Assembly (NCBI GenBank): GCA_030432695.1
Contig: JAUILN010000013.1
Location: 277,025-341,024, forward strand
Length of the DNA stretch: 64,000 bases
Source: a bacterium
GTDB lineage: Bacteria > Planctomycetota > UBA1135 > UBA2386
Reading direction: 5' to 3'
The position numbers and the translations under genes were made by a program. Below the pieces are notes generated by a model. It ran no database searches. It worked only from the letters and a program-made list of their open reading frames with translations, and had not been told where the DNA came from. Shown here piece by piece: positions 1 through 64,000 of the stretch (position 1 is its first letter; each line of letters begins with the position of its first letter).

Positions 1-71
1 CGACGACCGCCGGCAGCAACCGCGCGTTCGCGGAAGGCCGGCCACCCCTCGAGACCCAAGGAGCGATCACG

Positions 72-515
72 ATGTCCGAATCCCAGATCACGTACCGACT
101 CATCCAGGACCTGTTGACCGAGGAGGTCGTCGAACGGACGACCCTGAAGTGCGTGTTCGTCTGCCCGGTGAGCGGCCAACGCGTGCCTGCGCAGGCCGAC
201 GTGCTGAAGGCCAACGAAGGCTCGGTGCTGACCAAGGCGAAGCACCGGCTCCGCGAGTCGATGGCGCGCTCGATGACCCGCTCGGTCTCGCAGGCCCTGC
301 GCTCGGTGCTCGGCAACAACGCCGTCGGCCGGATCGCGGGCGACGTCGGCAAGGACGCGGCGACCCGCGCGGCGAGCGGGCACGCGTTCTCGGCCGACGA
401 ACTCGAGAACGCCGCAGTGGCCGCGTTCGAGGCCAAGGCCAGGAGCCAGTTCGTCTGGGACGAGGCGCTCGGTGGCTTCCGGCACGTCCGGGCGGTGACC
501 TCCGCGGGGGCGTGA
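72..515 (+). CDS. conserved hypothetical protein, 147 aa
   Basis: I do not recognise the family. An unusually clear Shine-Dalgarno (AAGGAG, eight bases before the ATG) fixes the start. The protein has no signal peptide or membrane segment, so it is probably cytoplasmic. Residues 26-34 contain a Cys-x3-Cys pair (CVFVC) followed by Pro-Val-Ser-Gly, which could be half of a metal site but no second pair follows. The middle is basic and helical, rich in Arg, Ser and Ala, and the C-terminal third is acidic. It ends 128 bases before the aminopeptidase gene on the same strand, so it may or may not share its transcript. The ORF quality and the ribosome binding site make me fairly sure it is real; function is unknown. 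Confidence 0.7.
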   Translation: MSESQITYRLIQDLLTEEVVERTTLKCVFVCPVSGQRVPAQADVLKANEGSVLTKAKHRLRESMARSMTRSVSQALRSVLGNNAVGRIAGDVGKDAATRAASGHAFSADELENAAVAAFEAKARSQFVWDEALGGFRHVRAVTSAGA

Positions 516-643
516 CGGCTGCGGAGAGTCCGGTCGCGGCCCCTGGCCGTTCGGCTTCCCTCGCGCTTTCCTGCGCTCCGTGACTCTGGCACGATCGGGG
601 ACCAGGCGGGCGGCGACGTCCGCACCCCGCGACTCCGACCGTC

Positions 644-2227
644 ATGGCCCAGCCCTTCCCGACTGCCGTCCCCGTCTCCGATGCCGCCGCCGCCGCTTCC
701 GCGGGAGGGGCCCACGATGCCGTGGTGCTGGTGGCGCCCGATCCGAAGGCCGCGACGGCCGATCTGGCGCCGTGCCGGGAGGCGATCGAAGCTGCGGCCG
801 GGGTCGACGCCCGCTTCGCCAGTGGCGTGTCGCTGCTCGCCGCCGTGTCGGTCGCCGGTGGGCGGCTGGTGGTGGCGCCGACCGGTCCGTTGACCCGCGA
901 CCAGGACGACGTGCGGCGCTTCGCGACGGCCGCGGCGCAGGGCATGCGGCGGGCGCGGGATGCCGGGGCGCGCTCGCCCCTGCTGGTGATCGCGGGAATC
1001 CCCAACGACGCGCGGTTCGCGCACGCGGTGGAGGTCGCGGGGCTCGGTGCGCTCGGCGCGCTGTGGGAGCCGCTGGAGGCCCGCGAGGCGCTCGGTCAGC
1101 AGGAGTGCGAGCCGATCGAGTCGGTTGGCATCGCGGTGGCCGGCGGCAAGGTCTCCGCCGAGACCGCGCGCTGGATCACCGCGGTCGAGGCCGGCCGACG
1201 GTTGAGCCGCGACCTGGGTGGCACCGAGCCGGAGCGGATGGCGCCGCTGCGCTTCGCGGAGTACTGCGAGGAGGCGTTCGCGGGCTCGGCGGTGAAGGTG
1301 TCGATCCTCCGTGACCCGGCGGTGTTCCTTCGCGACTACCCGCTGGCCGCCGCGGTGGCGCGGGCCTCGATGCCGGTGCCGCGGCACCACCCGTGCATCG
1401 TGCGGCTCGAGTACGAGGGGGAGGGGCCGATCACCAAGACGGTGTTCCTGGCCGGCAAGGGCGTGACCTACGACACCGGCGGTGCCGACATCAAGGCCGG
1501 TGGGATCATGGCCGGCATGAGTCGCGACAAGGGTGGTGCCGCTTCGGTCGCCGGGTTGATGCATGCGATCGGCTCGCTGCAGCCGGCGGGCGTGCGGGTG
1601 GTCGCCGAGCTCGGCATGGTGCGCAACAGCATCGGCGCCGAGTGCTTCGTCTCCGACGAGATCATCAAGAGTCACGCGGGCGTGCGGGTGCGGATCGGCA
1701 ACACCGACGCCGAGGGCCGACTGGTGCTGGCCGACCTGCTGTCGCACCTGCGCGAGGAAGCGCAGACGGCCAAGAACCCGTGCGTGCTGTCGGTGGCGAC
1801 GCTGACCGGTCACTCGGCACGCGCGGTCGGCCCCTACAACATCGCGCTCGACAACGGGCCGGCGCGGGCCGCGGGCATCGCCGAGGCTCTGTCGGCAGCC
1901 GGCGACGCCTGGGGCGATCCGTTCGACGTGTCGCGGCTCCGGCCCGAGGACTTCGACTTCGTCGCGCCGAAGACCCGCGCCGACGACGTGTTCTCCTGCA
2001 ACTCGGCGCCGTCGACCGCGACCGCACGCGGCCACCAGTTCCCGATGGCGTTCCTGGCGATCGCCTCGGGCCTCGACCGCCATGGTCGCGATGGCGAACC
2101 TCCGATCCCGTTCACCCACTGCGACATCGGCGGCAGCTACTGCGAGAACATGGACTGGCAGCACGGTCGACCGACCGGGCGGCCGGTGGTCGGTCTGCTG
2201 ACCGGTCTGCTTGGAGGCGACGCGTGA
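644..2227 (+). CDS. M17 family leucyl aminopeptidase-like metallopeptidase
   Basis: A cytosolic di-metal aminopeptidase that removes N-terminal residues from peptides. The C-terminal catalytic domain carries the M17 signature: Lys272 and Asp277 in GKGVTYDTGG, then the RDKGGAA stretch, and Asn353-Thr-Asp-Ala-Glu-Gly-Arg359, the family's NTDAEGR box. The variant wording around the first motif (ADIKAGGIMAG) is closer to the NPEPL1-like branch than to E. coli PepA; that is my reading, not a tree. The N-terminal 200 residues are a less conserved alpha/beta domain, and total length (527 aa) is typical. No signal peptide. The stop codon overlaps the GTG of the next gene by four bases, so the two are translationally coupled. 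Confidence 0.88.
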   Translation: MAQPFPTAVPVSDAAAAASAGGAHDAVVLVAPDPKAATADLAPCREAIEAAAGVDARFASGVSLLAAVSVAGGRLVVAPTGPLTRDQDDVRRFATAAAQGMRRARDAGARSPLLVIAGIPNDARFAHAVEVAGLGALGALWEPLEAREALGQQECEPIESVGIAVAGGKVSAETARWITAVEAGRRLSRDLGGTEPERMAPLRFAEYCEEAFAGSAVKVSILRDPAVFLRDYPLAAAVARASMPVPRHHPCIVRLEYEGEGPITKTVFLAGKGVTYDTGGADIKAGGIMAGMSRDKGGAASVAGLMHAIGSLQPAGVRVVAELGMVRNSIGAECFVSDEIIKSHAGVRVRIGNTDAEGRLVLADLLSHLREEAQTAKNPCVLSVATLTGHSARAVGPYNIALDNGPARAAGIAEALSAAGDAWGDPFDVSRLRPEDFDFVAPKTRADDVFSCNSAPSTATARGHQFPMAFLAIASGLDRHGRDGEPPIPFTHCDIGGSYCENMDWQHGRPTGRPVVGLLTGLLGGDA

Positions 2228-3417
2228 GCCAGGGCCGTTCGCAGGTCTACGAGGTGGAAGGCGCGGGACGCTTCGACGCGCCGCGCACCGCCATCGGTTG
2301 GGGGGCGGTTTCCGAGGTCGGCGCGGCGCTGGAGCGGCTCGCCGCCGATTCGGTGTTGCTGGTGGCTGACCGAAGGGCCTACACGGCGTCGGGCGCCGAG
2401 GCGGCGTTGGCCGAGGCGTTGAGCGTCCGCCGGGTGCAGCGGATCGACGTCGACGGACCGAACCCGGATGCGGCCGCGATCGAGGTCGCGGTGGCGCGGT
2501 GCCGGGCGATGGAGCCCGACGTGGTGCTCGCGGTCGGTGGCGGTTCGGCGATCGATCTTGCGAAGGCGGTCGCCGGCTGCTGCGGGACCGACGCCGAGGT
2601 CGTCGACGTGCTGCGCGGGCAGGCCCCGATCGGTTCCGAGGTGCCGCCGTTGATCGCGGTGCCGACGACGGCGGGGACCGGCTCGGAGGCGACCCACTTC
2701 GCGGCGCTGTACGTCGAGGGACGCAAGGTCTCGTTGGCGCACCAGAAGCTGCGTCCGGCGTACGCGATCGTCGATCCGTCGTTGAGCCGTTCCGCGCCGC
2801 GGGAACTCCGGGCGGTCGCCGGCCTCGATGCCTTCGCCCAGGCGCTGGAGTCGGCGTGGGCGGTGGACGCCACCGAGCAGAGTCTCGCCGATTCGTGCCG
2901 GGCGCTCGAGCTGGCCGGTCCGCAGCTCGACGACGTGGTGCACGCGCCGTCGGCAGCCGCATTCGATGCGATGGCGCGCGCTGCGTTCCATGCCGGGCGA
3001 GCGATCGACGTGGCCAAGACCACGGCGGCGCACGCGCTGTCGTACTGGCTGACCGCGAAGCACGGCGTGCCGCACGGGCACGCCGTGGCGCTGTTCCTCG
3101 GCCCGATCCTGAGCTTCAACGCGCAGGTGTCGGCCCAGGACTGCGTCGATCCGCGTGGCGCCGAAGCGGTGAAGGCGCGGTTGGCCGCGGCCTGCAAGGC
3201 GATGAAGATCTCCAGCCCCGCGGCGCTCAGGGTGCGGTGGGACGCGTTCCTGCAGAGCCTGTCGATTCCGACCCGACTTTCGGAGGTCGGCGTGAAGACC
3301 GACGACGACCGGCAGGCGTTGGTCGAAGCGGTCAATCCGGAGCGCTTGTCGAACAACCCGCGGCGGCTCGACCGCGCGGCGCTGGAGCGGATCGTCGCCG
3401 AGGCGGACGGGCGTTGA
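2224..3417 (+). CDS. iron-containing alcohol dehydrogenase, phosphonoacetaldehyde-reductase-like
   Basis: A group III (Fe-type) alcohol dehydrogenase of 397 aa. The dinucleotide-binding motif GGGSAIDLAK lies near residue 105 and PTTAGTGSEAT near residue 146. The metal-binding region has the His in ALSYWLTAKHGVPHGHAVA around residues 275-290. Wording such as GSEATHFAALYVEG, KTTAAHALSY and HGVPHGHAVALFLG resembles the branch containing phosphonoacetaldehyde reductase (PhpC) and KdnB, rather than butanol dehydrogenases; substrate is therefore an inference. The GTG start sits on the TGA of the aminopeptidase gene (GTGA). A longer in-frame extension upstream would lie entirely inside that gene and is rejected. 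No phosphonate or KDO8N genes are nearby to support a specific pathway. Confidence 0.8.
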   Translation: MSQGRSQVYEVEGAGRFDAPRTAIGWGAVSEVGAALERLAADSVLLVADRRAYTASGAEAALAEALSVRRVQRIDVDGPNPDAAAIEVAVARCRAMEPDVVLAVGGGSAIDLAKAVAGCCGTDAEVVDVLRGQAPIGSEVPPLIAVPTTAGTGSEATHFAALYVEGRKVSLAHQKLRPAYAIVDPSLSRSAPRELRAVAGLDAFAQALESAWAVDATEQSLADSCRALELAGPQLDDVVHAPSAAAFDAMARAAFHAGRAIDVAKTTAAHALSYWLTAKHGVPHGHAVALFLGPILSFNAQVSAQDCVDPRGAEAVKARLAAACKAMKISSPAALRVRWDAFLQSLSIPTRLSEVGVKTDDDRQALVEAVNPERLSNNPRRLDRAALERIVAEADGR

Positions 3418-3430
3418 GCCGGGCGGCCCG

Positions 3431-4009
3431 ATGACCGAGATCCTGCTGGCCAGCGGCTCGCGCTATCGCAGGGAGCTGCTCGAGCGGCTGGGTCTGCCGT
3501 TCCACAGCGTGTCGCCCGACGTCGACGAGTCGGAGCTGCAGGCCTCGGGTCGACCGCCGCGGGAGATCGCGGCGCTGTTGGCCCGGGCCAAGGCCGACGC
3601 GGTCGCCGGTCGCGCGCCGGCGTCGTTGGTGATCGGCTCGGACCAGGTCTGCGCCCTCGACGACGAGGTGCTCGGCAAGCCCGGGTCGCGCGAGGCGAAC
3701 GTCGCGCAGCTGGTCCGGTTGTCCGGTCGTGCCCACCGGCTGTGGACCGCGGTCTGCGTGCAGCGTGGCGCCCAGCGCCGCGAGTTCGTGGTGGAGGCGG
3801 TGCTGACCATGCGCGCGCTGTCGCCCGAACGGCTGGCGCGCTACGTGGCGATGGACCAGGCCTGGGACTGTGCCGGCGGCTACAAGCTCGAGTCGGGCGG
3901 CATCGCGTTGTTCGAGCGGATCGACTGCGCCGACCACACCGCGATCCTCGGCCTGCCGCTGATGGAGCTGGCGCGGGTGCTGGAGGAGTTCGGGTTCCCG
4001 GTGTTCTGA
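3431..4009 (+). CDS. maf: Maf/YceF-type nucleotide pyrophosphatase
   Basis: A 192-aa Maf protein, a house-cleaning enzyme that hydrolyses non-canonical nucleoside triphosphates to the monophosphate. The N-terminal LASGSRYRRELLERLG box, the Ser-Pro-Asp-Val-Asp-Glu segment near residue 31, and SDQVCALDDEVLGKP near residue 76 are all present. The C-terminal block around Cys-Ala-Gly-Gly-Tyr-Lys-Leu-Glu-Ser and GLPLMEL matches the YceF (7-methyl-GTP pyrophosphatase) subgroup, better than the dTTP/UTP subgroup. The gene begins 13 bases after the dehydrogenase, so the three genes from 644 probably form one operon. It faces the next gene tail to tail. Confidence 0.9.
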   Translation: MTEILLASGSRYRRELLERLGLPFHSVSPDVDESELQASGRPPREIAALLARAKADAVAGRAPASLVIGSDQVCALDDEVLGKPGSREANVAQLVRLSGRAHRLWTAVCVQRGAQRREFVVEAVLTMRALSPERLARYVAMDQAWDCAGGYKLESGGIALFERIDCADHTAILGLPLMELARVLEEFGFPVF

Positions 4010-4047
4010 AGGCAGTCCGTCGGGGCCGTCGTCCGGACGAGGCTGCT

Positions 4048-4731
4048 TCAGTCGACGAGCAGCAGGAGCAGCAGTCCGCTACCCACGTAGACGATCAGCC
4101 CCCAGAGCACGCCCTTGGCGATGCGGCAGCCGGTGAACACGCTGAGCCCGATGCCTGCGACGATCGCCTCCCACAGGAAGAAGGCGTCGGTGAGCCGCGC
4201 CAGGTGATGCAGGGTGCTGTGCGGTGCGGACTTCGTGAGAGCAGCCAGTCCCAGGTGGCAGCCCTGCGGATCGTTCGTGATGCCGATGAGCAGGCCGGAG
4301 ACCGCGGTGTCCAGCGCGCCGATGACTCCCACATACCAGACCAGCGACCAGTAGCGCCCGAAGGACTGCGATCCCCCGAGGACGCGATGGCCCACCAGGA
4401 GCAGCAGCGTCGCATACATCAACTTCCCGAGCAGCGCGCTGACGATCGTCAGGCTGCGGATCGTGTTCCGGCTGGACCCGATGCGCCGTTCCAGGAGCCG
4501 GTCCGCTTCCTCCGGGTTCAACCGGCCTTCGGCGACGTCGGCCGCGTACAGGGCTTCGAGGCGCTCGTTGACGAACTCGGTCATGGTGTCGCCTGCGAGG
4601 ACGTCGAACAGGACTCCGCAGAGCACCATGAACAGGCAGGGCACCAGCCAGCCGCCTTCATGCAGCACAGCGCGCATGGCGTGGACGGGCCTGAAGAATA
4701 CGTCGAGGATGCGGGCGACGGAGTTCAGCAT
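4048..4731 (-). CDS. YIP1-like multi-pass membrane protein
   Basis: A 227-aa integral membrane protein. After a short amphipathic N-terminus (residues 1-20, with Phe-Phe-Arg-Pro) there is a first membrane segment near residues 28-48, a soluble acidic stretch of about 45 residues (Glu-Arg-Leu-Glu-Ala-Leu...), then four further hydrophobic segments up to the C-terminus, which ends in a run of Leu. This layout and the FxRP start resemble the YIP1 family (Pfam Yip1) of bacterial membrane proteins of unclear function. The ATG at 4731 is chosen because upstream codons in this frame read through intergenic sequence with no ribosome binding site. The gene stands alone, tail to tail with maf. Confidence 0.7.
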   Translation of the reverse strand: MLNSVARILDVFFRPVHAMRAVLHEGGWLVPCLFMVLCGVLFDVLAGDTMTEFVNERLEALYAADVAEGRLNPEEADRLLERRIGSSRNTIRSLTIVSALLGKLMYATLLLLVGHRVLGGSQSFGRYWSLVWYVGVIGALDTAVSGLLIGITNDPQGCHLGLAALTKSAPHSTLHHLARLTDAFFLWEAIVAGIGLSVFTGCRIAKGVLWGLIVYVGSGLLLLLLVD

Positions 4732-5057
4732 GGTGGAGCGAGCCCCTGTCGGAGGGCGTGCGGTCGGAGGCTGGCACCGACCACGCCACCGATGATGCCC
4801 GGCGGAGTCCACAGCCTGACATGCCTGGCCCTGTTCCCGTTCCCACTCGGGGAATTCGCGGTCGGCTGGCGGTCCTCGGAGGCCGGGTGCGGCCTGGGGA
4901 GATCCCGTTCCCCATGGAAGAGGAACCGTCCGTCCGAGGCATCGCGTCGGACGACCCTCGCCCCGGTCACGCGTGCGGTCGCTTCGCGGCGGCGCGACTG
5001 CGCCGCAAATCTGTCGTAGTTGGTGCCTGGCACCAACTACGACAGATTCTGGTGGGC
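4732..5057. other. non-coding interval holding a palindromic element
   Basis: No credible gene is visible in these 326 bases. Open frames exist on both strands but are Arg/Pro-rich and lack ribosome binding sites. The right-hand 50 bases hold a perfect palindrome, described separately; the rest presumably carries the promoter of the YIP1-like gene and possibly eroded repeat sequence. Confidence 0.5.
5008..5048. repeat. perfect 41-nt palindrome, REP-like element (copy 1)
   Basis: Two 20-base arms, each the exact reverse complement of the other, flank one central T. The left arm begins AATCTGTCGTAG and the core reads GGTGCCTGGCACC. A diverged copy with the same centre and right arm lies at 56754-56794. 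The repeat sits ten bases beyond the folE stop codon, so in RNA it would form a very strong hairpin at the end of the folE message. The GGTGCC-N-GGCACC core is the kind of extragenic palindrome often mobilised by RAYT (IS200-like) transposases; no such transposase is in this window. Confidence 0.85.
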
Positions 5058-5759
5058 TCAGCCGCGGCTGATCATCGCCAGGAACTCCCGTCGGGTCGCC
5101 GGGTCGTCGCGGAACGCGCCGGTCATGCGGCTGGTGGCGGTCAGGCTGCCGGGCTTGCTCACGCCGCGGGTGGTCATGCAGAAGTGCTCGGCTTCGATCA
5201 CCACCGCCACGCCCTTGGGCGCCAGCCAGCGGTCGATCGCGTCGGCGATCTGCACGGTGAGCTTCTCCTGGATCTGCAGGCGCTTGGCGTAGACCTCGAC
5301 GAGCCGGGCGATCTTCGACAGGCCGACGACGCGCTTGTCCGGCAGGTAGGCGACGTGGGCGCGGCCGAGGAACGGCACCATGTGGTGCTCGCAGTGCGAC
5401 TCGAGGCGGATGTCGCGGACCGTGACCATCTCGTCGTAGCCTTCGATCTCCTCGAAGGTCTTGGCGAGGATCTCCTCGGGGTCCTGGTCGTAGCCCTTGA
5501 AGAACTCGCGGTAGGCGCGGACCACGCGGGCCGGGGTCTCCTGGACGCCTTCGCGGTCGGGGTCGTCGCCGGCCCACGCGATCAGGGTGCGGACCGCGGC
5601 TTCGGCCTCTTCGCGGGTCGGCCGCGGCCGACCCGTGACCGTTCTTGCCGATTCGGACGGCGCTGCCGGTTCGGATGGGGCGGTGAGCCGGGTCCGGCCA
5701 CGGGAGAGTCCGTTGGCCTCGGAACGCTTCTCGGTGGGAGTGGGATCGGTCTCGGTCAC
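5058..5759 (-). CDS. folE: GTP cyclohydrolase I
   Basis: Converts GTP to 7,8-dihydroneopterin triphosphate, the first step of tetrahydrofolate synthesis. The zinc ligands are visible as Cys and His in [10 protein letters not shown] (about residues 118-126) and Cys in [10 protein letters not shown] (about residue 190). The following [13 protein letters not shown] and a C-terminal arm RREFLAMI are standard. The core begins about residue 45; the first 40 residues are Pro/Ser/Thr-rich and unlike the family, a disordered extension. I chose the GTG at 5759 (AGAGAG just upstream); an ATG at 5798 would add 13 residues. It is divergent from cysS, with 207 bases between, and ends ten bases before the 41-nt palindrome. 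Confidence 0.93.
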
Positions 5760-5966
5760 GGCTCTCTGGGCCCTGCTGGCCGGGGGCGCGGGATGCATGC
5801 CCTGCGGCTTCGCGACCTGGGTAGGCGCGGATGCGCGCGGAGGCAACCGGGCGAGTCTAAGCCGGCGTGCCGGGGAATGCGACCGCAGGCAGGTCGGCTG
5901 CCGCGGGCCGGCCGGTCCCGTGGGTCGATCCGGGTGCGGGCGGCCGATACGCTCCGCGGCTCGCCG

Positions 5967-7583
5967 ATGAACATCCAGGTCCACGACACCCTCACCCGCC
6001 AGAAGCGCCCCCTCGAGCCGGTCGAGCCCGGCCAGGTCCGGCTCTACGCCTGTGGTCCGACCGTCTACAGCGACTGCCACATCGGCCACCTGATGGGGCC
6101 GGTGCTGTTCGACGCGGTGGCGCGCTGGCTGCAGGCGCGCGGCTTCGCGGTCCGCTTCGTCAACAACATCACCGACATCGACGACAAGATCATCAGGCGG
6201 GCCGCAGAGACCGGCGAGACCTGGCAGGCGGTCGCCGAGCGTTACACGGCGCAGTACTTCGAGTTCCTGCAGCAGCTGGGCGTGACCACGATCACCGACC
6301 ACCCGCGCTGCACCGAGTACGTCGAGCAGATGGTCGCGTTCATCGCCAAGCTGGTGGAGGCCGACCGCGCCTACGTGGCTGGCGACGGCGTCTACTACGA
6401 CTGCGCCAAGCAGGACGGTTACGGCAAGCTGTCGGGGCGGCGCCTGGAGGACATGCTCGAGGGCGCGCGGATCGGCGCGGTCGAGGGATTGCGGCAGCCC
6501 GCCGACTTCGCGCTGTGGAAGTTCGCGAAGCCGGGCGAGCCGAGCTGGCCGAGTCCCTGGGGTGACGGTCGGCCCGGCTGGCACGTCGAGTGCTCGGTGA
6601 TGGCGCGCGAGCTGCTCGGCGAGAAGTTCGACCTGCACGGCGGTGGCGACGACCTGAAGTTCCCGCACCACGAGAACGAGATCGCCCAGAGCGAGGCCTA
6701 CGGCGACGCCTTCGCCTGCCAGTGGATGCACCACGGCCTGGCGCAGTACGGCGGCAAGAAGATCGCCAAGAGCGATCCCCGGATGAAGGATCCGGAGTTC
6801 AGCAAGCAGTTCAACGCGCGTTACCTGGTCGACACCTACGGGGCGCCGGCGGTGCGGCTGTTCCTGCTGCGCGGCCACTACCGGCGGCCGATCGATTTCG
6901 AGCCGACCAACGTCGCGGCGGCGAAGACCGGGTTGGTGCGCCTGCTCGAGCGGCTCGGCCCGCTGGCCGAGGAGGCCAGTTCTCCGCCGCTCACGGAGAT
7001 CCTCGGTCGTGCCCTGCCCGACGACCTGGCGACGGCGCGCGATCGGTTCGCCGCCGCGATGGACGACGACTTCAACACCGGCGAGGCGATCGCCCAGCTG
7101 TTCGTGCTGCAGAATGCGGCCGCCAAGGCGGGCGCCGACGCGGTCCGCTCCGACCTGGCGTGGACCCTGCTCCGTGACCTGGGTCGACTCCTCGGCCTCT
7201 TCCGACCCGGCGATCTCGAGCAGCTCAAGGGTGGTGCGGTCGACGAGCGGGCCGGAGCGGTGGTCGGATTGGTGTTGCGGCTGCGAGCCGAGGCCCGCGC
7301 CGCCAAGGACTTCGCCACCGCCGACCGACTGCGCGACGCGCTGCAGACCGCCGGCGTCGAGGTGCACGACGCCGGCGAGGCGACCGACTTCGAGCTCCCT
7401 GGCGGTGAGCGTGCCGCAGAGACCGTCCTCGATGCGGTGCTGCCGGCGCTGGTCGAACTGCGGCGCGAGGCGCGGGCGGCCAAGGACTTCGCCCGTTCCG
7501 ACGCGCTCCGCGACGGGCTGGCGGAGGCCGGCGTGCTCCTGAAGGACGCGCCCGACGGCTCGGTGAGCTGGCAGTTCGCGTGA
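5967..7583 (+). CDS. cysS: cysteinyl-tRNA synthetase with duplicated C-terminal module
   Basis: Charges tRNA-Cys with cysteine in the cytoplasm. Seen directly: zinc ligand Cys29 in YACGPTVY, the HIGH motif at 38-41, zinc ligand Cys209 in [19 protein letters not shown], and the KMSKS equivalent KIAKS at 265-269. At 538 aa it is about 70 residues longer than usual. The excess is a second copy of the C-terminal helical module: residues about 431-475 and 490-535 both contain EARAAKDFA followed by D-x-LRD-x-L and an AGV turn. The ATG at 5967 immediately precedes the conserved [12 protein letters not shown] start; upstream frame extension is intergenic. It is followed after 61 bases by a lipoprotein gene on the same strand. 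Confidence 0.95.
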
Positions 7584-7644
7584 CGCCCGCCGGAGCGCGA
7601 CCGCGCCGTTGCGCCGCCTTGCCCCGGGTGGTGGACTGTTCGCC

Positions 7645-8445
7645 ATGGACGAGCGACGTGGCGTCTGGTGCGGTGTGCTGCTGTGGGTGGTGTTCTTGAC
7701 CGGCTGCGCCGGCCCGACCAGCCGGATCGATCGATCGGCCGAGTCGGAGCAGGCGGAGCCGCGCTCCAGCGCCACCGTTCCGACCGACTGGGAGAGCTTC
7801 GGCCACAGCGTCCAGGGCCGCCCCTTGCGCCAGCGATCGATCGGCCGTGGCCCGCGGCGCGCGCTGTGGATCGGTGGCATCCACGGCGACGAGGTCGAGG
7901 GCATGGTGGCCACCGAGGAGTTGCCGAGCGCCTTCGCCGCGGTGCCCGGCCTGGGCGACCGGGTCACGCTCACGATCGTCGAGGACGTGAATCCCGACGG
8001 CCGCGCCGCCCGCCGCCGGGGCAACTCCCGTGGCGTCGACCTCAACCGCAACTACCCGGCGGAGAACTACCGGGCCGGTGGCTCGCGGGGGCCGATGGCG
8101 CTCAGCGAACCCGAGGCGAGAGCGCTGTACGAGCTGCTCGGTGAACTCCAGCCCGACGTGGTGCTGGTGGCCCACTCCTGGGGTCGCAAGCCGACCGGTC
8201 CCGCCGCGTTCGTCAACTTCGACGGCCCGGCCGAGGCGCTGGCGGAGCGCTTCTCCGAGCTGAGCGGCATGCCGGTGGTGCCCTCGACCAACATCCACGG
8301 CACGCCCGGCTCGCTCGGCTCCCTGGTCGGCATCGACCGCGGCATCCCGATCCTGACGATCGAGTGGGAGAAGGGCACCGATCCCATCGACTGCTGGCAG
8401 GCGACCTCGCGGGCGATCCTCGCGGTGATCGCCGGCGAGGGGTGA
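7645..8445 (+). CDS. M14-family (MpaA-like) metallocarboxypeptidase lipoprotein
   Basis: A 266-aa exported protein. The first 25 residues are a hydrophobic signal ending in a lipobox (LTGC), so it should be lipid-anchored outside the cytoplasmic membrane. The mature part shows M14 zinc-peptidase features: His and Glu in [10 protein letters not shown] (about residues 77-86), NPDG, DLNRNYP (about 131-137, substrate-binding Asn-Arg), a His in VLVAHSWG and a Glu in TIEWEKG (about 240) as catalytic base. The closest known group is murein tripeptide amidase MpaA and related peptidases, suggesting cell-wall peptide or secreted peptide trimming; the exact substrate is not inferable. The ATG at 7645 is preferred over an upstream TTG because it opens a clean signal peptide. 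Confidence 0.8.
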
Positions 8446-8503
8446 TCCGCCCGAACCGCGCTCCGGGCGGTGACGTCCCGCGGCGATCCGCTACCGTGAC
8501 GAC

Positions 8504-9802
8504 GTGATCCTCGCCGCACCCATCGCGCTCGTGCTGGCCGTCCTCGGCAGGGTCGGTTCGCCGGTTCCTGCCGACCCGCCGCCGCGCGCCGCCGCGCACC
8601 CCGGTCCACCGGTCTACGTCGAGGTGGAGATCGACGAGACGCAGGTCGACGTCCGCTTCACGGGTGAGCAGAACACCCTGCTCGCCTGGCTCGAGGGTCC
8701 ACCGCCGCCCGAGGACGCGCCCGACGACTGGATCCCCGAGGTCTACCTCGAGGCTCCGCTGTCGCCCGCGCAGGTCGCGCACCTGAAGGGCCGTATCGAG
8801 GCGTTCTTCGCCGAGCAGCCGGAGCTGCAGGTCGACGACCGCAAGGCCGAGTGGACGGTCCGCGAGATCGTCGTGCCGCCCGACGACGTCACCGGCTACG
8901 GCACGCCGGCCCTGCAGTTCGTGTTGCACGTGCCGCTCGCCGAGGCGCCGAGGCGGATCGGTGTGCAGTGGTCGCACTGGCGGCGTCTCAGCTGGTTCGA
9001 GCAGACCCGACTGCCGGTGCTGTTCCGGGCGTTCGGCGATGCGCGGCTGGTGTTCCTGACCCCGGAGGAGCCCGGCCATGTCTGGCACAGCGACTCGGTG
9101 GTGCCGCGCGAGCCGCCGGTGATCGTGGAGGTGCAGGCGCCGCCGCCCGAGGAGTTGCCGGTGTCGCTGCTGTCGGTGGGCTGTGGGCTGTTGGCGTTGC
9201 TCGGTCTGGTGCCGACCCTGCGCGGCAGCGTGCGGTGGCCGGTGTGGCTGGTGTTCGCGGCCAGCATGGTGGCGACCGGCTGGTTCGGGCGCGGCTTCTG
9301 GGTGGTCGAGGTGCCGAACCCGCTGGTGCCGGAGGTCGCGCCGCCCGACGCCGCCGAGGCCCAGGCGATCTTCGAGAGCCTGCACCGCAACACCTACCAG
9401 GCGTTCGAGGGGCGGAGCGAACGCGAGATCTACGAGCTGCTGCAGCGCAGCGTGACGCCCAACCTCCTCGACCCGCTCTACGGCGAGATCTACGAGAGCC
9501 TGGTGATGCGTGGCGAGGGCGGCGCGGTGTGTCAGATCGAGGGCTACGAGCGGGTCGACGCCGAGGTCTTCGAGGATGCCGAAGCCGATCCCTGGGAGGA
9601 CGTGCCCGAGGAGCTGGTCGACCGGCCGCGCTTCGAGCTGCGTTGGACCTGGAACCTGCGCGGCGTGGTGTCGCACTGGGGCCACGAGCACCGGCGGTTG
9701 AACCGCTACGAGGCCGACTACGTGGTGGTGCACGATGGCGCGTCGTGGAAGATCGCGTCGGTGGACATCCTCGACCACGAGCGCGTCGACAGCGATGGCT
9801 GA
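8504..9802 (+). CDS. unknown exported/membrane protein heading a metal ABC operon
   Basis: I do not recognise this 432-aa protein. Residues 1-20 look like a signal peptide or anchor. Residues 35-215 form a Pro- and Glu-rich, probably beta-rich extracytoplasmic domain. Two adjacent membrane segments lie about residues 225-240 and 247-265. The C-terminal part (about 285-425) has a helix, then alternating strands with Trp (WTWNLRG, VVSHWGHEHRR, ASWKIASVDILDHERV), a pattern suggestive of an NTF2- or cystatin-like fold; two His-containing motifs there could bind metal. It overlaps the ATPase gene by eight bases and leads a four-gene coupled operon whose last member is ZnuA-like, so a role in zinc or manganese handling is inferred. 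GTG start, no clear ribosome binding site. Confidence 0.7.
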   Translation: MILAAPIALVLAVLGRVGSPVPADPPPRAAAHPGPPVYVEVEIDETQVDVRFTGEQNTLLAWLEGPPPPEDAPDDWIPEVYLEAPLSPAQVAHLKGRIEAFFAEQPELQVDDRKAEWTVREIVVPPDDVTGYGTPALQFVLHVPLAEAPRRIGVQWSHWRRLSWFEQTRLPVLFRAFGDARLVFLTPEEPGHVWHSDSVVPREPPVIVEVQAPPPEELPVSLLSVGCGLLALLGLVPTLRGSVRWPVWLVFAASMVATGWFGRGFWVVEVPNPLVPEVAPPDAAEAQAIFESLHRNTYQAFEGRSEREIYELLQRSVTPNLLDPLYGEIYESLVMRGEGGAVCQIEGYERVDAEVFEDAEADPWEDVPEELVDRPRFELRWTWNLRGVVSHWGHEHRRLNRYEADYVVVHDGASWKIASVDILDHERVDSDG

Positions 9803-10508
9803 GGGCCCGGACGATTCCCCCGGCGGTGGCGTCCGGATCTGCGAGTTGTCGTTCGCGCGCGCAGCGCACGACCGAGGCGGCGAGAGCTTCCGTCTGACGG
9901 TCGACGAGCTGGCGGTCGAGCCCGGCCGTGCGGTGGCCTGCATCGGCCCGTCGGGCTGCGGCAAGACCACGCTGCTGCACCTGGTCGCGGGGATCCTCGC
10001 GCCCGACCGCGGTTCGGTGCGGGTCGATGGCGTGGAGTTGGTCGGCATGCCGGCCGCACTGCGCCGTCGCTTCCGGCTGCGGCGCGTCGGTCTGGTGTTC
10101 CAGGAGTTCGAGCTGCTCGAGTACCTGAGCGTGGCCGAGAACGTGCTGCTGCCGTGGTCGATGGGGCGCGGTGTCGATCCTGCGGCGAAGGAGCGGCTCG
10201 GCGAGCTGGCGGAGGCCACCGGGATCGCTCCGCTACTGCGGCGCCGCCCGCGGCGGCTGTCGCAGGGCGAGCGGCAGCGGGTCGCGATCTGTCGGGCGTT
10301 GATCACCGCGCCCAAGGTGCTGCTGGCCGACGAGCCGACCGGCAACCTCGATCCGCGCACCGGCGGCCGGGTCCTCGATCTGCTGCTCGAGCAGGCCGCA
10401 GCGCGCGGCGCGGCGCTGTTGATGGTCACCCACGACCACGGCCTGTTGGGCCGCTTCGACGCGGTGGTCGATCTCGGCGCCGTGGCGGGTGCGGAGGCGC
10501 GTCGTTGA
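9795..10508 (+). CDS. LolD/MacB-type ABC transporter ATPase
   Basis: A 237-aa ATP-binding subunit that would energise the FtsX-like permease encoded next. Walker A GPSGCGKTT (about residues 54-62), Q-loop FQEFELLEYLSV, signature LSQGERQR, Walker B VLLADEPTGNLD and the switch His in MVTHDHG are all present, and the DEPTGNLD wording is typical of the LolD/MacB/FtsE group rather than ZnuC. The first 15 residues (Gly/Pro/Asp-rich) are not conserved. The ATG lies inside the end of the preceding gene, and its own stop TGA overlaps the TTG of the permease (TTGA), so the three are coupled. Confidence 0.9.
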   Translation: MAEGPDDSPGGGVRICELSFARAAHDRGGESFRLTVDELAVEPGRAVACIGPSGCGKTTLLHLVAGILAPDRGSVRVDGVELVGMPAALRRRFRLRRVGLVFQEFELLEYLSVAENVLLPWSMGRGVDPAAKERLGELAEATGIAPLLRRRPRRLSQGERQRVAICRALITAPKVLLADEPTGNLDPRTGGRVLDLLLEQAAARGAALLMVTHDHGLLGRFDAVVDLGAVAGAEARR

Positions 10509-11677
10509 ACTCCGGACCGTTGCTGCTGGCGTGGCGCCACCTGACCCATCGCCCGGGGCGGTCGTCGCTGTTGGTGCTGTGTCTCGCGCTCGCAGCACTC
10601 CTGCCGCTCGCGGTCGAGGCGTTGATGGCCCGTTTCGGCGAGCAGCTGGTGGCGCGCGCCGACGCGACGCCGCTGTTGGCCGGCGCACCGGGCAGCCGCT
10701 TCGACCTGACGCTGAACGGCCTGTATTTCCGCGGCCGGGTCCCACGCGCCCTGCCCGTGGGCGAGATCGATCGGTTGGTCGAGGACGGCCTGTGTCTGCC
10801 GATCCCGATCCTGGCGCGGGACACCGCCGAGGGTCTGCCGTTGGTCGGTACCTCCAACGACTATTTCCGCTTCCGCGGGCTGCGGCCTGCGGTGGGTGGT
10901 CTGCCGGTGCAGCTCGGCGAGTGCGTGCTCGGCGCCGAGGCCGCCCGGCGCACCCGGCTCGGCGTCGGCGACGAACTCCTGACCGACCACGAGAGCCTCT
11001 ACCGGATCGAGGCCGGCTACCCGCTGTGGATGCAGGTGGTGGGGGTGCTCGCGCCGAGCGGCACCGCCGACGACGCGACGGTGTTCGCGAGTCTGGAGAC
11101 GGTCTGGATCTCCGAGGGTCTTGGCCACGGCCACTCCGCAGCCGCCGAGCAGGACGAGTCGGCGGTGATCCGGGCGGACGAGAATGGCGTGGTGCTGGAC
11201 TCGTCGGTGTTCGAGTTCCAGCGGATCACGCCCGACAACGTCGACTCGTTCCACTTCCACGACGACGTCGACGCGTTGCCGGTGACCGCGGTGGTGGTCG
11301 TGCCGCGCGATGCGGCGTCGGCAACGATCCTCAAGGGTCGCTACCGGGTGCGCGACACCGCGCAGCTGCTCGAACCGCGCGCGGTGATCGACGAGATCCT
11401 CGGGCTGGTGTTCCAGCTCAAGCGCTTCTTCGACGCGCACGTGCTGCTGGTCGGCCTATCGACGCTGTGCCTGTTCGGCCTGGTGGTCGCGCTGTCGATC
11501 CGGGTGCGGCAGCGCGAGTTCGAGACCCTGGCGCGGCTGGGGGTGGCGCGGTCGCGCATCCTGCAGACGTTGGGATTGGAGTACGGGATCATCGTCGTCG
11601 CGGGGCTGGTGCTCGCGGCGCTCGGCGCGTGGACGGTGGTCGTGGTGTTCGAGAACCTGCTCGGATGGATGGGATGA
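10505..11677 (+). CDS. FtsX-like ABC permease with periplasmic histidine clusters
   Basis: A 390-aa permease with an N-terminal membrane segment (about 18-42), a roughly 265-residue extracytoplasmic domain, and two C-terminal segments (about 312-333 and 357-382). The LARLGVARSRI loop between them is the FtsX cytoplasmic coupling motif. LolC/MacB relatives normally have four segments; I can see only three. The large domain contains GLGHGHS (about 203-209) and FHFHDD (about 248-253), His-rich patches expected for metal contact and not for lipoprotein or drug export. TTG start overlaps the ATPase stop, and its TGA overlaps the ATG of the ZnuA-like gene. Together these suggest a metal transporter built on a MacB-type engine, similar in plan to the Vibrio ZrgABCDE system. 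Confidence 0.82.
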   Translation: MNSGPLLLAWRHLTHRPGRSSLLVLCLALAALLPLAVEALMARFGEQLVARADATPLLAGAPGSRFDLTLNGLYFRGRVPRALPVGEIDRLVEDGLCLPIPILARDTAEGLPLVGTSNDYFRFRGLRPAVGGLPVQLGECVLGAEAARRTRLGVGDELLTDHESLYRIEAGYPLWMQVVGVLAPSGTADDATVFASLETVWISEGLGHGHSAAAEQDESAVIRADENGVVLDSSVFEFQRITPDNVDSFHFHDDVDALPVTAVVVVPRDAASATILKGRYRVRDTAQLLEPRAVIDEILGLVFQLKRFFDAHVLLVGLSTLCLFGLVVALSIRVRQREFETLARLGVARSRILQTLGLEYGIIVVAGLVLAALGAWTVVVVFENLLGWMG

Positions 11678-12645
11678 CGATGCGGATCGGTGGATGTGTG
11701 AACTCGGCGCGAGCCGGGCGGTGCGTGCTGCTGCTGGCGCTCCTGCTCGCCGCGGCGGGATGCGGTGACGACGCGGCGACCGGCGGGGGGGCGGATCGTC
11801 CGGATCGCGCGCGACCGCTGGTGATGGTGACCAGCTGGCCGTTGTTCGACGTCGCGCGGCTGGTTGCCGGAGACGCGGCGGACGTGGTCTGTGTGGTTCC
11901 AGCCGACCAGGATGCGCGGAACTGGCGTCCCGACCGGGCCGCGCTGGAGGCGCTCGCCGGTGCCGACCTGGTGCTGCTCAACGGTGCCGGCCTGGAGGGC
12001 TGGCGCGGTCGGGCCAACCTGCCGCGGGCGCGGGTCGTCGACGCCAGTGCCGGCTTCGCCGACCGCTTCATCGAGCGGGAGTCCGAGGTGACCCACAGCC
12101 ATGGCAATGGCGAGCAGCACTCGCACGTGGGTTCCGACCCCCACGTCTGGCTCGATCCCGAGCTGCTCGCGTTGCAGGTCCGCGCGGTGACGGAAGGTCT
12201 CCGGCGGACGGTCGACGAAACCCAGCGCGCCGGCATCGACGAGCGCGCCGGCGTGGTTCTCGACCGGGTCGCAGCGCTGGGGCGCCGACTCGCGGGGCTG
12301 CGGGCGACGGGCGATCAGCGGGTCTTCGTCGCGACCCATCCGACCTGGGCCTACCTCGCCCGGCGTCTCGACCTGCGGCTGGTCGAGGTCGACGTGACCC
12401 GCGAGCCGTCGGCCGAGGCGATCGCGGCGGCGATCGGTGCCGCGGCCGGGGACGGTGAACTCGCCGCGGTGTTCTGGGAGCGGCAGCCACCGGCGTCCTT
12501 GGTCGAGCGGCTGCGCTCGGAGCTCGGGGTGCCGCAGCTGGTGGTGGAGCCGGACGTGGTCCGGGGTGAGGGGGGTGCGTCGCTGCCGCCGCTGTCGGTG
12601 GTGGAGTCCGCGGTCGGCGCGGTCGAGTCGGTGGTCGGCCGTTGA
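11674..12645 (+). CDS. ZnuA/TroA-type metal-binding lipoprotein
   Basis: A cluster A-I solute-binding protein for Zn or Mn, 323 aa. The signal peptide ends with AAAGC, giving a lipidated Cys30. A flexible His-rich loop (about residues 139-153: HSHGNGEQHSH) precedes the ligand His in SDPHVWLDP; another ligand His is in ATHPTWAYLARR (about 222). The segment that normally supplies the first ligand (family SPHxYxxRPSD) reads PADQDARNWRPD, so that His is missing, perhaps replaced by Asp. The partner permease here is FtsX-like, not ZnuB. ATGA overlap with the permease, and its TGA overlaps the TTG of the following deacylase gene. Confidence 0.86.
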   Translation: MTMRIGGCVNSARAGRCVLLLALLLAAAGCGDDAATGGGADRPDRARPLVMVTSWPLFDVARLVAGDAADVVCVVPADQDARNWRPDRAALEALAGADLVLLNGAGLEGWRGRANLPRARVVDASAGFADRFIERESEVTHSHGNGEQHSHVGSDPHVWLDPELLALQVRAVTEGLRRTVDETQRAGIDERAGVVLDRVAALGRRLAGLRATGDQRVFVATHPTWAYLARRLDLRLVEVDVTREPSAEAIAAAIGAAAGDGELAAVFWERQPPASLVERLRSELGVPQLVVEPDVVRGEGGASLPPLSVVESAVGAVESVVGR

Positions 12646-13232
12646 GTGGTAGGCCGTTGACGGGTCGCCCCGGGAGCGGCGACGGCGATGGTGCCGTCGA
12701 GCCGCGGCTGATCGACGGCTCGGCGCGGTGGTGCCCGGAGCAGCTCTATGAGGCGCTCGACGCGCTAAGCATCGAGTACCGGGTGCTCGAGCACGGGCCT
12801 GTGCGGACGGTCGACGAGGCTCGCGAGATCCGCGGCGACCTCGAGAACGGCGCGCACGTGAAGAACCTGTTCCTCCGTGACCGGCCCGGGCGGATGTGGC
12901 TGCTCACGGTCGAGCGTGATCTCGAACTCGACCTGAAGGGCCTACGGGAGCCGCTCGGCGCGCGCGGCTCGCTGTCGTTCGGCAGCCGGCGCCGGTTGAT
13001 GGAGCGGCTCGGGTTGGAGCCGGGTGCCGTGTCGCCGCTGGCGATCGTCAACGACGTCGAGGGCGTGGTGCAGGTGGTGCTGGACGAGGCGCTCGCTCGC
13101 GCTCCACTCGTCCATCTCCACCCGCTGCGGAACCACCTCACGCTGTCGATCGCGCCGCGCGACCTGGCGCGCTTCCTGGGGGCGCGAGGACACGGCCCAT
13201 TGTGGCTACCGAGGCCGTCGGCCTGCATCTGA
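12642..13232 (+). CDS. YbaK/ProX-type aminoacyl-tRNA deacylase
   Basis: A trans-editing domain protein of 196 aa related to PrdX/ProXp-Ala, which hydrolyses mischarged Ala-tRNA(Pro). The core runs from about residue 33 to 190. Its catalytic Lys lies in AHVKNLFLRD (about residue 73), with the family features VRTVDEA, GSLSFGS and VSPLAIVNDVEGVVQVVLDE. The first 30 residues are Gly/Pro/Arg-rich and not conserved, so the true start may be internal; the TTG at 12642 is reported because it overlaps the preceding TGA in the same way as its neighbours. It is last in the run of coupled genes from 8504, but its function (translation fidelity) seems unrelated. It converges on the HExxH gene. Confidence 0.85.
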   Translation: MSGRPLTGRPGSGDGDGAVEPRLIDGSARWCPEQLYEALDALSIEYRVLEHGPVRTVDEAREIRGDLENGAHVKNLFLRDRPGRMWLLTVERDLELDLKGLREPLGARGSLSFGSRRRLMERLGLEPGAVSPLAIVNDVEGVVQVVLDEALARAPLVHLHPLRNHLTLSIAPRDLARFLGARGHGPLWLPRPSACI

Positions 13233-13250
13233 CCGACCGACCTCTCCCGC

Positions 13251-14858
13251 TCACTTCTTGATCTTGCCGCTCTCGACCCAGTCGATCCACATCTCGTCCA
13301 TCGCGTCGAGGTCGATGCCCTCGAACGCCGCCTCGATCGCCTTCTTGGGGTTCTTCTCCTTCAGGCAGATCTCGGAGTAGGTCGGCAGGATGTTCTTCCA
13401 GGCCTGATCGTAGCGGCCGCGTAGCGTGTCCTCGCCGCGCTTGATCATGTCCATCATCGCCCACGCCTGGGCGTAGTGGTCGGCGGCGCGCGGGCCGTAG
13501 AAGGTCGCGCGGTCCCACTTCACGATCTGGTGACCGGGGATGTAGGTGCCGTCGTTCAGCTGGCGCTTGATCGAGGTGAACCGGTCCTCGTGGTACTGGT
13601 AGCGGAACCGGCTACCGCGCTTGCGGAACGAGCCGAAGTACTCTGCCAGGCCTTCGTCGAACCAGCGGTGCAGCTCGACGTCGGGCCAGTACTGGTCCGA
13701 GTACTGGTGCCAGGCCTCGTGGATGCAGGTGCCGAGCACCTCGTCGGTGTTCTTGTACAGCTCGCGCTTGTCGTCGTAGAACACGCAGAGTTCCTTGGTG
13801 CCGGGGCTGAACCAGCCGGCGACGCCGTACGGCATGTCGCCGTAGGAGCGGAACTCGTCGTAGTTGTAGCAGACCCGGATGACCGAGTAGTTCTCGTCCA
13901 TCTGGTCGTGCGGCGGGTACTCCTGCTCGAACAGCTCGCGGAGGTCCTCGAGGTTCGAGGCCATCTCCATCGCGAACTTGTACGACTCGCCACGCTTCTC
14001 GCGCTTATCGGGCTCCCACGAGTACGTGATGATGAAGCGCGGCGTGGTGAAGTAGTCCCAGTTCTCCAGGTCGCCGATGTTGTCCTTGAGCTTGGCGAGT
14101 TGGGCCTGCTTCTCGGGCGTGTCGGCGTGCTGGTCGCGCTTCTCGTCGGTCGCGTCCTCCTCGTCGACCTCGATGATCTTAAGGCTCTCGCAGATCCGCT
14201 TGACGATCGGCCGCCACTTGCTCGCGAGGCGCTTGTCGTCGGGGTCGTTCGGCAGCGTGACCTCGAGCACGACCTCCCGATCGCCGAGGTCGTAAGCGCA
14301 GGCGGTCCGGAACCAGACCATGTCCTTGTTGCTCGGGTACTCGTCGATGTACTCCCACCAACGCGACTCGGGGCGGGTGCTGCTGCCGCGGCGGGTCTTG
14401 CCCTCGACCAGGATCTTGCGGTTCTCGCGTTTGGGATCCTTGTCGGTGACCCACTCCTCGAAGGTGCGGGCGCGGCGTCCTTCGATCAGCTCGCGGCGCG
14501 CTGCCTCGGCGGCCTCCTCGCGGGTCTTCGGCCGGTCGCCGGTGGTCGGGCCCTCGCCGTCGGCGCCGCCGCCGTTGCCGCGCTCCCCGAACACCATCAC
14601 GTTCAGGTACCAGTAGGCGACCCCGAACCGGCCGTAGACGTAGTCGCCTTCGTCTTCGGGCTCGAATCGCTGGATCCGATGCAGGTCCTCCTCACCGAAC
14701 CGCATCGGGATCTCGGCGAGCTTCTTGTAGACCATGTAGGCGACTGCCTGCTCGGAGTTCTCCTCCCAGCGGTAGTCCTGTGCGGAACCCCTCGGCGTGG
14801 CAACCAGCATCGCGGTGGCCAGAGCGAGGGCAGAGGAGAGACCTGTGCTTCGGAGCAT
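13251..14858 (-). CDS. secreted HExxH (DUF1570-like) putative metallopeptidase
   Basis: A 535-aa exported protein. The ATG at 14858 opens a signal peptide of about 27 residues ending before Gln-Asp-Tyr-Arg; a TTG seven codons upstream is less likely. Residues 30-255 are hydrophilic with charged low-complexity runs. The C-terminal half holds a gluzincin-like motif HEAWH (about residue 381) followed 25 residues later by DEGLAEYF, whose Glu is the probable third zinc ligand. The context, with aromatic residues near HEAWHQYSDQYW and YYGPRAADHYAQAW, matches the DUF1570 family common in Planctomycetota. Peptidase activity is inferred from the motif only. It stands 226 bases downstream of hemB on the same strand, with its own upstream region. 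Confidence 0.8.
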   Translation of the reverse strand: MLRSTGLSSALALATAMLVATPRGSAQDYRWEENSEQAVAYMVYKKLAEIPMRFGEEDLHRIQRFEPEDEGDYVYGRFGVAYWYLNVMVFGERGNGGGADGEGPTTGDRPKTREEAAEAARRELIEGRRARTFEEWVTDKDPKRENRKILVEGKTRRGSSTRPESRWWEYIDEYPSNKDMVWFRTACAYDLGDREVVLEVTLPNDPDDKRLASKWRPIVKRICESLKIIEVDEEDATDEKRDQHADTPEKQAQLAKLKDNIGDLENWDYFTTPRFIITYSWEPDKREKRGESYKFAMEMASNLEDLRELFEQEYPPHDQMDENYSVIRVCYNYDEFRSYGDMPYGVAGWFSPGTKELCVFYDDKRELYKNTDEVLGTCIHEAWHQYSDQYWPDVELHRWFDEGLAEYFGSFRKRGSRFRYQYHEDRFTSIKRQLNDGTYIPGHQIVKWDRATFYGPRAADHYAQAWAMMDMIKRGEDTLRGRYDQAWKNILPTYSEICLKEKNPKKAIEAAFEGIDLDAMDEMWIDWVESGKIKK

Positions 14859-15084
14859 GGTGTCGTCTTTTCGCGTCAACGGATCAGGCGACCGTCAGGT
14901 GGAGTCGTCGTTTCCCGAGAAGGCAGGGTAGCGAGCGGGCGCGGCCGGTGACAGGGGCGGCGCCGGTGGCCGGCCTCGACCTGCGAGGCGTCCCCTGGAC
15001 TCCGGAAAGGCCTCGCAATTCTGTCTCTCGGGAAAATGTCCAGGCAACGCGCAACGCGGCGCCGCCCGGTCGAGGCGGAATCCC

Positions 15085-16098
15085 TCAACCGCGCGCCAGC
15101 AGCCCGGCGGCCTCGACCGCGAAGTAGCTGAGCACCGCGTCGGCACCGGCGCGCTTGAAGCAGAGCAACGTCTCCAGCACCACCTTCTCGCGGTCGAGCC
15201 AGCCGTTGGCCGCAGCCGCGCAGAGCTGCGCGTACTCGCCCGAGACCTGGTAGGCGAAGGTCGGCGCACCGAGTTCGTGGCGCACCCGCCGCAGCACGTC
15301 GAGGTAGGGCAGACCCGGCTTCACCATCAGCAGGTCGGCGCCCTCGGCGAGGTCGAGCGCGGCCTCGCGCACCGCCTCGTCGGTGTTCGCGGGGTCCATC
15401 TGGTAGGTCTTCTTGTCGCCCTTCAGGGCGCCGCCCGAGCCGACGGCGTCGCGGAACGGGCCGTAGTAGGCCGAGGCGTACTTGGCCGCGTAGGAGAGGA
15501 TCGCCTGGTCGTGGTGGTCGGCGGCGTCGAGCGCGTCGCGGATCGCGGCGATCCGGCCGTCCATCATGTCGGAGGGTGCCTGCACGTCGCCGCCGGCATC
15601 GGCCTGGGTCACCGCCTGCTTGCACAGGGCCTCGAGGGTCGGGTCGTTGACGATCCGGCCGTCGACCACCAGACCGTCGTGGCCATTGCTGTTGTACGGG
15701 TCGAGCGCGACGTCGCAGATGAGCCCGATCTGGAGGCCGGCCGCGCGGATCGCCCGCAGGCTGCGGCACACCAGGTTGTCGGGATTCCAGGCCTCTTCGC
15801 AGGCCTCGGTCTTTTTGTCGTCGGTGACGTACGGGAACAGCGCGATCGCCGGGATCCCCAGTTCGGCGGCGCGGCCGACCGCGTCGACCAGCACGTCGGG
15901 GCCGAGGCGGTCCTGGCCCGGCATCGAGGCGATCGGCGTGCGGCCGTCCTGCTCCTGGACGAAGATCGGCCAGATCAGATCGGCGGGGGTCAGCGCGTGC
16001 TCGCGGACCAGCGCCCGCGACCACGCCGAGGCGCGGTTGCGGCGCATGCGAACGCGGGGGAAGGAGCCGGGGAGACGCGTCGCGTCGCGGTCGGTCAT
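15085..16098 (-). CDS. hemB: delta-aminolevulinic acid dehydratase (porphobilinogen synthase)
   Basis: Condenses two 5-aminolevulinate molecules to porphobilinogen in haem synthesis. 337 aa, usual length. The two active-site lysines are in SYAAKYASAYYGPF (about residue 205) and MVKPGLPYLD (about 258). The metal loop reads DVALDPYNSNGHDG: the Cys triad of zinc enzymes is replaced by Asp/Ala, so this is the Mg-activated, zinc-independent type. Also visible: MPGQDRLGPDVL and the C-terminal allosteric-site segment DAVLSYFAVEAA. It lies 76 bases downstream of the kinase gene on the same strand. No other haem genes are in the window. Confidence 0.96.
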   Translation of the reverse strand: MTDRDATRLPGSFPRVRMRRNRASAWSRALVREHALTPADLIWPIFVQEQDGRTPIASMPGQDRLGPDVLVDAVGRAAELGIPAIALFPYVTDDKKTEACEEAWNPDNLVCRSLRAIRAAGLQIGLICDVALDPYNSNGHDGLVVDGRIVNDPTLEALCKQAVTQADAGGDVQAPSDMMDGRIAAIRDALDAADHHDQAILSYAAKYASAYYGPFRDAVGSGGALKGDKKTYQMDPANTDEAVREAALDLAEGADLLMVKPGLPYLDVLRRVRHELGAPTFAYQVSGEYAQLCAAAANGWLDREKVVLETLLCFKRAGADAVLSYFAVEAAGLLARG

Positions 16099-16174
16099 CG
16101 GTGCATCGTCGCGCGCGGTCCGGCGGGGGTCAAAGTCGGGGTTGCGGCGGGCGCGGATCCCAGGAGCCCGACTC

Positions 16175-19100
16175 CTACCGCGACTCTGCGCTGGGCGCGC
16201 CGATTCTCAGGGGTAGCAGATCAGCGAGCGCGCGGTTGCCTTCCACGAAGTCCAGCGCGTAGTGGAGGCGGAAGATGCGGACGGTGTCGGGCTCCCCCGC
16301 GGCGGCCAGGAGGCGGCCGTCGGGCGAGACCGCGAGGTCGAAGACTCCGCCGTCGGCATCGGAAGGACCCTGCAGTTCGCAGAGCGACCGACCCAGGGAT
16401 GGATCGGAGAGCAGGATGCGGCCTCCTTCGTCGCCGCTCGCCACCAGCTGCCGGCCTTCGATCTCGACGAAGGCCAACGCGAAGACCCGTGCGTCGTGCT
16501 CGGCGATCACGGTCGGCCGGTCGCGTGGCGTGTCGTGGTGCCAGACCCGCACCACGCCGTGGTTGTCGCCGGCCGCGAGGGTCCAGCCGTCGGCGTCGGA
16601 CCGGCTCGCCAGCGAGTGGAGCTTGGTACGGCTCGGCAGGGGCGCGAACTCGGCGGCCAGCTGGTCGCGCGCGTCGAGCGACCAGGTGGTGAGCTGCGCG
16701 CCGGCGAGGACGATCCGGTCTTCGCCCAGGAAGACGGCGGCCGCGGTGCGCGCGCCTCCTTGCGCGTAGACCTCGCGTGCCGGGCTCGAGCCGAACGGCG
16801 CACTCCACACCAGGGCGCCGTAGCGGTCTTCCAGTGCACCCACCAGACGGGCTCCGGAAGCGCTGAAGCGGAGCGAGCGGACGACCCGGCTCGAGAGTTT
16901 CGTTCCGGCCTCGAGTGGTCCGTCCGCCCGCGCCGCCCAGATCCGCACCTCGCCGGAGCGGCCCGCGTCGATCCGGCTCGTCACCGTCCACTCCCCGCGC
17001 GGGTGCTTCGCGAGGTCGGCGATGAAGCCCGGGCCGTGGTCCCCATGGTGCCAGCGGGGCAGCCAGTGCTCCTGGTCGTCTGCGACGAGCAGGTGCGTGC
17101 TGGCCGTCAGTTTCATCGGCGGTTGGCCGGTCCGTCCGAGGTTCGAGCCGACGCCTCCGCTGAGCAGCCGCGAGTCGTCGAGGAATACCAGGCCGTGCTG
17201 CGTTCCGACGCCGAGCGCGAGGCTTCGCGGTTCTTCGAGATCCACGTCCCAGATCCGCAGCTCGCCGCTGTCTCCCAGGACCAGGGCGCCGGCTCGCGAT
17301 AGCGCGACGCTCTGGCTCGTCGCCTTCCACGACTGTCTTCGCCAGCGGGGTCCTCCCGACGGGTGGAGGGTGTGCAGGGTCCCCGGGCTCGGAACCACGA
17401 GGGTCCCGTCCGCGCGTGCGGCGAGCAGCTGGCGCGGCGGGCCGCCCAGGTCGCGGGGCGACCAGTGGTCGTCGATTCGCTCGAGTAGCCTGACGCCGGT
17501 ATGGGTACAGGTCGCGACGAGGTCGGACCCGTACACCGGCTCGAACGATCGGACTCCGACACAGATCTCGAGTGGTGGGACCTGCGCTGGATCCGCGGCG
17601 AGTTCCAGAAGGCAGAGCGCGCCTCCGGAGATCTGGACCAGAGCCTCGTGGTCGTTGAGGAGGTGCAAGCCACGGACGGGCTCCGCGAGCGGGATCCGGT
17701 TGAGCAGGCGGCGTTCGTCCACGCTCCAGACCTGGAGTTCGTCGGTCCCGGAGGGCTGCTCGAGAATCGTGACCGCACGGGCGCCGGTCGCATCGAGCGC
17801 AAGGGACCGCGGCTGATCCGTGTCGGCCCACGAGAGTCGGGCCTTCGACGAGGACCAATCGAGAACCTGCCAGCGACCGTCCGGACTCCGGGCCGCCACG
17901 GTGGCGCCATTTCCCGACAGAGCGAGGGCGCTGATCCCGTGGTCACTCCGAACGGCTTCGATCGGGCCCCGCAGCGGGTCCGTGTCCCAGAGCTGGATCC
18001 GTCCCGACCGCGTGGCCGTCGCGAACCGATGCCCGTCTCCGCTCACCGCGAACGTGGTGAGCGGATCGCTCGGGTCGCCCAGCACGTGCTTGCACGCGAA
18101 GCGGCGGTAGTGCTCGATCAATGCCCAGCGCGTCGCGGCATCGCCGCGCGCCCGGTGGGCTCGCCAGAGCCGGCTCTCTCCATCGGGGTCCCCTGCCTGC
18201 GTCAGGAGTCGTCCGGTCGCCAGTGCTTCGTCGAGGCTCCGCTCCTGCAGTCTTCGCGCCAGCAGAGCCACCGACAGCAGGGCGACCAGCAACACCGCGA
18301 TGAACGACGCCGCCAGCGGGTTGCGGCGCTGCCACCGCCACAGACGGACCCAGGCACGGATCGGCCGGGCGGTGACCGGCCGGCCGGTGCGGAGCCTCTC
18401 GAGATCCTCGGCGAACGCGCGGGCGGTCGGATAGCGCCGGTCCGGGTCCTTCTCCAGGGCGCGCAGCACGACCACCGCGGCCTCGGACGAGACCCGTCGG
18501 TGGATGCGGCGCGGCGAGGTCGGCTCGTCGACCAGGATGCTGCGTCGGACCTCGGCCGCGGTGCCGGCCTCGAAGGGGCGACGCAGGGTCAGCAGCTCGT
18601 AGAGCATGACCCCGAGCGCGAACACGTCGGCGCGTGCGTCGATCGAGTCGTGTTCGCCACGGACCTGCTCGGGTGCCGAGTAGTACGGTGTCCCGAGGTA
18701 GTCGCCGGTCACGGTCAGCGCTGCGCCGTCGGTCTCACGGGCGAGGCCGAAGTCGGTCAGCGCGATGGTGCCGTTGCGACGCAGCATCACGTTGGCGGGC
18801 TTGACGTCACGATGCACGACACCGTGGTCGTGGGCGTGCTGCAGGGCATCGGCGACCTGCGCACCGATCCGTAGGCAGGTCTCCACGTAGTCGCGGCTCC
18901 ATACCGGAGTGAGCGGATGCGATCCGTCGTCGTGGGGAGTGATCGGTCGTGCCGGCGACGGTGGTAGCAGGTCGGCGAACACCTGCGCGAAGCCCTCGCC
19001 GGTGCATGCCTGCGGCCCCGCGTTCTGCAGGGCCTGCAACACGTGGTCGAGCGACAGCCCGTCGACCAGCTCCATCGCGAACCAGGCGATGGCGTCGGTC

Positions 19101-19507
19101 GCGTCGGCAGCGATCACGCGGGTGATCCCGGGGTGGTCGAGGGCGGCGGCCAGCCGGGCCTCGCGCACGAAGCGCGCCTTCGACCGGTCGTCGAGCACCA
19201 GGCCGGGGTTCAGCACCTTCAGTGCGACGGGACGCAGCAGCGAAATCTGGGTCGCCGCGTAGACGACACCCATGCCGCCGCGGGCGATCTCCGGACCGAC
19301 CTGGAAGTCGCCGAGCCTTCGAGCGGACAGCGCGGGGTCGTGCGCATCGAGCGAGGCTGCGAGCAGCGGTGCCAGTAGATCGGTCAGGTCCGGGTGACGG
19401 TCCAACACGGCCTGCGGGTCGTCCCCGTTGCTGAGGAACTCCCGGTGGATCCGCAGGGCTCGCAGCATGCGCCGGAGTTCGCCGTCGTCGCTGGAGCCCG
19501 TAGACAT
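16175..19507 (-). CDS. membrane Ser/Thr protein kinase with extracytoplasmic WD40-type propeller
   Basis: A 1110-aa eukaryotic-like kinase. After about 60 residues, the kinase domain runs to about 365: glycine loop ARGGMGVVYAA, VAIK lysine in PVALKVL, catalytic VVHRDVKPANVML, LTDFGLARE and GTPYYSAPEQVRGE. A roughly 45-residue insert lies between the alphaE region and the HRD loop. One membrane segment (about 392-415, SFIAVLLVALLSVALLA) separates it from about 690 residues of degenerate WD40-like repeats (for example FAVSGDGHRFATATRSGRIQ, DLAVSPDGRLLAAAGEPD). This kinase-TM-propeller plan is typical of planctomycete signalling proteins; ligand unknown. ATG at 19507 is preferred over a TTG 14 codons upstream. 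hemB follows 76 bases downstream. Confidence 0.93.
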   Translation of the reverse strand: MSTGSSDDGELRRMLRALRIHREFLSNGDDPQAVLDRHPDLTDLLAPLLAASLDAHDPALSARRLGDFQVGPEIARGGMGVVYAATQISLLRPVALKVLNPGLVLDDRSKARFVREARLAAALDHPGITRVIAADATDAIAWFAMELVDGLSLDHVLQALQNAGPQACTGEGFAQVFADLLPPSPARPITPHDDGSHPLTPVWSRDYVETCLRIGAQVADALQHAHDHGVVHRDVKPANVMLRRNGTIALTDFGLARETDGAALTVTGDYLGTPYYSAPEQVRGEHDSIDARADVFALGVMLYELLTLRRPFEAGTAAEVRRSILVDEPTSPRRIHRRVSSEAAVVVLRALEKDPDRRYPTARAFAEDLERLRTGRPVTARPIRAWVRLWRWQRRNPLAASFIAVLLVALLSVALLARRLQERSLDEALATGRLLTQAGDPDGESRLWRAHRARGDAATRWALIEHYRRFACKHVLGDPSDPLTTFAVSGDGHRFATATRSGRIQLWDTDPLRGPIEAVRSDHGISALALSGNGATVAARSPDGRWQVLDWSSSKARLSWADTDQPRSLALDATGARAVTILEQPSGTDELQVWSVDERRLLNRIPLAEPVRGLHLLNDHEALVQISGGALCLLELAADPAQVPPLEICVGVRSFEPVYGSDLVATCTHTGVRLLERIDDHWSPRDLGGPPRQLLAARADGTLVVPSPGTLHTLHPSGGPRWRRQSWKATSQSVALSRAGALVLGDSGELRIWDVDLEEPRSLALGVGTQHGLVFLDDSRLLSGGVGSNLGRTGQPPMKLTASTHLLVADDQEHWLPRWHHGDHGPGFIADLAKHPRGEWTVTSRIDAGRSGEVRIWAARADGPLEAGTKLSSRVVRSLRFSASGARLVGALEDRYGALVWSAPFGSSPAREVYAQGGARTAAAVFLGEDRIVLAGAQLTTWSLDARDQLAAEFAPLPSRTKLHSLASRSDADGWTLAAGDNHGVVRVWHHDTPRDRPTVIAEHDARVFALAFVEIEGRQLVASGDEGGRILLSDPSLGRSLCELQGPSDADGGVFDLAVSPDGRLLAAAGEPDTVRIFRLHYALDFVEGNRALADLLPLRIGAPSAESR

Positions 19508-19558
19508 GACGGCGCTCGAGTGTAGCTGGGCGGGCCGCTGATCTACCAATTCCCGGAG

Positions 19559-19577
19559 TCGTCGCGCGTCGCGACGA
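19559..19577. promoter_or_regulatory. inverted repeat in divergent promoter region
   Basis: Two perfect 8-base arms (TCGTCGCG and CGCGACGA) flank CGT. It lies 51 bases upstream of the kinase start codon and 141 bases before the divergent secreted-protein gene. An operator is possible; so is chance in GC-rich DNA. Confidence 0.3.
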
Positions 19578-19630
19578 TTCCGTGCGGTGGTAGTTGCCTG
19601 GATGATCGTCAGCGCAGGCGACTGCGCCGA

Positions 19631-19656
19631 GGAATCCGTGGTCGATCGCGGATTCC
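19631..19656. promoter_or_regulatory. inverted repeat, candidate operator
   Basis: Arms GGAATCCG and CGGATTCC are perfect complements around a 10-base spacer, giving a 26-base site of the size bound by dimeric regulators. It lies 62 bases upstream of the secreted-protein start at 19718, which itself has a strong GAGGAG ribosome binding site. Confidence 0.35.
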
Positions 19657-19717
19657 CTGTCCGGGTGGCGACGGGGCTGGTTCTCCGCGGGGACGAACCC
19701 CATCGAGGAGAAACAGG

Positions 19718-21883
19718 ATGTTCCGTACGAGCCTTCCGCGGCTGGCCACCGCAGTCCTTCTGGTGTCTTCCGCCGCGAGTCAGAACACGCTCGAGACCAC
19801 CTTCGCCAGCAACAGCCGTGGTTCCGTAGGTGGCGCGGTGTTCTTCGATGTCGAGGCCCTGACATCCATGGCGTGGACCAGGATCGACCTCAATCTCGAC
19901 CAGGCGGTCGGGGCCGCGGGATCGGTCGACGTCTACGTGCGGTCCGGGTCGTACGTCGGCAACACGGCCAGCGCCGCGGGCTGGACCCTCGCGTCCACGG
20001 CGGGGGTGACCGCTGCGGGCCCGGACGTGCCCAGTCCCGCGGCGTTGTCGGTGCCGGTGCTGCTACCGGTCGGTAGCCATGCAATCGCGGTCGTGCACCA
20101 CGGTGTGGCGGCTCGTTACACCTCGGGCGCGATGCAGGTCGAGGCCTGCGGCGAACTCGCGATCGAGGCGGGGGCGGCCCAGAACTCCCCGTTCTCCGGG
20201 GTGGCGTTCACGCCACGGACCGCCAACCTGCGGGTGCACTACGTTCCAGGACCCGATGCGCTGGCGTTCGGCATCGACTGCCGCCCGATCGGGGCGGCGA
20301 GCCTGGACCGCGATGGCGAGCGGCTCTCGGTCCACAACCTCGGGGCGAGCGGACGGGACGGAGTCCGGATGGAACTCGGTGGCACGCAGGGCTTCGGCGT
20401 GGACCTCGGCACCGACGCGATCGACTCCACGCACGTTGCTGAACTCGCGTTCCGTGGCAATGGAGGAGGTGCGAGCGACATGGTGTTCGCGACCGTCACG
20501 GTGGCCGGCACGGGCGGCGCGGCGACGGTGACGATCGATACGGCGCCGCTGGGAGGAGTCCATCAGGACGAGTTCGAGCGGGACGGCGTCGTCGTGGCGC
20601 GGCCCGCGACGTCGATCGTGCAGCAGTTCGACGTGACGCCGTTCGCGGCCGGAAAGCCGATCCGCGTCTCGGCTACGTTCCATGCCGACGGAGGGCTTCG
20701 GCTGGAGGTGGGCACGTCGGAGGGCATGCTCGGCGTGATTGCTCGCAAGAAGGAGGTGGCCGACCACATCGTTCGTCGGGTGTCTCCGCCGAACTCCGCG
20801 CCTGCAGGCGGCTGGACCAGTGCCGAGCTGCGGATCGGCGGTCGAGTGTCGATGGCGATCGGAGACATGGGGCATCGCTTGGGCGATGCGACGGTCGTGG
20901 GCCTGTGCAGCACCGAGGTCCGCGGCGATCCGAACATGCCGGGGCTACAGATTCGAGGCAAGGTCGGGGACATGGACGACGACGGCGTGCAGATCCGGCT
21001 CGGCACGGCCGAGGCCGCGGAGTTCTCGTTCGATCCACCAGCGGTCGTCCGTCCCGGTGCGCAGCTCCGCGTGGCGGCCTTCGGCGATACCTCCACGGGC
21101 AGCGACGTCTCGCTCGGCAGCATGTCGCAGGACGAGCTGTCGGGGCAATGGCAGGTGCGCATCGCCTTCGACGCGGCCGCGACGCAGCAGCGTGTCGAAG
21201 CCGTGCGCCAGGGAACCGTGGTCCACCGAACGGTCGTGCCGGTGGGGCTCGCGGGGACCTGCTCTGCATTGCCGTCTTCCTGCGGCAAACTCGGCGGCCG
21301 CACGCCATGCTTCAAGACCTGCTACGACAACCTGGTGCTGTTCCAGGCGGTCGACGGCACGTCGGTGCTCTGCGACGAACTCCGCTTCCTGCGGGTCGGC
21401 GGCGCCGAGGTCCTGCACAAGACCCGGATGGAGCTGACCGCGCGGGGTCTGGACGAGGTCGTGCTCACCGACGTGAAGGCCAGCAAACTGCACCGCATCG
21501 GTCGTTCGTTGGTCGGGTCGTCGGGAACGCCGCGGTTGACGATCGAAGGCCGGCCCGACGTCGGCAACTCCGGGTTCGGCCTGCTCGCCCACAACCTGGT
21601 CCCGCAGTCGTCGGCCTTCCTGCTGCTGGGCCTGCCCGCCGATCCGCCGGTCGATCTCGGGCCGCTGGGAGCGCCGGGCGGGGAGATCGGTGTCCTTGCG
21701 TTCGATGCGCTCCTCGTCCAGGTCGAACCGGATGGCACCGCGAGCTGGTCGCTGCCCATTCCGAATCAGCCAGCCCTGGTGCGTGCCGCTCTCGCGACCC
21801 AGGCCGTCGATGTCGATCCTGCGCACCCCAATGCGCTGGGCGTGGCGCACTCGCGGGTCCTGGTGTTCCGGATCGAGCAGTAG
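19718..21883 (+). CDS. large secreted beta-rich protein of unknown function
   Basis: 721 aa with a signal peptide (residues 1-21, ending SSAASQ) and a strong ribosome binding site (GAGGAG before ATG). The sequence is dominated by short beta strands with Gly, Val and Asp turns and few Lys, as in surface proteins. Residues 20-175 resemble a jelly-roll-like module; a Cys-rich stretch with five cysteines lies about 512-536 and could form disulfides. The last 95 residues form a module with the pattern LP-DL-LGAPG, then GTASWSLPIPNQPAL, VDP and NALGV, which recurs in the exported protein at 32750-33778. No catalytic motif seen. Its own transcription unit, divergent from the kinase and convergent with the epimerase. 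Confidence 0.75.
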   Translation: MFRTSLPRLATAVLLVSSAASQNTLETTFASNSRGSVGGAVFFDVEALTSMAWTRIDLNLDQAVGAAGSVDVYVRSGSYVGNTASAAGWTLASTAGVTAAGPDVPSPAALSVPVLLPVGSHAIAVVHHGVAARYTSGAMQVEACGELAIEAGAAQNSPFSGVAFTPRTANLRVHYVPGPDALAFGIDCRPIGAASLDRDGERLSVHNLGASGRDGVRMELGGTQGFGVDLGTDAIDSTHVAELAFRGNGGGASDMVFATVTVAGTGGAATVTIDTAPLGGVHQDEFERDGVVVARPATSIVQQFDVTPFAAGKPIRVSATFHADGGLRLEVGTSEGMLGVIARKKEVADHIVRRVSPPNSAPAGGWTSAELRIGGRVSMAIGDMGHRLGDATVVGLCSTEVRGDPNMPGLQIRGKVGDMDDDGVQIRLGTAEAAEFSFDPPAVVRPGAQLRVAAFGDTSTGSDVSLGSMSQDELSGQWQVRIAFDAAATQQRVEAVRQGTVVHRTVVPVGLAGTCSALPSSCGKLGGRTPCFKTCYDNLVLFQAVDGTSVLCDELRFLRVGGAEVLHKTRMELTARGLDEVVLTDVKASKLHRIGRSLVGSSGTPRLTIEGRPDVGNSGFGLLAHNLVPQSSAFLLLGLPADPPVDLGPLGAPGGEIGVLAFDALLVQVEPDGTASWSLPIPNQPALVRAALATQAVDVDPAHPNALGVAHSRVLVFRIEQ

Positions 21884-22125
21884 CGGGTCGAGACGATGCG
21901 GCGCATGACAATCGTCGGCGCGGCCGAGTGCCTCGGCGTGCAGCGAACGAGGCGCATCGCACCCAGTCGGCGATCACCGGAGGCCGAGCTGAAAGCGCTC
22001 CGTGGGATCGGATCGATCTGGTCGGGCGGCTTGGTGTCATGACGCCGCCGCGTCCTGAGGAGCGGCCGGCGTGACCAGCACCTTCCGTGCGACGGCTACC
22101 CTGACACCCACCGATCGAGCGAGTG

Positions 22126-23217
22126 TCAGCGCGCGCCCGGATGCTCCACCGCGTGCAGCCCCCGCCACGTCACCCCGAGCCCCGGCGTGTCGGGATAGTG
22201 CACCTGTCCATCGAGTCCCACCCGCACGCCGTCCGCCACGTCATCGGCGAGCAGCAAGGCGCCGTCCATATCCACCCAATCGAGCAGCGGCAGCAGCTGC
22301 GCGATCGCCGAGATGCCGACGGTCGACTCGGTCATGCAGCCGACCATGACCTTCAGGCCCAGCTCCTGCGCCTGCGCGATCATCCGCCGCGCCGGCGTGA
22401 GTCCACCGCACTTGGTCAGCTTGATGTTGATGCCGTGGAACAGCGGCGCGCAGCGGGTGACGTCGGCTTCGGTCTGGCAGGACTCGTCGGCGACGATCGG
22501 CAGCGGGGACTCGGCGTAGAGGCGCGCGCTGCCGGCGAGGTCGTCGGCGGGCAGCGGTTGCTCGAGGAACTCGACGCCGAGCGCCTGCAGGCGGGGGGCG
22601 AGGTCGAGGGTCGTGGTCGCGTCCCAGGCGCAGTTGGCGTCGATGCGGAAGGTGGCGTCGGGGGCGGCGGCGCGCAGGGCTTCGACGATCGCGAGGTCTC
22701 GAGCGGGATCGCCGGTGCCGAGCTTGATCTTGTAGATCGGGAAGTCGGGGAACTCGCGGAGCTTCTGGACCATGGTCGCGAGGTCGGCGATGCCGATGGT
22801 GTAGTCGCTCGCGGGGACCTGTGAGACGTCGAGGTCCCACAGCTTCCAGACGCGCTCGCGCAGGCGCTTGCCCCAGAGGTCGTGGGCGGCCTGGTCGAGA
22901 GCACAGAGTGCGAAGGGGTCGTCCTTCAGGAGTGGCGCGAGGCGCTCCCAGTACTGCTCGGGGGTGTCGAGCGGCGTGGCCTCGATCGCGGCGCGGTGGC
23001 GCTCCAGGCTCTCGGCCATGGTCGCCGCGGAGTTGCCGTAGTAGCCCACGGTCGAGGCTTCGCCGAAGCCGGAGAGCGGGCCCTGGCGCAGCGGGTCGGC
23101 GGGGTCCTCGTCCCGGAGTTCGACGATCAGGTTGGTCTGCGTGTCGAACGAACCGTGCGCGATGGTGAACGTGTGGCGCAGGCGCAGCGCGGTGGGGTGG
23201 AGGTGGAGGGTGGGCAT
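22126..23217 (-). CDS. dipeptide (L-Ala-D/L-Glu) epimerase-like enolase-superfamily enzyme
   Basis: 363 aa with the two-domain layout of the muconate-lactonising subgroup. The base Lys lies in YKIKLGTGDP (about residue 161, KxK motif). Metal ligands follow in RIDANCAW (Asp), FLEQPLP (Glu) and VADESC (Asp). The second catalytic Lys is in INIKLTKCGGL and the specificity residues in GCMTEST and DMDGALLL. The combination with the DxD-like DMDG motif matches Ala-Glu dipeptide epimerases used in murein peptide recycling; other dipeptides are possible. The MpaA-like peptidase at 7645 would be a biochemical partner but is far away. It lies 47 bases downstream of the ligase-like gene on the same strand and may be co-transcribed. 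Confidence 0.88.
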   Translation of the reverse strand: MPTLHLHPTALRLRHTFTIAHGSFDTQTNLIVELRDEDPADPLRQGPLSGFGEASTVGYYGNSAATMAESLERHRAAIEATPLDTPEQYWERLAPLLKDDPFALCALDQAAHDLWGKRLRERVWKLWDLDVSQVPASDYTIGIADLATMVQKLREFPDFPIYKIKLGTGDPARDLAIVEALRAAAPDATFRIDANCAWDATTTLDLAPRLQALGVEFLEQPLPADDLAGSARLYAESPLPIVADESCQTEADVTRCAPLFHGINIKLTKCGGLTPARRMIAQAQELGLKVMVGCMTESTVGISAIAQLLPLLDWVDMDGALLLADDVADGVRVGLDGQVHYPDTPGLGVTWRGLHAVEHPGAR

Positions 23218-23264
23218 CGCAGGTGCGAGCCTACCCGACGCGCCGACCAGGTAGAGCCAGCGCG

Positions 23265-25400
23265 TCAGCGACCTGCGGGACCGCGGGCCGTGGCCCAGGC
23301 CGGGTCGGCGTCGAGCGCTTCGAGCACGCCGCGCAGCAGGTCGCGGCTCGGGCCGAGGTCACCGGGCTCGGTCGGGGCCAGGGCGGGGTCGGGAGACCGG
23401 CCGGCGAGCTGCTGCAGCCGGGCGAGGAGGACGCCCGCTCGCGGATCGGGGCCGGGTGCTTCGGGGCGCGGCGCGTCCTTGAAGGTCGTCACCGCGGTCA
23501 GGGCCGGACCGGGTTCGAACGGCTCGGCCTCCAGAAGATCGAGCGCCAACACGAAGTCCCGCTCGCGCGCCAGCCGCTGCCGGTCGCGTGGTCGCTGCTG
23601 CAGCCACGGCGCCTTCACCAGGTTCGCCAGCGTCGGTGCCAGCACCGCGCGCAGCTTGGGATGCGGGTCGTCCTCGAGCAGCTCGATCGCCCGCTCGACG
23701 TCGCCGGCCTGCGCGACGACCACCGCGTAGAGCAGCGTCACCCGCGGCTCGCGCGGATCGAGTGCGTGCGCCGCCGCGAGCTGCTCCGCCGCGCCTTGCA
23801 GTTCGCCGGCGGCATGTGCGAGCTGGGCCCGGTAGTACAGCGCGGTCACGTCGTGCGGGTCGTCGGCGGCGACGGCCTCGAGGTCGCCCTTGCAGAAGTC
23901 GCGCTGCGCCGCGCCGGTCTCGACCAGGCTGCCGCCCTGCACGCCGCCGCAGCGGTCCTGGATCCGCAGCAGGCGGTAACGCGGCTCGTGCGGCTGCCAG
24001 TCGATCGCGGCGTCCAACTGGCTGCGCGGGCCGCCGGCCAGCCAGCGCGCGGCGTCGGTGGCGGCCAGCACCTGGGCCACACCCGAGATGCCGAGGCCGA
24101 GGCCGAGCACGCCGCCGGCGACGTACAGCAGGGCGCCGGTGGGGCGCACCGTGGTGCTGGGCAACAGCGGCCGACGAGCCAGCGAGCCGAGCACCAGGAA
24201 CGCGGCGCACGCGGCTGGCGCATTGGCGAGGGGGGACCGGGTCAGGCCGGCGAGGAGCAGAGCGAGTACCGGCGCCGCGTCGCGCCAGCCGTCGCGATGG
24301 CGCAGGGCCGGGCCGAGCGCCCGCAGCAAGAACACGAGGACTGCGGCGAGTGCCAGGAGCCCACCGTCGACCGCGAGCTCCAGCAGGTCGTTGTGCGGGG
24401 TCGCCGCCAGCGTGGCGAAGCGGCGCCCGAACGAGGTCGCCTCGATCTCGGCCTGGCTGCGGAAGCGCGGGTAGTCGAAGCGGAACTGGCCGGCGCCGTG
24501 GCCGAGCAGCGGGGCCTCGCCGAGCATCGCTGTGGACGACTTCCACAGTTCGGTGCGAACCGTCACCGTCGACGGGCTCGGCGCGCTCCACTCCGCCGAC
24601 TCCGGAGTCGCGGTCTCGGTGGCCGGCGTGGTCGGTGTCGAGCGCGACAGCGAGTGAGCGACGAAGGCCGCGGCCAATGCGAGGACGAGTACGCCGAGGC
24701 CGACGCGCAGGCGGCGGCCGGAAGCCGGCAGGGTTGCGACCACTGCGAGCGTGCCGGCCAGCAGCGCACCGCGGCTGCCGGTGAGCGCGAGGTGCGTGCT
24801 CGCCAGGACGGCGATGCCGAACCAGGCCGCGCGGCGCTGTCCGCCGCGGGCGACCAGGGCTGCGGCCGCGGCGACGCCGACTGCCGAGACTTCGCCGGCC
24901 GCATTGAGGTTGGCGAGGAACGAGACGGGCTCACCGCGCGCCGCGTAGCGGCCGAGTAGCTCCATGCCGGCGGACTTGAACAGCTCCTGGATACCGAGCG
25001 CCTGCAGGACGCCGTAGCCGGCGGCCACTGCGCCGAGCACCGCGACCGCACCGAGGCTCGCCGAGAGTCCGCCGCGCGCACCGAACAGGAACAGCAGGCC
25101 CAGCGCGAGGTGGTACTGCGCCCGGTCGAGCGCCATCGCCGGATTCGTCGACCACGCCGCACTGCACAGGCCGAACGCGCACAGCGCTGCCCATGCCAGG
25201 CTGCCACCGGGCAACGGCCACGGCCGCCAGCGCGGCAGCGACACCGCGAGCAGCGCTGCGGCCAACAGTGCCAGCCCACGCCGCGCCGCCTCGAAGTCGA
25301 TCCACAGCGGGTGGAACGGCAGGGTGACCAGGAGCAGCAGCAGGAGACCGAAGCGGTCGATCCGGCCGGCCCCCGCTGCGGCGACTTCGCGAGCCGGCAT
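23265..25400 (-). CDS. O-antigen-ligase-like (Wzy/WaaL) membrane protein with TPR tail
   Basis: 711 aa. The first 440 residues contain about ten to twelve hydrophobic segments rich in Leu and Ala. A large loop near residues 260-340 includes GHGAGQFRFDYPRFR and TPHNDLLELAVDGG, the HND-type signature of the O-antigen ligase/polymerase (Wzy_C) family. A final membrane segment near 435 is followed by a soluble C-terminal domain with TPR-like helices (ALYYRAQLAHAAGELQGAAE; LLYAVVVAQAGDVERAIEL). It probably transfers or polymerises envelope glycans on the outer side of the cytoplasmic membrane. The start overlaps the ftsY stop (GTGATGA): the ATG at 25400 or the GTG directly before it can serve. No glycosyltransferases are nearby. 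Confidence 0.82.
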   Translation of the reverse strand: MPAREVAAAGAGRIDRFGLLLLLLVTLPFHPLWIDFEAARRGLALLAAALLAVSLPRWRPWPLPGGSLAWAALCAFGLCSAAWSTNPAMALDRAQYHLALGLLFLFGARGGLSASLGAVAVLGAVAAGYGVLQALGIQELFKSAGMELLGRYAARGEPVSFLANLNAAGEVSAVGVAAAAALVARGGQRRAAWFGIAVLASTHLALTGSRGALLAGTLAVVATLPASGRRLRVGLGVLVLALAAAFVAHSLSRSTPTTPATETATPESAEWSAPSPSTVTVRTELWKSSTAMLGEAPLLGHGAGQFRFDYPRFRSQAEIEATSFGRRFATLAATPHNDLLELAVDGGLLALAAVLVFLLRALGPALRHRDGWRDAAPVLALLLAGLTRSPLANAPAACAAFLVLGSLARRPLLPSTTVRPTGALLYVAGGVLGLGLGISGVAQVLAATDAARWLAGGPRSQLDAAIDWQPHEPRYRLLRIQDRCGGVQGGSLVETGAAQRDFCKGDLEAVAADDPHDVTALYYRAQLAHAAGELQGAAEQLAAAHALDPREPRVTLLYAVVVAQAGDVERAIELLEDDPHPKLRAVLAPTLANLVKAPWLQQRPRDRQRLARERDFVLALDLLEAEPFEPGPALTAVTTFKDAPRPEAPGPDPRAGVLLARLQQLAGRSPDPALAPTEPGDLGPSRDLLRGVLEALDADPAWATARGPAGR

Positions 25401-26332
25401 CACGCGCTCGCGGTCTCTTGGCCCTCGAACTTGAGGATCGCGTCGACGAACGGTTCGGCGGCGAACGGCTCGAGGTCGTCGATGCTCTCACCGACGCCGA
25501 TGAACTTCACCGGCACGTCGACCTTCTCGCGGATGCCGAACACCGCACCACCCTTGGCGGTGCCGTCCATCTTGGCCAGGATCAGCCCGGTCACGCCCGC
25601 CACCTTGCCGAACTCCTCGGCCTGGCGGATGGCGTTCTGACCGGTGGTGCCGTCGAGCACCTGCAGCGTCTCGTGCGGTGCGTCGGGTATCTGCTTCTTC
25701 ACCACCCGGACGACCTTGGCCAGCTCGTCCATCAGGTTCTTCTGGGTGTGCAGACGGCCGGCGGTGTCGAGGATCAGGTAGTCGATGCCGCGCGACCTGG
25801 CTGCCGCGCAGGCGTCGAAGGCCACCGCGGCCGGGTCGGCACCGGTGCCCTGCTTGATGATGTCGATGCCGAGCCGCTCGGCCCACAGCGACAGCTGCTC
25901 GACCGCCGCGGCGCGGAAGGTATCGCCCGCACCGACCAGGACCTTGTGGCCCTCGCTCTGCAGGCGCCGCGCCAGCTTGGCGATCGAGGTGGTCTTGCCC
26001 GAGCCGTTCACGCCGACCACCAGGATCACCGTGGTCCCCGTCGGAGCCTTCACCAGGCTGCCCTCGCAGCCCTCGAGCCGGGCGAGCAGCGCCTTGCGCA
26101 GGAACGCCGGCACCTCGGTCGTCTCGGCGATCTCGCGCTTCTTCCAGGCCTGCTCCAGCTCGGCGACGATCTTGCTGCCGGTCGGTCCGAGGTCGGAGGT
26201 GTAGAGGACCTCCTCGAGTTCCTCGAGGAAGTCGGCATCGAGCTTCCGGCCGCGCCCGAACAGGCGGGACAGACCGGATGCCAGCTTCTCGCGCGTCTTG
26301 CGCAGTCCGGAGAACAGCTTGCCGAAGACCAT
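25400..26332 (-). CDS. ftsY: signal recognition particle receptor FtsY
   Basis: SRP GTPase that docks ribosome-nascent-chain complexes to the membrane for co-translational insertion. 310 aa with only a short basic amphipathic N-terminus (KLFSGLRKTREKLASGLSRL), so it lacks the long acidic A domain of E. coli. The N helical bundle occupies about 15-95. The G domain shows GVNGSGKTT (G1), GDTFRAAAVEQL, LDTAGRLHT (G3), AKMDGTAKGG (G4) and FIGVGESIDDLEPF at the end. It begins eight bases after nusB and overlaps the following ligase-like gene by one base. Confidence 0.97.
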   Translation of the reverse strand: MVFGKLFSGLRKTREKLASGLSRLFGRGRKLDADFLEELEEVLYTSDLGPTGSKIVAELEQAWKKREIAETTEVPAFLRKALLARLEGCEGSLVKAPTGTTVILVVGVNGSGKTTSIAKLARRLQSEGHKVLVGAGDTFRAAAVEQLSLWAERLGIDIIKQGTGADPAAVAFDACAAARSRGIDYLILDTAGRLHTQKNLMDELAKVVRVVKKQIPDAPHETLQVLDGTTGQNAIRQAEEFGKVAGVTGLILAKMDGTAKGGAVFGIREKVDVPVKFIGVGESIDDLEPFAAEPFVDAILKFEGQETASA

Positions 26333-26340
26333 GCGGACGC

Positions 26341-27213
26341 TCAGGAGTCGGAGAGGGGGCGGGGCAGGGGAAGGCGCGGCAGCGGGAGACGGGGTGCGGT
26401 GAACACCTCGTCGACCGGCCGCGCGGCGCTCGGGGAGGCGTCGCTCTCCGGCTGGGGCGGCGCGCTCGGCGCCTGTTCCGCCGAGACGGACGCGGGCTCG
26501 TCCTGGGTGTGCGCGGTCGCCCCATCCTCGGTGGCCCCATCCTGGGTGGCTTCCGTGGCGCGGCTCTGCAGCCGACCCTGCTCGTGGTCGATGCGGATCC
26601 GGTCGATGATGCCGTTCACGAAGCCGCCCGAGTTGGCGGTCGAGTAGCGCTTGGCGATCTCGATCGCCTCGTTGATCGTGACCTTCGGTGGCACCTCGGC
26701 GCAGTGCAGCAGCTCGTAGACCGCCATCCGCAGGACGTTCCGATCCACCGCCGCCATCCGTTCGAGGTTCCAGTTGCGGGCCACGCGGCGCAGGATCCGG
26801 TCGATCTCGTCCTTGTGCTGCAGGGCGCCCTTCACGAGCCGCCGGGTGAACGCGCGGCCGTCCTCGTCCTTGAGCTGGCCCTGGGCCTCGGCATCGTCGA
26901 GAAACTCGGTGAGGTAGCGGTCGATCTCGCTCGCGGTGAGGGGCTCGATCCGTGCCGCCGCGCCCATGCCGTCTCGCGCGCCTTCCGACGGACCTTGCGT
27001 CCGGCGATCCGTTCGAGTCCGGCCCTCCGCCCTGCCCCGAGCCTCCAGCCTGCCCCGAGCCTCCAGCCTGCCCCGAGCGGGCGTCGAGCGCACGCGTCCC
27101 GCCTGATCCGAGCGGCCAACCTGGCCCGGAGCTGTCAGGCCCGCCCGACCGCGGAGGTCGAGCTGGTAGAGGAACTGCATCGCGGCCTCGCGGGCCCGGG
27201 TTCGACGGCGCAT
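26341..27213 (-). CDS. nusB: transcription antitermination factor NusB with insertion and tail
   Basis: NusB binds boxA RNA with NusE and promotes antitermination in rRNA operons. The opening MRRRTRAREAAMQFLYQLDL is canonical, but residues about 21-88 are an inserted Arg/Gly/Ala-rich stretch with the short repeats GRLEARGRLEARGRAEG. The NusB fold then resumes at IDRYLTEFLDD and continues through LERMAAVDRNVLRMAVYELL, PPKVTINEAIEIAKRYST and GGFVNGIIDRI. A further 75 residues form a disordered Ala/Pro/Asp tail ending in a Pro-Leu-Arg repeat. At 290 aa the protein is nearly twice the usual length. The reading frame stays open and the conserved blocks are intact, so this is not a pseudogene. ATG 27213 chosen by homology. 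Confidence 0.92.
   Translation of the reverse strand: MRRRTRAREAAMQFLYQLDLRGRAGLTAPGQVGRSDQAGRVRSTPARGRLEARGRLEARGRAEGRTRTDRRTQGPSEGARDGMGAAARIEPLTASEIDRYLTEFLDDAEAQGQLKDEDGRAFTRRLVKGALQHKDEIDRILRRVARNWNLERMAAVDRNVLRMAVYELLHCAEVPPKVTINEAIEIAKRYSTANSGGFVNGIIDRIRIDHEQGRLQSRATEATQDGATEDGATAHTQDEPASVSAEQAPSAPPQPESDASPSAARPVDEVFTAPRLPLPRLPLPRPLSDS
27031..27078. repeat. 18-bp tandem repeat inside nusB (2.7 copies)
   Basis: The unit CCTGCCCCGAGCCTCCAG occurs twice perfectly (27031-27048, 27049-27066) and a third time for 12 bases. Being six codons long, it expands the inserted loop of NusB in frame, giving the peptide repeat Arg-Leu-Glu-Ala-Arg-Gly. Confidence 0.9.
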
Positions 27214-27365
27214 CGGAACTTGGTCTCGGTGGCGCGCGGACTCGCTACGAGCCGCGCGGACAGGGTGCTGCAAAGAACGAACGGCCGAGCAGAGTAGCGC
27301 CGGGGCGCGGGTTGGGGAAGCTGTCGGCGGAGGCGTTCGGGCCCGCAGGCATCGTTCAGCGGCCT

Positions 27366-27845
27366 TCAGCTCAGCCGGTCGCGGACGTCGAGCATCTCCA
27401 GGGCGGCCAGGGCCGCGTCGGCGCCCTTGTTCCCCACCTTGCCGCCGGCGCGGTCGAGCGCCTGTTCCAGCGTCTCGCAGGTCAGCAGTCCGAAGCCGAC
27501 CGGCTTGTCGGTGGCGACCATCGCGTCCATGCAGCCGCGCGATGCCTGCGAGCACACGTAGTCGTAGTGGTCGGTGGCACCGCGGATCACGCAGCCCAGC
27601 GCCACCACCGCGTCGTGGTCGGCGGCGGCCCAGCGGCAGGCCAGCGGCAGTTCGAATGCGCCGGGGACCTTCACCACGGTGATGGAGTCCGCGCCGATTC
27701 CGCTGCGGGCCAGGGCATCGCGGGCGCCGCGCTCCAGGCGTTCGGTGATCAGGTCGTTGAAGCGGGCGACGACGATCGCGATCCGGCGGCCCTCGCCGCG
27801 CGGGAGACCGGAGTCCGGCAGAGGTGCACCTCGGGAGTCGTTCAT
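27366..27845 (-). CDS. ribH: 6,7-dimethyl-8-ribityllumazine synthase
   Basis: Condenses 5-amino-6-ribitylaminouracil with 3,4-dihydroxy-2-butanone 4-phosphate in the penultimate riboflavin step; normally a 60-subunit capsid or pentamer. 159 aa. Visible motifs are IAIVVARFN, VPGAFELPLA, GCVIRGATDHYDYVC with the catalytic His, PVGFGLLTCETLEQA and the KGADAALAAL C-terminal helix. The first 18 residues are a non-conserved Pro/Gly-rich lead. It is first in the - strand series ribH, nusB, ftsY; ribH upstream of nusB is a common bacterial arrangement. A 152-base gap separates it from nusB. Confidence 0.97.
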   Translation of the reverse strand: MNDSRGAPLPDSGLPRGEGRRIAIVVARFNDLITERLERGARDALARSGIGADSITVVKVPGAFELPLACRWAAADHDAVVALGCVIRGATDHYDYVCSQASRGCMDAMVATDKPVGFGLLTCETLEQALDRAGGKVGNKGADAALAALEMLDVRDRLS

Positions 27846-27949
27846 GGCGGTGGGGCGGAGCGGAGGGCAGTCATACCACCGGTCCGAGCCCGGTCCCAGC
27901 CGCTCCTTTTCGCTGGCCCGCCCGCCGGCCCCGCTCGAAGATCCCGCCG

Positions 27950-28333
27950 ATGGTGGTCGGCTTCTGGTCCTCGTTCGTGGTCACGCTGGTGCTGGTCGGC
28001 GCCACGGTCTGGACCGGTTTCACCGCTCGGCGGCGAGCCCATCTCGGCCTCGCCCTGGCGGCGGTCGCGATGCTCACGGTGACGATCCTGCTCACCGAGC
28101 GGCTGGTCCGGGCCATCGACTTCCCCGAGGCGGAGATGGCGATCCATCTGATCTTCGCCAAGACCGGTGCGCTGTTGGTGCTGCCGGTGGCGGTCACCGG
28201 GATCCTGACCTGGCGCCGACCGACCTGGAAGAAGGTTCATCTGACCTGCGTCGCGTTGTTCCTGCTCGACGTGCTGATCGCCACCGGCACCGGGATCTGG
28301 GTGTTCTCGCTGTCGACTCCGCGCGGCGCCTGA
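27950..28333 (+). CDS. small four-helix membrane protein, unknown
   Basis: 127 aa made almost entirely of four membrane segments (about residues 1-24, 30-52, 62-84, 95-117) joined by short basic loops (TARRRAH, TWRRPTWKKVH), which places the loops in the cytoplasm. The plan recalls DUF420/YozB-type or cytochrome-like four-helix proteins, but I cannot assign it. The ATG at 27950 directly precedes the first helix; upstream in-frame codons would overlap the ribH promoter region. lepB follows after 57 bases. Confidence 0.65.
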   Translation: MVVGFWSSFVVTLVLVGATVWTGFTARRRAHLGLALAAVAMLTVTILLTERLVRAIDFPEAEMAIHLIFAKTGALLVLPVAVTGILTWRRPTWKKVHLTCVALFLLDVLIATGTGIWVFSLSTPRGA

Positions 28334-28390
28334 TCCCGATCCGGGACCCGGGCTGAAGGGAGCGTCCCGAGCGCCCCGATACCACCTCCG

Positions 28391-29011
28391 ATGGCGACGG
28401 GGGTGGAGAGTCCGGTCCAGGTTCCGGTCGAAGTGCCGCCGCGGGCGGATCGATCCACGGTGCAGCCGGTCGCGGTCGTGCATCCCGCGGCGCCGGCTCG
28501 GCCGCGATGGCACACGTTGCGGCGCGGGCTGCTGCGCGACCTGGTCCGCGGCGTGGTGGCGGTGATCGTCCTGCACGTCTTCCTGATCCAGGTGTCGATC
28601 GTGCGCGGCGATTCGATGCGCCCGGGTCTGGTCGACGGCGACCGGCTGATCGTCGACCGGGTGAGTGCCGCGATCGAGCACGTCGAGCGCTTCGACGTGG
28701 TCGTGCTCGGCAATCCGAGCGATCCGCGGGTCGACTACGTGAAGCGCGTCGTCGGACTGCCGGGCGACCGGGTCTCGTTGCACGAGGGCGTATTGACCAT
28801 CAACGACCGGGTGGTCGAGGAAGACTTCGGCCCGGTGGTCGACCGCGTGAACTTCCGGAGCCGGGTCGTGCCGCTCGGTCACTGCTTCGTGCTCGGCGAC
28901 AACCGACCGATCAGTCGCGACAGCCGCGAGTTCGGCATGGTGCCGCTCGAACTCCTGCGCGGCGTGGTGCGGGTGCGGTTCTGGCCGCTCGACCGCGTCC
29001 ACCTGTTCTGA
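28391..29011 (+). CDS. lepB: signal peptidase I
   Basis: Membrane Ser/Lys protease that removes signal peptides from exported proteins. 206 aa with one membrane segment (about 50-68) after a 45-residue Pro/Val-rich cytoplasmic lead. Box B has the nucleophile in RGDSMRPGL (Ser about 75), box D the general base in DYVKRVVGLPGD (Lys about 118), and box E is GDNRPISRDSREFG. The C-terminal RFWPLDRVHLF is also family-typical. A single short copy such as this usually sits beside a paralogue elsewhere in planctomycete genomes; that cannot be checked here. Confidence 0.95.
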   Translation: MATGVESPVQVPVEVPPRADRSTVQPVAVVHPAAPARPRWHTLRRGLLRDLVRGVVAVIVLHVFLIQVSIVRGDSMRPGLVDGDRLIVDRVSAAIEHVERFDVVVLGNPSDPRVDYVKRVVGLPGDRVSLHEGVLTINDRVVEEDFGPVVDRVNFRSRVVPLGHCFVLGDNRPISRDSREFGMVPLELLRGVVRVRFWPLDRVHLF

Positions 29012-29014
29012 CCG

Positions 29015-29836
29015 TCACCGCGACGTGCGCAGCCCGGTGTGCTCGCTGCGGCCGCTGCAGCCGGGGTACGACCACTCCGAGATCGCGGTCAGCCCCGGCG
29101 GCGCGCGGTCGGTGAGGAACTCGATGTAGAAGGTCTCGAGGATCCGGCCGACGCTCGGGTCGACGAAGTCGAAGTCGAGGACCAGCCGACCGCTGGCTTC
29201 GACGCGGCCGGTGGCCAGCGAGCCGGAGCCCTGGCGGTTGACGGTCACGCGATCGCCGACCTGGGTGAGGGTCCAGGTGTCGCGGAACCGCGGGGTGGTC
29301 AGCGTGCAGCTGGAATCGAGGACGTCCTCGTTCAGGTCCCAGGTGCCGGCGAGGTCCTGGAGCGGAGGGATGCGGGTGGCGCGGAACGCGTCGGTGCCGG
29401 TGCACTGGCTCGCGCCGATCGCCTGGTCCCAGTCGCCGTCGCCGGTGAGCGTGCCGTCGGAGCCGAGCACCAGCGCCAGGTCGGTGACCGTCGCGAAGCC
29501 GCCGGAGATCGGATAGCGACCGCTCAGCAGGAGGCCGGTGGCGGTGACCGGGCCCTCGAACTGCAGCCCGCTCTGGTCGGCGGCGACCACCTCGAGGCCC
29601 GACTGGGTGACCTCGATGCGGTAGCTCTGCAGCGCCTGGGTCCGGCCGGCACAGGCCGACGTGGCGTCGGGGACGATCGTCAGGTTCCACGAGCCCGCGT
29701 AGCCGGCGGGGTCGGGCGTGGATCCTCCACCGCCGCCGCCGCTGCAGCCGGCGAGCGCCAGGGCGAGCGGCCAGGCGGCCACCAACGTTGGCGTGGATCG
29801 CGTCCGGGATCTGAGGGCGGGCGGCCTGTCGGTCAT
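29015..29836 (-). CDS. putative lipoprotein, unknown
   Basis: 273 aa. A signal peptide with n-region Arg residues ends in ALAGC, followed by a Gly-rich linker (CSGGGGGGS), the classical lipoprotein pattern. The mature part appears to contain two similar beta-rich, lipocalin-like modules: YAGSWNLTIVPDATSACAG (about 45-63) and LAGTWDLNEDVLDSSC (about 168-183). Each is followed by alternating strands such as GRYPISGGFATVTDL. The repeated GxW-start pattern suggests a duplicated small barrel. It is tail to tail with lepB (three bases apart) and divergent from the next secreted-protein gene. Function unknown. Confidence 0.7.
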   Translation of the reverse strand: MTDRPPALRSRTRSTPTLVAAWPLALALAGCSGGGGGGSTPDPAGYAGSWNLTIVPDATSACAGRTQALQSYRIEVTQSGLEVVAADQSGLQFEGPVTATGLLLSGRYPISGGFATVTDLALVLGSDGTLTGDGDWDQAIGASQCTGTDAFRATRIPPLQDLAGTWDLNEDVLDSSCTLTTPRFRDTWTLTQVGDRVTVNRQGSGSLATGRVEASGRLVLDFDFVDPSVGRILETFYIEFLTDRAPPGLTAISEWSYPGCSGRSEHTGLRTSR

Positions 29837-30030
29837 CGAGGCGATGGTAGTGGGGGTGGCGGGGAGCGTCACCGGGTCGGGTCCCTTCTCGATCCTGCGA
29901 GCGCGGTCGGCTCCCCGGCCGATTCCGTGTCGGGCCCCGGCTCGTCGACGGGGCGCTCGTCGAGGACGCCTGCCCGAACCGGAGACCGCGCCCCTCGACG
30001 GCGCGAGCGGCACAGCGTCTAGTGGCGGCC

Positions 30031-31983
30031 ATGCGAGACCTGGGGATCGTGTGCCTGTCCGCATCGCTGGCTCTGGCGGCGTCAGCCTCGGTGTCGTCAC
30101 AACGAGCCGCGATGGTGGGCCTGGTGCTGGACGCCGCGGGCGAGCGGGTGGCAGACGCCGAGGTCCTGCTGGTCCATCGCGTGCTGAGGTTCGCGATCGG
30201 TGTGGACGACGCGGAGCTACCGGGCGACGACGTGCTGCGCGCGCGGACCGGACCGGACGGCCGGTTCCGGGTCGAGGCGTTCGAGGGCCGCGGCTACGCG
30301 GGCTTCGCCTGGTGGACCGACGCAGAGCAGCTGCAACACGTCACCGTGCAGCAGGAGGACCTGGTCGCGGGGTCGGTCCTCGAACTCCGGGAGTCGGTGC
30401 TCGACGTGGGCTCGCCACCGCTACGGATCGCGGTGCAGGGGCTCGCGATCTGGGAGTTCCTCGGCCCGCTTCGCTTCCGCGCCCTGCCAGAACTCGGGCA
30501 TCCGATCGCCGTGCCGGTCGAGGCGGAGGAATGGTCCGGGGAGCGCGACGCGCTGTGTCAGCTCGTCCTGCCGCCGCTTCCAGGGCACTGCGGCGCGCTG
30601 GAGATCCTGACCGCCGAGGGCGAGGTCCTGCACCGCTTCCGGGTCTCGGGAGGCCCAGCTGACGCCCCGCCCCAGATCGTCACGATGCCGCCCCCGGCGC
30701 GGTTCCGGCTGCGTGCCGTCGATGCAGCGAGCGGAGCCTCGATCCCAGGGGCCGTGGTGCGCGTGCGATCAGCGGATTCGAGCCAGCCGGTCAGGAGTCC
30801 GGTGGACCGCGCCGCGCCGGTGCGGTCGACGTGGCGCGTCGTGGGCACCACGGGAGAGTTCGGTACGATGACCTGCCGCGTGCCCGTCGAAGAGGGTCGG
30901 CCGCAGGAGGCGCGCTTCCTGATCAGTGCGCCCGGCCGCGCCGTGGTCCACGCCGGATGGTCCGGCGATACGCCCTATGTGTCCGGCCGCGTGGTGACGG
31001 ACATGGAGGAGGGGCTCCTGGTGGTGCCGTTGCCCGAGGCGGAGCCGGTGCATGGCGTGCTCGCCGATCGGGCGGGGATGCCGCTCGGAGGTGTGCCGGT
31101 CGTCCTGCATACCCAGCTCAGGTTGTCGATGCGCAAGAGTGTGCTGTCCTGGGACGGGCCGGGGCACTTCGCGACCACCGATGCCGAGGGCCGCTTCGAG
31201 TTCGCGGGCGTGGCGCGGCGCGCCGTCACGGGCTCGTTGTTCGTGGTCCCGCCGCCGACCGAGCGCGAGGACCTGTCGGAGTCCGCGTGGCCCGAGCCGG
31301 AGCTGGTCGGGACGCTGGCGAAGGCAGTGGACCTGACGACGCGCCGCGACCTCGGGACCGTCGAGATGGGGCGGCTGCAGGAGATGCGCGTCGAGGTTCT
31401 CGACACGGAGGGAAGGCCGGTCCGCGGGGCGCGCGTGGACAAGTTCTCGGTCGACTTCGACCCGGAGTTTCCGGAGCCGCACGCCTGGACCGGTGGTCGA
31501 GGCCGCGCCCGGCTGCGCGTCGATCCGGCCGCGGATCCGGTGGTGTTGGTGACGCATCCGACGGCGGGATTCGCCGGGGTCGTTCCGGCCGACGAGGAAC
31601 TCCAGGTGCGACTCGGACCGCTGCTCGAGCTGGTGGGGCGCGCGGTCGACATGGACGGCCGACCCGTCAGGGGCGCCCGGGTGGCGATGATGCGGCAGGG
31701 GCGGCGCCTGGCGAGGGCCGCTCCGCTGGACGCGGGCTTCCGACTGCAGGAGGTCTACGCGTCGTTGAACGAGAACCGGATGGCGCGTGCCGATCTCGAG
31801 GGTCGGTTCGTGGTCCGGCTCTTTCCGGCGATCGAGCAACGTCTCCTGCTCGGAGTCGCCGCAGACGGCCTCGGGGGCTCACTCCGGGTCGATCCGGAAC
31901 TCGTGAAGGAGGCTCTGCGGGGGGAGGGACCGATCCCTGCGAGCCGTCGCGATCTGGGCGACGTCGTCCTCTTCGCGCGATGA
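30031..31983 (+). CDS. secreted protein with carboxypeptidase-regulatory-like repeats
   Basis: 650 aa with a signal peptide (residues 1-24, ending in ASVSSQ). Several Ig-like modules of the CarboxypepD_reg type are recognisable by the phrase G-x-V-x-D-x-x-G-x-P-V-x-G-A-x-V. Examples are GLVLDAAGERVADAEVLLVH (about 30-49), GVLADRAGMPLGGVPVVLHT (about 345-364), VEVLDTEGRPVRGARVDKFS (about 455-474) and VGRAVDMDGRPVRGARVAMM (about 535-554). Paired DAEGRFEFAGV-type strands close some of the modules. Such proteins are abundant, surface-exposed adhesion or scaffold proteins in planctomycetes; no enzyme motif is seen. ATG 30031 (or GTG nine bases upstream). SDR gene follows 61 bases on. Confidence 0.75.
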   Translation: MRDLGIVCLSASLALAASASVSSQRAAMVGLVLDAAGERVADAEVLLVHRVLRFAIGVDDAELPGDDVLRARTGPDGRFRVEAFEGRGYAGFAWWTDAEQLQHVTVQQEDLVAGSVLELRESVLDVGSPPLRIAVQGLAIWEFLGPLRFRALPELGHPIAVPVEAEEWSGERDALCQLVLPPLPGHCGALEILTAEGEVLHRFRVSGGPADAPPQIVTMPPPARFRLRAVDAASGASIPGAVVRVRSADSSQPVRSPVDRAAPVRSTWRVVGTTGEFGTMTCRVPVEEGRPQEARFLISAPGRAVVHAGWSGDTPYVSGRVVTDMEEGLLVVPLPEAEPVHGVLADRAGMPLGGVPVVLHTQLRLSMRKSVLSWDGPGHFATTDAEGRFEFAGVARRAVTGSLFVVPPPTEREDLSESAWPEPELVGTLAKAVDLTTRRDLGTVEMGRLQEMRVEVLDTEGRPVRGARVDKFSVDFDPEFPEPHAWTGGRGRARLRVDPAADPVVLVTHPTAGFAGVVPADEELQVRLGPLLELVGRAVDMDGRPVRGARVAMMRQGRRLARAAPLDAGFRLQEVYASLNENRMARADLEGRFVVRLFPAIEQRLLLGVAADGLGGSLRVDPELVKEALRGEGPIPASRRDLGDVVLFAR

Positions 31984-32044
31984 ACGAAGCGCCGTGACCG
32001 GGGCTCCTGGCGTCGCACCGCGCCCGCGACGACGATGCGGCGTG

Positions 32045-32740
32045 ATGCGAGACGGCATTCTGGTGGTGGGTGGCGCGGCAGGCATCGGCGCCGCGGTGGC
32101 GGACTGGTTCCGACCCGACTCCGTGGTCTGGTCGCGCCGCGAGGGCGGCGTCGACGCCACCGATCCGGAGTCGGTCGCCCCGGCCGCAGAGCGCTACCTA
32201 CGCGAGCACGGCGCGCCGTTCGGCGTGGTGCACACGGTGGGAGACTTCGACGAGCGGCCGCTACTCGCCACCGACGACCGGCTCTATCGCCACCTGCTCG
32301 ACAGCAACCTCACCAGCGCCTTCCTGGTCGCGCGGGCTCTGGTGCCCTCGATGGTCGCCGCCGGACGGGGAAGGGTGATCTTCTGCTCGGCGGCCGGTGC
32401 CGCCGATCCGCGAGCCCATCCAAGGTCGCCGCTGTACTTCGCGGCCAAGGCGGCGCTGGTCTCGATGGCCCGCTCGCTGGCGATGGAGGTCGCGGCATCG
32501 GGAGTCACCGTGAACGTAGTCGCGCCGGGCGTGATCCGCCATGCGCACAGTCATGCCGCCAGCCAGGACCGGGTCGAGTCGGAGGTGCCGCTCCGCCGCC
32601 CCGGCGTGGTCGACGACCTGCGCGGCGTTTTCGAGCTGCTGCTCGGTGCGGGCGGTGCCTACGTGACCGGCGAGGAGATCACGGTCGACGGCGGGTTGCG
32701 CATGCGGATGGTGGAGGGCGCGGACCCGATCGAAGAGTGA
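32045..32740 (+). CDS. short-chain dehydrogenase/reductase
   Basis: 231-aa classical SDR. Residues 1-25 hold the cofactor site, VVGGAAGIGAAVA (GxxxGxG). The catalytic Ser lies in VIFCSAAGAADP and Tyr131/Lys135 in PLYFAAKAAL, followed by VNVVAPGVIRHAHS and the C-terminal GEEITVDGGLRMRM. The second strand is unusually short: only the Asp in GGVDATD, not a long Rossmann betaB-betaC region, separates it from the VHTVG strand, making it a compact member. The ACP-reductase-like ending TGEEITVDGG is generic for the FabG-like group; substrate unknown. ATG 32045 (a GTG lies one codon upstream). Confidence 0.85.
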   Translation: MRDGILVVGGAAGIGAAVADWFRPDSVVWSRREGGVDATDPESVAPAAERYLREHGAPFGVVHTVGDFDERPLLATDDRLYRHLLDSNLTSAFLVARALVPSMVAAGRGRVIFCSAAGAADPRAHPRSPLYFAAKAALVSMARSLAMEVAASGVTVNVVAPGVIRHAHSHAASQDRVESEVPLRRPGVVDDLRGVFELLLGAGGAYVTGEEITVDGGLRMRMVEGADPIEE

Positions 32741-32749
32741 GAGGGTGGT

Positions 32750-33778
32750 TCAGCGGCGGACTTCGACCACCAGGCCGTAGACCGGCTGGCGTTGGCCGGT
32801 GGCGCCGTCGGGATCCTCGACCCAGACCCGACCGACGTCGCGGCCGGTGCGCGGCACCACCACCGCGGCGTCGGTGGTGACCACGCCGAGCGCGTTGACG
32901 CCCGGCTGCACTGCGACGCCCTGCAGGCCGTAGTGGAAGCCGGCGGGCAGCGAGTCGACCGGGATCCGCAGGGCGAAGGCGCCGCCCGCATCGGACAGCC
33001 CGCGCACGTCGGTCAGCGGGTCGAGGTAGAGCGAGCAGCCGTCGGCCCCGAGCGGGGTCAGGTCGGCGGGGAGCGGGTTGCCGCCGCCGAAGTCGTCGAA
33101 GCGGTTGCCGACCAGCGCCAGGAACGGCGCGGTCGGCGGCAGGCCGGTGAACTCGTGCACCGCCTCGGTGCCCTCGAAGCGGACGGACGAGGTGGTGCCG
33201 CCGCAGGCGATGCCGAAGCTGGCCCGGTGGGCGCGGCCCTCGGCGACCAGCGCGAAGCGGGTGTCGACCGGGTTGCCGTGGCCGGTGACGCGCAGGTCGA
33301 GGCACAGCGGGCCGCTGCCGGCGAACGGCCAGGGAGTGTCGGTCGGGATCACGTACTCGAACGGCGCTGGCCCAGGGTCGGTGTGTCCGGGGCTGGCGGG
33401 CAGGTCGATGCTGCGCTGGGCGGTCACCACGCTGCGGTCGGTGCCGTGGTTGGCGGCGAACGAGGCAGCGATCGTCGCCGCGGTGGTGCGCGCGGTGCTG
33501 AGCCGCAGCTCGACGTCGGCGCGGAATGCCGGAACCGGCGCGTCGTCGGCCGGAGCACGGCGGAACGCCAGCGCGGTGATCAGCTGGGCACGGCCGCGCA
33601 TCCCGTCGTGGACCTGCAGGTAGCGCAGCCGGTCGCGGCTCGGGTAGCCGAACGGGAAGCCGGTCTCCGCCGAGGTCGTCGCCCACTCGAAGGGGACCGG
33701 GTCGACGGTCTGACGCTCCTGGCCGACGACGGCAGGGGCGAACAGCAGGGCGAGCAAGGGCAGCGGGGCGCGGCGCAT
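32750..33778 (-). CDS. secreted beta-rich protein sharing a domain with the 19718 protein
   Basis: 342 aa with a signal peptide (residues 1-19, MRRAPLPLLALLFAPAVVGQ). Residues 25-195 are a beta-rich domain with GFPFGYPSRDRLRYLQVHDG near the start. Residues about 205-305 carry a module with APFLALVGN, LPADLTPLGADGCSLYLDPL, GGAFALRIPVDSLPAGF and VNALGVVTTDAAVV. That order matches the C-terminus of the 721-aa secreted protein at 19718-21883. No catalytic motif. It is the last of eight genes read in the same direction from the sigma factor at 39502, separated by 41 bases from the FAA hydrolase. Confidence 0.72.
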   Translation of the reverse strand: MRRAPLPLLALLFAPAVVGQERQTVDPVPFEWATTSAETGFPFGYPSRDRLRYLQVHDGMRGRAQLITALAFRRAPADDAPVPAFRADVELRLSTARTTAATIAASFAANHGTDRSVVTAQRSIDLPASPGHTDPGPAPFEYVIPTDTPWPFAGSGPLCLDLRVTGHGNPVDTRFALVAEGRAHRASFGIACGGTTSSVRFEGTEAVHEFTGLPPTAPFLALVGNRFDDFGGGNPLPADLTPLGADGCSLYLDPLTDVRGLSDAGGAFALRIPVDSLPAGFHYGLQGVAVQPGVNALGVVTTDAAVVVPRTGRDVGRVWVEDPDGATGQRQPVYGLVVEVRR

Positions 33779-33819
33779 GCCCCGAGGATAGGCGACCGCT
33801 GGCCGCGCGCGAAGGCGGG

Positions 33820-34773
33820 TCAGCCGCGGGACGGTGGAGCCGCTTCGCGGCGCACCGGATTGCGCAGCACGCCGATGCGCTCGATCCGCCCGGTGCAGAC
33901 GTCGCCATCGCGCAGCGGGCCGACGCCCTCGGGGGTGCCCATCGCGATGAGGTCGCCGGGGCGCAGCGTGGTGTGCTTCGACAGCCAGGCGATCGCGGTC
34001 GGCACGTCGACCACCATCTTGGAGGTGTGGCTCGCCTGGCGCAGCTCGTCGTTCACCCACAGCTCGATCGCGAGGTCGTGCGGATCGAGCGCGTCGGCCG
34101 GCACCACCCAGGGACCGATCGGGCAGAAGGTGTCGAACGACTTGCAGCGCAGCCACGGCTTCTGCGCACCGCGGTCGTCGCCCTGCATGCGCCGCGCGGT
34201 GACGTCGTTCAGCACCGTGTAGCCGGCGACCAGCTCCATCGCCTCAGCGGGCTCGACGTACTTGCGGCCGCGGCCCTCGGGGTCGGCGAAGCCGAGGATC
34301 ACCGCCAGCTCGATCTCGTGGTCGATCCGCGTCTCGACCCACCACGGCAGCACGATCGGTGCCGCGTGGGCCTGCAGGGTGTCGGGGAGCTTGGTGAAGA
34401 ACAGCGGTTCCTCCGGCACCTCGGCGCCGAACTCGGCGGCGTGCGCGGCGAAGTTCTTGCCGAAGCAGAGGATCTTGCCGGGGCGCGCGATCGGCACGTC
34501 CCAGTGGATCGACGCGGGGTCGAGCGGGGTGCCGGTGGCGGCGAGGGCGCGCAGGCCGGTGGCGGTGCCCAGGCCGGACCCGACCGCCGAGAGTCCGGTG
34601 AGCTCGGGGCTCGGATCGCGCGGCGCGACGTCCCAGTCTGGTTCGGCGTCGACGAAGTGCGGGCCGTCGGGCACGACCACGCCGAAGCGGCGCGCGCCGT
34701 CGACGCGGTGTGCGAACCAGGCGGGGGAGTCCGGGAGCGACAGGTCGTCCGACGGAGGGCAGGGTTCGTTCAT
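33820..34773 (-). CDS. fumarylacetoacetate hydrolase family protein
   Basis: 317-aa FAH-fold enzyme, which cleaves or decarboxylates 2-oxo-acid-type substrates using Mg or Mn. The catalytic C-terminal domain has ILCFGKNFAAHAAEFG (about 98-113), metal ligands Glu in HEIELAVILG (about 152-154) and Asp in LNDVTARRMQ (about 190), then KSFDTFCPIGPWVV and the closing LRPGDLIAMGTPEGVG. This wording is typical of acylpyruvase (FAHD1-like) and 2-hydroxyhepta-2,4-diene-dioate isomerase relatives. The start overlaps the stop of the exported toroid gene by four bases (ATGA), a surprising pairing of a cytosolic enzyme with an exported protein. Confidence 0.9.
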   Translation of the reverse strand: MNEPCPPSDDLSLPDSPAWFAHRVDGARRFGVVVPDGPHFVDAEPDWDVAPRDPSPELTGLSAVGSGLGTATGLRALAATGTPLDPASIHWDVPIARPGKILCFGKNFAAHAAEFGAEVPEEPLFFTKLPDTLQAHAAPIVLPWWVETRIDHEIELAVILGFADPEGRGRKYVEPAEAMELVAGYTVLNDVTARRMQGDDRGAQKPWLRCKSFDTFCPIGPWVVPADALDPHDLAIELWVNDELRQASHTSKMVVDVPTAIAWLSKHTTLRPGDLIAMGTPEGVGPLRDGDVCTGRIERIGVLRNPVRREAAPPSRG

Positions 34774-35990
34774 CGGCAGCGTTCCAGGGCCAGCAGGGCG
34801 AACGTCGTGCAGAGCAGTGGCTTGTCCTCCCACCACCGGCCGCTCTCCTCGTTGAGCCACGAGCCATCGTCGTGCTGCAGCTCCTCCAGTCGAGCCGACA
34901 GCTCGGCCTTCCAGTGGACGGTGCGCGGCTCGGCGTCCTCGTCGTTCGCGGGCACGGTCAGCTCTTCGATGCCGGCCTCGTCGAGGGCCTGCGCCAGGAC
35001 CATGTAGTAGTAGTACAGGCCCTGGTACTGCGCCTCCTTGCCGAGTGCTGGGTCGGAGCCCGGGTTGATCTCGACCGACCAGTTGCCCTGGATCCAATCG
35101 ACCGCCGCCTGCACGCGCGGGTCGTCGGCGGGGATGCCGGCGAGGATGTAGCACTTGAGCAGGGAGTAGGTCATCGAGCCGTAGCTGCGCGGGATGACCT
35201 TGCCGTCGGGCAGTTCGACGTAGCCGGCGGTGGAGTTGCCGGGGTAGTACATCGCCCCGCCGTCGTCGCCGGAGACGACCTCCTGCCACTCGTCGCCGTT
35301 CTTCACGCGGCCCGCGAAGTCGTTCGACTCGCGGCGGTTCTGCGAGCGCTGCAGGAACACCACCGCCTTGGACAGCGCCTCGTCGTTGGCGGGCAGGCCG
35401 GACTCGCGCAGCGCCTGGATCGCGAACGACAGGTTGGAGAGGTCGCCGCGCTGGTCGCCGCCGTAGCCGACCGAACCGTAGTCGCGGTCCTCCTTGGCGA
35501 AGCCGCGGTCCTCGATGTTCTGGATGCCGAGGATGTAGTGCTGGGCCTTCTCGAGGGGCTTGCTGAACTCGTCGCGATGGGCCTTGGCCAGCGCGAGCAT
35601 CACCGCACAGGTGGTGTAGTTGGTGTTGCGGCGGCCGAACGAGCCGTCGTCGTTCTGCTGCTTCAGCAGCGCCGCGAGGCCCTGGTCGATGAGCTTCTGC
35701 TCGTCCTCGCTGCGGAGGTCGGCCGGCTTGGTCTGCAGGGCGGCCAGGGCGAGGCCCGAGAGGCCGGGGTCCGGGAAGTTGCCCTGCGGCGTGGCGATGA
35801 AGAAGGCACCGTCCTTCTGCTGCGTCAGCATGAACGCGAAGCCGTCCTGCTGGGTCTTCGTCCAGCCAGCGGCGGCGATGAGGGCAGCAGCGGTCTCCTC
35901 GTTGTGCTGGGCCTGCAGCGGGAGCAGCGCGAGGAGGGCGGCGGTCAGGGTGGACAGGGCTCCGAGGGCCGAACGGGAAGGGTGTTCCAT
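34770..35990 (-). CDS. exported prenyltransferase/squalene-cyclase-fold repeat protein (short paralogue)
   Basis: 406 aa with a signal peptide (residues 1-27, ending in LLPLQAQ). The mature part consists of alpha/alpha-toroid repeats marked by QW-like motifs: QQKDGAFF (about 57-64), QQNDDGSFGRR (about 111-121) and QHDDGSWLNEE (about 373-383). The strongly conserved middle contains GYGGDQRGDLSNL, SGDDGGAMYYPGN and IPRSYGSMTYSLLKCY. I see no DxDD or DCTAE-type cyclase motif. With its export signal, this suggests a binding or non-cyclase role. It is about the length of, and clearly homologous to, the C-terminal two thirds of the next upstream gene product (36137-37933), so the pair arose by duplication. 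Confidence 0.82.
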   Translation of the reverse strand: MEHPSRSALGALSTLTAALLALLPLQAQHNEETAAALIAAAGWTKTQQDGFAFMLTQQKDGAFFIATPQGNFPDPGLSGLALAALQTKPADLRSEDEQKLIDQGLAALLKQQNDDGSFGRRNTNYTTCAVMLALAKAHRDEFSKPLEKAQHYILGIQNIEDRGFAKEDRDYGSVGYGGDQRGDLSNLSFAIQALRESGLPANDEALSKAVVFLQRSQNRRESNDFAGRVKNGDEWQEVVSGDDGGAMYYPGNSTAGYVELPDGKVIPRSYGSMTYSLLKCYILAGIPADDPRVQAAVDWIQGNWSVEINPGSDPALGKEAQYQGLYYYYMVLAQALDEAGIEELTVPANDEDAEPRTVHWKAELSARLEELQHDDGSWLNEESGRWWEDKPLLCTTFALLALERCR

Positions 35991-36136
35991 GGGAGGGTCT
36001 TGGCCGGGGGTCTGGATCGCGCAACGATCCGGATGGGCGTCCGCGCAACGGCGAGTCGCGGCCTCGGTTCAGCCTCCATCCGGAATCCCGGTCTCCGGCT
36101 GGTCTCGTGCGGACGCTGCTCCCCGTCCCCCGGTCG

Positions 36137-37933
36137 TCACTGGCAGCGCTCGAGGGCCAGCAGCGCGTAGATCGTGCAGATCGCGGACTTGTCCTCCCAC
36201 CAGCGATCGTTGCGTTGGTTGAGCCAGGCGCCGTCGTCGTTCTGTGCTGCTTCGAGGCTCTCGCGGAGCGCCGTGCGCCACTGGATCTGGGGCGGAGCCG
36301 AAGCGACGTCGGCGGACGCACGACCAGACAGCGAGTCGATGCCGGCCTCGTCGAGGGCCTGGGCGAGGACCATGTAGTAGTAGTAGAGGCCCTGATACTG
36401 GGCCTTCTCGCCGAGCGCGGGGTCCGAGCCCGGGTTCACGTCGAGGCTCCAGTTGGCTTCGATCCACTCGACCGCCGCCTGCACCCGCGGGTCGTCGGTC
36501 GGGATGCCGGCGAGGATGTAGCACTTGAGCAGGGAGTAGGTCATCGAGCCGTAGCTGCGCGGGATCGACTTGCCGTCGGGCAGCTCGACGTAGCCGGCCG
36601 GGGAGTTGCCCGGGTAGTAGGCCGCGCCGCCGTCGTCGCCGGAGACCACGTCCTGCCAGCCGTCCTCGTTGCGCACCCGCCCGGAGAAGTCGTTGACGTC
36701 GCGCTTGTTCTGGGTGCGCTGCAGGAACACCACCGCCTTGGCCAGCGCCTCGTCGTTCTCGGGCAGGCCCGCCTCGCGCAGCGCCTGCACCGCGAACTGC
36801 AGGTTCGACAGGTCGCCGCGCTGGTCGCCGCCGTAGCCGATCGAGCCGTAGTCGCGGTCGCTCCGCGCGTAGCCGCGGTCCTCGATGTTCTGGATGCCGA
36901 GGAGGTAGCGCCGGGCCTTCTCGAGTGCGGGCCCGAACTCGGCGCGGCGGGCCTTGGCCAATGCGAGCACGGCCGCGCAGGTGGTGTAGTTGGCGTTGCG
37001 CTCGGCGAACGAGCCGTCGTCGTTCTGCATCGCCAGCAGCTTCTGGAGTCCCGCCTCGATCACCGCCTGCTCGGTCTCGGTGCGCAGCGCCGCCGGCTTC
37101 GACTGCAGCGCAGCCAGCGCGAGCGCGGAGACTCCCGGGTCGGGGAAGTCGCCGGCGGGCGTGCGCAGGAAGAAGGACCCGTCTTCCTGCTGGGACAGCA
37201 GGAACTCGACGCCGGCCTGCTGCGAGGGCCACCACTCTGCGCCGACCGCGGCCGCGGGGTCGGTGCCGCTGTCGAGTTCGCGAGCGACGGTCTGGCAGGC
37301 GACGACGTCGACCAGCGCGTCGACCGCGCCGGCGAGGTTGGCGCCGCCCTCGGCGCCCAGCGCGGCGCGCAGCCGTTCGACGTGGGGCCGGCCGAGTTCC
37401 GGAGGCGTGCCCTCACCGCGGGCGACCGCGGCGCGCACCGCGGCCAGCCGCGCTGCCCACGGCCCGCTGCCGGCGTGTCCGCTGCTCTTCAGCCACTCCT
37501 CCGCCTGACGCACGTCGCTGCGATACAGCTCCGGTTCCATGACCGCGAGGGCGGCGATCGCCCAGGAAGTGGTCACCGCACGGTCGGCGGCGGTCTCGTC
37601 GTCTGCGCTGGCGAAGCTGCCGTCGCTGCGTCGGCTGCCGAACAGCGCGGCGAGCGCGGGCCGCACCACCGGGCCGTCGGCCTGCGAATAGAAGCGGTGG
37701 CAGTGGCCCATCGCGGTGAGCAGTTGCGCGGTCGTCCGGACGCTGCCGACCCGACCGTTCGGGTCCGCGGCCTTGCGCAGTGCGCCGAGGGCGCCGTCGA
37801 CGTCCGACTTGAAGATCGTGCCGAACTCGGGCCGCTCGGTGGTCTCCTGGGCCCCGATCGGAAGCGGTGCGAGGACGGCGAGTGTCCACGGCAGCAGGAG
37901 GGCGGTGGGGCGAAGGGGGAACGCGCGGGCCAT
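36137..37933 (-). CDS. exported prenyltransferase/squalene-cyclase-fold repeat protein (long paralogue)
   Basis: 598 aa with a signal peptide (residues 1-28, ending in PLPIGAQ). Residues 230-598 align almost end to end with the 406-aa neighbour: QQEDGSFFLRT, QNDDGSFAERNANYTTCA, GIQNIEDRGYA, GYGGDQRGDLSNLQFA, SGDDGGAAYYPGN, PRSYGSMTYSLLKCYILAGI and QNDDGAWLNQR. The extra N-terminal 200 residues contain a further degenerate toroid repeat (SRRSDGSFASADDETAADRAV) and a Cys/His pair in GHCHRF. The 146-base gap to the neighbour suggests separate translation but probable co-transcription. Role unknown; carbohydrate, lipid or protein binding are all possible for this fold. Confidence 0.83.
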   Translation of the reverse strand: MARAFPLRPTALLLPWTLAVLAPLPIGAQETTERPEFGTIFKSDVDGALGALRKAADPNGRVGSVRTTAQLLTAMGHCHRFYSQADGPVVRPALAALFGSRRSDGSFASADDETAADRAVTTSWAIAALAVMEPELYRSDVRQAEEWLKSSGHAGSGPWAARLAAVRAAVARGEGTPPELGRPHVERLRAALGAEGGANLAGAVDALVDVVACQTVARELDSGTDPAAAVGAEWWPSQQAGVEFLLSQQEDGSFFLRTPAGDFPDPGVSALALAALQSKPAALRTETEQAVIEAGLQKLLAMQNDDGSFAERNANYTTCAAVLALAKARRAEFGPALEKARRYLLGIQNIEDRGYARSDRDYGSIGYGGDQRGDLSNLQFAVQALREAGLPENDEALAKAVVFLQRTQNKRDVNDFSGRVRNEDGWQDVVSGDDGGAAYYPGNSPAGYVELPDGKSIPRSYGSMTYSLLKCYILAGIPTDDPRVQAAVEWIEANWSLDVNPGSDPALGEKAQYQGLYYYYMVLAQALDEAGIDSLSGRASADVASAPPQIQWRTALRESLEAAQNDDGAWLNQRNDRWWEDKSAICTIYALLALERCQ

Positions 37934-38055
37934 GGCGGGTCTCGGTCGTGGCGGTGGAGGGAGGTGCGCGGCCGAGAGACGAGCCCTGGCCGGCGTCCGA
38001 TCCAGGTGCGACCGGATCGGTCCGCGCACGATACCGCGGCGCGCCGCGCAGGCGA

Positions 38056-38412
38056 TCACTCCGCCGAGCGCGTGCCGGGTCCCGGCGGCGGCTCGATCCG
38101 CACCGCGGTCCCGTAGACCAGCATCTCGGCCGATCCCGCGGCGACCCGGCTGTTCTCGAAGCGCACGCCGATGATCGCGTTCGCGCCGAGCTGGAGGGCG
38201 TGGTCGCACATCCGGTCGAGGGCCTGCTCGCGGGCCTCGGCCATCATCTTCACGTAGTGGTCGAGGTCGGAGCCGACCAGGTTCCGCAGCCACTCGACGA
38301 AGTCCTTGAACACGTCGCGGGTGCGGATCGACTGGCCGCGGACCAGGCCGAAGGTCTCCTGGATGTCGTGGCCAGGGACGTTGCTGGTGGTGGTGATCAG
38401 GATCCTGCTCAT
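38056..38412 (-). CDS. YbjQ/UPF0145 family protein
   Basis: 118 aa. The sequence TTTSNVPGHDIQETFGLVRG at the N-terminus, followed by the helix with EAREQALDRMCDHALQLGANAIIGVRF and the strands SAEMLVYGTAVRI, is diagnostic of the YbjQ_1 family. It is a small cytoplasmic protein thought to form pentamers and loosely labelled heavy-metal binding. The start overlaps the anti-sigma gene stop by four bases (ATGA). The C-terminal dozen residues are Pro/Gly-rich and variable. Its translational link to a sigma/anti-sigma pair is notable, since the family is otherwise of uncertain role. Confidence 0.93.
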   Translation of the reverse strand: MSRILITTTSNVPGHDIQETFGLVRGQSIRTRDVFKDFVEWLRNLVGSDLDHYVKMMAEAREQALDRMCDHALQLGANAIIGVRFENSRVAAGSAEMLVYGTAVRIEPPPGPGTRSAE

Positions 38413-38894
38413 CGCACGACTCCGCGGTAGCGGTCGAGTCGGCGGGTCCTGAGGCGCTGGCGGACGGTCGAGGCCAGCAGCAGGCCGCCGCCCGCGACGA
38501 TCGCCGCGGAGCCGATCTTCAGCACCCAAGGGAAGTCGGCGCAGTACAGCTCCCAACACCCGAAGCCGGCCAGGCAGGCGACGCCGCCGACCAGCAACAC
38601 CCAGCCGAGCCGCCACTCGGCGCGGTTGTAGAAGCGTCCCCAGAAGCGCCGCAGCTCGGCCTCGGTCGGCTCCAGTCGTCCGGAGCCGTGCGAGAGGTCG
38701 AGCATGGTCCGGTAGTCGGCGACCTCGGCGGCGAGTCCGGGATCGTCGGCCATCAGCTTCTCGAAGCGCAGCCGCTCGCGCGGAGCCAGCTCGTGATCGA
38801 CGTAGGCCATCATCAGCTGCTCGCGCTCGCTGAGCGGCGGATCTTCTTCCGGTGCTCCGCCGGGCGGATAACGGCCGGACTCTGCGGCGTTCAT
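38409..38894 (-). CDS. putative membrane anti-sigma factor
   Basis: 161 aa. Residues 25-60 (LMMAYVDHELAPRERLRFEKLMADDPGLAAEV) match the N-terminal helical pattern of anti-sigma factors, but no His-x3-Cys-x2-Cys zinc motif is present. Two membrane segments follow (about 97-117 and 124-146), with a short segment containing two Cys between them (CWELYCADF), then a basic cytoplasmic tail. The gene starts inside the last four bases of the ECF sigma factor gene and ends overlapping the YbjQ gene. Topology and position support binding of that sigma factor at the membrane; direct evidence is lacking. Confidence 0.78.
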   Translation of the reverse strand: MNAAESGRYPPGGAPEEDPPLSEREQLMMAYVDHELAPRERLRFEKLMADDPGLAAEVADYRTMLDLSHGSGRLEPTEAELRRFWGRFYNRAEWRLGWVLLVGGVACLAGFGCWELYCADFPWVLKIGSAAIVAGGGLLLASTVRQRLRTRRLDRYRGVVR

Positions 38895-39502
38895 CGGCGG
38901 CCCTCCAGGACGGGCTCCAGGATGCCGCGCAGGCGGCGCCGGGCGTGGAACAGACGGGACATGACGGTGCCGACCGGGCATTCGAGGATCTCGGCGATCT
39001 GCGCGTATTCGAGGTCCTCGATGTGTCGGAGCAGGATGATCTCGCGGTGGGCTGGGCTGAGCTGGTCGAGTGCCGACCAGAAATGACGCTGTGACTCGTT
39101 GAGCTCCGCGCGGGACCGGGGACACAGCATCCCCTCGTCCTCGAGTTCGAAGTCACCCTCGCCTTCGTCGCGAGCGCTGAGCGACCAGGCCCGGCGCCGC
39201 CGGCGCTTCTCCAGGAAGCTCAGGCAGGCATTGCGGAGGATCCGGAAGAACCACGGCGCGAACGGTTCGCCGTCGCGGAAGCGGTCCAGCGACTTGAAGA
39301 CCCGGAAGAAGGCCTCCTGCGCCAGATCGACCGCGTCGTCACGGTTGCGCGTGTAGCCCATCGCGACGTGGATCGCGGGGCCCATGTAGCGATCGACCAG
39401 GGCCTCGAAGCTCTCGGCATGGCCGCGCTTCGCGTCGCTGATCAGACGGATTTCCTCGACGGCACTCAACGGCCGCGGACTACCGGACCCGGTGGGGGGC
39501 AT
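38891..39502 (-). CDS. ECF-type RNA polymerase sigma factor
   Basis: 203 aa. Region 2 lies about residues 28-95 with ALVDRYMGPAIHVAM, RDDAVDLAQEAFFRVF and PFAPWFFRILRNACLSFLEKRRRR. An acidic linker (EGEGDFELEDEG) follows, then region 4 at about 140-200 with LSPAHREIILLRHIEDLEYAQIAEIL and the DNA-recognition helix VGTVMSRLFHARRRL. There is no region 3, as expected for the extracytoplasmic-function class. It heads a run of eight codirectional genes reaching 32750 and is coupled to the anti-sigma gene by ATGA. The upstream neighbour is divergent 89 bases away, where its promoter must lie. Confidence 0.93.
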   Translation of the reverse strand: MPPTGSGSPRPLSAVEEIRLISDAKRGHAESFEALVDRYMGPAIHVAMGYTRNRDDAVDLAQEAFFRVFKSLDRFRDGEPFAPWFFRILRNACLSFLEKRRRRRAWSLSARDEGEGDFELEDEGMLCPRSRAELNESQRHFWSALDQLSPAHREIILLRHIEDLEYAQIAEILECPVGTVMSRLFHARRRLRGILEPVLEGRR

Positions 39503-39591
39503 TCAGGCCCCATCCAACTTTCTTCTGCAGGTCGGCGCAACGTGCAGTTCGGTGGTTGTGGCGCTCCCGGCGGCCGGTTCCGATCGGCGCG

Positions 39592-40668
39592 ATGGCTGTC
39601 GATGCCCGTCGCGCGGTCCGGCTCTGCGAGGAGTTCCTGGCGATCCCGAGTCCCTACGGCGCGGAACAGGGGTTCTGCTCGGACATGCGGCGGCGGGCCG
39701 AGGGGCTGCGTCCCTGGGCGCTCGAGGAGGCGGACGACAGCTTGCTGATCGTGCCGCGCGCGCCTCGAGAAGGGCGTCCGCGGGTGCTGTTGGCGGGCCA
39801 CCTCGACACGGTGCCCGAGCTGAGTCCCAACCCGGTGCGCAGCGAGGCGGGACGGCTCTACGGCACCGGCGCCTCCGACATGAAGTCCGGACTTGCGGTG
39901 CTGTGGGCGGTGGCGGAAGCGCTGGTCGACACGGCGGCGGACGTCGACGTGGTGGTCGTGCTGTATGCGCGCGAGGAGGGGCCCTACGAACATTCGGCCC
40001 TGCCGTCGCTGCGCGCCGCCGCGCCGCAGTGGTTCGAGGGCGTCGACCTCGCGGTGTGCATGGAGCCGACCGACGGGGTGGTCGAGGTGGGCTGCATCGG
40101 CACGCTCCACGCGCGCATCGTGTTCGAGGGCCGACGCGCCCATTCGGCCCGGCCGTGGCAGGGCGACAACGCGTTGCATCGTGCCGGTCGGTTCGTGGCC
40201 CGGGTCGACGGCTTCGGTCGGCGGCGGGTCGCGCGGGGCGGGTTGGAGTTCTCCGAGGTCCTGAGTGCGACCGGTATCGAGACGCGCGGTGCGCTCAACG
40301 TGGTCCCCGACCTCGCCGTCGTCGAGGTCAACTACCGCTACGCTCCGGGCCGTGACCGGGCGTCCGCGGAGCGCGAACTCGCCGCGGTGGTGCGCGGCGA
40401 GGGCCGCATCGAAGTGGTGTCCTGGTGGCCGGCGGGGGACGCGCATCCGGACCACGAGCTGGTCCGCTCCCTGGTGCGTGCTGCCGGCGGGGAGGTGCCG
40501 CGTGCCAAGCAGGCCTGGACCGACGTGGGGCGCTTCACGGGTTGGAGCATCCCCGCGGTCAGCTGGGGACCGGGCCTGCGGGCGCAGGCCCACCAGGCCG
40601 GTGAGTGGGTCGAGGTCGAGGCGATCGTGCGGGCGTGTCGCGTCGTCGGGGACTGGCTCGGGATCTGA
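39592..40668 (+). CDS. M20 metallopeptidase, DapE-like
   Basis: 358 aa co-catalytic zinc hydrolase. Motifs in order: LAGHLDTVP (His and Asp, about 75-83), GTGASDMKSGLAV (bridging Asp, about 100), AREEGPYEHS (catalytic Glu about 135), MEPT (Glu, about 163) and the closing PGLRAQAHQAGEWVEVE (His about 340). The dimerisation insert lies between about 170 and 280. The spacing resembles actinobacterial-type succinyl-diaminopimelate desuccinylase, which would act in lysine/peptidoglycan synthesis; acetylornithine deacetylase or a general peptidase are alternatives. The ATG at 39592 is preferred to one 12 codons upstream because homology begins here. Divergent from the sigma factor gene. Confidence 0.85.
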   Translation: MAVDARRAVRLCEEFLAIPSPYGAEQGFCSDMRRRAEGLRPWALEEADDSLLIVPRAPREGRPRVLLAGHLDTVPELSPNPVRSEAGRLYGTGASDMKSGLAVLWAVAEALVDTAADVDVVVVLYAREEGPYEHSALPSLRAAAPQWFEGVDLAVCMEPTDGVVEVGCIGTLHARIVFEGRRAHSARPWQGDNALHRAGRFVARVDGFGRRRVARGGLEFSEVLSATGIETRGALNVVPDLAVVEVNYRYAPGRDRASAERELAAVVRGEGRIEVVSWWPAGDAHPDHELVRSLVRAAGGEVPRAKQAWTDVGRFTGWSIPAVSWGPGLRAQAHQAGEWVEVEAIVRACRVVGDWLGI

Positions 40669-40703
40669 TGCGACGCGGTCCGGTCGAAGCTGCCGGGATC
40701 TCG

Positions 40704-41717
40704 TCAAGCCGAGGGCGCTTCGGCCGACGGTTCCGGGCGTCGCGCGACAGGCTCGGGATGGAGGGCGGCGCGACTCGCCTCCAGCGCCCGTCCGACCTCC
40801 ACGCGCAGCACGACCGCGGAGAACGGCTTGGCGATCCGCCGTTCCGTCGTCGCGAGTTCCGCGGCGGGATCGCCGAGACCGGTCATCAGCAGGACCTGTG
40901 CCGCGGGATGCCGTTGGCGGATCCTGAGCAACAGGTCGGGAAGTGGGCTACTGGGAAGGTGGGCGTCGACCAGCACCACCAGCGGGTGGGTGGCAGGCGT
41001 CGCGTCGAGCAGCTCGACCAGACGGTCGGCGCAGTGCGCCTCCATCAGGCGTGCGCCGAGTGGTCGTAGGGATCGGTGGCAGGCACGCCGGACCAGGTCG
41101 TCGCCGTCGGCGAGCAGGACATGCGCGTCCCGATGCTCGGTTGGGAGCGTGTCGCTGCGCATCGAGGTGGGTGGTGTCGGAACCGTGTTCGACTGGTGGT
41201 CCGCGATCCGTCGGCGCAGCGCGTGCTGCGCGTCTTCGCGCAGGAACTCCGCGGCGAGCCGTGCAGCGCAGATCTCCAGGACGGTGGCCTCGTCGACACC
41301 CGGATCGCCTGCCTGGTCGAACAGCGCGGCGAGCACGCCGATGGTCGCGCCATCGGGGGTTCGGATCGGCTGCCCGACGTAGCACGTGGCCTGCAGCTCC
41401 CGGAGCGCCGCGTCGTCGGGGAACCGTTCGGCGAGACGGTCCCGGACCAGCAGGGGACCCTGGTCGACCACCAGCTCGCAGGGTGTGCCACGGAGTCGGT
41501 ATGGCGAGGGCCGGACCAGTCGATCGCGATGCGCGACCGCGGCCGGGTGGATCCAGCGCTCGCCGCGTTGCTCCAGCCGGCCCGCGAGGACCAGCGCGGC
41601 ACCGAACCGCTCGCCCAGCCGGGCGACGAGTCGGGACGGGAACGCCTCCCCCGTCCATCCCGCGGTCTCGAGGAGCAGCGCCAGTGTTGCGCGCTCTTGT
41701 GTTCCGATGCTCGCCAT
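40704..41717 (-). CDS. GAF-domain plus receiver-domain regulator
   Basis: 337 aa. Residues 8-165 form a GAF-like sensory domain (LPxRLVARLGERFGAALVLAG..., PDDAALRELQATCYVGQPI, GATIGVLAALFD). After a 35-residue linker, residues 197-315 form a receiver domain with the acidic pair in HVLLADGDDLVRRA, the phospho-acceptor Asp in LVDAHLPSS, Thr in LLMTGLG and Lys in RIAKPFS. No DNA-binding or kinase output is attached, so it resembles a single-output adaptor or phosphate sink. No histidine kinase lies nearby. The upstream 117 bases are relatively AT-rich and probably carry its promoter. It converges on the M20 gene. Confidence 0.85.
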   Translation of the reverse strand: MASIGTQERATLALLLETAGWTGEAFPSRLVARLGERFGAALVLAGRLEQRGERWIHPAAVAHRDRLVRPSPYRLRGTPCELVVDQGPLLVRDRLAERFPDDAALRELQATCYVGQPIRTPDGATIGVLAALFDQAGDPGVDEATVLEICAARLAAEFLREDAQHALRRRIADHQSNTVPTPPTSMRSDTLPTEHRDAHVLLADGDDLVRRACHRSLRPLGARLMEAHCADRLVELLDATPATHPLVVLVDAHLPSSPLPDLLLRIRQRHPAAQVLLMTGLGDPAAELATTERRIAKPFSAVVLRVEVGRALEASRAALHPEPVARRPEPSAEAPSA

Positions 41718-41834
41718 GTGCGTAGATGTTAGTTCATGATCGACCGCATGGTTGTATCGGAGATGTCTCGATTCGCCGCATCGTACAGGCGTCCGTCCTG
41801 CCCATGCCGCCGGCGAAATCGCGATACCCGAGGT

Positions 41835-42161
41835 TCAACGTCCCGTCTGGTGGGGAAGCTCTTCCCCAACCCACCGGGCCATCCCGCCCCGGACGTTGAA
41901 CAGCGGTCCGTAGCCGGCGTCGGCGAGGATCGCGCAGGCGTGGACCGAGCGGATTCCGTGCTCGCAGACCACCACGAAGCCGGCCGCCGACTCGGGCAGC
42001 TCGTCGATTCGTTGCGCGAGTTCCTGAACGGGGACGAGGACGGCGCCCTCGGCGCGGTGGGAGTCGAACTCGGGCCGGGTCCGGACGTCGAGCAGGGTCG
42101 GGGGATCGGCGGCGTGGAGCAGGCGGAGGGCTTCCGCCGGCGTCAGGTCGGTGTATTCCAT
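41835..42161 (-). CDS. single-domain rhodanese-like protein
   Basis: 108-aa rhodanese fold. Conserved LLDVRTRPEFDSHRAEGAVLVPVQEL is followed by the active-site loop VVCEHGIRS with the persulfide-forming Cys near residue 69. The C-terminus is NVRGGMARWVGEELP. The CEHGIRS loop is the PspE/GlpE-like type, probably a thiosulfate or persulfide sulfurtransferase or a sulfur carrier in the cytoplasm. It lies 117 bases upstream of the regulator gene on the same strand, and is divergent from the GH172-like gene. Confidence 0.9.
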   Translation of the reverse strand: MEYTDLTPAEALRLLHAADPPTLLDVRTRPEFDSHRAEGAVLVPVQELAQRIDELPESAAGFVVVCEHGIRSVHACAILADAGYGPLFNVRGGMARWVGEELPHQTGR

Positions 42162-42408
42162 CGTGAGGTCCTGGCGGCCTACGGGCTCTCCCGCGGGTCG
42201 CGTTCCGCCGGATGATGACGCCGGTGCCCGACCCGCGCGAGACCATCGTCCCCAAGTCCCGATCTGCAAGGCTCTTCCGGGGCACTCCTCCCGGTCCGCG
42301 GTTCCGCGCTATCCTTCCTGGTCTCCCCATGTGCCGGCGTCGACCCGGCACAGCCCTCTCCTTCGCCGGGCTCCGGAGTCCGAACTCCACCCGCCGCCCG
42401 ACACCCCA

Positions 42409-44490
42409 ATGCTCCGCCCCTCCGTCACCGGCCGGTCTCCGGCCGCCGCAGGCGTCCTCTTCGCCATGTCGCTGCTCCTGGTGGGATCTGCGACGCTCGA
42501 GGCCCAACAGCAGCCCCTCACCGGCCCCAGCGGCCTGTTCGGGCAGCTCTATCCGGCCCGCGCGAAGACCTTCATCAAGGCCAGTTCGGATCCGGACGAG
42601 CGGCCCCAGGCCCCGGTCGCCGGCAACGACGACGGCTTCTCCGGAACCAACGCCTGCGAGGCGTTCCGCGACCGGGTCGGCCTCGACGAGGTGGCGGTCC
42701 TCGCCGACATCCAGGGGCGGTCCGGCTTCATGGGCTGCTTCTTCCGGAACTACTGGTCAGGACTGATCGGCTTCCCCGTCTCGCCGCAGGAGTCGAACCG
42801 GGCCCAGATCCTGATCGATGGCCTGCCGCGCCACGACCTACCGTTGCCGGACTACTTCCGCAATCCATCGGATCCTCGCGGTCAGGTGGCGCCCTTCGAC
42901 GGGCCGTTCACCGCGAACCGGGCCGGCGGGCACGTCACGCACACGCCGCTCTCCTGGCAGAACAGCTTCCAGGTCCGGGTGTTCGAGAACTCGTTCTCGA
43001 ACGCGGCGCGGTTCCACAAGGTCGCCGGCACCCTGGCCTCGCCGGAAGGTCTGGTGCAGGCGCCCGACAAGCAGGCCTGGGAACGGGTCTACGGCCGGAT
43101 CGGCGGGTGGCGTCACGACGTGCCGCGGCGCCTGCGTCAGCACGTGATGAACCTCGCGCCCGACGCGGGTCGCCAGGAACTGGTGCTGTTCGGGCCAGCC
43201 ACGTTGTTGGAACTCCGGGCCCGGGTCCGCAATGCCGCGGCGTGGAACGACCTGTGGGTCAGGTTCCACTGGGACGGTGAGCGGCGGCCGTCGGTCGAGC
43301 TGCCGTTCCGCCTGCTCTGTGGCCGCGTCCGTCATCCGTTCTCGCAGCCGCTCGACACGCTGCTGTTCGGCAACGACGGGGCCCTCGAGAGCTGGTGCTA
43401 CTTCCCGATGTCGTTCGCCGACGAGGCGCGGATCACCTTCGAGAACCGTGGGCGGCAGCCGATCGATCTCACCTTCGAGTACGCCCAGCACGACGGTCCG
43501 TGTCCGGGCACCTGGGGTTACTTCCACGCCTTCTACGACCGCGCGGTGACGCGTCTCGGCCAGACCTTCTTCGGGCCGAAGATCGAGGATGCGCGCGGCA
43601 TGCTGCGCGCCCTGTTCCTGGAGACGATCTGCGACACCTCGGGCCGGATCGGCGCCGGCATGGACCTCGCCCACCTCGAGGGCGACCTGCTGATCCGCAT
43701 CAACGGCAACCGCGGCGACGAGCACAACTTCGCCGCCACCGAGACCTCGGTCGGCAAGTGGGGGTGGTACGGCACTCCCTCGGATGCCCTGTTCGCCACC
43801 GACACGTCGTTCAACACCGGCTTCCTGGTGCGCCAGGACCCGACATCCGGGCTGGTCGAGTCGGAGCGGATCCAGGGTTCGACGTTCGTCTTCGATCCGG
43901 TGCACTTCGTCGACGGCATCGAGATCGCCCTCGAGCATGGCGTGCAGAACCTGTCGAGCGCCGACTACGGGCTGGTCTCCGTGCTCTACATGCAGGACGG
44001 CCCGGCCCGGCTGCTGGTCGACGAACTCGACGTCGGAGATCTCGCGGCGGAGGCGCAGCGCAACGTGCAGTTCACCAACGCGCCGATCTTCAACCTCCAG
44101 AGCCCGTTCTTCCGGGACCACTTCTTCGGCACGCCGCCGCTCAGCGATGACGGTCGGGACATCCGGAGTTCCTATCGGTTCCGCGTCAACGACCCGCAGC
44201 TGGCCGGCAACAAGGGTGTCTGCATCGGCTTCCGCCTCGATCGCGAGCGGGTCGCCAAGGGCGGGGTCGCGCAGGCGCGGGTGTTCGTCAACGGTGCCTA
44301 CGCGGGCCTGCTGCACAGCTGGACCTCCAACGCCTTGAACCGTTGGAAGGAAGGCGGCGAGCTGGAGGTCGAGTTGCCGCGGTCGCTGACCGACGGGTTG
44401 ACCACCTTCGACATCGAGATCCGTCACGAGCCGAGCACCTTGCCGGTGAGGGTCGGCGCGATCCGGGTCTATCGCTACGTGCGGGGCTGA
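42409..44490 (+). CDS. secreted DUF2961 (GH172-like) protein
   Basis: 693 aa with a signal peptide (residues 1-32, ending in ATLEAQ). The N-terminal half shows DUF2961 features: GFSGTNACEAFRDR, RAQILIDGLPRHDLPLPDYF, SWCYFPMSFADEARITFENRG and GYFHAFYDR, arranged as two jelly-roll strand sets. GH172 enzymes act on fructofuranose or arabinofuranose linkages. Their usual GTGTEDYF block is here ATETSVGKWGWYG, so the active site is altered and a different sugar, or loss of activity, is possible. A further beta domain fills residues 540-690. Upstream in-frame codons to 42151 overlap the divergent rhodanese gene and are rejected in favour of the ATG before the signal peptide. Confidence 0.78.
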   Translation: MLRPSVTGRSPAAAGVLFAMSLLLVGSATLEAQQQPLTGPSGLFGQLYPARAKTFIKASSDPDERPQAPVAGNDDGFSGTNACEAFRDRVGLDEVAVLADIQGRSGFMGCFFRNYWSGLIGFPVSPQESNRAQILIDGLPRHDLPLPDYFRNPSDPRGQVAPFDGPFTANRAGGHVTHTPLSWQNSFQVRVFENSFSNAARFHKVAGTLASPEGLVQAPDKQAWERVYGRIGGWRHDVPRRLRQHVMNLAPDAGRQELVLFGPATLLELRARVRNAAAWNDLWVRFHWDGERRPSVELPFRLLCGRVRHPFSQPLDTLLFGNDGALESWCYFPMSFADEARITFENRGRQPIDLTFEYAQHDGPCPGTWGYFHAFYDRAVTRLGQTFFGPKIEDARGMLRALFLETICDTSGRIGAGMDLAHLEGDLLIRINGNRGDEHNFAATETSVGKWGWYGTPSDALFATDTSFNTGFLVRQDPTSGLVESERIQGSTFVFDPVHFVDGIEIALEHGVQNLSSADYGLVSVLYMQDGPARLLVDELDVGDLAAEAQRNVQFTNAPIFNLQSPFFRDHFFGTPPLSDDGRDIRSSYRFRVNDPQLAGNKGVCIGFRLDRERVAKGGVAQARVFVNGAYAGLLHSWTSNALNRWKEGGELEVELPRSLTDGLTTFDIEIRHEPSTLPVRVGAIRVYRYVRG

Positions 44491-44503
44491 CGCTGCGCGG
44501 TCT

Positions 44504-44908
44504 TCAGTCCGCAAGCAGTCGACCCAGCGCGATCCCGCCGAACACCCCGAGCACCGCGCCGCAGTTCTGGGCCAACGCGTTCAGCAGCGCGCGTCCGGTA
44601 TGGCCCAGGCGCAGCAGCTCGGCGGTCTCGAAGGCGAAGGTGGAGAAGGTGGTGAACGCGCCGAGGAAGCCGGCGAGCAGGATCGTTCGGGTCCGTGTGC
44701 CGAACAGCTGACCCTCGTCGGCCAGCACCACCACGAGGCCGAACAGCAGGCTGCCGACGACGTTCACCACCACGGTGGCGACCGGGAAGGCCCCGTGTTC
44801 CGCGGGGGCCACCGCGCGGTAGACGGCATAGCGACTCATCGCCCCCAGTCCTCCCGCGCCGGCGAGCGCGAGCCACGAGCCCAACGTCATCCCGGCCGCT
44901 CCGCTCAT
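44504..44908 (-). CDS. crcB: fluoride ion channel CrcB/Fluc
   Basis: 134 aa, four membrane helices. Family landmarks are GGLGAMSRY in the first helix, [20 protein letters not shown] (Asn of the pore), the [15 protein letters not shown] segment with the two stacked Phe positions of the fluoride path, and a final glycine-rich helix. It would export fluoride as a dual-topology dimer. The ATG at 44908 overlaps the stop of the GNAT-nitrilase gene (ATGA), so both are on one message. No fluoride riboswitch is recognisable before the operon. A second ATG six codons on is an alternative start. Confidence 0.93.
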
Positions 44909-46461
44909 ACCTCGCGCTCCTGACCGTCCTCCTGCCATCGCACCTTGTAGAGGTCGGTGCGGCGGTCCCGCCAGTTCTGCGTCGAGCCGCGGTACTTGTG
45001 CCGGCGCAGCAACTCGACGTCGAGGTCCTGGATCACCAGCGTCTCGATGTTCGGCGTGCACTCCGCGGCGATCGCATCACGGCTGAACGGGATGTCGGCC
45101 GGCGTGTAGATTCCCGACTGCGCGTAGTGGATGTCGGCGTTGGCCGTGAACGGCAGGTTGCCGACGCAGCCGGCGAGTGCCACATACATGTGGTTCTCGA
45201 TGCAGCGCGCCATCGCACAGTTGCGGACCCGCAGATAGCCGAACCGCTCGTCGGTGTTGAACGGCACGAACAGGATCTTGGCGCCCTTGCGGGCAGCGAT
45301 CCGCGACAGCTCCGGGAACTCGACGTCGTAGCAGATCTGGATCGCGATGCGTCCGCAGTCGGTGTTGAACACCTCGACCGTGTCGCCACCTACCACGCCC
45401 CACCAGCGCCATTCGGCCGGAGTGATGTGGATCTTGTACTGCTTCTCGATGCTGCCGTCGCGCTTGAACAGGTAGGCGATGTTGTAGAGCGTGTCGTCTT
45501 CGACCGCGAACGTGGAGCCACCGATGATGTTGACGTGGTAGCGGAGCGCGAGATCGGCGAACAGTTCGATGTAGCGCGGCGTGTAGTCGGCCAGCTTCCG
45601 CGCGGCCTGGCTGGGCCGCTTGGCGTCGATCAGCGACATCAGCTGGGTCGAGATCAGCTCGGGGAACAGCAGGAAGTCGGCCTTGTAGTCCGAGGCGGTG
45701 TCCACGAAGTACTCGCACTGCTTCTCGAACGCCTCGAACGACTCGATCGCGCGCATCTGGTACTGGACCACCGCGATCCGCACCACCTGCACCGGTCGCA
45801 CGCTGCGCTTCTTGAACGGCCGGTAGTCCACGTTGGTCCACTCCATGTGGGTGGCCCAACCGGCGCTGTCCTCGTCCGACGGCAGGTAGTCCTTGATGAC
45901 CTGCCGCACCTCGAACTCGTTGGCGAGCTGTGCGGTCAACACCTGGTCGTAGAGCCGCTTCTCCTCGACCGCGGCGACGTATTCGTGCGCGGTCATCTCC
46001 TCCTGGACCTTGGCGTAGCCTGGGATGCGGCCGCCGATCACGATGCCCTTGAGGTTGCGTTCCCGGCAAAGCTGCTTGCGGGCCTCGTACAGCCGGCGCG
46101 CGAGCTTCATTCCGCGGTATTCCGGGTCGACCATGATCTCGATGCCGTACAGCGTGTCGCCCTCGGGATCGTGGTTCTTGATGAAGCCGTTGTCGGCGAT
46201 CACGGTCCAGTCGTGCCACTCCGAGTAGAGGTCGAAGTCGACCACCAGGCTGGCGGAACTCGCGACGATCACGCCGTCGTACTCGACGCAGATCTGGCCC
46301 TCGGGGAAGTGCTGGAGCTGGCTCTCGAACTGCGCCTGCGACCAGGTCGGCATGTTCGGGAAGCAGGCGCGCTGCAACTCGACGACGCGGTCGAAGTCCG
46401 CGGCGGTGAGCGGACGGGCATTGACGCTGGACTCGAATTCCTTGAGGTCGATCTCGGGCAA
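44905..46461 (-). CDS. bifunctional GNAT acetyltransferase / carbon-nitrogen hydrolase
   Basis: 518-aa fusion. Residues 10-190 form a GNAT domain with the acetyl-CoA motif [20 protein letters not shown] near residue 115. Residues about 225-500 form a nitrilase-superfamily amidase with the catalytic triad Glu in LLFPELIS (about 264), Lys in [10 protein letters not shown] (about 343) and Cys in [11 protein letters not shown] (about 373). Such fusions are known in several phyla but have no settled substrate. The TTG at 46461 is chosen as start because GGAG lies at ideal spacing upstream and the conserved region begins directly; no ATG fits. Divergent from the sirtuin gene with 103 bases between. 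Confidence 0.9.
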
Positions 46462-46564
46462 GGGGTCTCCTGGACGGTGTGAAGCCGTTCTCCCGCAGTC
46501 TATCCAAGCGAAGGCGGTTCCACATTGGCGCAACTCGCGCGCCTCTGCTTGGATTCCCGATCCC

Positions 46565-47442
<878 letters not shown>

Positions 47443-47446
<4 letters not shown>

Positions 47447-49380
47447 GCCTGGTGGCACTGGAAGGCGGCAGCCGCACGATCGGCCCGCGGAAGATCCTCG
47501 ACGAGGTTTCGATCGTCGTCGGCGAGGGTGACCGGATCGGGCTGGTGGGGGTCAACGGCTGCGGCAAGTCGACCCTGCTGCGCCTGCTGGCCGGCCAGGA
47601 GGAACTCGACGACGGTCGGCGCACGGTGCGCCGCGGGCTGAAGCTCGGCTTCCTGCCGCAGGAGCCGGAGGTCCCCGCGGGGCAGTCGGTGCGCGCGGTG
47701 GTCCGGTCGGGACTCGGGGAGCGGGCGGAGGTGCTCGAGGAGCTCGATGCCGTGCACGCCGAGATGGCCGAGGCCGGCGACGATCCGGATCGTCTCGATC
47801 GGCTGCTGCGCCGGCAGGCGCAGCTCGACGATCGGCTCACCGAACTCGGCGGCCACGACATCGAGCACCGTATCGAGTCGCTGATCCACGACGTCGGCCT
47901 GCCCGATCCCGAGGCGCTGTGCACCGACATGTCGGGCGGTGAGCGACGTCGCGTGGCGCTGGCGCGGCTGTTGATCGGCGAGCCCGAGCTGCTGCTCCTC
48001 GACGAGCCGACCAACCACCTCGATGCCGAGGTCGTGCAGTGGTTGGAGGACTTCCTGCTGGCGCAGTCCGGTGCGATGGTCCTGGTGACCCACGACCGCT
48101 ACTTCCTCGACCGGGCCGTGACGCGGATCGTCGAGGTCGACCGCTCGAAGCTCTTCTCCTACGACGGCGGCTACGCCGACTACCTCGGCCAACGCGCCGA
48201 GCGGATCGCGCGCGAGGAGCGCGGCGAGCAGAGTCGGCTCAACGCGCTGCGTCGCGAGACCGCGTGGATCCGCCGTGGCCCGCCGGCGCGGACCACCAAG
48301 TCGAAGTCGCGGATCCAGGCCTACGAGAAGCTGAAGGACGACGTGCCCGATGCCGAACCGGGGGAGGTCCGCTTCGAGATCCCGCCGGGGCCGCGGCTGG
48401 GCGAGAAGGTGTTGACGCTGACCGGGATCACCAAGCGCTACGGCGAGCGGACGATCCTGGAGGGCCTCGACCTGGAGCTGATGCGCGGTCAGCGGCTCGG
48501 AGTGGTCGGGCCCAACGGTGCCGGCAAGACCACCTTCGTGCGCATCGCGGTCGGCGAACTCGAGGCCGACGAGGGGCGGCGCGAGGTCGGGCCGACGGTC
48601 GAGTTCGGCTACGTCGACCAGAATCGGGCCGAGCTGCGCGGCGACCTCACGGTGGTCGAGGCGGTCGGCGGCGGCAACGACCACGTGCCGTTCGGCGACC
48701 GCAAGGTGCGGGTCGAGACCTTCATGGAGCGGTTCCTGTTCCCCTCGGAGCGGCTCCGCACCCGGGTTGACGCATTGTCGGGCGGCGAACGCAACCGCGT
48801 GCAGCTGGCCAGGCTGTTGGCGCGCGGCGGCAACGTGCTGGTGTTGGACGAACCGACCAACGACCTCGACCTCGCGACCCTGCGGATCCTCGAGGAAGCG
48901 CTGTGCGACTTCCCCGGCACCGTGATCTGCGTCAGCCACGACCGCTGGTTCCTCGACCGGGTCGCGACCCGCGTCCTGCACGTCGGCGGGGACGGTCACC
49001 ACCGGATCTGGGACGGTCCGCTGAGCTTCCTGCTGGAGCGGCTCGAGGCGGAGCGCGACGCCGCAGCAAGGGTCGCCGCCGAGGCGCAGGCGGCCGAGCG
49101 GGCCCGCAAGAAGGCGGCGGAGCAGGCCGAGCGGCAGACCCAGGCGCGGTCGGGCAACAAGCTGAGCTGGGCGGAGCGTCAGGAGCTGGAGGGGATCGAG
49201 GACGCGATCTCTGCGGCCGAGCAGGATCTCGCCGACCTGGACGCGGTGCTCGGGGACCCGTTGGTCTACACCGATGATCCCCGCGAAGTGCTGCGTCTCA
49301 CCGAACAGCGGCCAGCGATCGAGGCGAAGATCGAGCAGCTCTACGCGCGCTGGGAGGATCTGGAGTCCCGCGCCGACTGA
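47443..49380 (+). CDS. ABC-F family ATPase (Uup-like)
   Basis: 645-aa soluble ATPase with two ABC domains and no membrane part; family members act on the ribosome (EttA/Uup/resistance types). First domain: Walker A GVNGCGKST (about 36-44), SGGERRR, Walker B LLLLDEPTNHLD. Second: GPNGAGKTT (about 356-364), SGGERNR, LVLDEPTNDLD, with HDRWFLDRV. The linker between them is basic (RRGPPARTTKSKSRIQAYEK), and the C-terminal 100 residues form a charged coiled coil ending in an EQLYARWEDLE helix, which is the Uup pattern. GGAGG precedes the ATG at good spacing within the sirtuin gene end. A terminator hairpin follows. Confidence 0.93.
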
Positions 49381-49507
49381 AGACGTACACCTGGTGCCAG
49401 TCATCCATCGACCAGCTGTTCCCGGCTCGCGCGGTCACAGGTGAGGCCGGCTTCGCCGGAGCGGCAGCAGCCTCGCTCGAGCCGGGGCAGGTCGACCCAC
49501 GCCCAAG

Positions 49508-49560
49508 GAAAAGGGGGCCGACGGCGGCAGGGAGGACAACGCCTCTGGCCCCCTTTTCTT
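49508..49560 (+). terminator. intrinsic terminator downstream of the ABC-F gene
   Basis: A perfect 12-base inverted repeat (GAAAAGGGGGCC and its complement) with a 27-base loop puts GGCCCCC directly before TTTTCTT. It lies 128 bases after the ABC-F stop and 63 before the symporter start, so it separates the two units. The A/T-rich outer arms would also allow function on the opposite strand. Confidence 0.65.
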
Positions 49561-49622
49561 GTGAGGCACCGGATGTACATCTTCCCTTCGGCGTCCGCCT
49601 GCAGGCGCGATAGCGTGCCGGC

Positions 49623-51095
49623 ATGAACCTGCTCCGTCCGCGCATCGTCCTCCTGGCGTTGTTCGTGCTCTTCGTGATCGGTGCTGCGATCAGCACCGCG
49701 TTCGGCGTCGAAACGGAGCGCGCCGTGGCGGTCGCGGTCCTCGGCGGCCTGACGCTGTTGGTCATCGGCCTGTCGATCCTCGGAAGGATGGCGATGCACT
49801 GGCGGATCCTGGCGTCGATGGGGGTCGGCGTCGTGGGCGGGATCGCCGCGGCCAACCTGGGCTCCGCCGACATCGTCGCGGACACGGTCGCACCGATGGG
49901 CAAGCTGTTCCTCAACTTGCTCAAGATGGTCGCGGTGCCGCTGGTGCTGTTCTCGCTGGTCGCCGGCGTCGCCAGCCTGAACGACACCTCGAAGGTCGGG
50001 CGCATCGGCGGCAAGACCATCTTGCTCTATCTCGGCACGACCGCGGTCGCCATCGCGCTGGGACTGCTGGTGGCGAGCGTGGTCCGGCCGGGGAGCAGCA
50101 TCACCGAGGAGACCCGGCAGAGCCTGCTCTCGCAGTTCAGCGACAAGGCCCAGGAGGCGATCGACAAGGCCGGCGCGGTCGAGGGTCAGATGGGAGTCTG
50201 GGACTTCCTGATCTCGGTGGTGCCGACCAATCCATTCGGGGCGCTGGCGGTGCCGGAGATGCTGCAGGTGGTGCTGTTCGCGCTGCTGCTCGGTCTGGCG
50301 CTGACCCGGCTCGGCGCCGCGAAGGCCGAGCCGGTGGTGACCCTGTTCCAGCGCCTCTCCGATGCGGTCATCGAGCTGGTGCACATGGTCATGAAGCTGG
50401 CGCCGCTCGGCGTGTTCGCCCTGATCGCCGGCGTGCTGGCCGACCTCGGCAAGGACCCGGAGAAGCTCGAGGAGGTCGGCACCGCGCTGCTGAGCTACAT
50501 GGCGACCGTGCTGCTCGCGCTCTTCCTCCACGGCCTGCTGGTCTACACCAGCCTGCTCGCCGCGCTCAGCAAGGTGCCGATCCGCAAGTTCTTCCGCGCG
50601 ATGGTGCCTGCCCAGCTGGTCGCGCTGAGCACCAGCTCGTCGGCCGCCACGCTGCCGGTGACGATCGACTGTTGCGAGAAGGGGGTCGGAGTCGACGAGG
50701 AAGTCAGCTCGTTCGTGCTGCCGATCGGCGCGACGATCAACATGGACGGGACGGGCCTGTACCAGGGTGTCGCCGCGGTGTTCATCGCGACCGTCTACGG
50801 CATGGACCTGACGCTCGGTCAGCAGCTCGGCATCGTGCTCACCGCGGCGCTGGCGTCGATCGGCACGGCCGCGGTCCCGGGCGTGGGCCTGATCATGCTG
50901 GTGATCGTGCTCAAGCAGGCGGGCATCCCGGCCGAGGGAGTCGGCCTGATCCTCGCGGTGGACCGGCCGCTCGACATGGCGCGGACGGTGCTGAACGTCA
51001 CCGGGGATGCGACCGTGTGCACGATCGTCGCGTCGAGCGAAGGGCTGATCGAGGCGGATGCCGGTGCCGAGGAAGGTTCGGCGGGCGAGCCGTGA
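49623..51095 (+). CDS. dicarboxylate/amino acid:cation symporter (DAACS family)
   Basis: 490-aa Na+ or H+ driven importer of the GltP/DctA/Glt(Ph) fold. Diagnostic motifs are the HP1 serine-rich tip STSSSAATLP (about 338-347), the TM7 GATINMDGTGLYQG (about 375-388) in place of NMDGT, and the HP2/TM8 region DRPLDMARTVLNVTGDA (about 443-459) with the Asp that binds the substrate amino group and Arg/Asn. A 35-residue hydrophilic insert (TEETRQSLLSQFSDKAQEAI) lies between TM3 and TM4. The DR-x-x-D-x-x-R-T wording favours amino acids such as Glu/Asp or neutral residues; substrate not certain. Single-gene unit between two terminators. Confidence 0.93.
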   Translation: MNLLRPRIVLLALFVLFVIGAAISTAFGVETERAVAVAVLGGLTLLVIGLSILGRMAMHWRILASMGVGVVGGIAAANLGSADIVADTVAPMGKLFLNLLKMVAVPLVLFSLVAGVASLNDTSKVGRIGGKTILLYLGTTAVAIALGLLVASVVRPGSSITEETRQSLLSQFSDKAQEAIDKAGAVEGQMGVWDFLISVVPTNPFGALAVPEMLQVVLFALLLGLALTRLGAAKAEPVVTLFQRLSDAVIELVHMVMKLAPLGVFALIAGVLADLGKDPEKLEEVGTALLSYMATVLLALFLHGLLVYTSLLAALSKVPIRKFFRAMVPAQLVALSTSSSAATLPVTIDCCEKGVGVDEEVSSFVLPIGATINMDGTGLYQGVAAVFIATVYGMDLTLGQQLGIVLTAALASIGTAAVPGVGLIMLVIVLKQAGIPAEGVGLILAVDRPLDMARTVLNVTGDATVCTIVASSEGLIEADAGAEEGSAGEP

Positions 51096-51135
51096 CACCC
51101 TCCCGTTTGCGGCCTTCCCGCAGCTCGGGCCACGT

Positions 51136-51183
51136 CCCCGGCTCGAACCAGCCCCGGCTCGAACCAGCCCCGGCTCGAACCAG
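51136..51183. repeat. 16-bp tandem repeat, three perfect copies
   Basis: The unit CCCCGGCTCGAACCAG occurs three times in succession (51136, 51152, 51168) and a fourth begins with CCCC. It lies between the symporter stop and the tRNA-Ala terminator, with no gene. The unit contains TCGAACC, as found in tRNA T-loops on the complementary strand, possibly a trace of tRNA-derived sequence. Confidence 0.88.
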
Positions 51184-51192
51184 CCCCAACGC

Positions 51193-51229
51193 AAAACGGC
51201 CGGCTCCGCGCGAGGCGAAGCCGGCCGTT
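51193..51229 (-). terminator. intrinsic terminator of tRNA-Ala
   Basis: Read on the minus strand, an 11-base perfect stem (AACGGCCGGCT with its complement, 13-base loop) is followed by TTTT. It begins 13 bases after the 3' end of the tRNA, exactly where a tRNA transcript should end. Confidence 0.68.
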
Positions 51230-51241
51230 CGGCTCGGGTCT

Positions 51242-51314
51242 TGGAGAGTAGGGGAGTCGAACCCCTGACCTCCACAATGCCATTGTGGCGCTCTACCAAC
51301 TGAGCTAACTCCCC
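51242..51314 (-). tRNA. tRNA-Ala (anticodon GGC)
   Basis: A 73-base cloverleaf: 7-bp acceptor GGGGAGT/ACTCTCC containing the G3-U70 pair that identifies alanine tRNAs, D stem GCTC/GAGC, anticodon stem CCACA/TGTGG with loop ATGGCAT (anticodon GGC, reading GCC and GCU), T stem AGGGG/CCCCT with loop TTCGACT, discriminator A. CCA is not encoded. It is transcribed alone, with a promoter at 51373-51400 and a terminator at 51193-51229. Confidence 0.97.
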
Positions 51315-51335
51315 GAGCGAAGGGACCCCGACCGC

Positions 51336-51355
51336 CGCGAAAGCATGCTTTCGCG
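51336..51355. promoter_or_regulatory. 20-bp perfect palindrome in the tRNA-Ala leader
   Basis: The sequence CGCGAAAG-CATG-CTTTCGCG is its own reverse complement. It lies between the predicted promoter and the tRNA 5' end, so the precursor RNA would carry an 8-bp hairpin with a CATG loop 22 bases before the mature tRNA. It may be a processing structure or a protein site. Confidence 0.5.
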
Positions 51356-51372
51356 CCCGTTGGGGGCCAGGA

Positions 51373-51400
51373 AGGTTAGCTCTGCGCCCCTGCCGGTCAA
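51373..51400 (-). promoter_or_regulatory. sigma70-type promoter of tRNA-Ala
   Basis: On the minus strand, TTGACC (-35, five of six consensus bases) is followed after 16 bases by TAACCT (-10). Predicted start near 51366, giving a leader of about 50 bases to the tRNA. Confidence 0.5.
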
Positions 51401-51591
51401 GAGCGCGTCGGAGGAAACACACGGGCTGCGCCGGGGCCGGCTTGTGGAAATGTGGAGAAGCCTTGATACCCTTGCGCCCCGCCGGACAGGTCCGTCCCGA
51501 GCGTCGGAGGCATCGTGCCTTCGCGGCGGGCGCCGGCGAAGAATCAGGGCGGTGGTCGGTCAGCCACCGTCGAGCGACTGGGAGGTCCCCG

Positions 51592-52497
51592 TTGGTCAAG
51601 AAGACTTCGATCCTGGAGAAGCTGCGCAGCCGGCTTCGTTCGTCCGTCGTCCACGTCGACGACTCGTCGCGTTCCGGCGCGATGGGACGCGATGGCGGCG
51701 GGGGATCCGCGCCCCGGGTCAGCATGCCCGATCGTGCCGCGTCGCAGCCTGCCACTCCCGAGCCCGCACCGCGCGTCGATGCGGTGGCCCGGCCGCTCGC
51801 CGAGCGGGCCTCGAGCCGCAAGCTCAGCCACCAGGAAGAGGCGACGGTCGCGATCAAGGACGGCTTCCAGGAGCTGGCGAGCCTGTTGCGCGGCATGCAG
51901 GCACGGGTCGACGACCAGGGCCGGCGCGTCGCCGACGTCACCGAGGGCATCGTCCGCCTACCCGAACTCGGGGAGCAGCAGATCGCGCTGCTGCGCCAGG
52001 TCGCGGACCGGCTCGAGCGCCAGGACGCGGCGCAGCACGAGATCGCCAGTCGGCTCGGCGAGCTGCCCGAGACCCTGCGCGGGGTCCGTGAAGCGCTCGA
52101 TCGCGCCGCCGCGACCGATGCGCGCACCGCCGAGACCCTCGGCGAGTTCCGCTCGCACATGTCGCGGATCCAGGACTCGATGGGACAGATGGTCGAGCAC
52201 TCGCGGCGCAGCTCCGAGGCGGCCGGCAAGCTGGCGACGCGCCCCGACGAGCAGGCCCGTGAACTGGTCGACGAGATGGCTCGCGAACAGCGCGCGGTGC
52301 AGGGCGAGATCGTCGAGCAGCTCCAGGCGTCGACCGCCGGACAGGTGCAGACCCTCCGCGACGCGCAGGCCGATCAGGCCAACCGACTCGGCAAGCTGGT
52401 CGAGGACGGCACCCGCACCAATCGGGCGATCCTGATCCTGCTGGGACTGGTGTTCGCCGCGCTGGTGGTCATCGCCGGCGTGCTCGCCTCGTCCTGA
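51592..52497 (+). CDS. coiled-coil protein with C-terminal membrane anchor
   Basis: 301 aa. The TTG at 51592 is fixed as start by GGGAGG six bases upstream; longer in-frame extension has no ribosome binding site. Residues 1-75 are basic then Pro/Ala-rich and probably disordered. Residues about 80-270 are almost entirely charged helix with heptad-like spacing (for example LRQVADRLERQDAAQHEIASR and ARELVDEMAREQRAVQGEIV), resembling MCP-like or phage tape-like coiled coils. Residues 276-298 are a single membrane segment at the extreme C-terminus, so it is tail-anchored with its helix in the cytoplasm. Function unknown; a scaffold or DNA-segregation-like role is speculative. The histidine phosphatase follows after 16 bases. 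Confidence 0.75.
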   Translation: MVKKTSILEKLRSRLRSSVVHVDDSSRSGAMGRDGGGGSAPRVSMPDRAASQPATPEPAPRVDAVARPLAERASSRKLSHQEEATVAIKDGFQELASLLRGMQARVDDQGRRVADVTEGIVRLPELGEQQIALLRQVADRLERQDAAQHEIASRLGELPETLRGVREALDRAAATDARTAETLGEFRSHMSRIQDSMGQMVEHSRRSSEAAGKLATRPDEQARELVDEMAREQRAVQGEIVEQLQASTAGQVQTLRDAQADQANRLGKLVEDGTRTNRAILILLGLVFAALVVIAGVLASS

Positions 52498-52513
52498 TCG
52501 AGACGCGCATCCG

Positions 52514-53179
52514 ATGGTCCAGAACCGCGCCGCGGCCGGCGGTCACGAACACAATGCCGGCCGGCGGATCTGGCTGATCCGTCACGGCGAGACCACCGGT
52601 GGCTCGTCGCTGCGGCTCTGGGGTGCCACCGATGTGCCGCTCTCCGATCTCGGTCGCCAACAGGTCGCCAGTCTCGGTCCGTTCCTGCGCCACGTCGGTT
52701 TTCGTGCGCTGGTGCACTCGCCGCTCTCCCGCGCGATCACCTCGGCGCAGGTCGTGGGCGAGCAGTTGGGTGGTCTCGCCCCGTCCTCGTTCGAGTGCGA
52801 GGAAGGCCTGCGCGAGGTCGACTTCGGCGAACTCGAAGGGCAGACCGTGGCGGAGGTCCAGGCCGAGCGACCGGGTTGGCACGCGGCCTGGATGCGTGGC
52901 GACATCGAGGGCTTTCCGGGGGGAGAGACCCTCGACGGATTCGCGGCGCGCGTCGCAGGTGCCGTCGATGCGGTCCTGGCCCGGCATCCCGAGGGTGATC
53001 TCTGCGTGGTCGCCCACCGTGGTGTCGTGAAGAACGCTGTCTGCCATCTGACCGGACTGCCGCGCCCGCTGGTCCGGGCCTGGCCGCTCGACCTCGGCAG
53101 CGCGACCGTGGTGGTCGAGGAGGGCGGGCGGTTCCTGCTGGATCGCTACAACCTGGTGGCGCCGGCGGATTCGGCGTAG
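52514..53179 (+). CDS. histidine phosphatase (phosphoglycerate-mutase-like)
   Basis: 221 aa. Catalytic LIRHGETTGG with the phospho-His (about residue 24), Arg in HSPLSRAITSAQ (about 76), Glu in REVDFGELEGQ (about 104), and second His in VVAHRGVVK (about 166). The second motif and GELEGQTVAEV wording are like alpha-ribazole phosphatase (CobC) and small-molecule phosphatases rather than glycolytic dPGM. No cobalamin genes are nearby, so substrate is open. Start ATG at 52514, 16 bases after the coiled-coil gene, hence likely same transcript. Confidence 0.88.
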   Translation: MVQNRAAAGGHEHNAGRRIWLIRHGETTGGSSLRLWGATDVPLSDLGRQQVASLGPFLRHVGFRALVHSPLSRAITSAQVVGEQLGGLAPSSFECEEGLREVDFGELEGQTVAEVQAERPGWHAAWMRGDIEGFPGGETLDGFAARVAGAVDAVLARHPEGDLCVVAHRGVVKNAVCHLTGLPRPLVRAWPLDLGSATVVVEEGGRFLLDRYNLVAPADSA

Positions 53180-53249
53180 AGCCAGGGTGTACCGCCTCCA
53201 CCGCGATGCCCGGCCCAGTTGTCCTCAGGACCCCCGTGCCTACCGGCCG

Positions 53250-55151
53250 ATGTCCAGGATCGAGACCACAGCCATGTCGATTTCCGCAGCCCTCGCCCTG
53301 TCCGCGGTGCTAGCCGCCACTCCCCAGGACCCCTTCGCCGATGCCGTGCAGGAGGTCGAGCAGCAGGCCGGCCTGGACGCGGCGGCAGCAGACTCCCATG
53401 CCCGGATCGCCGCGCCGGAGCGGGCTCAGGTCAAGGCGGTGAAGTCGCCGGCATTCGTGGGGGCGGTGCGGGCCGCGGGTGCGGCGGCAATGGACCAGCA
53501 GACCTCGATGCTGAGTCCCGACGACGAGGCCGAACTGCTCGATCGTCTGTTCACCGCCGTGCGCGCCGGCCAGGGGATCAAGGGGCGGGGCCCGAAGGTG
53601 CCGCTCCGGCCGAGCATCGACGACTTCGTAAAGACCACCGAGCACGCCTGGCGCGATTTGTTCCGGGCGCTCGGCTCGGGACGACGACTGTACGATGTCG
53701 CGGCCCACATGCTGACCGCGGTCGACTCGATCCGCGAGGAACGCGCCAATCTCGAGGGCTTCGGCAAGCAGGACGCCAAGGTCCTGGCCGAGCGGTTCGA
53801 GCGGGCCGGCGACGTCGACCTGCCGACCGTGCTGAACTGGACCGAGGAGATCGTCCGGTTGGCGGTGGCGCTCGACCGCGACGACCTGCGCGAGGAGTGG
53901 CGTCGCAAGGAGACCCGCTCTCCCCGTTCCGACCACGTGGTGCAGGGCGACGTGTTGATCGACCGTGACACCGCGGCAGGGCGTCTGGTGGTCGGAGGCT
54001 TCGGCAAGAACAGCTACGACTGTGCGCAGATCGCGATCCTGATCGACCTCGGAGGCGACGACGAGTATCGCGGCGCTGCCGGTGGAGCCGGTGAAGAGCG
54101 CGAACTCGCGGTGGTCGTCGACCTCGGCGGCAACGATCGCTACGAGGCGATGGGGGAGGCCCTGGGGAGCGCGATCTTCGGGATCGGCGTGCTGGTCGAC
54201 GTTGCGGGCGACGACACCTATGAAGCGACCGTGCGCGCCGCCGGCTTCGGCAGTGCCGGGGTGGGGGCCTTCCTGGACCTCGCCGGGGACGACACCTACC
54301 GGCTCGGCGACCAGTGCGGTGGCGTGGGGCTCGCGGGCATCGGTCTGTTCCTCGATGCCGCGGGCAACGACGACCAGCGGGCCGGCGTGCAGAGCTTCGG
54401 GGTCGGTCTGCCGGGTGGTCTCGGGCTCGCCTGGGACGCCGCGGGCAACGACCAGCGCGAACTCGGGCGGGTCCGCAAGCAGCTTGCCGATGCGGCGTCG
54501 ACGACATCGTCCGGCGAGGGGCAGGAGGTCAGCGTCGGTCTCGGGGTGGGGATCGGCATCCTGCCGGTCCTCGACGGCGGCGCTGGGGTGTTCATCGACT
54601 CGATGGGCGACGACGACTACCGGACCGCCGGGCTCGCGCTGGGCGTGGGAATCCGTGGCGGCGTCGGCCTGTTCCGCGACGACGCGGGCCAGGATCGCTA
54701 CCAGGGGCAGGACGGTGTGCTGGGCGTCGGCTACGCGCACGGCATCGGTCTGTTCGTCGATGCCGGCGGCCACGACGGCTACCAGGCGCGGCGTCTGGCC
54801 TACGGCTGCGGCGAGGCCAGCGGCTACGGCGCGTTCCACGATCTCGGCGGCGGCGACGCCTATGGCGGCACCTGGCCGGCGCTGGGTGCCGCGCGCCGCG
54901 GGGGTGCCGGCGCGTTCGTCGACGGTGGCGGACTCGACACCTACGTGTTCAGCTCGGGAACGACCGATTGGCGGTTGGTCGCGACCGACGAGTCCAAGGG
55001 CCGTGCGGTCGGCGTGTTCCTGGACGTCGGCACCGAGGAGGACCGCTTCGCGTTCACCGGGCGCGCCAAGCCGGAGCCGGGCGTGCTGTCGATCGAGAGC
55101 AGCGGCGAGGGGGATGCGCGCGAGGATCACCTGATGCTGCGCGAGCACTGA
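53250..55151 (+). CDS. exported protein with about eleven Asp/Gly-rich calcium-site-like repeats
   Basis: 633 aa. A short signal peptide (Arg in n-region, hydrophobic ALALSAVLAA) leads to a helical domain (about 30-255). From about residue 265 to 570 a motif G-[GN]-x-D-x-Y recurs about every 23-35 residues: GGDDEYRG, GGNDRYEA, AGDDTYEA, AGDDTYRL, AGNDDQRA, AGNDQREL, MGDDDYRT, AGQDRYQG, GGHDGYQA, GGGDAYGG and GGLDTYVF. Between them are G-hydrophobic-GVFxDxxG segments. This predicts a beta-helix or solenoid with metal-binding turns. I know of no functional assignment for it. ATG 53250 is used; ATG 53274 is an alternative. Confidence 0.78.
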   Translation: MSRIETTAMSISAALALSAVLAATPQDPFADAVQEVEQQAGLDAAAADSHARIAAPERAQVKAVKSPAFVGAVRAAGAAAMDQQTSMLSPDDEAELLDRLFTAVRAGQGIKGRGPKVPLRPSIDDFVKTTEHAWRDLFRALGSGRRLYDVAAHMLTAVDSIREERANLEGFGKQDAKVLAERFERAGDVDLPTVLNWTEEIVRLAVALDRDDLREEWRRKETRSPRSDHVVQGDVLIDRDTAAGRLVVGGFGKNSYDCAQIAILIDLGGDDEYRGAAGGAGEERELAVVVDLGGNDRYEAMGEALGSAIFGIGVLVDVAGDDTYEATVRAAGFGSAGVGAFLDLAGDDTYRLGDQCGGVGLAGIGLFLDAAGNDDQRAGVQSFGVGLPGGLGLAWDAAGNDQRELGRVRKQLADAASTTSSGEGQEVSVGLGVGIGILPVLDGGAGVFIDSMGDDDYRTAGLALGVGIRGGVGLFRDDAGQDRYQGQDGVLGVGYAHGIGLFVDAGGHDGYQARRLAYGCGEASGYGAFHDLGGGDAYGGTWPALGAARRGGAGAFVDGGGLDTYVFSSGTTDWRLVATDESKGRAVGVFLDVGTEEDRFAFTGRAKPEPGVLSIESSGEGDAREDHLMLREH

Positions 55152-55191
55152 CGATCCCATCGCAGGTGTCCGGTAGCATCCGCAGTCTTCC

Positions 55192-56739
55192 ATGACCGCG
55201 ACCCCACGCCTGCGTTTCGCCCCTTCCCCGACCGGTCCGCTGCACATCGGCGGCGCCCGCACCGCGCTCTACAACTGGGCCGCGGCCCGCGCCCAGGGCG
55301 GCTCGTTCCTGCTGCGCATCGAGGACACCGACCGCGCGCGCTCGACCGAGGAGTCGCTGCGGCAGATCCTCGCCGGGCTGCGTTGGGTCGGCATCGATTG
55401 GGACGAAGGTCCCGAGGTTGGCGGCGCGCACGGACCCTACTTCCAGACCGAGCGACTGGAGCTCTATCAGCGCTACGCGCAGCAGCTGATCGACGGCGGC
55501 CACGCCTACGAGTGCTTCGCGACTCCGGAGGAAGTGCAGGAGGGGCGGGAGAAGCTCCAGGCTGCCGGACAACGGCCGATGTACGACCGCCGCCACCGCG
55601 ATCTGTCGGCTGCCGAGCGCGACGCGCTGCGCGCCGAGCGCGGTCCGGGCAGCCTGCGGTTCCGGATGCCGCTCGACCAGCAGTGGACCCTTCCCGACCT
55701 GTGCAAGGGCGACGTGTCGATCAACCTGGCCGAACTCGACGACTGGGTGATGATCCGGCCGGACGGCATGCCGACCTACAACTTCGCCTGCGTGGTCGAC
55801 GACCTGGAGATGGGCATCACCCACGTGGTGCGCGGCGAGGAGCACCTGATGAACGGCTTCAAGCAGGCGGTGCTATTCGACCTGCTCGGTGCCGCGGCGC
55901 CGCAGTACGCCCACATCCCGTTGATCCTCGGCAAGGGCGGCAAGAAGCTCAGCAAGCGCGAGGCGAGCGTCGACATCCTCGAGTACCGCGACAAGGGCTA
56001 CGTGCCCGAGGCGGTGTTCAACTACATCACCCTGCTCGGCTGGAGCTTCTCCGGCGACCAGGACGTGTTCTCCAAGCAGGAGATGCTGGCGAAGTTCCGG
56101 ATCGAGGACATCGGCAGCTCGGGCTCCAAGTTCGACGACGAGAAGCTGCGCTGGATGTCGGGCGACTACATCCGGCGGATGGATCCCGCCGAGCTGGTCG
56201 AGCGGGTCCGGCCGTTCGTCGGTGAGGCGATTCCGGCCGCCGTGTTCGACGCAGCACCGGGCCTCGTCCGCAACGCGGTGGCCTGCTACCAGGAGCGCAT
56301 CGAGCTGTTCGCCGAGATCGCCGACAAGGTGGCCTGGGTGTTCGCCGATGCGGTGAGCTTCGACGACCAGGCTCAGAAGAAGATGACCAAGCACGCCGAC
56401 GTGGTGCCGCACCTCGCTGCCTACGCCGATCTGCTGGAGTCCTCGAACCTGCCGTCGTCGGACCCGGCCGCGCGCGCCGCCGCCGACGCGGCGTTCCCGT
56501 TGCCGAGCAAGCAGGGGGCGGAGCCGGTCGCCGAGCCCTGCATGGGCCCCGCGGCACTCGAGGCGCAGCTCCGCGCCTTCTGCGAGGAGCGCGACATCAA
56601 GTTCGGGCACGTCGTCCATCCGGTTCGCGCCGCGTTGACCGGGACGACCGCCGGGCCGGGCCTGTTCGATTGCGTGTTCCTGTTGGGCAGGGACAAGGCG
56701 GTGGCGCGGTTGCGGGCGGCTGCCGCGAGCAACGGCTGA
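55192..56739 (+). CDS. gltX: glutamyl-tRNA synthetase
   Basis: Charges tRNA-Glu (and perhaps tRNA-Gln in organisms using the amidotransferase route). 515 aa. HIGH-type motif PSPTGPLHIGGAR at residues 11-23, the Cys-poor zinc region is absent, RGEEHLMNGFKQ near 217-228, and KMSKS-type GGKKLSKREAS near 250-260. The anticodon-binding domain starts about residue 330 and includes VLKW-like features less clearly, ending in LFDCVFLLGRDKAVARL. The sequence is the discriminating-type length. It begins 40 bases after the repeat protein; a diverged copy of the 41-nt palindrome lies 15 bases beyond its stop. Confidence 0.96.
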   Translation: MTATPRLRFAPSPTGPLHIGGARTALYNWAAARAQGGSFLLRIEDTDRARSTEESLRQILAGLRWVGIDWDEGPEVGGAHGPYFQTERLELYQRYAQQLIDGGHAYECFATPEEVQEGREKLQAAGQRPMYDRRHRDLSAAERDALRAERGPGSLRFRMPLDQQWTLPDLCKGDVSINLAELDDWVMIRPDGMPTYNFACVVDDLEMGITHVVRGEEHLMNGFKQAVLFDLLGAAAPQYAHIPLILGKGGKKLSKREASVDILEYRDKGYVPEAVFNYITLLGWSFSGDQDVFSKQEMLAKFRIEDIGSSGSKFDDEKLRWMSGDYIRRMDPAELVERVRPFVGEAIPAAVFDAAPGLVRNAVACYQERIELFAEIADKVAWVFADAVSFDDQAQKKMTKHADVVPHLAAYADLLESSNLPSSDPAARAAADAAFPLPSKQGAEPVAEPCMGPAALEAQLRAFCEERDIKFGHVVHPVRAALTGTTAGPGLFDCVFLLGRDKAVARLRAAAASNG

Positions 56740-56753
56740 TCCCGCCAGCCCGA

Positions 56754-56794
56754 AGTCTGTCGTGCTTCGTGCCTGGCACCGACTACGACAGATT
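56754..56794. repeat. REP-like palindrome, diverged copy 2
   Basis: Same 20-1-20 architecture and centre (GTGCC-T-GGCAC) as the element at 5008-5048. The right arm ends in the identical CTACGACAGATT; the left arm matches its own complement at 15 of 20 positions. It sits just after gltX, as copy 1 sits just after folE. Confidence 0.8.
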
Positions 56795-56835
56795 CGCGGA
56801 TTCGCGGCGGACGAGGGTGCCGCGTAGACCGGCGC

Positions 56836-57948
56836 ATGGGTCAGCCAACTCGTCGTTCCGTCCTGCTCGCGGGGGCCACCGGGCTCGCTGCGGGCGCGTT
56901 GCCCGGGGCCGCTCGCGTGGTCCGCAGCGGCCGACCGCGTGCCGGCCGGATTCTGGTCCTCGGTGGCACGCGGTTCCTCGGTCCGCAGATCGTCGCGGCG
57001 GCGCTCGACGCCGGCTACGAGGTCACGCTGTTCAATCGGGGGAAGTCCGACCCGGAACGGTTCGCGCACCTCGAGCAGCTCGATGGTGACCGGGACACCG
57101 GTGATCTCGCGTCGCTCGAGAAGGGCAGTTGGGACTTCGTGGTCGACACCTCGGGCTACGCGCCGAGCCACGTCGAGGCGACCGCGAAGCTGCTGGCCGA
57201 CCGGGTCGGTCACTACGTCTTCGTGTCGACGGTCTCGGTCTACGCCGATCAGTCGGCTGCGGTGGTCGGCGAGGACACGGCCGTCGGCACGGTCGACGAT
57301 GACACCGTGAAGGCCGCGACGACGATCCGCGAGGCGGTGCGTCACTACGGCCCGATGAAGGCGCTCTGCGAGCAGGCCGCCGAGGCGGCGATGCCGGGGC
57401 GGGTGAGCAACGTGCGGCCGGGACTGATCGTGGGGCCGGAAGACAACTCCGACCGCTTCACCTACTGGCCGGTGCGCGTCGCGCAAGGCGGCGAGATCCT
57501 CGCCCCGGGAGACCCCACCCAGGAGGTGCAGTTCGTCGACGTCCGCGACCTCGGAGCCTTCTGCTTCCGGGTCGGGCACGAAGAGTCGGCAGGCGTGATG
57601 AACGCGGTCGGCTTCCGGATGCGGCTCGGCTTCGAGGAGTTCCTGCACGGCTGCAAGGTCGCGCTCAACGCCGACTGCTCGTTCACCTGGGCCGACGAGG
57701 CCTTCCTGGTGGAGCAGCGGGTGCGGCCCTACATGGAGATCCCGCTCTGGCTGCCTTCGGGTCAGCGGGGTCACTTCGCCAACGACCGGGCGGTCGCGGC
57801 GGGGTTGGGGTTCCGGCCGGTCGCCGACACGATCCAGGACACGCTGGCGTGGTATCGCGGTGAGTGGCCGGAGGGGCGCGAGTGGGGGCGGGCGGGGATG
57901 AAGCCGGAGCGTGAGCGGGAGCTGCTCGCCGCCTGGAAGGGCCGCTGA
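56836..57948 (+). CDS. extended short-chain dehydrogenase/epimerase with Tat-like signal
   Basis: 370 aa. Residues 1-27 begin MGQPTRRSVLLAGATGLAAG, a twin-arginine export signal (TRRSVLL). The mature Rossmann domain starts ILVLGGTRFLGPQIVAAAL (about 38-56), followed by VTLFNRGKSD, WDFVVDTSGY, and FVSTVSVY with the catalytic Ser/Tyr region (Tyr near HYGPMKALCEQ, Lys). It matches NAD-dependent epimerase/dehydratases of the sugar/isoflavone-reductase-like group, which are often Tat-exported in planctomycetes and act on sugars in the periplasm. Cofactor insertion before export is inferred. Strand-convergent with the rhomboid gene. Confidence 0.85.
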   Translation: MGQPTRRSVLLAGATGLAAGALPGAARVVRSGRPRAGRILVLGGTRFLGPQIVAAALDAGYEVTLFNRGKSDPERFAHLEQLDGDRDTGDLASLEKGSWDFVVDTSGYAPSHVEATAKLLADRVGHYVFVSTVSVYADQSAAVVGEDTAVGTVDDDTVKAATTIREAVRHYGPMKALCEQAAEAAMPGRVSNVRPGLIVGPEDNSDRFTYWPVRVAQGGEILAPGDPTQEVQFVDVRDLGAFCFRVGHEESAGVMNAVGFRMRLGFEEFLHGCKVALNADCSFTWADEAFLVEQRVRPYMEIPLWLPSGQRGHFANDRAVAAGLGFRPVADTIQDTLAWYRGEWPEGREWGRAGMKPERERELLAAWKGR

Positions 57949-57963
57949 AGGCGACCCGAGCGA

Positions 57964-58833
57964 TCAGTCCTTCACCCAGCGGCGCACCAACTCGGGGCCG
58001 CGGTCGCCGAACCGCTCCACGTCGAACACCTCCCGTAGGGCGCTCTTGTCGCCCGGTCCGAGCGGACCTCCCAACACCTCGCGCCACGCGTGGCGGACGC
58101 TCGGGTCAGCGGCTTCGCGGGCCATCTTCAACTGGTAGTCCCAACGCAGCAGGGGGAAGCAGCACCACAGCACGCCGGTTGCGAGGACCGCGACCCATCC
58201 GGCCTGGGAGATCCGCGTGACCGTGTCGGCGCCGACCCGGCCGCGATCGAGGAACAGGTAGGTGCAGACGAAGCCGGCGATCAGGCCGCCGATGTGCCCC
58301 GCGTTGGAGACCACCGGGATCAGGAAGCCGAGCAGCAAGTTGATCGCGATCAGGCCGAGCAGTCGTCGGCCACCGTGATGGTCGAGGAAGTCGAGCTGAC
58401 CCCGGCCTTCGCGCATCAGGAGCGCCACGGCTGCCCCGAACATCCCGAACAGCGCGCCCGACCCGCCGACCAGCGGCGCGAGCGGCGAGTGCCAGAGCAT
58501 GCCGGCGACGCCGCCACCCAACGCGGCCACGACGTACAGGATGGCGAAGCGCACGCTGCCCATCCGGCGCTCGAGGCCGGGGCCGAACATCCACAGCACG
58601 TAGCTGTTGAAGGCGATGTGGATCAGTCCGCCATGCAGGAACGCGTAGCTCAACAGCCGCCAGGGCTCACCGTCCTGCACCAGCACACCGACCGCAGCGC
58701 CGTGCTCGATCAGGCTTCGCCTGCTCGGATCGATCGGGTCGGTGAGCAGCGCCATCGCGAGGTAGGCGCCGAGCACCAGGGAGGTGACCGGGATCTCGTC
58801 GAGCACGGCCAATGGGTTGGCATTGCGGCTCAT
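57964..58833 (-). CDS. rhomboid family intramembrane serine protease
   Basis: 289 aa with six to seven membrane segments. Catalytic Ser in VGGSGALFGM (GxSG, about residue 131) and catalytic His in SNAGHIGGLIAGF (about 185), plus the conserved HGGLIHIAFNSYVLW in the second helix (HxxxN). Cleaves single-pass substrates within the membrane. The C-terminal 55 residues are soluble and charged, not part of the protease core. The ATG overlaps the stop of the TPR gene by four bases; it is the last gene of a five-gene coupled cluster. Confidence 0.94.
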   Translation of the reverse strand: MSRNANPLAVLDEIPVTSLVLGAYLAMALLTDPIDPSRRSLIEHGAAVGVLVQDGEPWRLLSYAFLHGGLIHIAFNSYVLWMFGPGLERRMGSVRFAILYVVAALGGGVAGMLWHSPLAPLVGGSGALFGMFGAAVALLMREGRGQLDFLDHHGGRRLLGLIAINLLLGFLIPVVSNAGHIGGLIAGFVCTYLFLDRGRVGADTVTRISQAGWVAVLATGVLWCCFPLLRWDYQLKMAREAADPSVRHAWREVLGGPLGPGDKSALREVFDVERFGDRGPELVRRWVKD

Positions 58834-59681
58834 GATGGGCGCTCCTCTCGCACGTCACCGGGGCCGAGACGCCAGCGGAACACCTTGGCACGGGCCCGGG
58901 CCAGGCGCAGATCGGTTGGCTCCGCCTTCGGCGCCCGGGCGGTTTCGTCCCCCGGAGCGTCGGGCCGCGCCGCGCGGACGGCGAGGCGGCGCGCCTCGTC
59001 CTGGCGGCCGGCGCGTTTCGCTGCCTTCGCGCGCAGCAGGTCGACGCGCGGCTCCGGACCGAAACGGCGCTCGTGTTCGGAGCCGGCGCGCTCGACCGCC
59101 TCGTCGTCGCCGTTGCGCCAGGCGGCTGCCGTGAGGTCGTGCAGCGCTTCTCCGAACCCGAGTTCGGGGTCACGGCGTACCGCCTCGTTCAGGAAACGCT
59201 GGCCGTTCGGCGCATCGCCCGCGAGGCTGATCGAGCGACCGAGCTGATACATCGCCAACGCGTTGTCGGGCTCGAGTTCCAACGCCTTCACGAGGTGCGG
59301 GACGGCCTGCGCGTACTGGCCGAGCGCGGCGTAGACCCGCGCGACCGTCAGATGATCCGGCGCATTGTCGAAGTGCGCGAGACGGGCCAGGGCTTCGGTC
59401 AGCGGCTGTTGATCGACACCGGCGCGCCGTCGGAACCGGCTGAAGCGGTGGCGCAGCCAGGGCAAGGTCGTCGGCCAGGCGATCGTCAGGATCAACCCGA
59501 GTCCCGCCGCGAGCAAGGCCGCCTGACCGCCGTAGTGCAACACGGCCTGGAGCAGGTCATGGGCGCCGATCGGATCGGTGCGGCTCGACCAGAGGATCGC
59601 CGCCGAGACGCCGACCAGCGACCAGAGCACCAGCGCGCCGGTCAGCCGCGGCCCGTTCGCCCCGGGAGACTCAGCCGGCAT
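58830..59681 (-). CDS. membrane-anchored TPR protein
   Basis: 283 aa. Two membrane segments (about 15-33 and 50-68, the second followed by TLPWLRHRF) lead to three TPR-like repeats between about 90 and 210 (NAPDHLTVARVYAALGQYAQAVPHLVKALELEPDNALAMYQLGRSI...). A basic, Ala/Arg-rich tail follows (LRAKAAKRAGRQDEARRLAVRAA). TPR proteins bind partner proteins; the partner is unknown, but the rhomboid encoded immediately downstream (ATGA overlap) is a good candidate. Start overlaps the galT-like gene by 11 bases. Confidence 0.8.
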   Translation of the reverse strand: MPAESPGANGPRLTGALVLWSLVGVSAAILWSSRTDPIGAHDLLQAVLHYGGQAALLAAGLGLILTIAWPTTLPWLRHRFSRFRRRAGVDQQPLTEALARLAHFDNAPDHLTVARVYAALGQYAQAVPHLVKALELEPDNALAMYQLGRSISLAGDAPNGQRFLNEAVRRDPELGFGEALHDLTAAAWRNGDDEAVERAGSEHERRFGPEPRVDLLRAKAAKRAGRQDEARRLAVRAARPDAPGDETARAPKAEPTDLRLARARAKVFRWRLGPGDVREERPS

Positions 59682-60624
59682 GGTCACACACCTCTTCCCA
59701 CGCGCCACGGACCCGCGCCGCACCCTCGGCTGCCGGCACCGTGTTGATGAACATGTCGCCACCGAGTTCGAGCCCCGCCAGGAACCCGGTCCGCGGTTGG
59801 ACCTCGAAGTGCCAGTGGAAGTCGACGCCGGGCACGCGGTGCAGCCACACGTTGAACGGCGTCGAGGCGAACGCGCGGTCGATCGCCGCACACACGCCGC
59901 GCAGGGCCGCCACCAGCTCGCCGTCGTGTGCAGCCGAATCGTCGAAGGGCGTCGTGCCGTCGTGTGGCACGATCCACGTCTCGTGCGGCAGCCGCGGATG
60001 GCGCGGCGCCAGCACCGTGTAGGCACCGGTCTCGGCGATGATCCGCCCGTCGCGCCGTGCGCCTTCGAGCTCCCGATCGACCAACGAGCCGTCGCGTCGC
60101 TCCGCCGCGAGTTCGGCGAGCAACCGTGGCGGCGGTTCCGGCAGCCCGAGGATCTGGCTGTGGTTGTGCGCGATCGACGCGCCGGCTTCGCGGCCGACGT
60201 TCTTGAACAGGAAAGCGCAGCCCACGCCGTCTTGCGCCTCGAGCCAGGCGAGCCGTCGGCGCCACAGCGCGACCACGTCGAGCCAGTCGGCCACCGCCAC
60301 GCGGCCGGGTTGGATCACGTGCTCGGGCCCTTCGGCCACGACCTCGTGCCAGCGCGCCGCGGGGAACAGATTGGGGAACGCACGTGCCCGCCAGCCCGGA
60401 GTATCGGGAGCCGAGCCGTCGCGGCGGATCGCGTCGCGCTCGGGCGGCGTCTCGGCCTCGGCGCCGGCGCAGAACGGGCACCCGTGCGAGCCATCGCGGC
60501 CCGCGACGGTCTTCAGCGGCCGGACCTGGCGGCCGGGAGCGACCAGGATCGGCCGGCCGGTGCCCGCCTCGTGGACCACCTGGGTGGACCTCGCACCGGG
60601 GTCTGCTGGGTTGTCTTGCTTCAT
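59671..60624 (-). CDS. galT: galactose-1-phosphate uridylyltransferase-like HIT protein
   Basis: 317-aa member of the GalT branch of the HIT superfamily, which transfers nucleotidyl groups between sugar phosphates through a phospho-His intermediate. Zinc-site Cys in HGCPFCAG (about 47-54), NLFPAARWHEVVAE, active-site triad AHNHSQILGLP (about 153-163), and HFEVQPRTGF (about 272-281). The usual HPHGQ is HNHSQ, seen also in ADP-glucose phosphorylase-like members, so the base could be ADP or UDP. The genes for GalE/GalK are absent here. Starts inside the SemiSWEET gene end (4-base overlap). Confidence 0.88.
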   Translation of the reverse strand: MKQDNPADPGARSTQVVHEAGTGRPILVAPGRQVRPLKTVAGRDGSHGCPFCAGAEAETPPERDAIRRDGSAPDTPGWRARAFPNLFPAARWHEVVAEGPEHVIQPGRVAVADWLDVVALWRRRLAWLEAQDGVGCAFLFKNVGREAGASIAHNHSQILGLPEPPPRLLAELAAERRDGSLVDRELEGARRDGRIIAETGAYTVLAPRHPRLPHETWIVPHDGTTPFDDSAAHDGELVAALRGVCAAIDRAFASTPFNVWLHRVPGVDFHWHFEVQPRTGFLAGLELGGDMFINTVPAAEGAARVRGAWEEVCDHAG

Positions 60625-60953
60625 CGACCGGTCGGGTCCGGGTCACTGCCGCGGAACAGCCAGAATTGCAGCAGGATGGTGGCGGTCAGCAGCGTACCGG
60701 GGACGTTGGCGGCGACGAGGTACCAGTCGATCGGATCGAGCGCGAACGCGTAGAGTGTGAACAGCAAGAAGCCCAGGCACGACAGGCCGAACGTCGGCAG
60801 CGACAGGCCTTGGGTCGAGCGGCGGCGTGCGTTGGCCAGCACCTGCATCGGCAGGCCGAGGCAGGTGTAGACGATCATCGTGATGGCTGCGGCGGTGCCC
60901 AGGGCATCGGCCAACGTCCACCCGTCTTCGGTGGCGATCAGGGCGACGAACAT
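60621..60953 (-). CDS. SemiSWEET/PQ-loop sugar-transporter-like protein
   Basis: 110 aa with three membrane helices (about 14-36, 49-68, 73-98) in a single triple-helix bundle, as in bacterial SemiSWEETs, which dimerise to form a sugar pore. The PQ motif of the first helix is present as LGLPMQV. Sugar transport beside a GalT-like enzyme is biochemically coherent, but the substrate is not inferable. ATG 60953 is chosen because upstream in-frame codons are Arg/Cys-rich and overlap the lipoprotein gene. Confidence 0.85.
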   Translation of the reverse strand: MFVALIATEDGWTLADALGTAAAITMIVYTCLGLPMQVLANARRRSTQGLSLPTFGLSCLGFLLFTLYAFALDPIDWYLVAANVPGTLLTATILLQFWLFRGSDPDPTGR

Positions 60954-60957
60954 CGAT

Positions 60958-61371
60958 TCACAGCGCGTCCGGCGTGGGCGGTGGCGGCAGCTCGGCCGCC
61001 TCGTGGCGCAGGATGCGTCCACCGCGGATGGTGTCGCTCGGGAAGTCCTCGGGGAACCTGGGCGACGCGTGCCGGTCGCCGAACAGTCGGTAGCGGATTC
61101 GGAGGTGCGCGGCGCCTTCGCCGGCCGGTAGGTCGACCAGCCGCAGACCGTCCTCGAAGCGCTCCCGCTCGAACGCCGGCTCGCAGTCCAGCTCCAGGAT
61201 CGTCAGGCGGCGGTCGGAGACCGGCAGCTCGATCGTCTGGGGCTCGGGGCCGAGCTCGTGCTCGATTTCCAGGTAGCCCTCGAGACGGGGCGGCCAGTCG
61301 GAAGGCGGCAATGTCGAGCAGCCGGCTCCGAGGAGGCCGGCGACGACCACAGACAGTACAGTCCTCGGCAT
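60958..61371 (-). CDS. small lipoprotein, unknown
   Basis: 137 aa. Residues 1-18 (MPRTVLSVVVAGLLGAGC) are a signal peptide with a GAGC lipobox. The mature chain is acidic, beta-rich (GYLEIEHELGPEPQTIELPV; LRIRYRLFGDR) and ends in a Pro-rich segment, like outer-surface lipoproteins that contain a small barrel. First gene of the five-gene cluster ending in the rhomboid; spacing to SemiSWEET is four bases. One base separates its start from the TTG of the divergent propeller gene. Confidence 0.7.
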   Translation of the reverse strand: MPRTVLSVVVAGLLGAGCSTLPPSDWPPRLEGYLEIEHELGPEPQTIELPVSDRRLTILELDCEPAFERERFEDGLRLVDLPAGEGAAHLRIRYRLFGDRHASPRFPEDFPSDTIRGGRILRHEAAELPPPPTPDAL

Positions 61372-61372
61372 C

Positions 61373-62239
61373 TTGTTCGGCGGAATCGCGGTCAGCGGCA
61401 ACCTGCTCTGCATCGGCTACACGGCCGCCCGGGGCCATCTGTTCCTGGTGGATCTGGAGGATCTCCAGGTGGTCTCGCACTGGAACTGGGAGGGCGACGG
61501 GGGCTACGGCGACGCGGGCGGCGTCGCGATGGACCGAGACTACAACATCTACGTCGCCGACACGCGCAACGACGTGGTCCGCCGCTTCTCGCCGTTCGGC
61601 CGGGAGGGGCGGACGTACGGCTTGCGCTCGCCCGACCCCGACGCGCGGGTCTCGGTGCGCCGCGACCGGACCGGCATGCTCGATCGGCCGCGCGCGGTCG
61701 CGGTCTACGGCGACGTTCTATGGGTGGCCTGCGGCGAGCGCTGGCTGAAGCGGGGGGTGCAGCGTTTCCAGCTGTCGGGCGAGACGTTGCCGCCGCTCCG
61801 GGCCTTCTCCGATCCCGAGGCGCGCTTCGGGGCTCCACGCGGCATCGACGCCAGCAAGGCCGGGGTGTTCGTCGCCGACACCCTGCACGGCGTGGTCCAG
61901 CGGTTCTGGCTGGAGGGCCGCTACGTCGGCCGGATCCACACCGCGCTGGACCCCGAGGACGTCAGCCGTCCGATCGCGGTGCTGGCCCGCGGGAACGGCG
62001 AACTCCTGGTGGTCGACGAGGGCGACCGCCCGGGGATCCGCCAGATCCCGCTCGATCGGCCGCCGCGGGATCTCGAGCTCGGGGCGCTCGTCGAAGACCC
62101 GCTCGATCTCGCGATCGACCGCAAGGGCCGGGTGCTGGTCCTCGATGGCAACGGCGAGCGGGTTCATCGCCTGCATGCGGATCTCAGCTACGACCGCGAG
62201 CTGTTCGACCTCCGCGAGATCGGCTTCGGGATCGATTGA
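61373..62239 (+). CDS. NHL-type beta-propeller protein, 5' end uncertain
   Basis: 288 aa with NHL-like repeats: GGVAMDRDYNIYVADTRNDV (about 50-69), RPRAVAVYGDVLWVACG, PRGIDASKAGVFVADTLHGV, PIAVLARGNGELLVVDEGD and PLDLAIDRKGRVLVLDGNG. The pattern predicts a five- to six-bladed propeller. Unlike the secreted relatives, it has no signal peptide; the only in-frame start after the upstream stop is TTG at 61373, one base from the start of the divergent lipoprotein gene and without a ribosome binding site. Either this is genuinely cytoplasmic, or the true 5' end has been lost or frameshifted. A chromosomal rearrangement is possible. Confidence 0.6.
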   Translation: MFGGIAVSGNLLCIGYTAARGHLFLVDLEDLQVVSHWNWEGDGGYGDAGGVAMDRDYNIYVADTRNDVVRRFSPFGREGRTYGLRSPDPDARVSVRRDRTGMLDRPRAVAVYGDVLWVACGERWLKRGVQRFQLSGETLPPLRAFSDPEARFGAPRGIDASKAGVFVADTLHGVVQRFWLEGRYVGRIHTALDPEDVSRPIAVLARGNGELLVVDEGDRPGIRQIPLDRPPRDLELGALVEDPLDLAIDRKGRVLVLDGNGERVHRLHADLSYDRELFDLREIGFGID

Positions 62240-62275
62240 TCGTGCCGGCGGCACGACCCCGCATACTCGGGCGCC

Positions 62276-63670
62276 GTGAACTCTCCCGAGTCCCCGGCGG
62301 TCACCCGCCTCGGCGCCTTCGACGTCGGCTGCGTCGTCGTCGGCGGCATCATCGGCGTCGGAATCTTCTTCACGCCGGCCAAGGTCGCGGCGGCCTGCGA
62401 CGACCCGAGCCAGGTGATCGTCGCCTGGCTGCTCGGCGGCGCGATCGCGGTGCTCGGAGCGCTGGTCTTCGCCGAGCTGTCGCAGCGGGTGCCGAGCGAG
62501 GGCGGGATGTTCGCCTACGTCCACGAGGCCTGGGGGCCGCTGCCGGCGTTTCTCTACGGCTGGGCCAACTGGCTGGTGATCCAGGCCGGGGCGCTCGCGG
62601 TGATCGGCATGGTGATGGTCGACCACGCCGACAAGCTGGTGCACGGCGAGGCCGCAGCCGGCGGAACGGGGCTCGGCGCCTCCGCGAAGGTCGGGCTCGC
62701 GGTGGGCTCGATCGGCGTGTTCACGGCGTTGAACGTGCTGGGGCTGCGGGTCGGCAAGGGAGTCCAGAACACGCTGACCGTGCTGAAGACCGCAGCGGTG
62801 GGCGCCCTGGTGGTGCTCGGCGTGTTCGTCGCGGGCCGCGATCCCGAAGGCCTCGTCGAGGCGGCGGGTGGTGAGAATGCGGGTGACGGTCCGCGCGGCT
62901 GGCTGGCAGCGATGTCGGCGTCGATGCTGCCGGTGTTGTTCTCGTTCGGCGGCTGGCAGCAGGGCAGCTTCGTGAGCCGGGTCGCGCGCTCGCCGCGGGT
63001 CGTCGCACTCGGCATCCTCGGCGGCGTCGCGGTGGTGGTGGTCGCCTACCTGACGGTGAACCTGGCGTTCCTGTCGCTGCTGGGCTTCGAGGGCGCACGC
63101 ACTTCGACCACCATCGGTGCAGATGCCGCCGAGGTCGCGCTCGACGGCGTGGGGCTCGGCGAGTTCGGTGGCCGGGCCTTCGCCGCGTTGGTGGTGCTGT
63201 CGTCGCTCGGGATCATGAACACGATCTGCCTCGCGCCGCCGTTCGTGCTCCACGCGATGGCCCGGCGCGGCCTGTTCTTCGCGACCGCCGGCCACCTCCA
63301 CCCGCGCTTCGGGACCCCGACCCTCGGCGTGCTCTGCCAGGGCCTGTGGGCGATCGCGCTGCTGCTCCTGGCGCACAACCTCGAGGTCGTCGACCTCGAC
63401 TTCCTGCTCAACGGCGTGGTCTTCGTCGACTGGCTGTTCTTCGTGCTCTGCGGGGCGGGCCTGTGGCGACTCCTGCGCCGCGACGGGACGGTTCGCGAGG
63501 GCTTCCACCTGCCGGGGATCGGACCCGTCGCGCTGCTGTTCACCGCCGCCGCGTTGGCGGTGATGGCCGGCGCGATCTGGCAGTTCCGGGAGCCGACCCT
63601 GGCGGGGCTCGGGGTCTGTGCGGTGGGGGTGCCGGCGTGGGCGCTGATGCGTTGGCTGCGGTCCCGCTGA
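62276..63670 (+). CDS. APC-superfamily amino acid permease
   Basis: 464-aa transporter with about twelve hydrophobic segments. TM1 contains the unwound Gly motif GGIIGVGIFFTPAKV (about 23-37), FAELSQRVPSEGGMFAYVHEAWG (TM2 end) is the family's second signature, and SFGGWQQGSFVSRV lies in TM6. The wording is like LAT/APC exchangers for amino acids or polyamines. GTG start; the gene ends 102 bases upstream of tRNA-Met on the same strand. Confidence 0.92.
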   Translation: MNSPESPAVTRLGAFDVGCVVVGGIIGVGIFFTPAKVAAACDDPSQVIVAWLLGGAIAVLGALVFAELSQRVPSEGGMFAYVHEAWGPLPAFLYGWANWLVIQAGALAVIGMVMVDHADKLVHGEAAAGGTGLGASAKVGLAVGSIGVFTALNVLGLRVGKGVQNTLTVLKTAAVGALVVLGVFVAGRDPEGLVEAAGGENAGDGPRGWLAAMSASMLPVLFSFGGWQQGSFVSRVARSPRVVALGILGGVAVVVVAYLTVNLAFLSLLGFEGARTSTTIGADAAEVALDGVGLGEFGGRAFAALVVLSSLGIMNTICLAPPFVLHAMARRGLFFATAGHLHPRFGTPTLGVLCQGLWAIALLLLAHNLEVVDLDFLLNGVVFVDWLFFVLCGAGLWRLLRRDGTVREGFHLPGIGPVALLFTAAALAVMAGAIWQFREPTLAGLGVCAVGVPAWALMRWLRSR

Positions 63671-63701
63671 AGTCGCAGGCCGGGGACTGCCGATTCGGGT
63701 C

Positions 63702-63729
63702 TTGCGGAGCCGGAGCGAGTCGCTATCGT
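63702..63729 (+). promoter_or_regulatory. sigma70-like promoter of tRNA-Met
   Basis: TTGCGG (-35) and TATCGT (-10) are 16 bases apart. The predicted start near 63736 lies about 37 bases before the tRNA and there is no other gene between it and the permease. Confidence 0.4.
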
Positions 63730-63772
63730 CTCCGGCCCTCGACAGCGGCCCAGGCCGTCGTCGGGTCCGTGC

Positions 63773-63846
63773 GGCGGGATAGCTCAGTCGGTTAGAGCGG
63801 TGTCTTCATAAGGCATAGGTCGCCGGTTCAAGTCCGGCTCCCGCTA
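63773..63846 (+). tRNA. tRNA-Met-type (anticodon CAU)
   Basis: 74-base cloverleaf: acceptor GGCGGGA/TCCCGCT with a G1-U72 wobble, D stem GCTC/GAGC, anticodon stem GTGTC/GGCAT with loop TTCATAA, variable AGGTC, T stem GCCGG/CCGGC with loop TTCAAGT, discriminator A; CCA is not encoded. The first base pair and anticodon stem differ from initiator tRNA, so it is elongator Met or, if the C is lysidine-modified, tRNA-Ile2; G1-U72 does not decide between them. Confidence 0.93.
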
Positions 63847-63886
63847 CACGCCCAAACGCTTGTCGATGGTGCGCTAGTGGTGTGAT

Positions 63887-64000
63887 TCACTCTGTTGGGG
63901 CATTATCCAGGGCGGCACGTGCGCGCCCCACCTTCGCGAGGATCTCCTCGACCGTCTTGCGCCAGACGAACGGCTTCGGATCGCCGTTGTGCTCGGCGAT
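63887..64000 (-). CDS. C-terminal fragment of an IS630-family transposase (cut by window edge)
   Basis: Reading from the window edge, the last 37 residues are visible before TGA: they include EHNGDPKPFVWRKT, EEILAKVGRARAALD and the ending NAPTE, the C-terminal signature of IS630-type DDE transposases. The rest lies beyond the window. It is only 40 bases from the tRNA-Met 3' end, so an insertion sequence has landed next to the tRNA. Terminal inverted repeats cannot be defined from one end. Confidence 0.85.
   Translation of the reverse strand: MAEHNGDPKPFVWRKTVEEILAKVGRARAALDNAPTE

Follow-up and report, generated by a model that had tools for sequence, protein, structure and literature searches.

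A row of genes on a Planctomycetota contig begins with an ECF sigma factor and an anti-sigma factor and continues with two exported paralogues of terpene-cyclase fold, which raises the question of whether the sigma factor at its head controls the exported proteins behind it. The window, by which we mean the whole stretch of DNA analysed (64,000 nucleotides), belongs to a 10.0 Mb assembly in 37 contigs (here G000), and the row runs collinearly on its minus strand from 32750 to 39502. A preliminary description had counted eight genes in this row and named seven; an ORF check together with Pfam found seven, and bore out the collinear arrangement, the coordinates, the overlaps and the gaps. In order, the genes encode an ECF sigma factor, sigma1 (38891..39502, 203 aa), an anti-sigma factor, anti-sigma1 (38409..38894, 161 aa), a YbjQ family protein (38056..38412, 118 aa; PF01906, 1.7e-34), the exported two-toroid protein tor1 (36137..37933, 598 aa), its exported single-toroid paralogue tor2 (34770..35990, 406 aa), an FAA hydrolase family protein with the PF01557 domain (33820..34773, 317 aa; 1.8e-63) and an exported protein of no family, called as an ORF (32750..33778, 342 aa). 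Four-base overlaps join sigma1 to anti-sigma1, anti-sigma1 to YbjQ and the tor2 stop to the FAA hydrolase start, and gaps of 122, 146 and 41 bases separate the other neighbours. An M20 peptidase gene (DapE-like, 39556-40668, plus strand) is divergent from sigma1, with 53 bp between the two.

The first three genes form a translationally coupled regulatory module. Sigma1 carries Sigma70_r2 and Sigma70_r4 as its only Pfam domains, a composition that places it, like the sigma2 factor described below, among the ECF factors. The assignment of anti-sigma1 draws on a zf-HC2 match, on hydropathy and on the adjacency of YbjQ in relatives. At 22.4 bits, the zf-HC2 match barely clears the gathering threshold of 22.2 bits, and the His/Cys ligands are absent; the N-terminus is class-I-like and lacks the Hx3Cx2C motif, and hydropathy predicts two TM helices and no sizeable periplasmic domain. 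ASDI without zinc exist (PMC7406223). At the other end of the row, the last exported protein had no Pfam or NCBIfam match, and its homologues adjoin the FAA gene in few close relatives only. It had been credited with a shared C-terminal module, for which we found no second match among the 42 window genes (crude gene calls).

The informative check put forward in the preliminary description was a search for a repeated ECF promoter motif upstream of sigma1 (39502), tor1 (37933) and tor2 (35990). Hallmarks of ECF factors are AAC at -35, CGT at -10 and positive autoregulation (PMC8103513). A motif scan returned an ECF-type element, TGAACC-N15-CGTT, at 36047..36071 on the minus strand, ending 56 bp before the tor2 ATG, and none upstream of sigma1 or tor1, so that the repeat was found at one of the three places. 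This element is the only match in the window and is not significant by itself, with 0.10 expected; it is conserved at orthologues. Across the order, the strict form TGAACC-N15/16-CGTT lies upstream of 38 of 59 toroid genes (shuffle mean 0.02), a count that becomes 46/59 when CGAACC is also allowed, and the spacer was 15 or 16 in every match, though 13-18 was permitted. The window region and the relatives' loci (1.07 Mb) hold 44 TGAACC-type matches, 43 of which sit just upstream of a toroid gene: a script assigned 39, inspection added those at L059, L068, L081 and the window's tor2, and one lies elsewhere. Over the named loci (1.27 Mb) there are 46 matches overall, and the motif is found upstream of 46 of 74 toroids, a set not independent of the first toroid count, given the overlap of loci L094-L171 with the G genomes. 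In G006 (L034), the closest relative, the toroid motif is absent, whereas Poly30 has it as TGAACC-N15-CGTT (L156). Because the motif was first spotted by eye among toroid upstream regions, only its occurrence at sigma2 is an independent test. A phylum-wide motif was considered and rejected: the strict or loose form was present at just 4 of 20 toroids of other groups, and we therefore limit the regulon claim to the order.

The relatives compared include Planctomycetota MAGs, Pla86 and Poly30 (which we take to be Saltatorellus ferox). Sigma1, anti-sigma1 and YbjQ stay together among them, and a toroid gene lies within 10 kb of the sigma1 orthologue, on the same contig, in 33 of the 37 order genomes that have sigma1 (median 3.5 kb); in the remaining four, the two genes are on different contigs. 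The FAA gene is directly downstream of a toroid gene in 44 of 60 loci. The genes of the row are thus associated beyond chance. Since housekeeping genes (named by eye from sequence) occupy the same neighbourhood, linkage taken by itself argues only weakly for co-regulation. In at least eight loci (L035, L036, L070, L075, L079, L082, L086 and L090), YbjQ and the toroid are separated by conserved opposite-strand genes (clusters 20 and 39). In several loci of other families (L070-L093, from f5 and f8) an lpxB homologue closely precedes the sigma1 trio, a hint that sigma1 is connected with lipid A or the envelope. From these two arrangements it follows that the window's layout as a single operon is not conserved.

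A reading that makes sigma1 the toroid cluster's own sigma factor, and all seven genes one ECF-controlled unit, can appeal to the tight gene order in the window, to the proximity just described, and to a region 4 recognition helix that is RpoE-like by eye, so that an AAC -35 box might suit it. The intervening opposite-strand genes speak against this reading, as do the lack of the motif upstream of sigma1 and tor1 and the phyletic pattern: strong sigma1 and anti-sigma matches are absent from most genomes of the window's family (f1), and nearly all same-family loci in genomes without sigma1/anti-sigma orthologues keep the motif upstream of the toroid. On the motif and the phyletic pattern we rejected sigma1 as the toroid regulator, and consider the one-unit reading decidedly unlikely. 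What stands of the proposed regulon around exported toroids is an apparent ECF-type control in a general sense, not the local sigma/anti-sigma pair as its head. A sigma gene adjoining a conserved cluster need not read the promoter of that cluster.

Since sigma1 is mostly missing in f1 and the toroid motif is kept there, the simplest reader of the motif would be a second ECF factor, sigma2 (G000:C5:556055-556741), which is itself preceded by one of the motif sites in G000. Sigma2 has matches in 99 of 101 relatives, and the motif is just upstream of its orthologues in 48 of 50 loci, comprising all 30 f1/f6 loci (26 sigma starts assigned by script, four by position) and 18 of 20 loci from other families (17 strict, one CGAACC). 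In G000, a gene for a 587-aa protein overlaps sigma2 by 4 bases. A Pfam search with this protein gave no match; its hydropathy profile marks one segment around residue 150 and another hydrophobic stretch around 570, and by its position it is probably the membrane anti-sigma of sigma2, with a large predicted extracytoplasmic part. A gene for a TolC-type OEP follows it in the operon. Homologues of the probable anti-sigma come after sigma2 in 26 of the 30 f1/f6 loci, and TolC-like homologues in 17 of the 20 other-family loci, which supports sigma2 orthology at 39-46% identity. In sigma2, then, one and the same motif precedes the sigma gene and its candidate targets, as in an autoregulated ECF factor; sigma1 and the toroids share no such motif. 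Gene content, synteny, phyletic pattern and the conservation of the motif at toroid and sigma2 genes are read from the sequence, and from them we infer that sigma2 reads the toroid motif.

The reader could instead be a third ECF factor, the motif at sigma2 then reflecting cross-regulation and not autoregulation. A first look does give tens to hundreds of ECF-like candidates per genome, but retention of the motif at nearly all sigma2 genes commonly marks autoregulation, and sigma2 is the sole sigma gene recognised among 42 G000 sites; we hold this alternative to be very improbable. It is also unlikely, if somewhat easier to imagine, that sigma1 and sigma2 both read overlapping ECF promoters, with toroid expression responding to two signals in genomes that have sigma1. 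Both are ECF factors and sigma1 is retained beside motif-bearing toroids, but its own gene is without such a motif.

We favour, with a probability of about 0.7, the reading that tor2 and the FAA gene are under an autoregulated sigma2 with mostly exported targets, the sigma1 module being a syntenic neighbour and probably not the master of the toroids. A separate ECF promoter, TGAACC-N15-CGTT (36071-36047), would drive the toroid-FAA unit, and sigma2 would read both this promoter and that of its own gene. An envelope signal would release sigma2, and the released factor would act on its own operon and on about 20 promoter-positioned sites in G000, co-inducing mostly exported proteins, among them tor2 and further toroids. 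With autoregulated ECF regulons of the RpoE-RseA type, sigma2 shares the ECF architecture, the AAC -35 and CGTT -10 boxes, the motif upstream of its own gene and the adjacent probable anti-sigma gene; unlike them, its operon continues with a TolC-like gene and its candidate targets include exported toroids. Such a system would supply a concrete sigma-promoter pair for a Planctomycetota group whose regulons appear little mapped. A search of open-access papers returned nothing relevant on the planctomycete toroid or on a TolC-linked ECF, and a small sigma2 regulon of exported proteins common to the whole order would apparently be undescribed.

Genome-wide, G000 contains 28 TGAACC sites, compared with 6 in a reversed control, and 23 of them are promoter-positioned by a rule of our own; TGAACT sites are mostly intragenic. 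Downstream of G000 sites we found, in addition to sigma2 and tor2, a third toroid (L199), two more SQHop_cyclase_C-like proteins (L243:1561-2994 and L235:953-2575), a TonB-dependent receptor, a VWA/YfbK protein, CarboxypepD_reg proteins and a CobN-like protein. A BlaI/MecI-type repressor gene (L240:1244-1639) also has the motif upstream in G000, and around 2300-2440 of L236 two motif sites face apart between a CobN-like gene and an exported-protein gene. Judged by eye, 18 of the 23 putative regulon proteins look exported or membrane-anchored; a crude rule assigns a signal peptide to 12 of the 23 and to 12 of the 42 window genes, an enrichment that is no more than suggestive. Many other genomes show little or no excess of the motif over the reversed control. 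Across the order, firm membership is therefore limited to sigma2 and the toroid, and a wider order-wide regulon is only suggested.

The toroid family itself extends far beyond the order. Homologues are present in 98 of the 101 relatives of G000, and the toroid profile was matched, in some cases weakly, in 357 of 392 sampled Planctomycetota genomes. The regulon would thus tie a phylum-wide exported family without known function to envelope-type control. The usual form within the order is tor1-like, with two toroids and about 530-630 aa, and good matches outside it mostly have about 380-430 aa; tor2 is without the N-terminal toroid and is 69% identical to tor1. Export of the toroids was called by eye from the N-terminal sequence. 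That the two paralogues have a terpene-cyclase fold was confirmed by SQHop_cyclase_C matches (about 1e-10) and by AlphaFold models matching structures of terpene cyclases and of other alpha/alpha-toroids (pLDDT 90.8 for tor1 and 92.6 for tor2). With SQHop cyclase and class II terpene cyclases (PF13243) they share this predicted fold and QxxDGS-type repeats, the match to PF13243 being partial (positions 150-280 of 319). They differ from these enzymes in having an N-terminal signal-like sequence and a conserved beta-hairpin insert with invariant polar residues, and in that DxDD is not conserved. A class II terpene cyclase function was rejected, since the DxDD general acid turned up in 3 of 70 sequences and its position varied among them. 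A protein prenyltransferase beta subunit, which needs a Zn-binding Asp/Cys/His, was rejected too, as no Cys or His column is conserved at 95%. Since Foldseek returned terpene cyclases, GH76, GH105, AprG and FTase beta at comparable scores, the fold names no function. The glycan-active GH76 and GH105 toroids and AprG reach fold scores near those of terpene cyclases, with a TM to target of about 0.55-0.6, but their sequence identity to the toroids is only 11-15%.

In the family alignment, it is the C-terminal toroid that carries the invariant positions, and many of these are polar. It is little more than a guess, prompted by fold and conservation, that a conserved polar site lets the toroid bind or modify a glycan or lipid of the envelope. 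More broadly, and tentatively, the toroid may be a near-universal Planctomycetota envelope enzyme, in which a terpene-cyclase fold has been re-purposed outside the cytoplasm for an isoprenoid- or glycan-type substrate and which in one order has come under a dedicated sigma2/anti-sigma/TolC regulon; we find this possible and rather doubtful. The layout of tor1 and tor2 fits a tandem duplication of a promoter-toroid unit, with subsequent loss of the motif at tor1 and of the N-terminal toroid at tor2. The third toroid paralogue of G000, on contig C16 (L003, L199), is 50% identical to tor2 and has the motif upstream.
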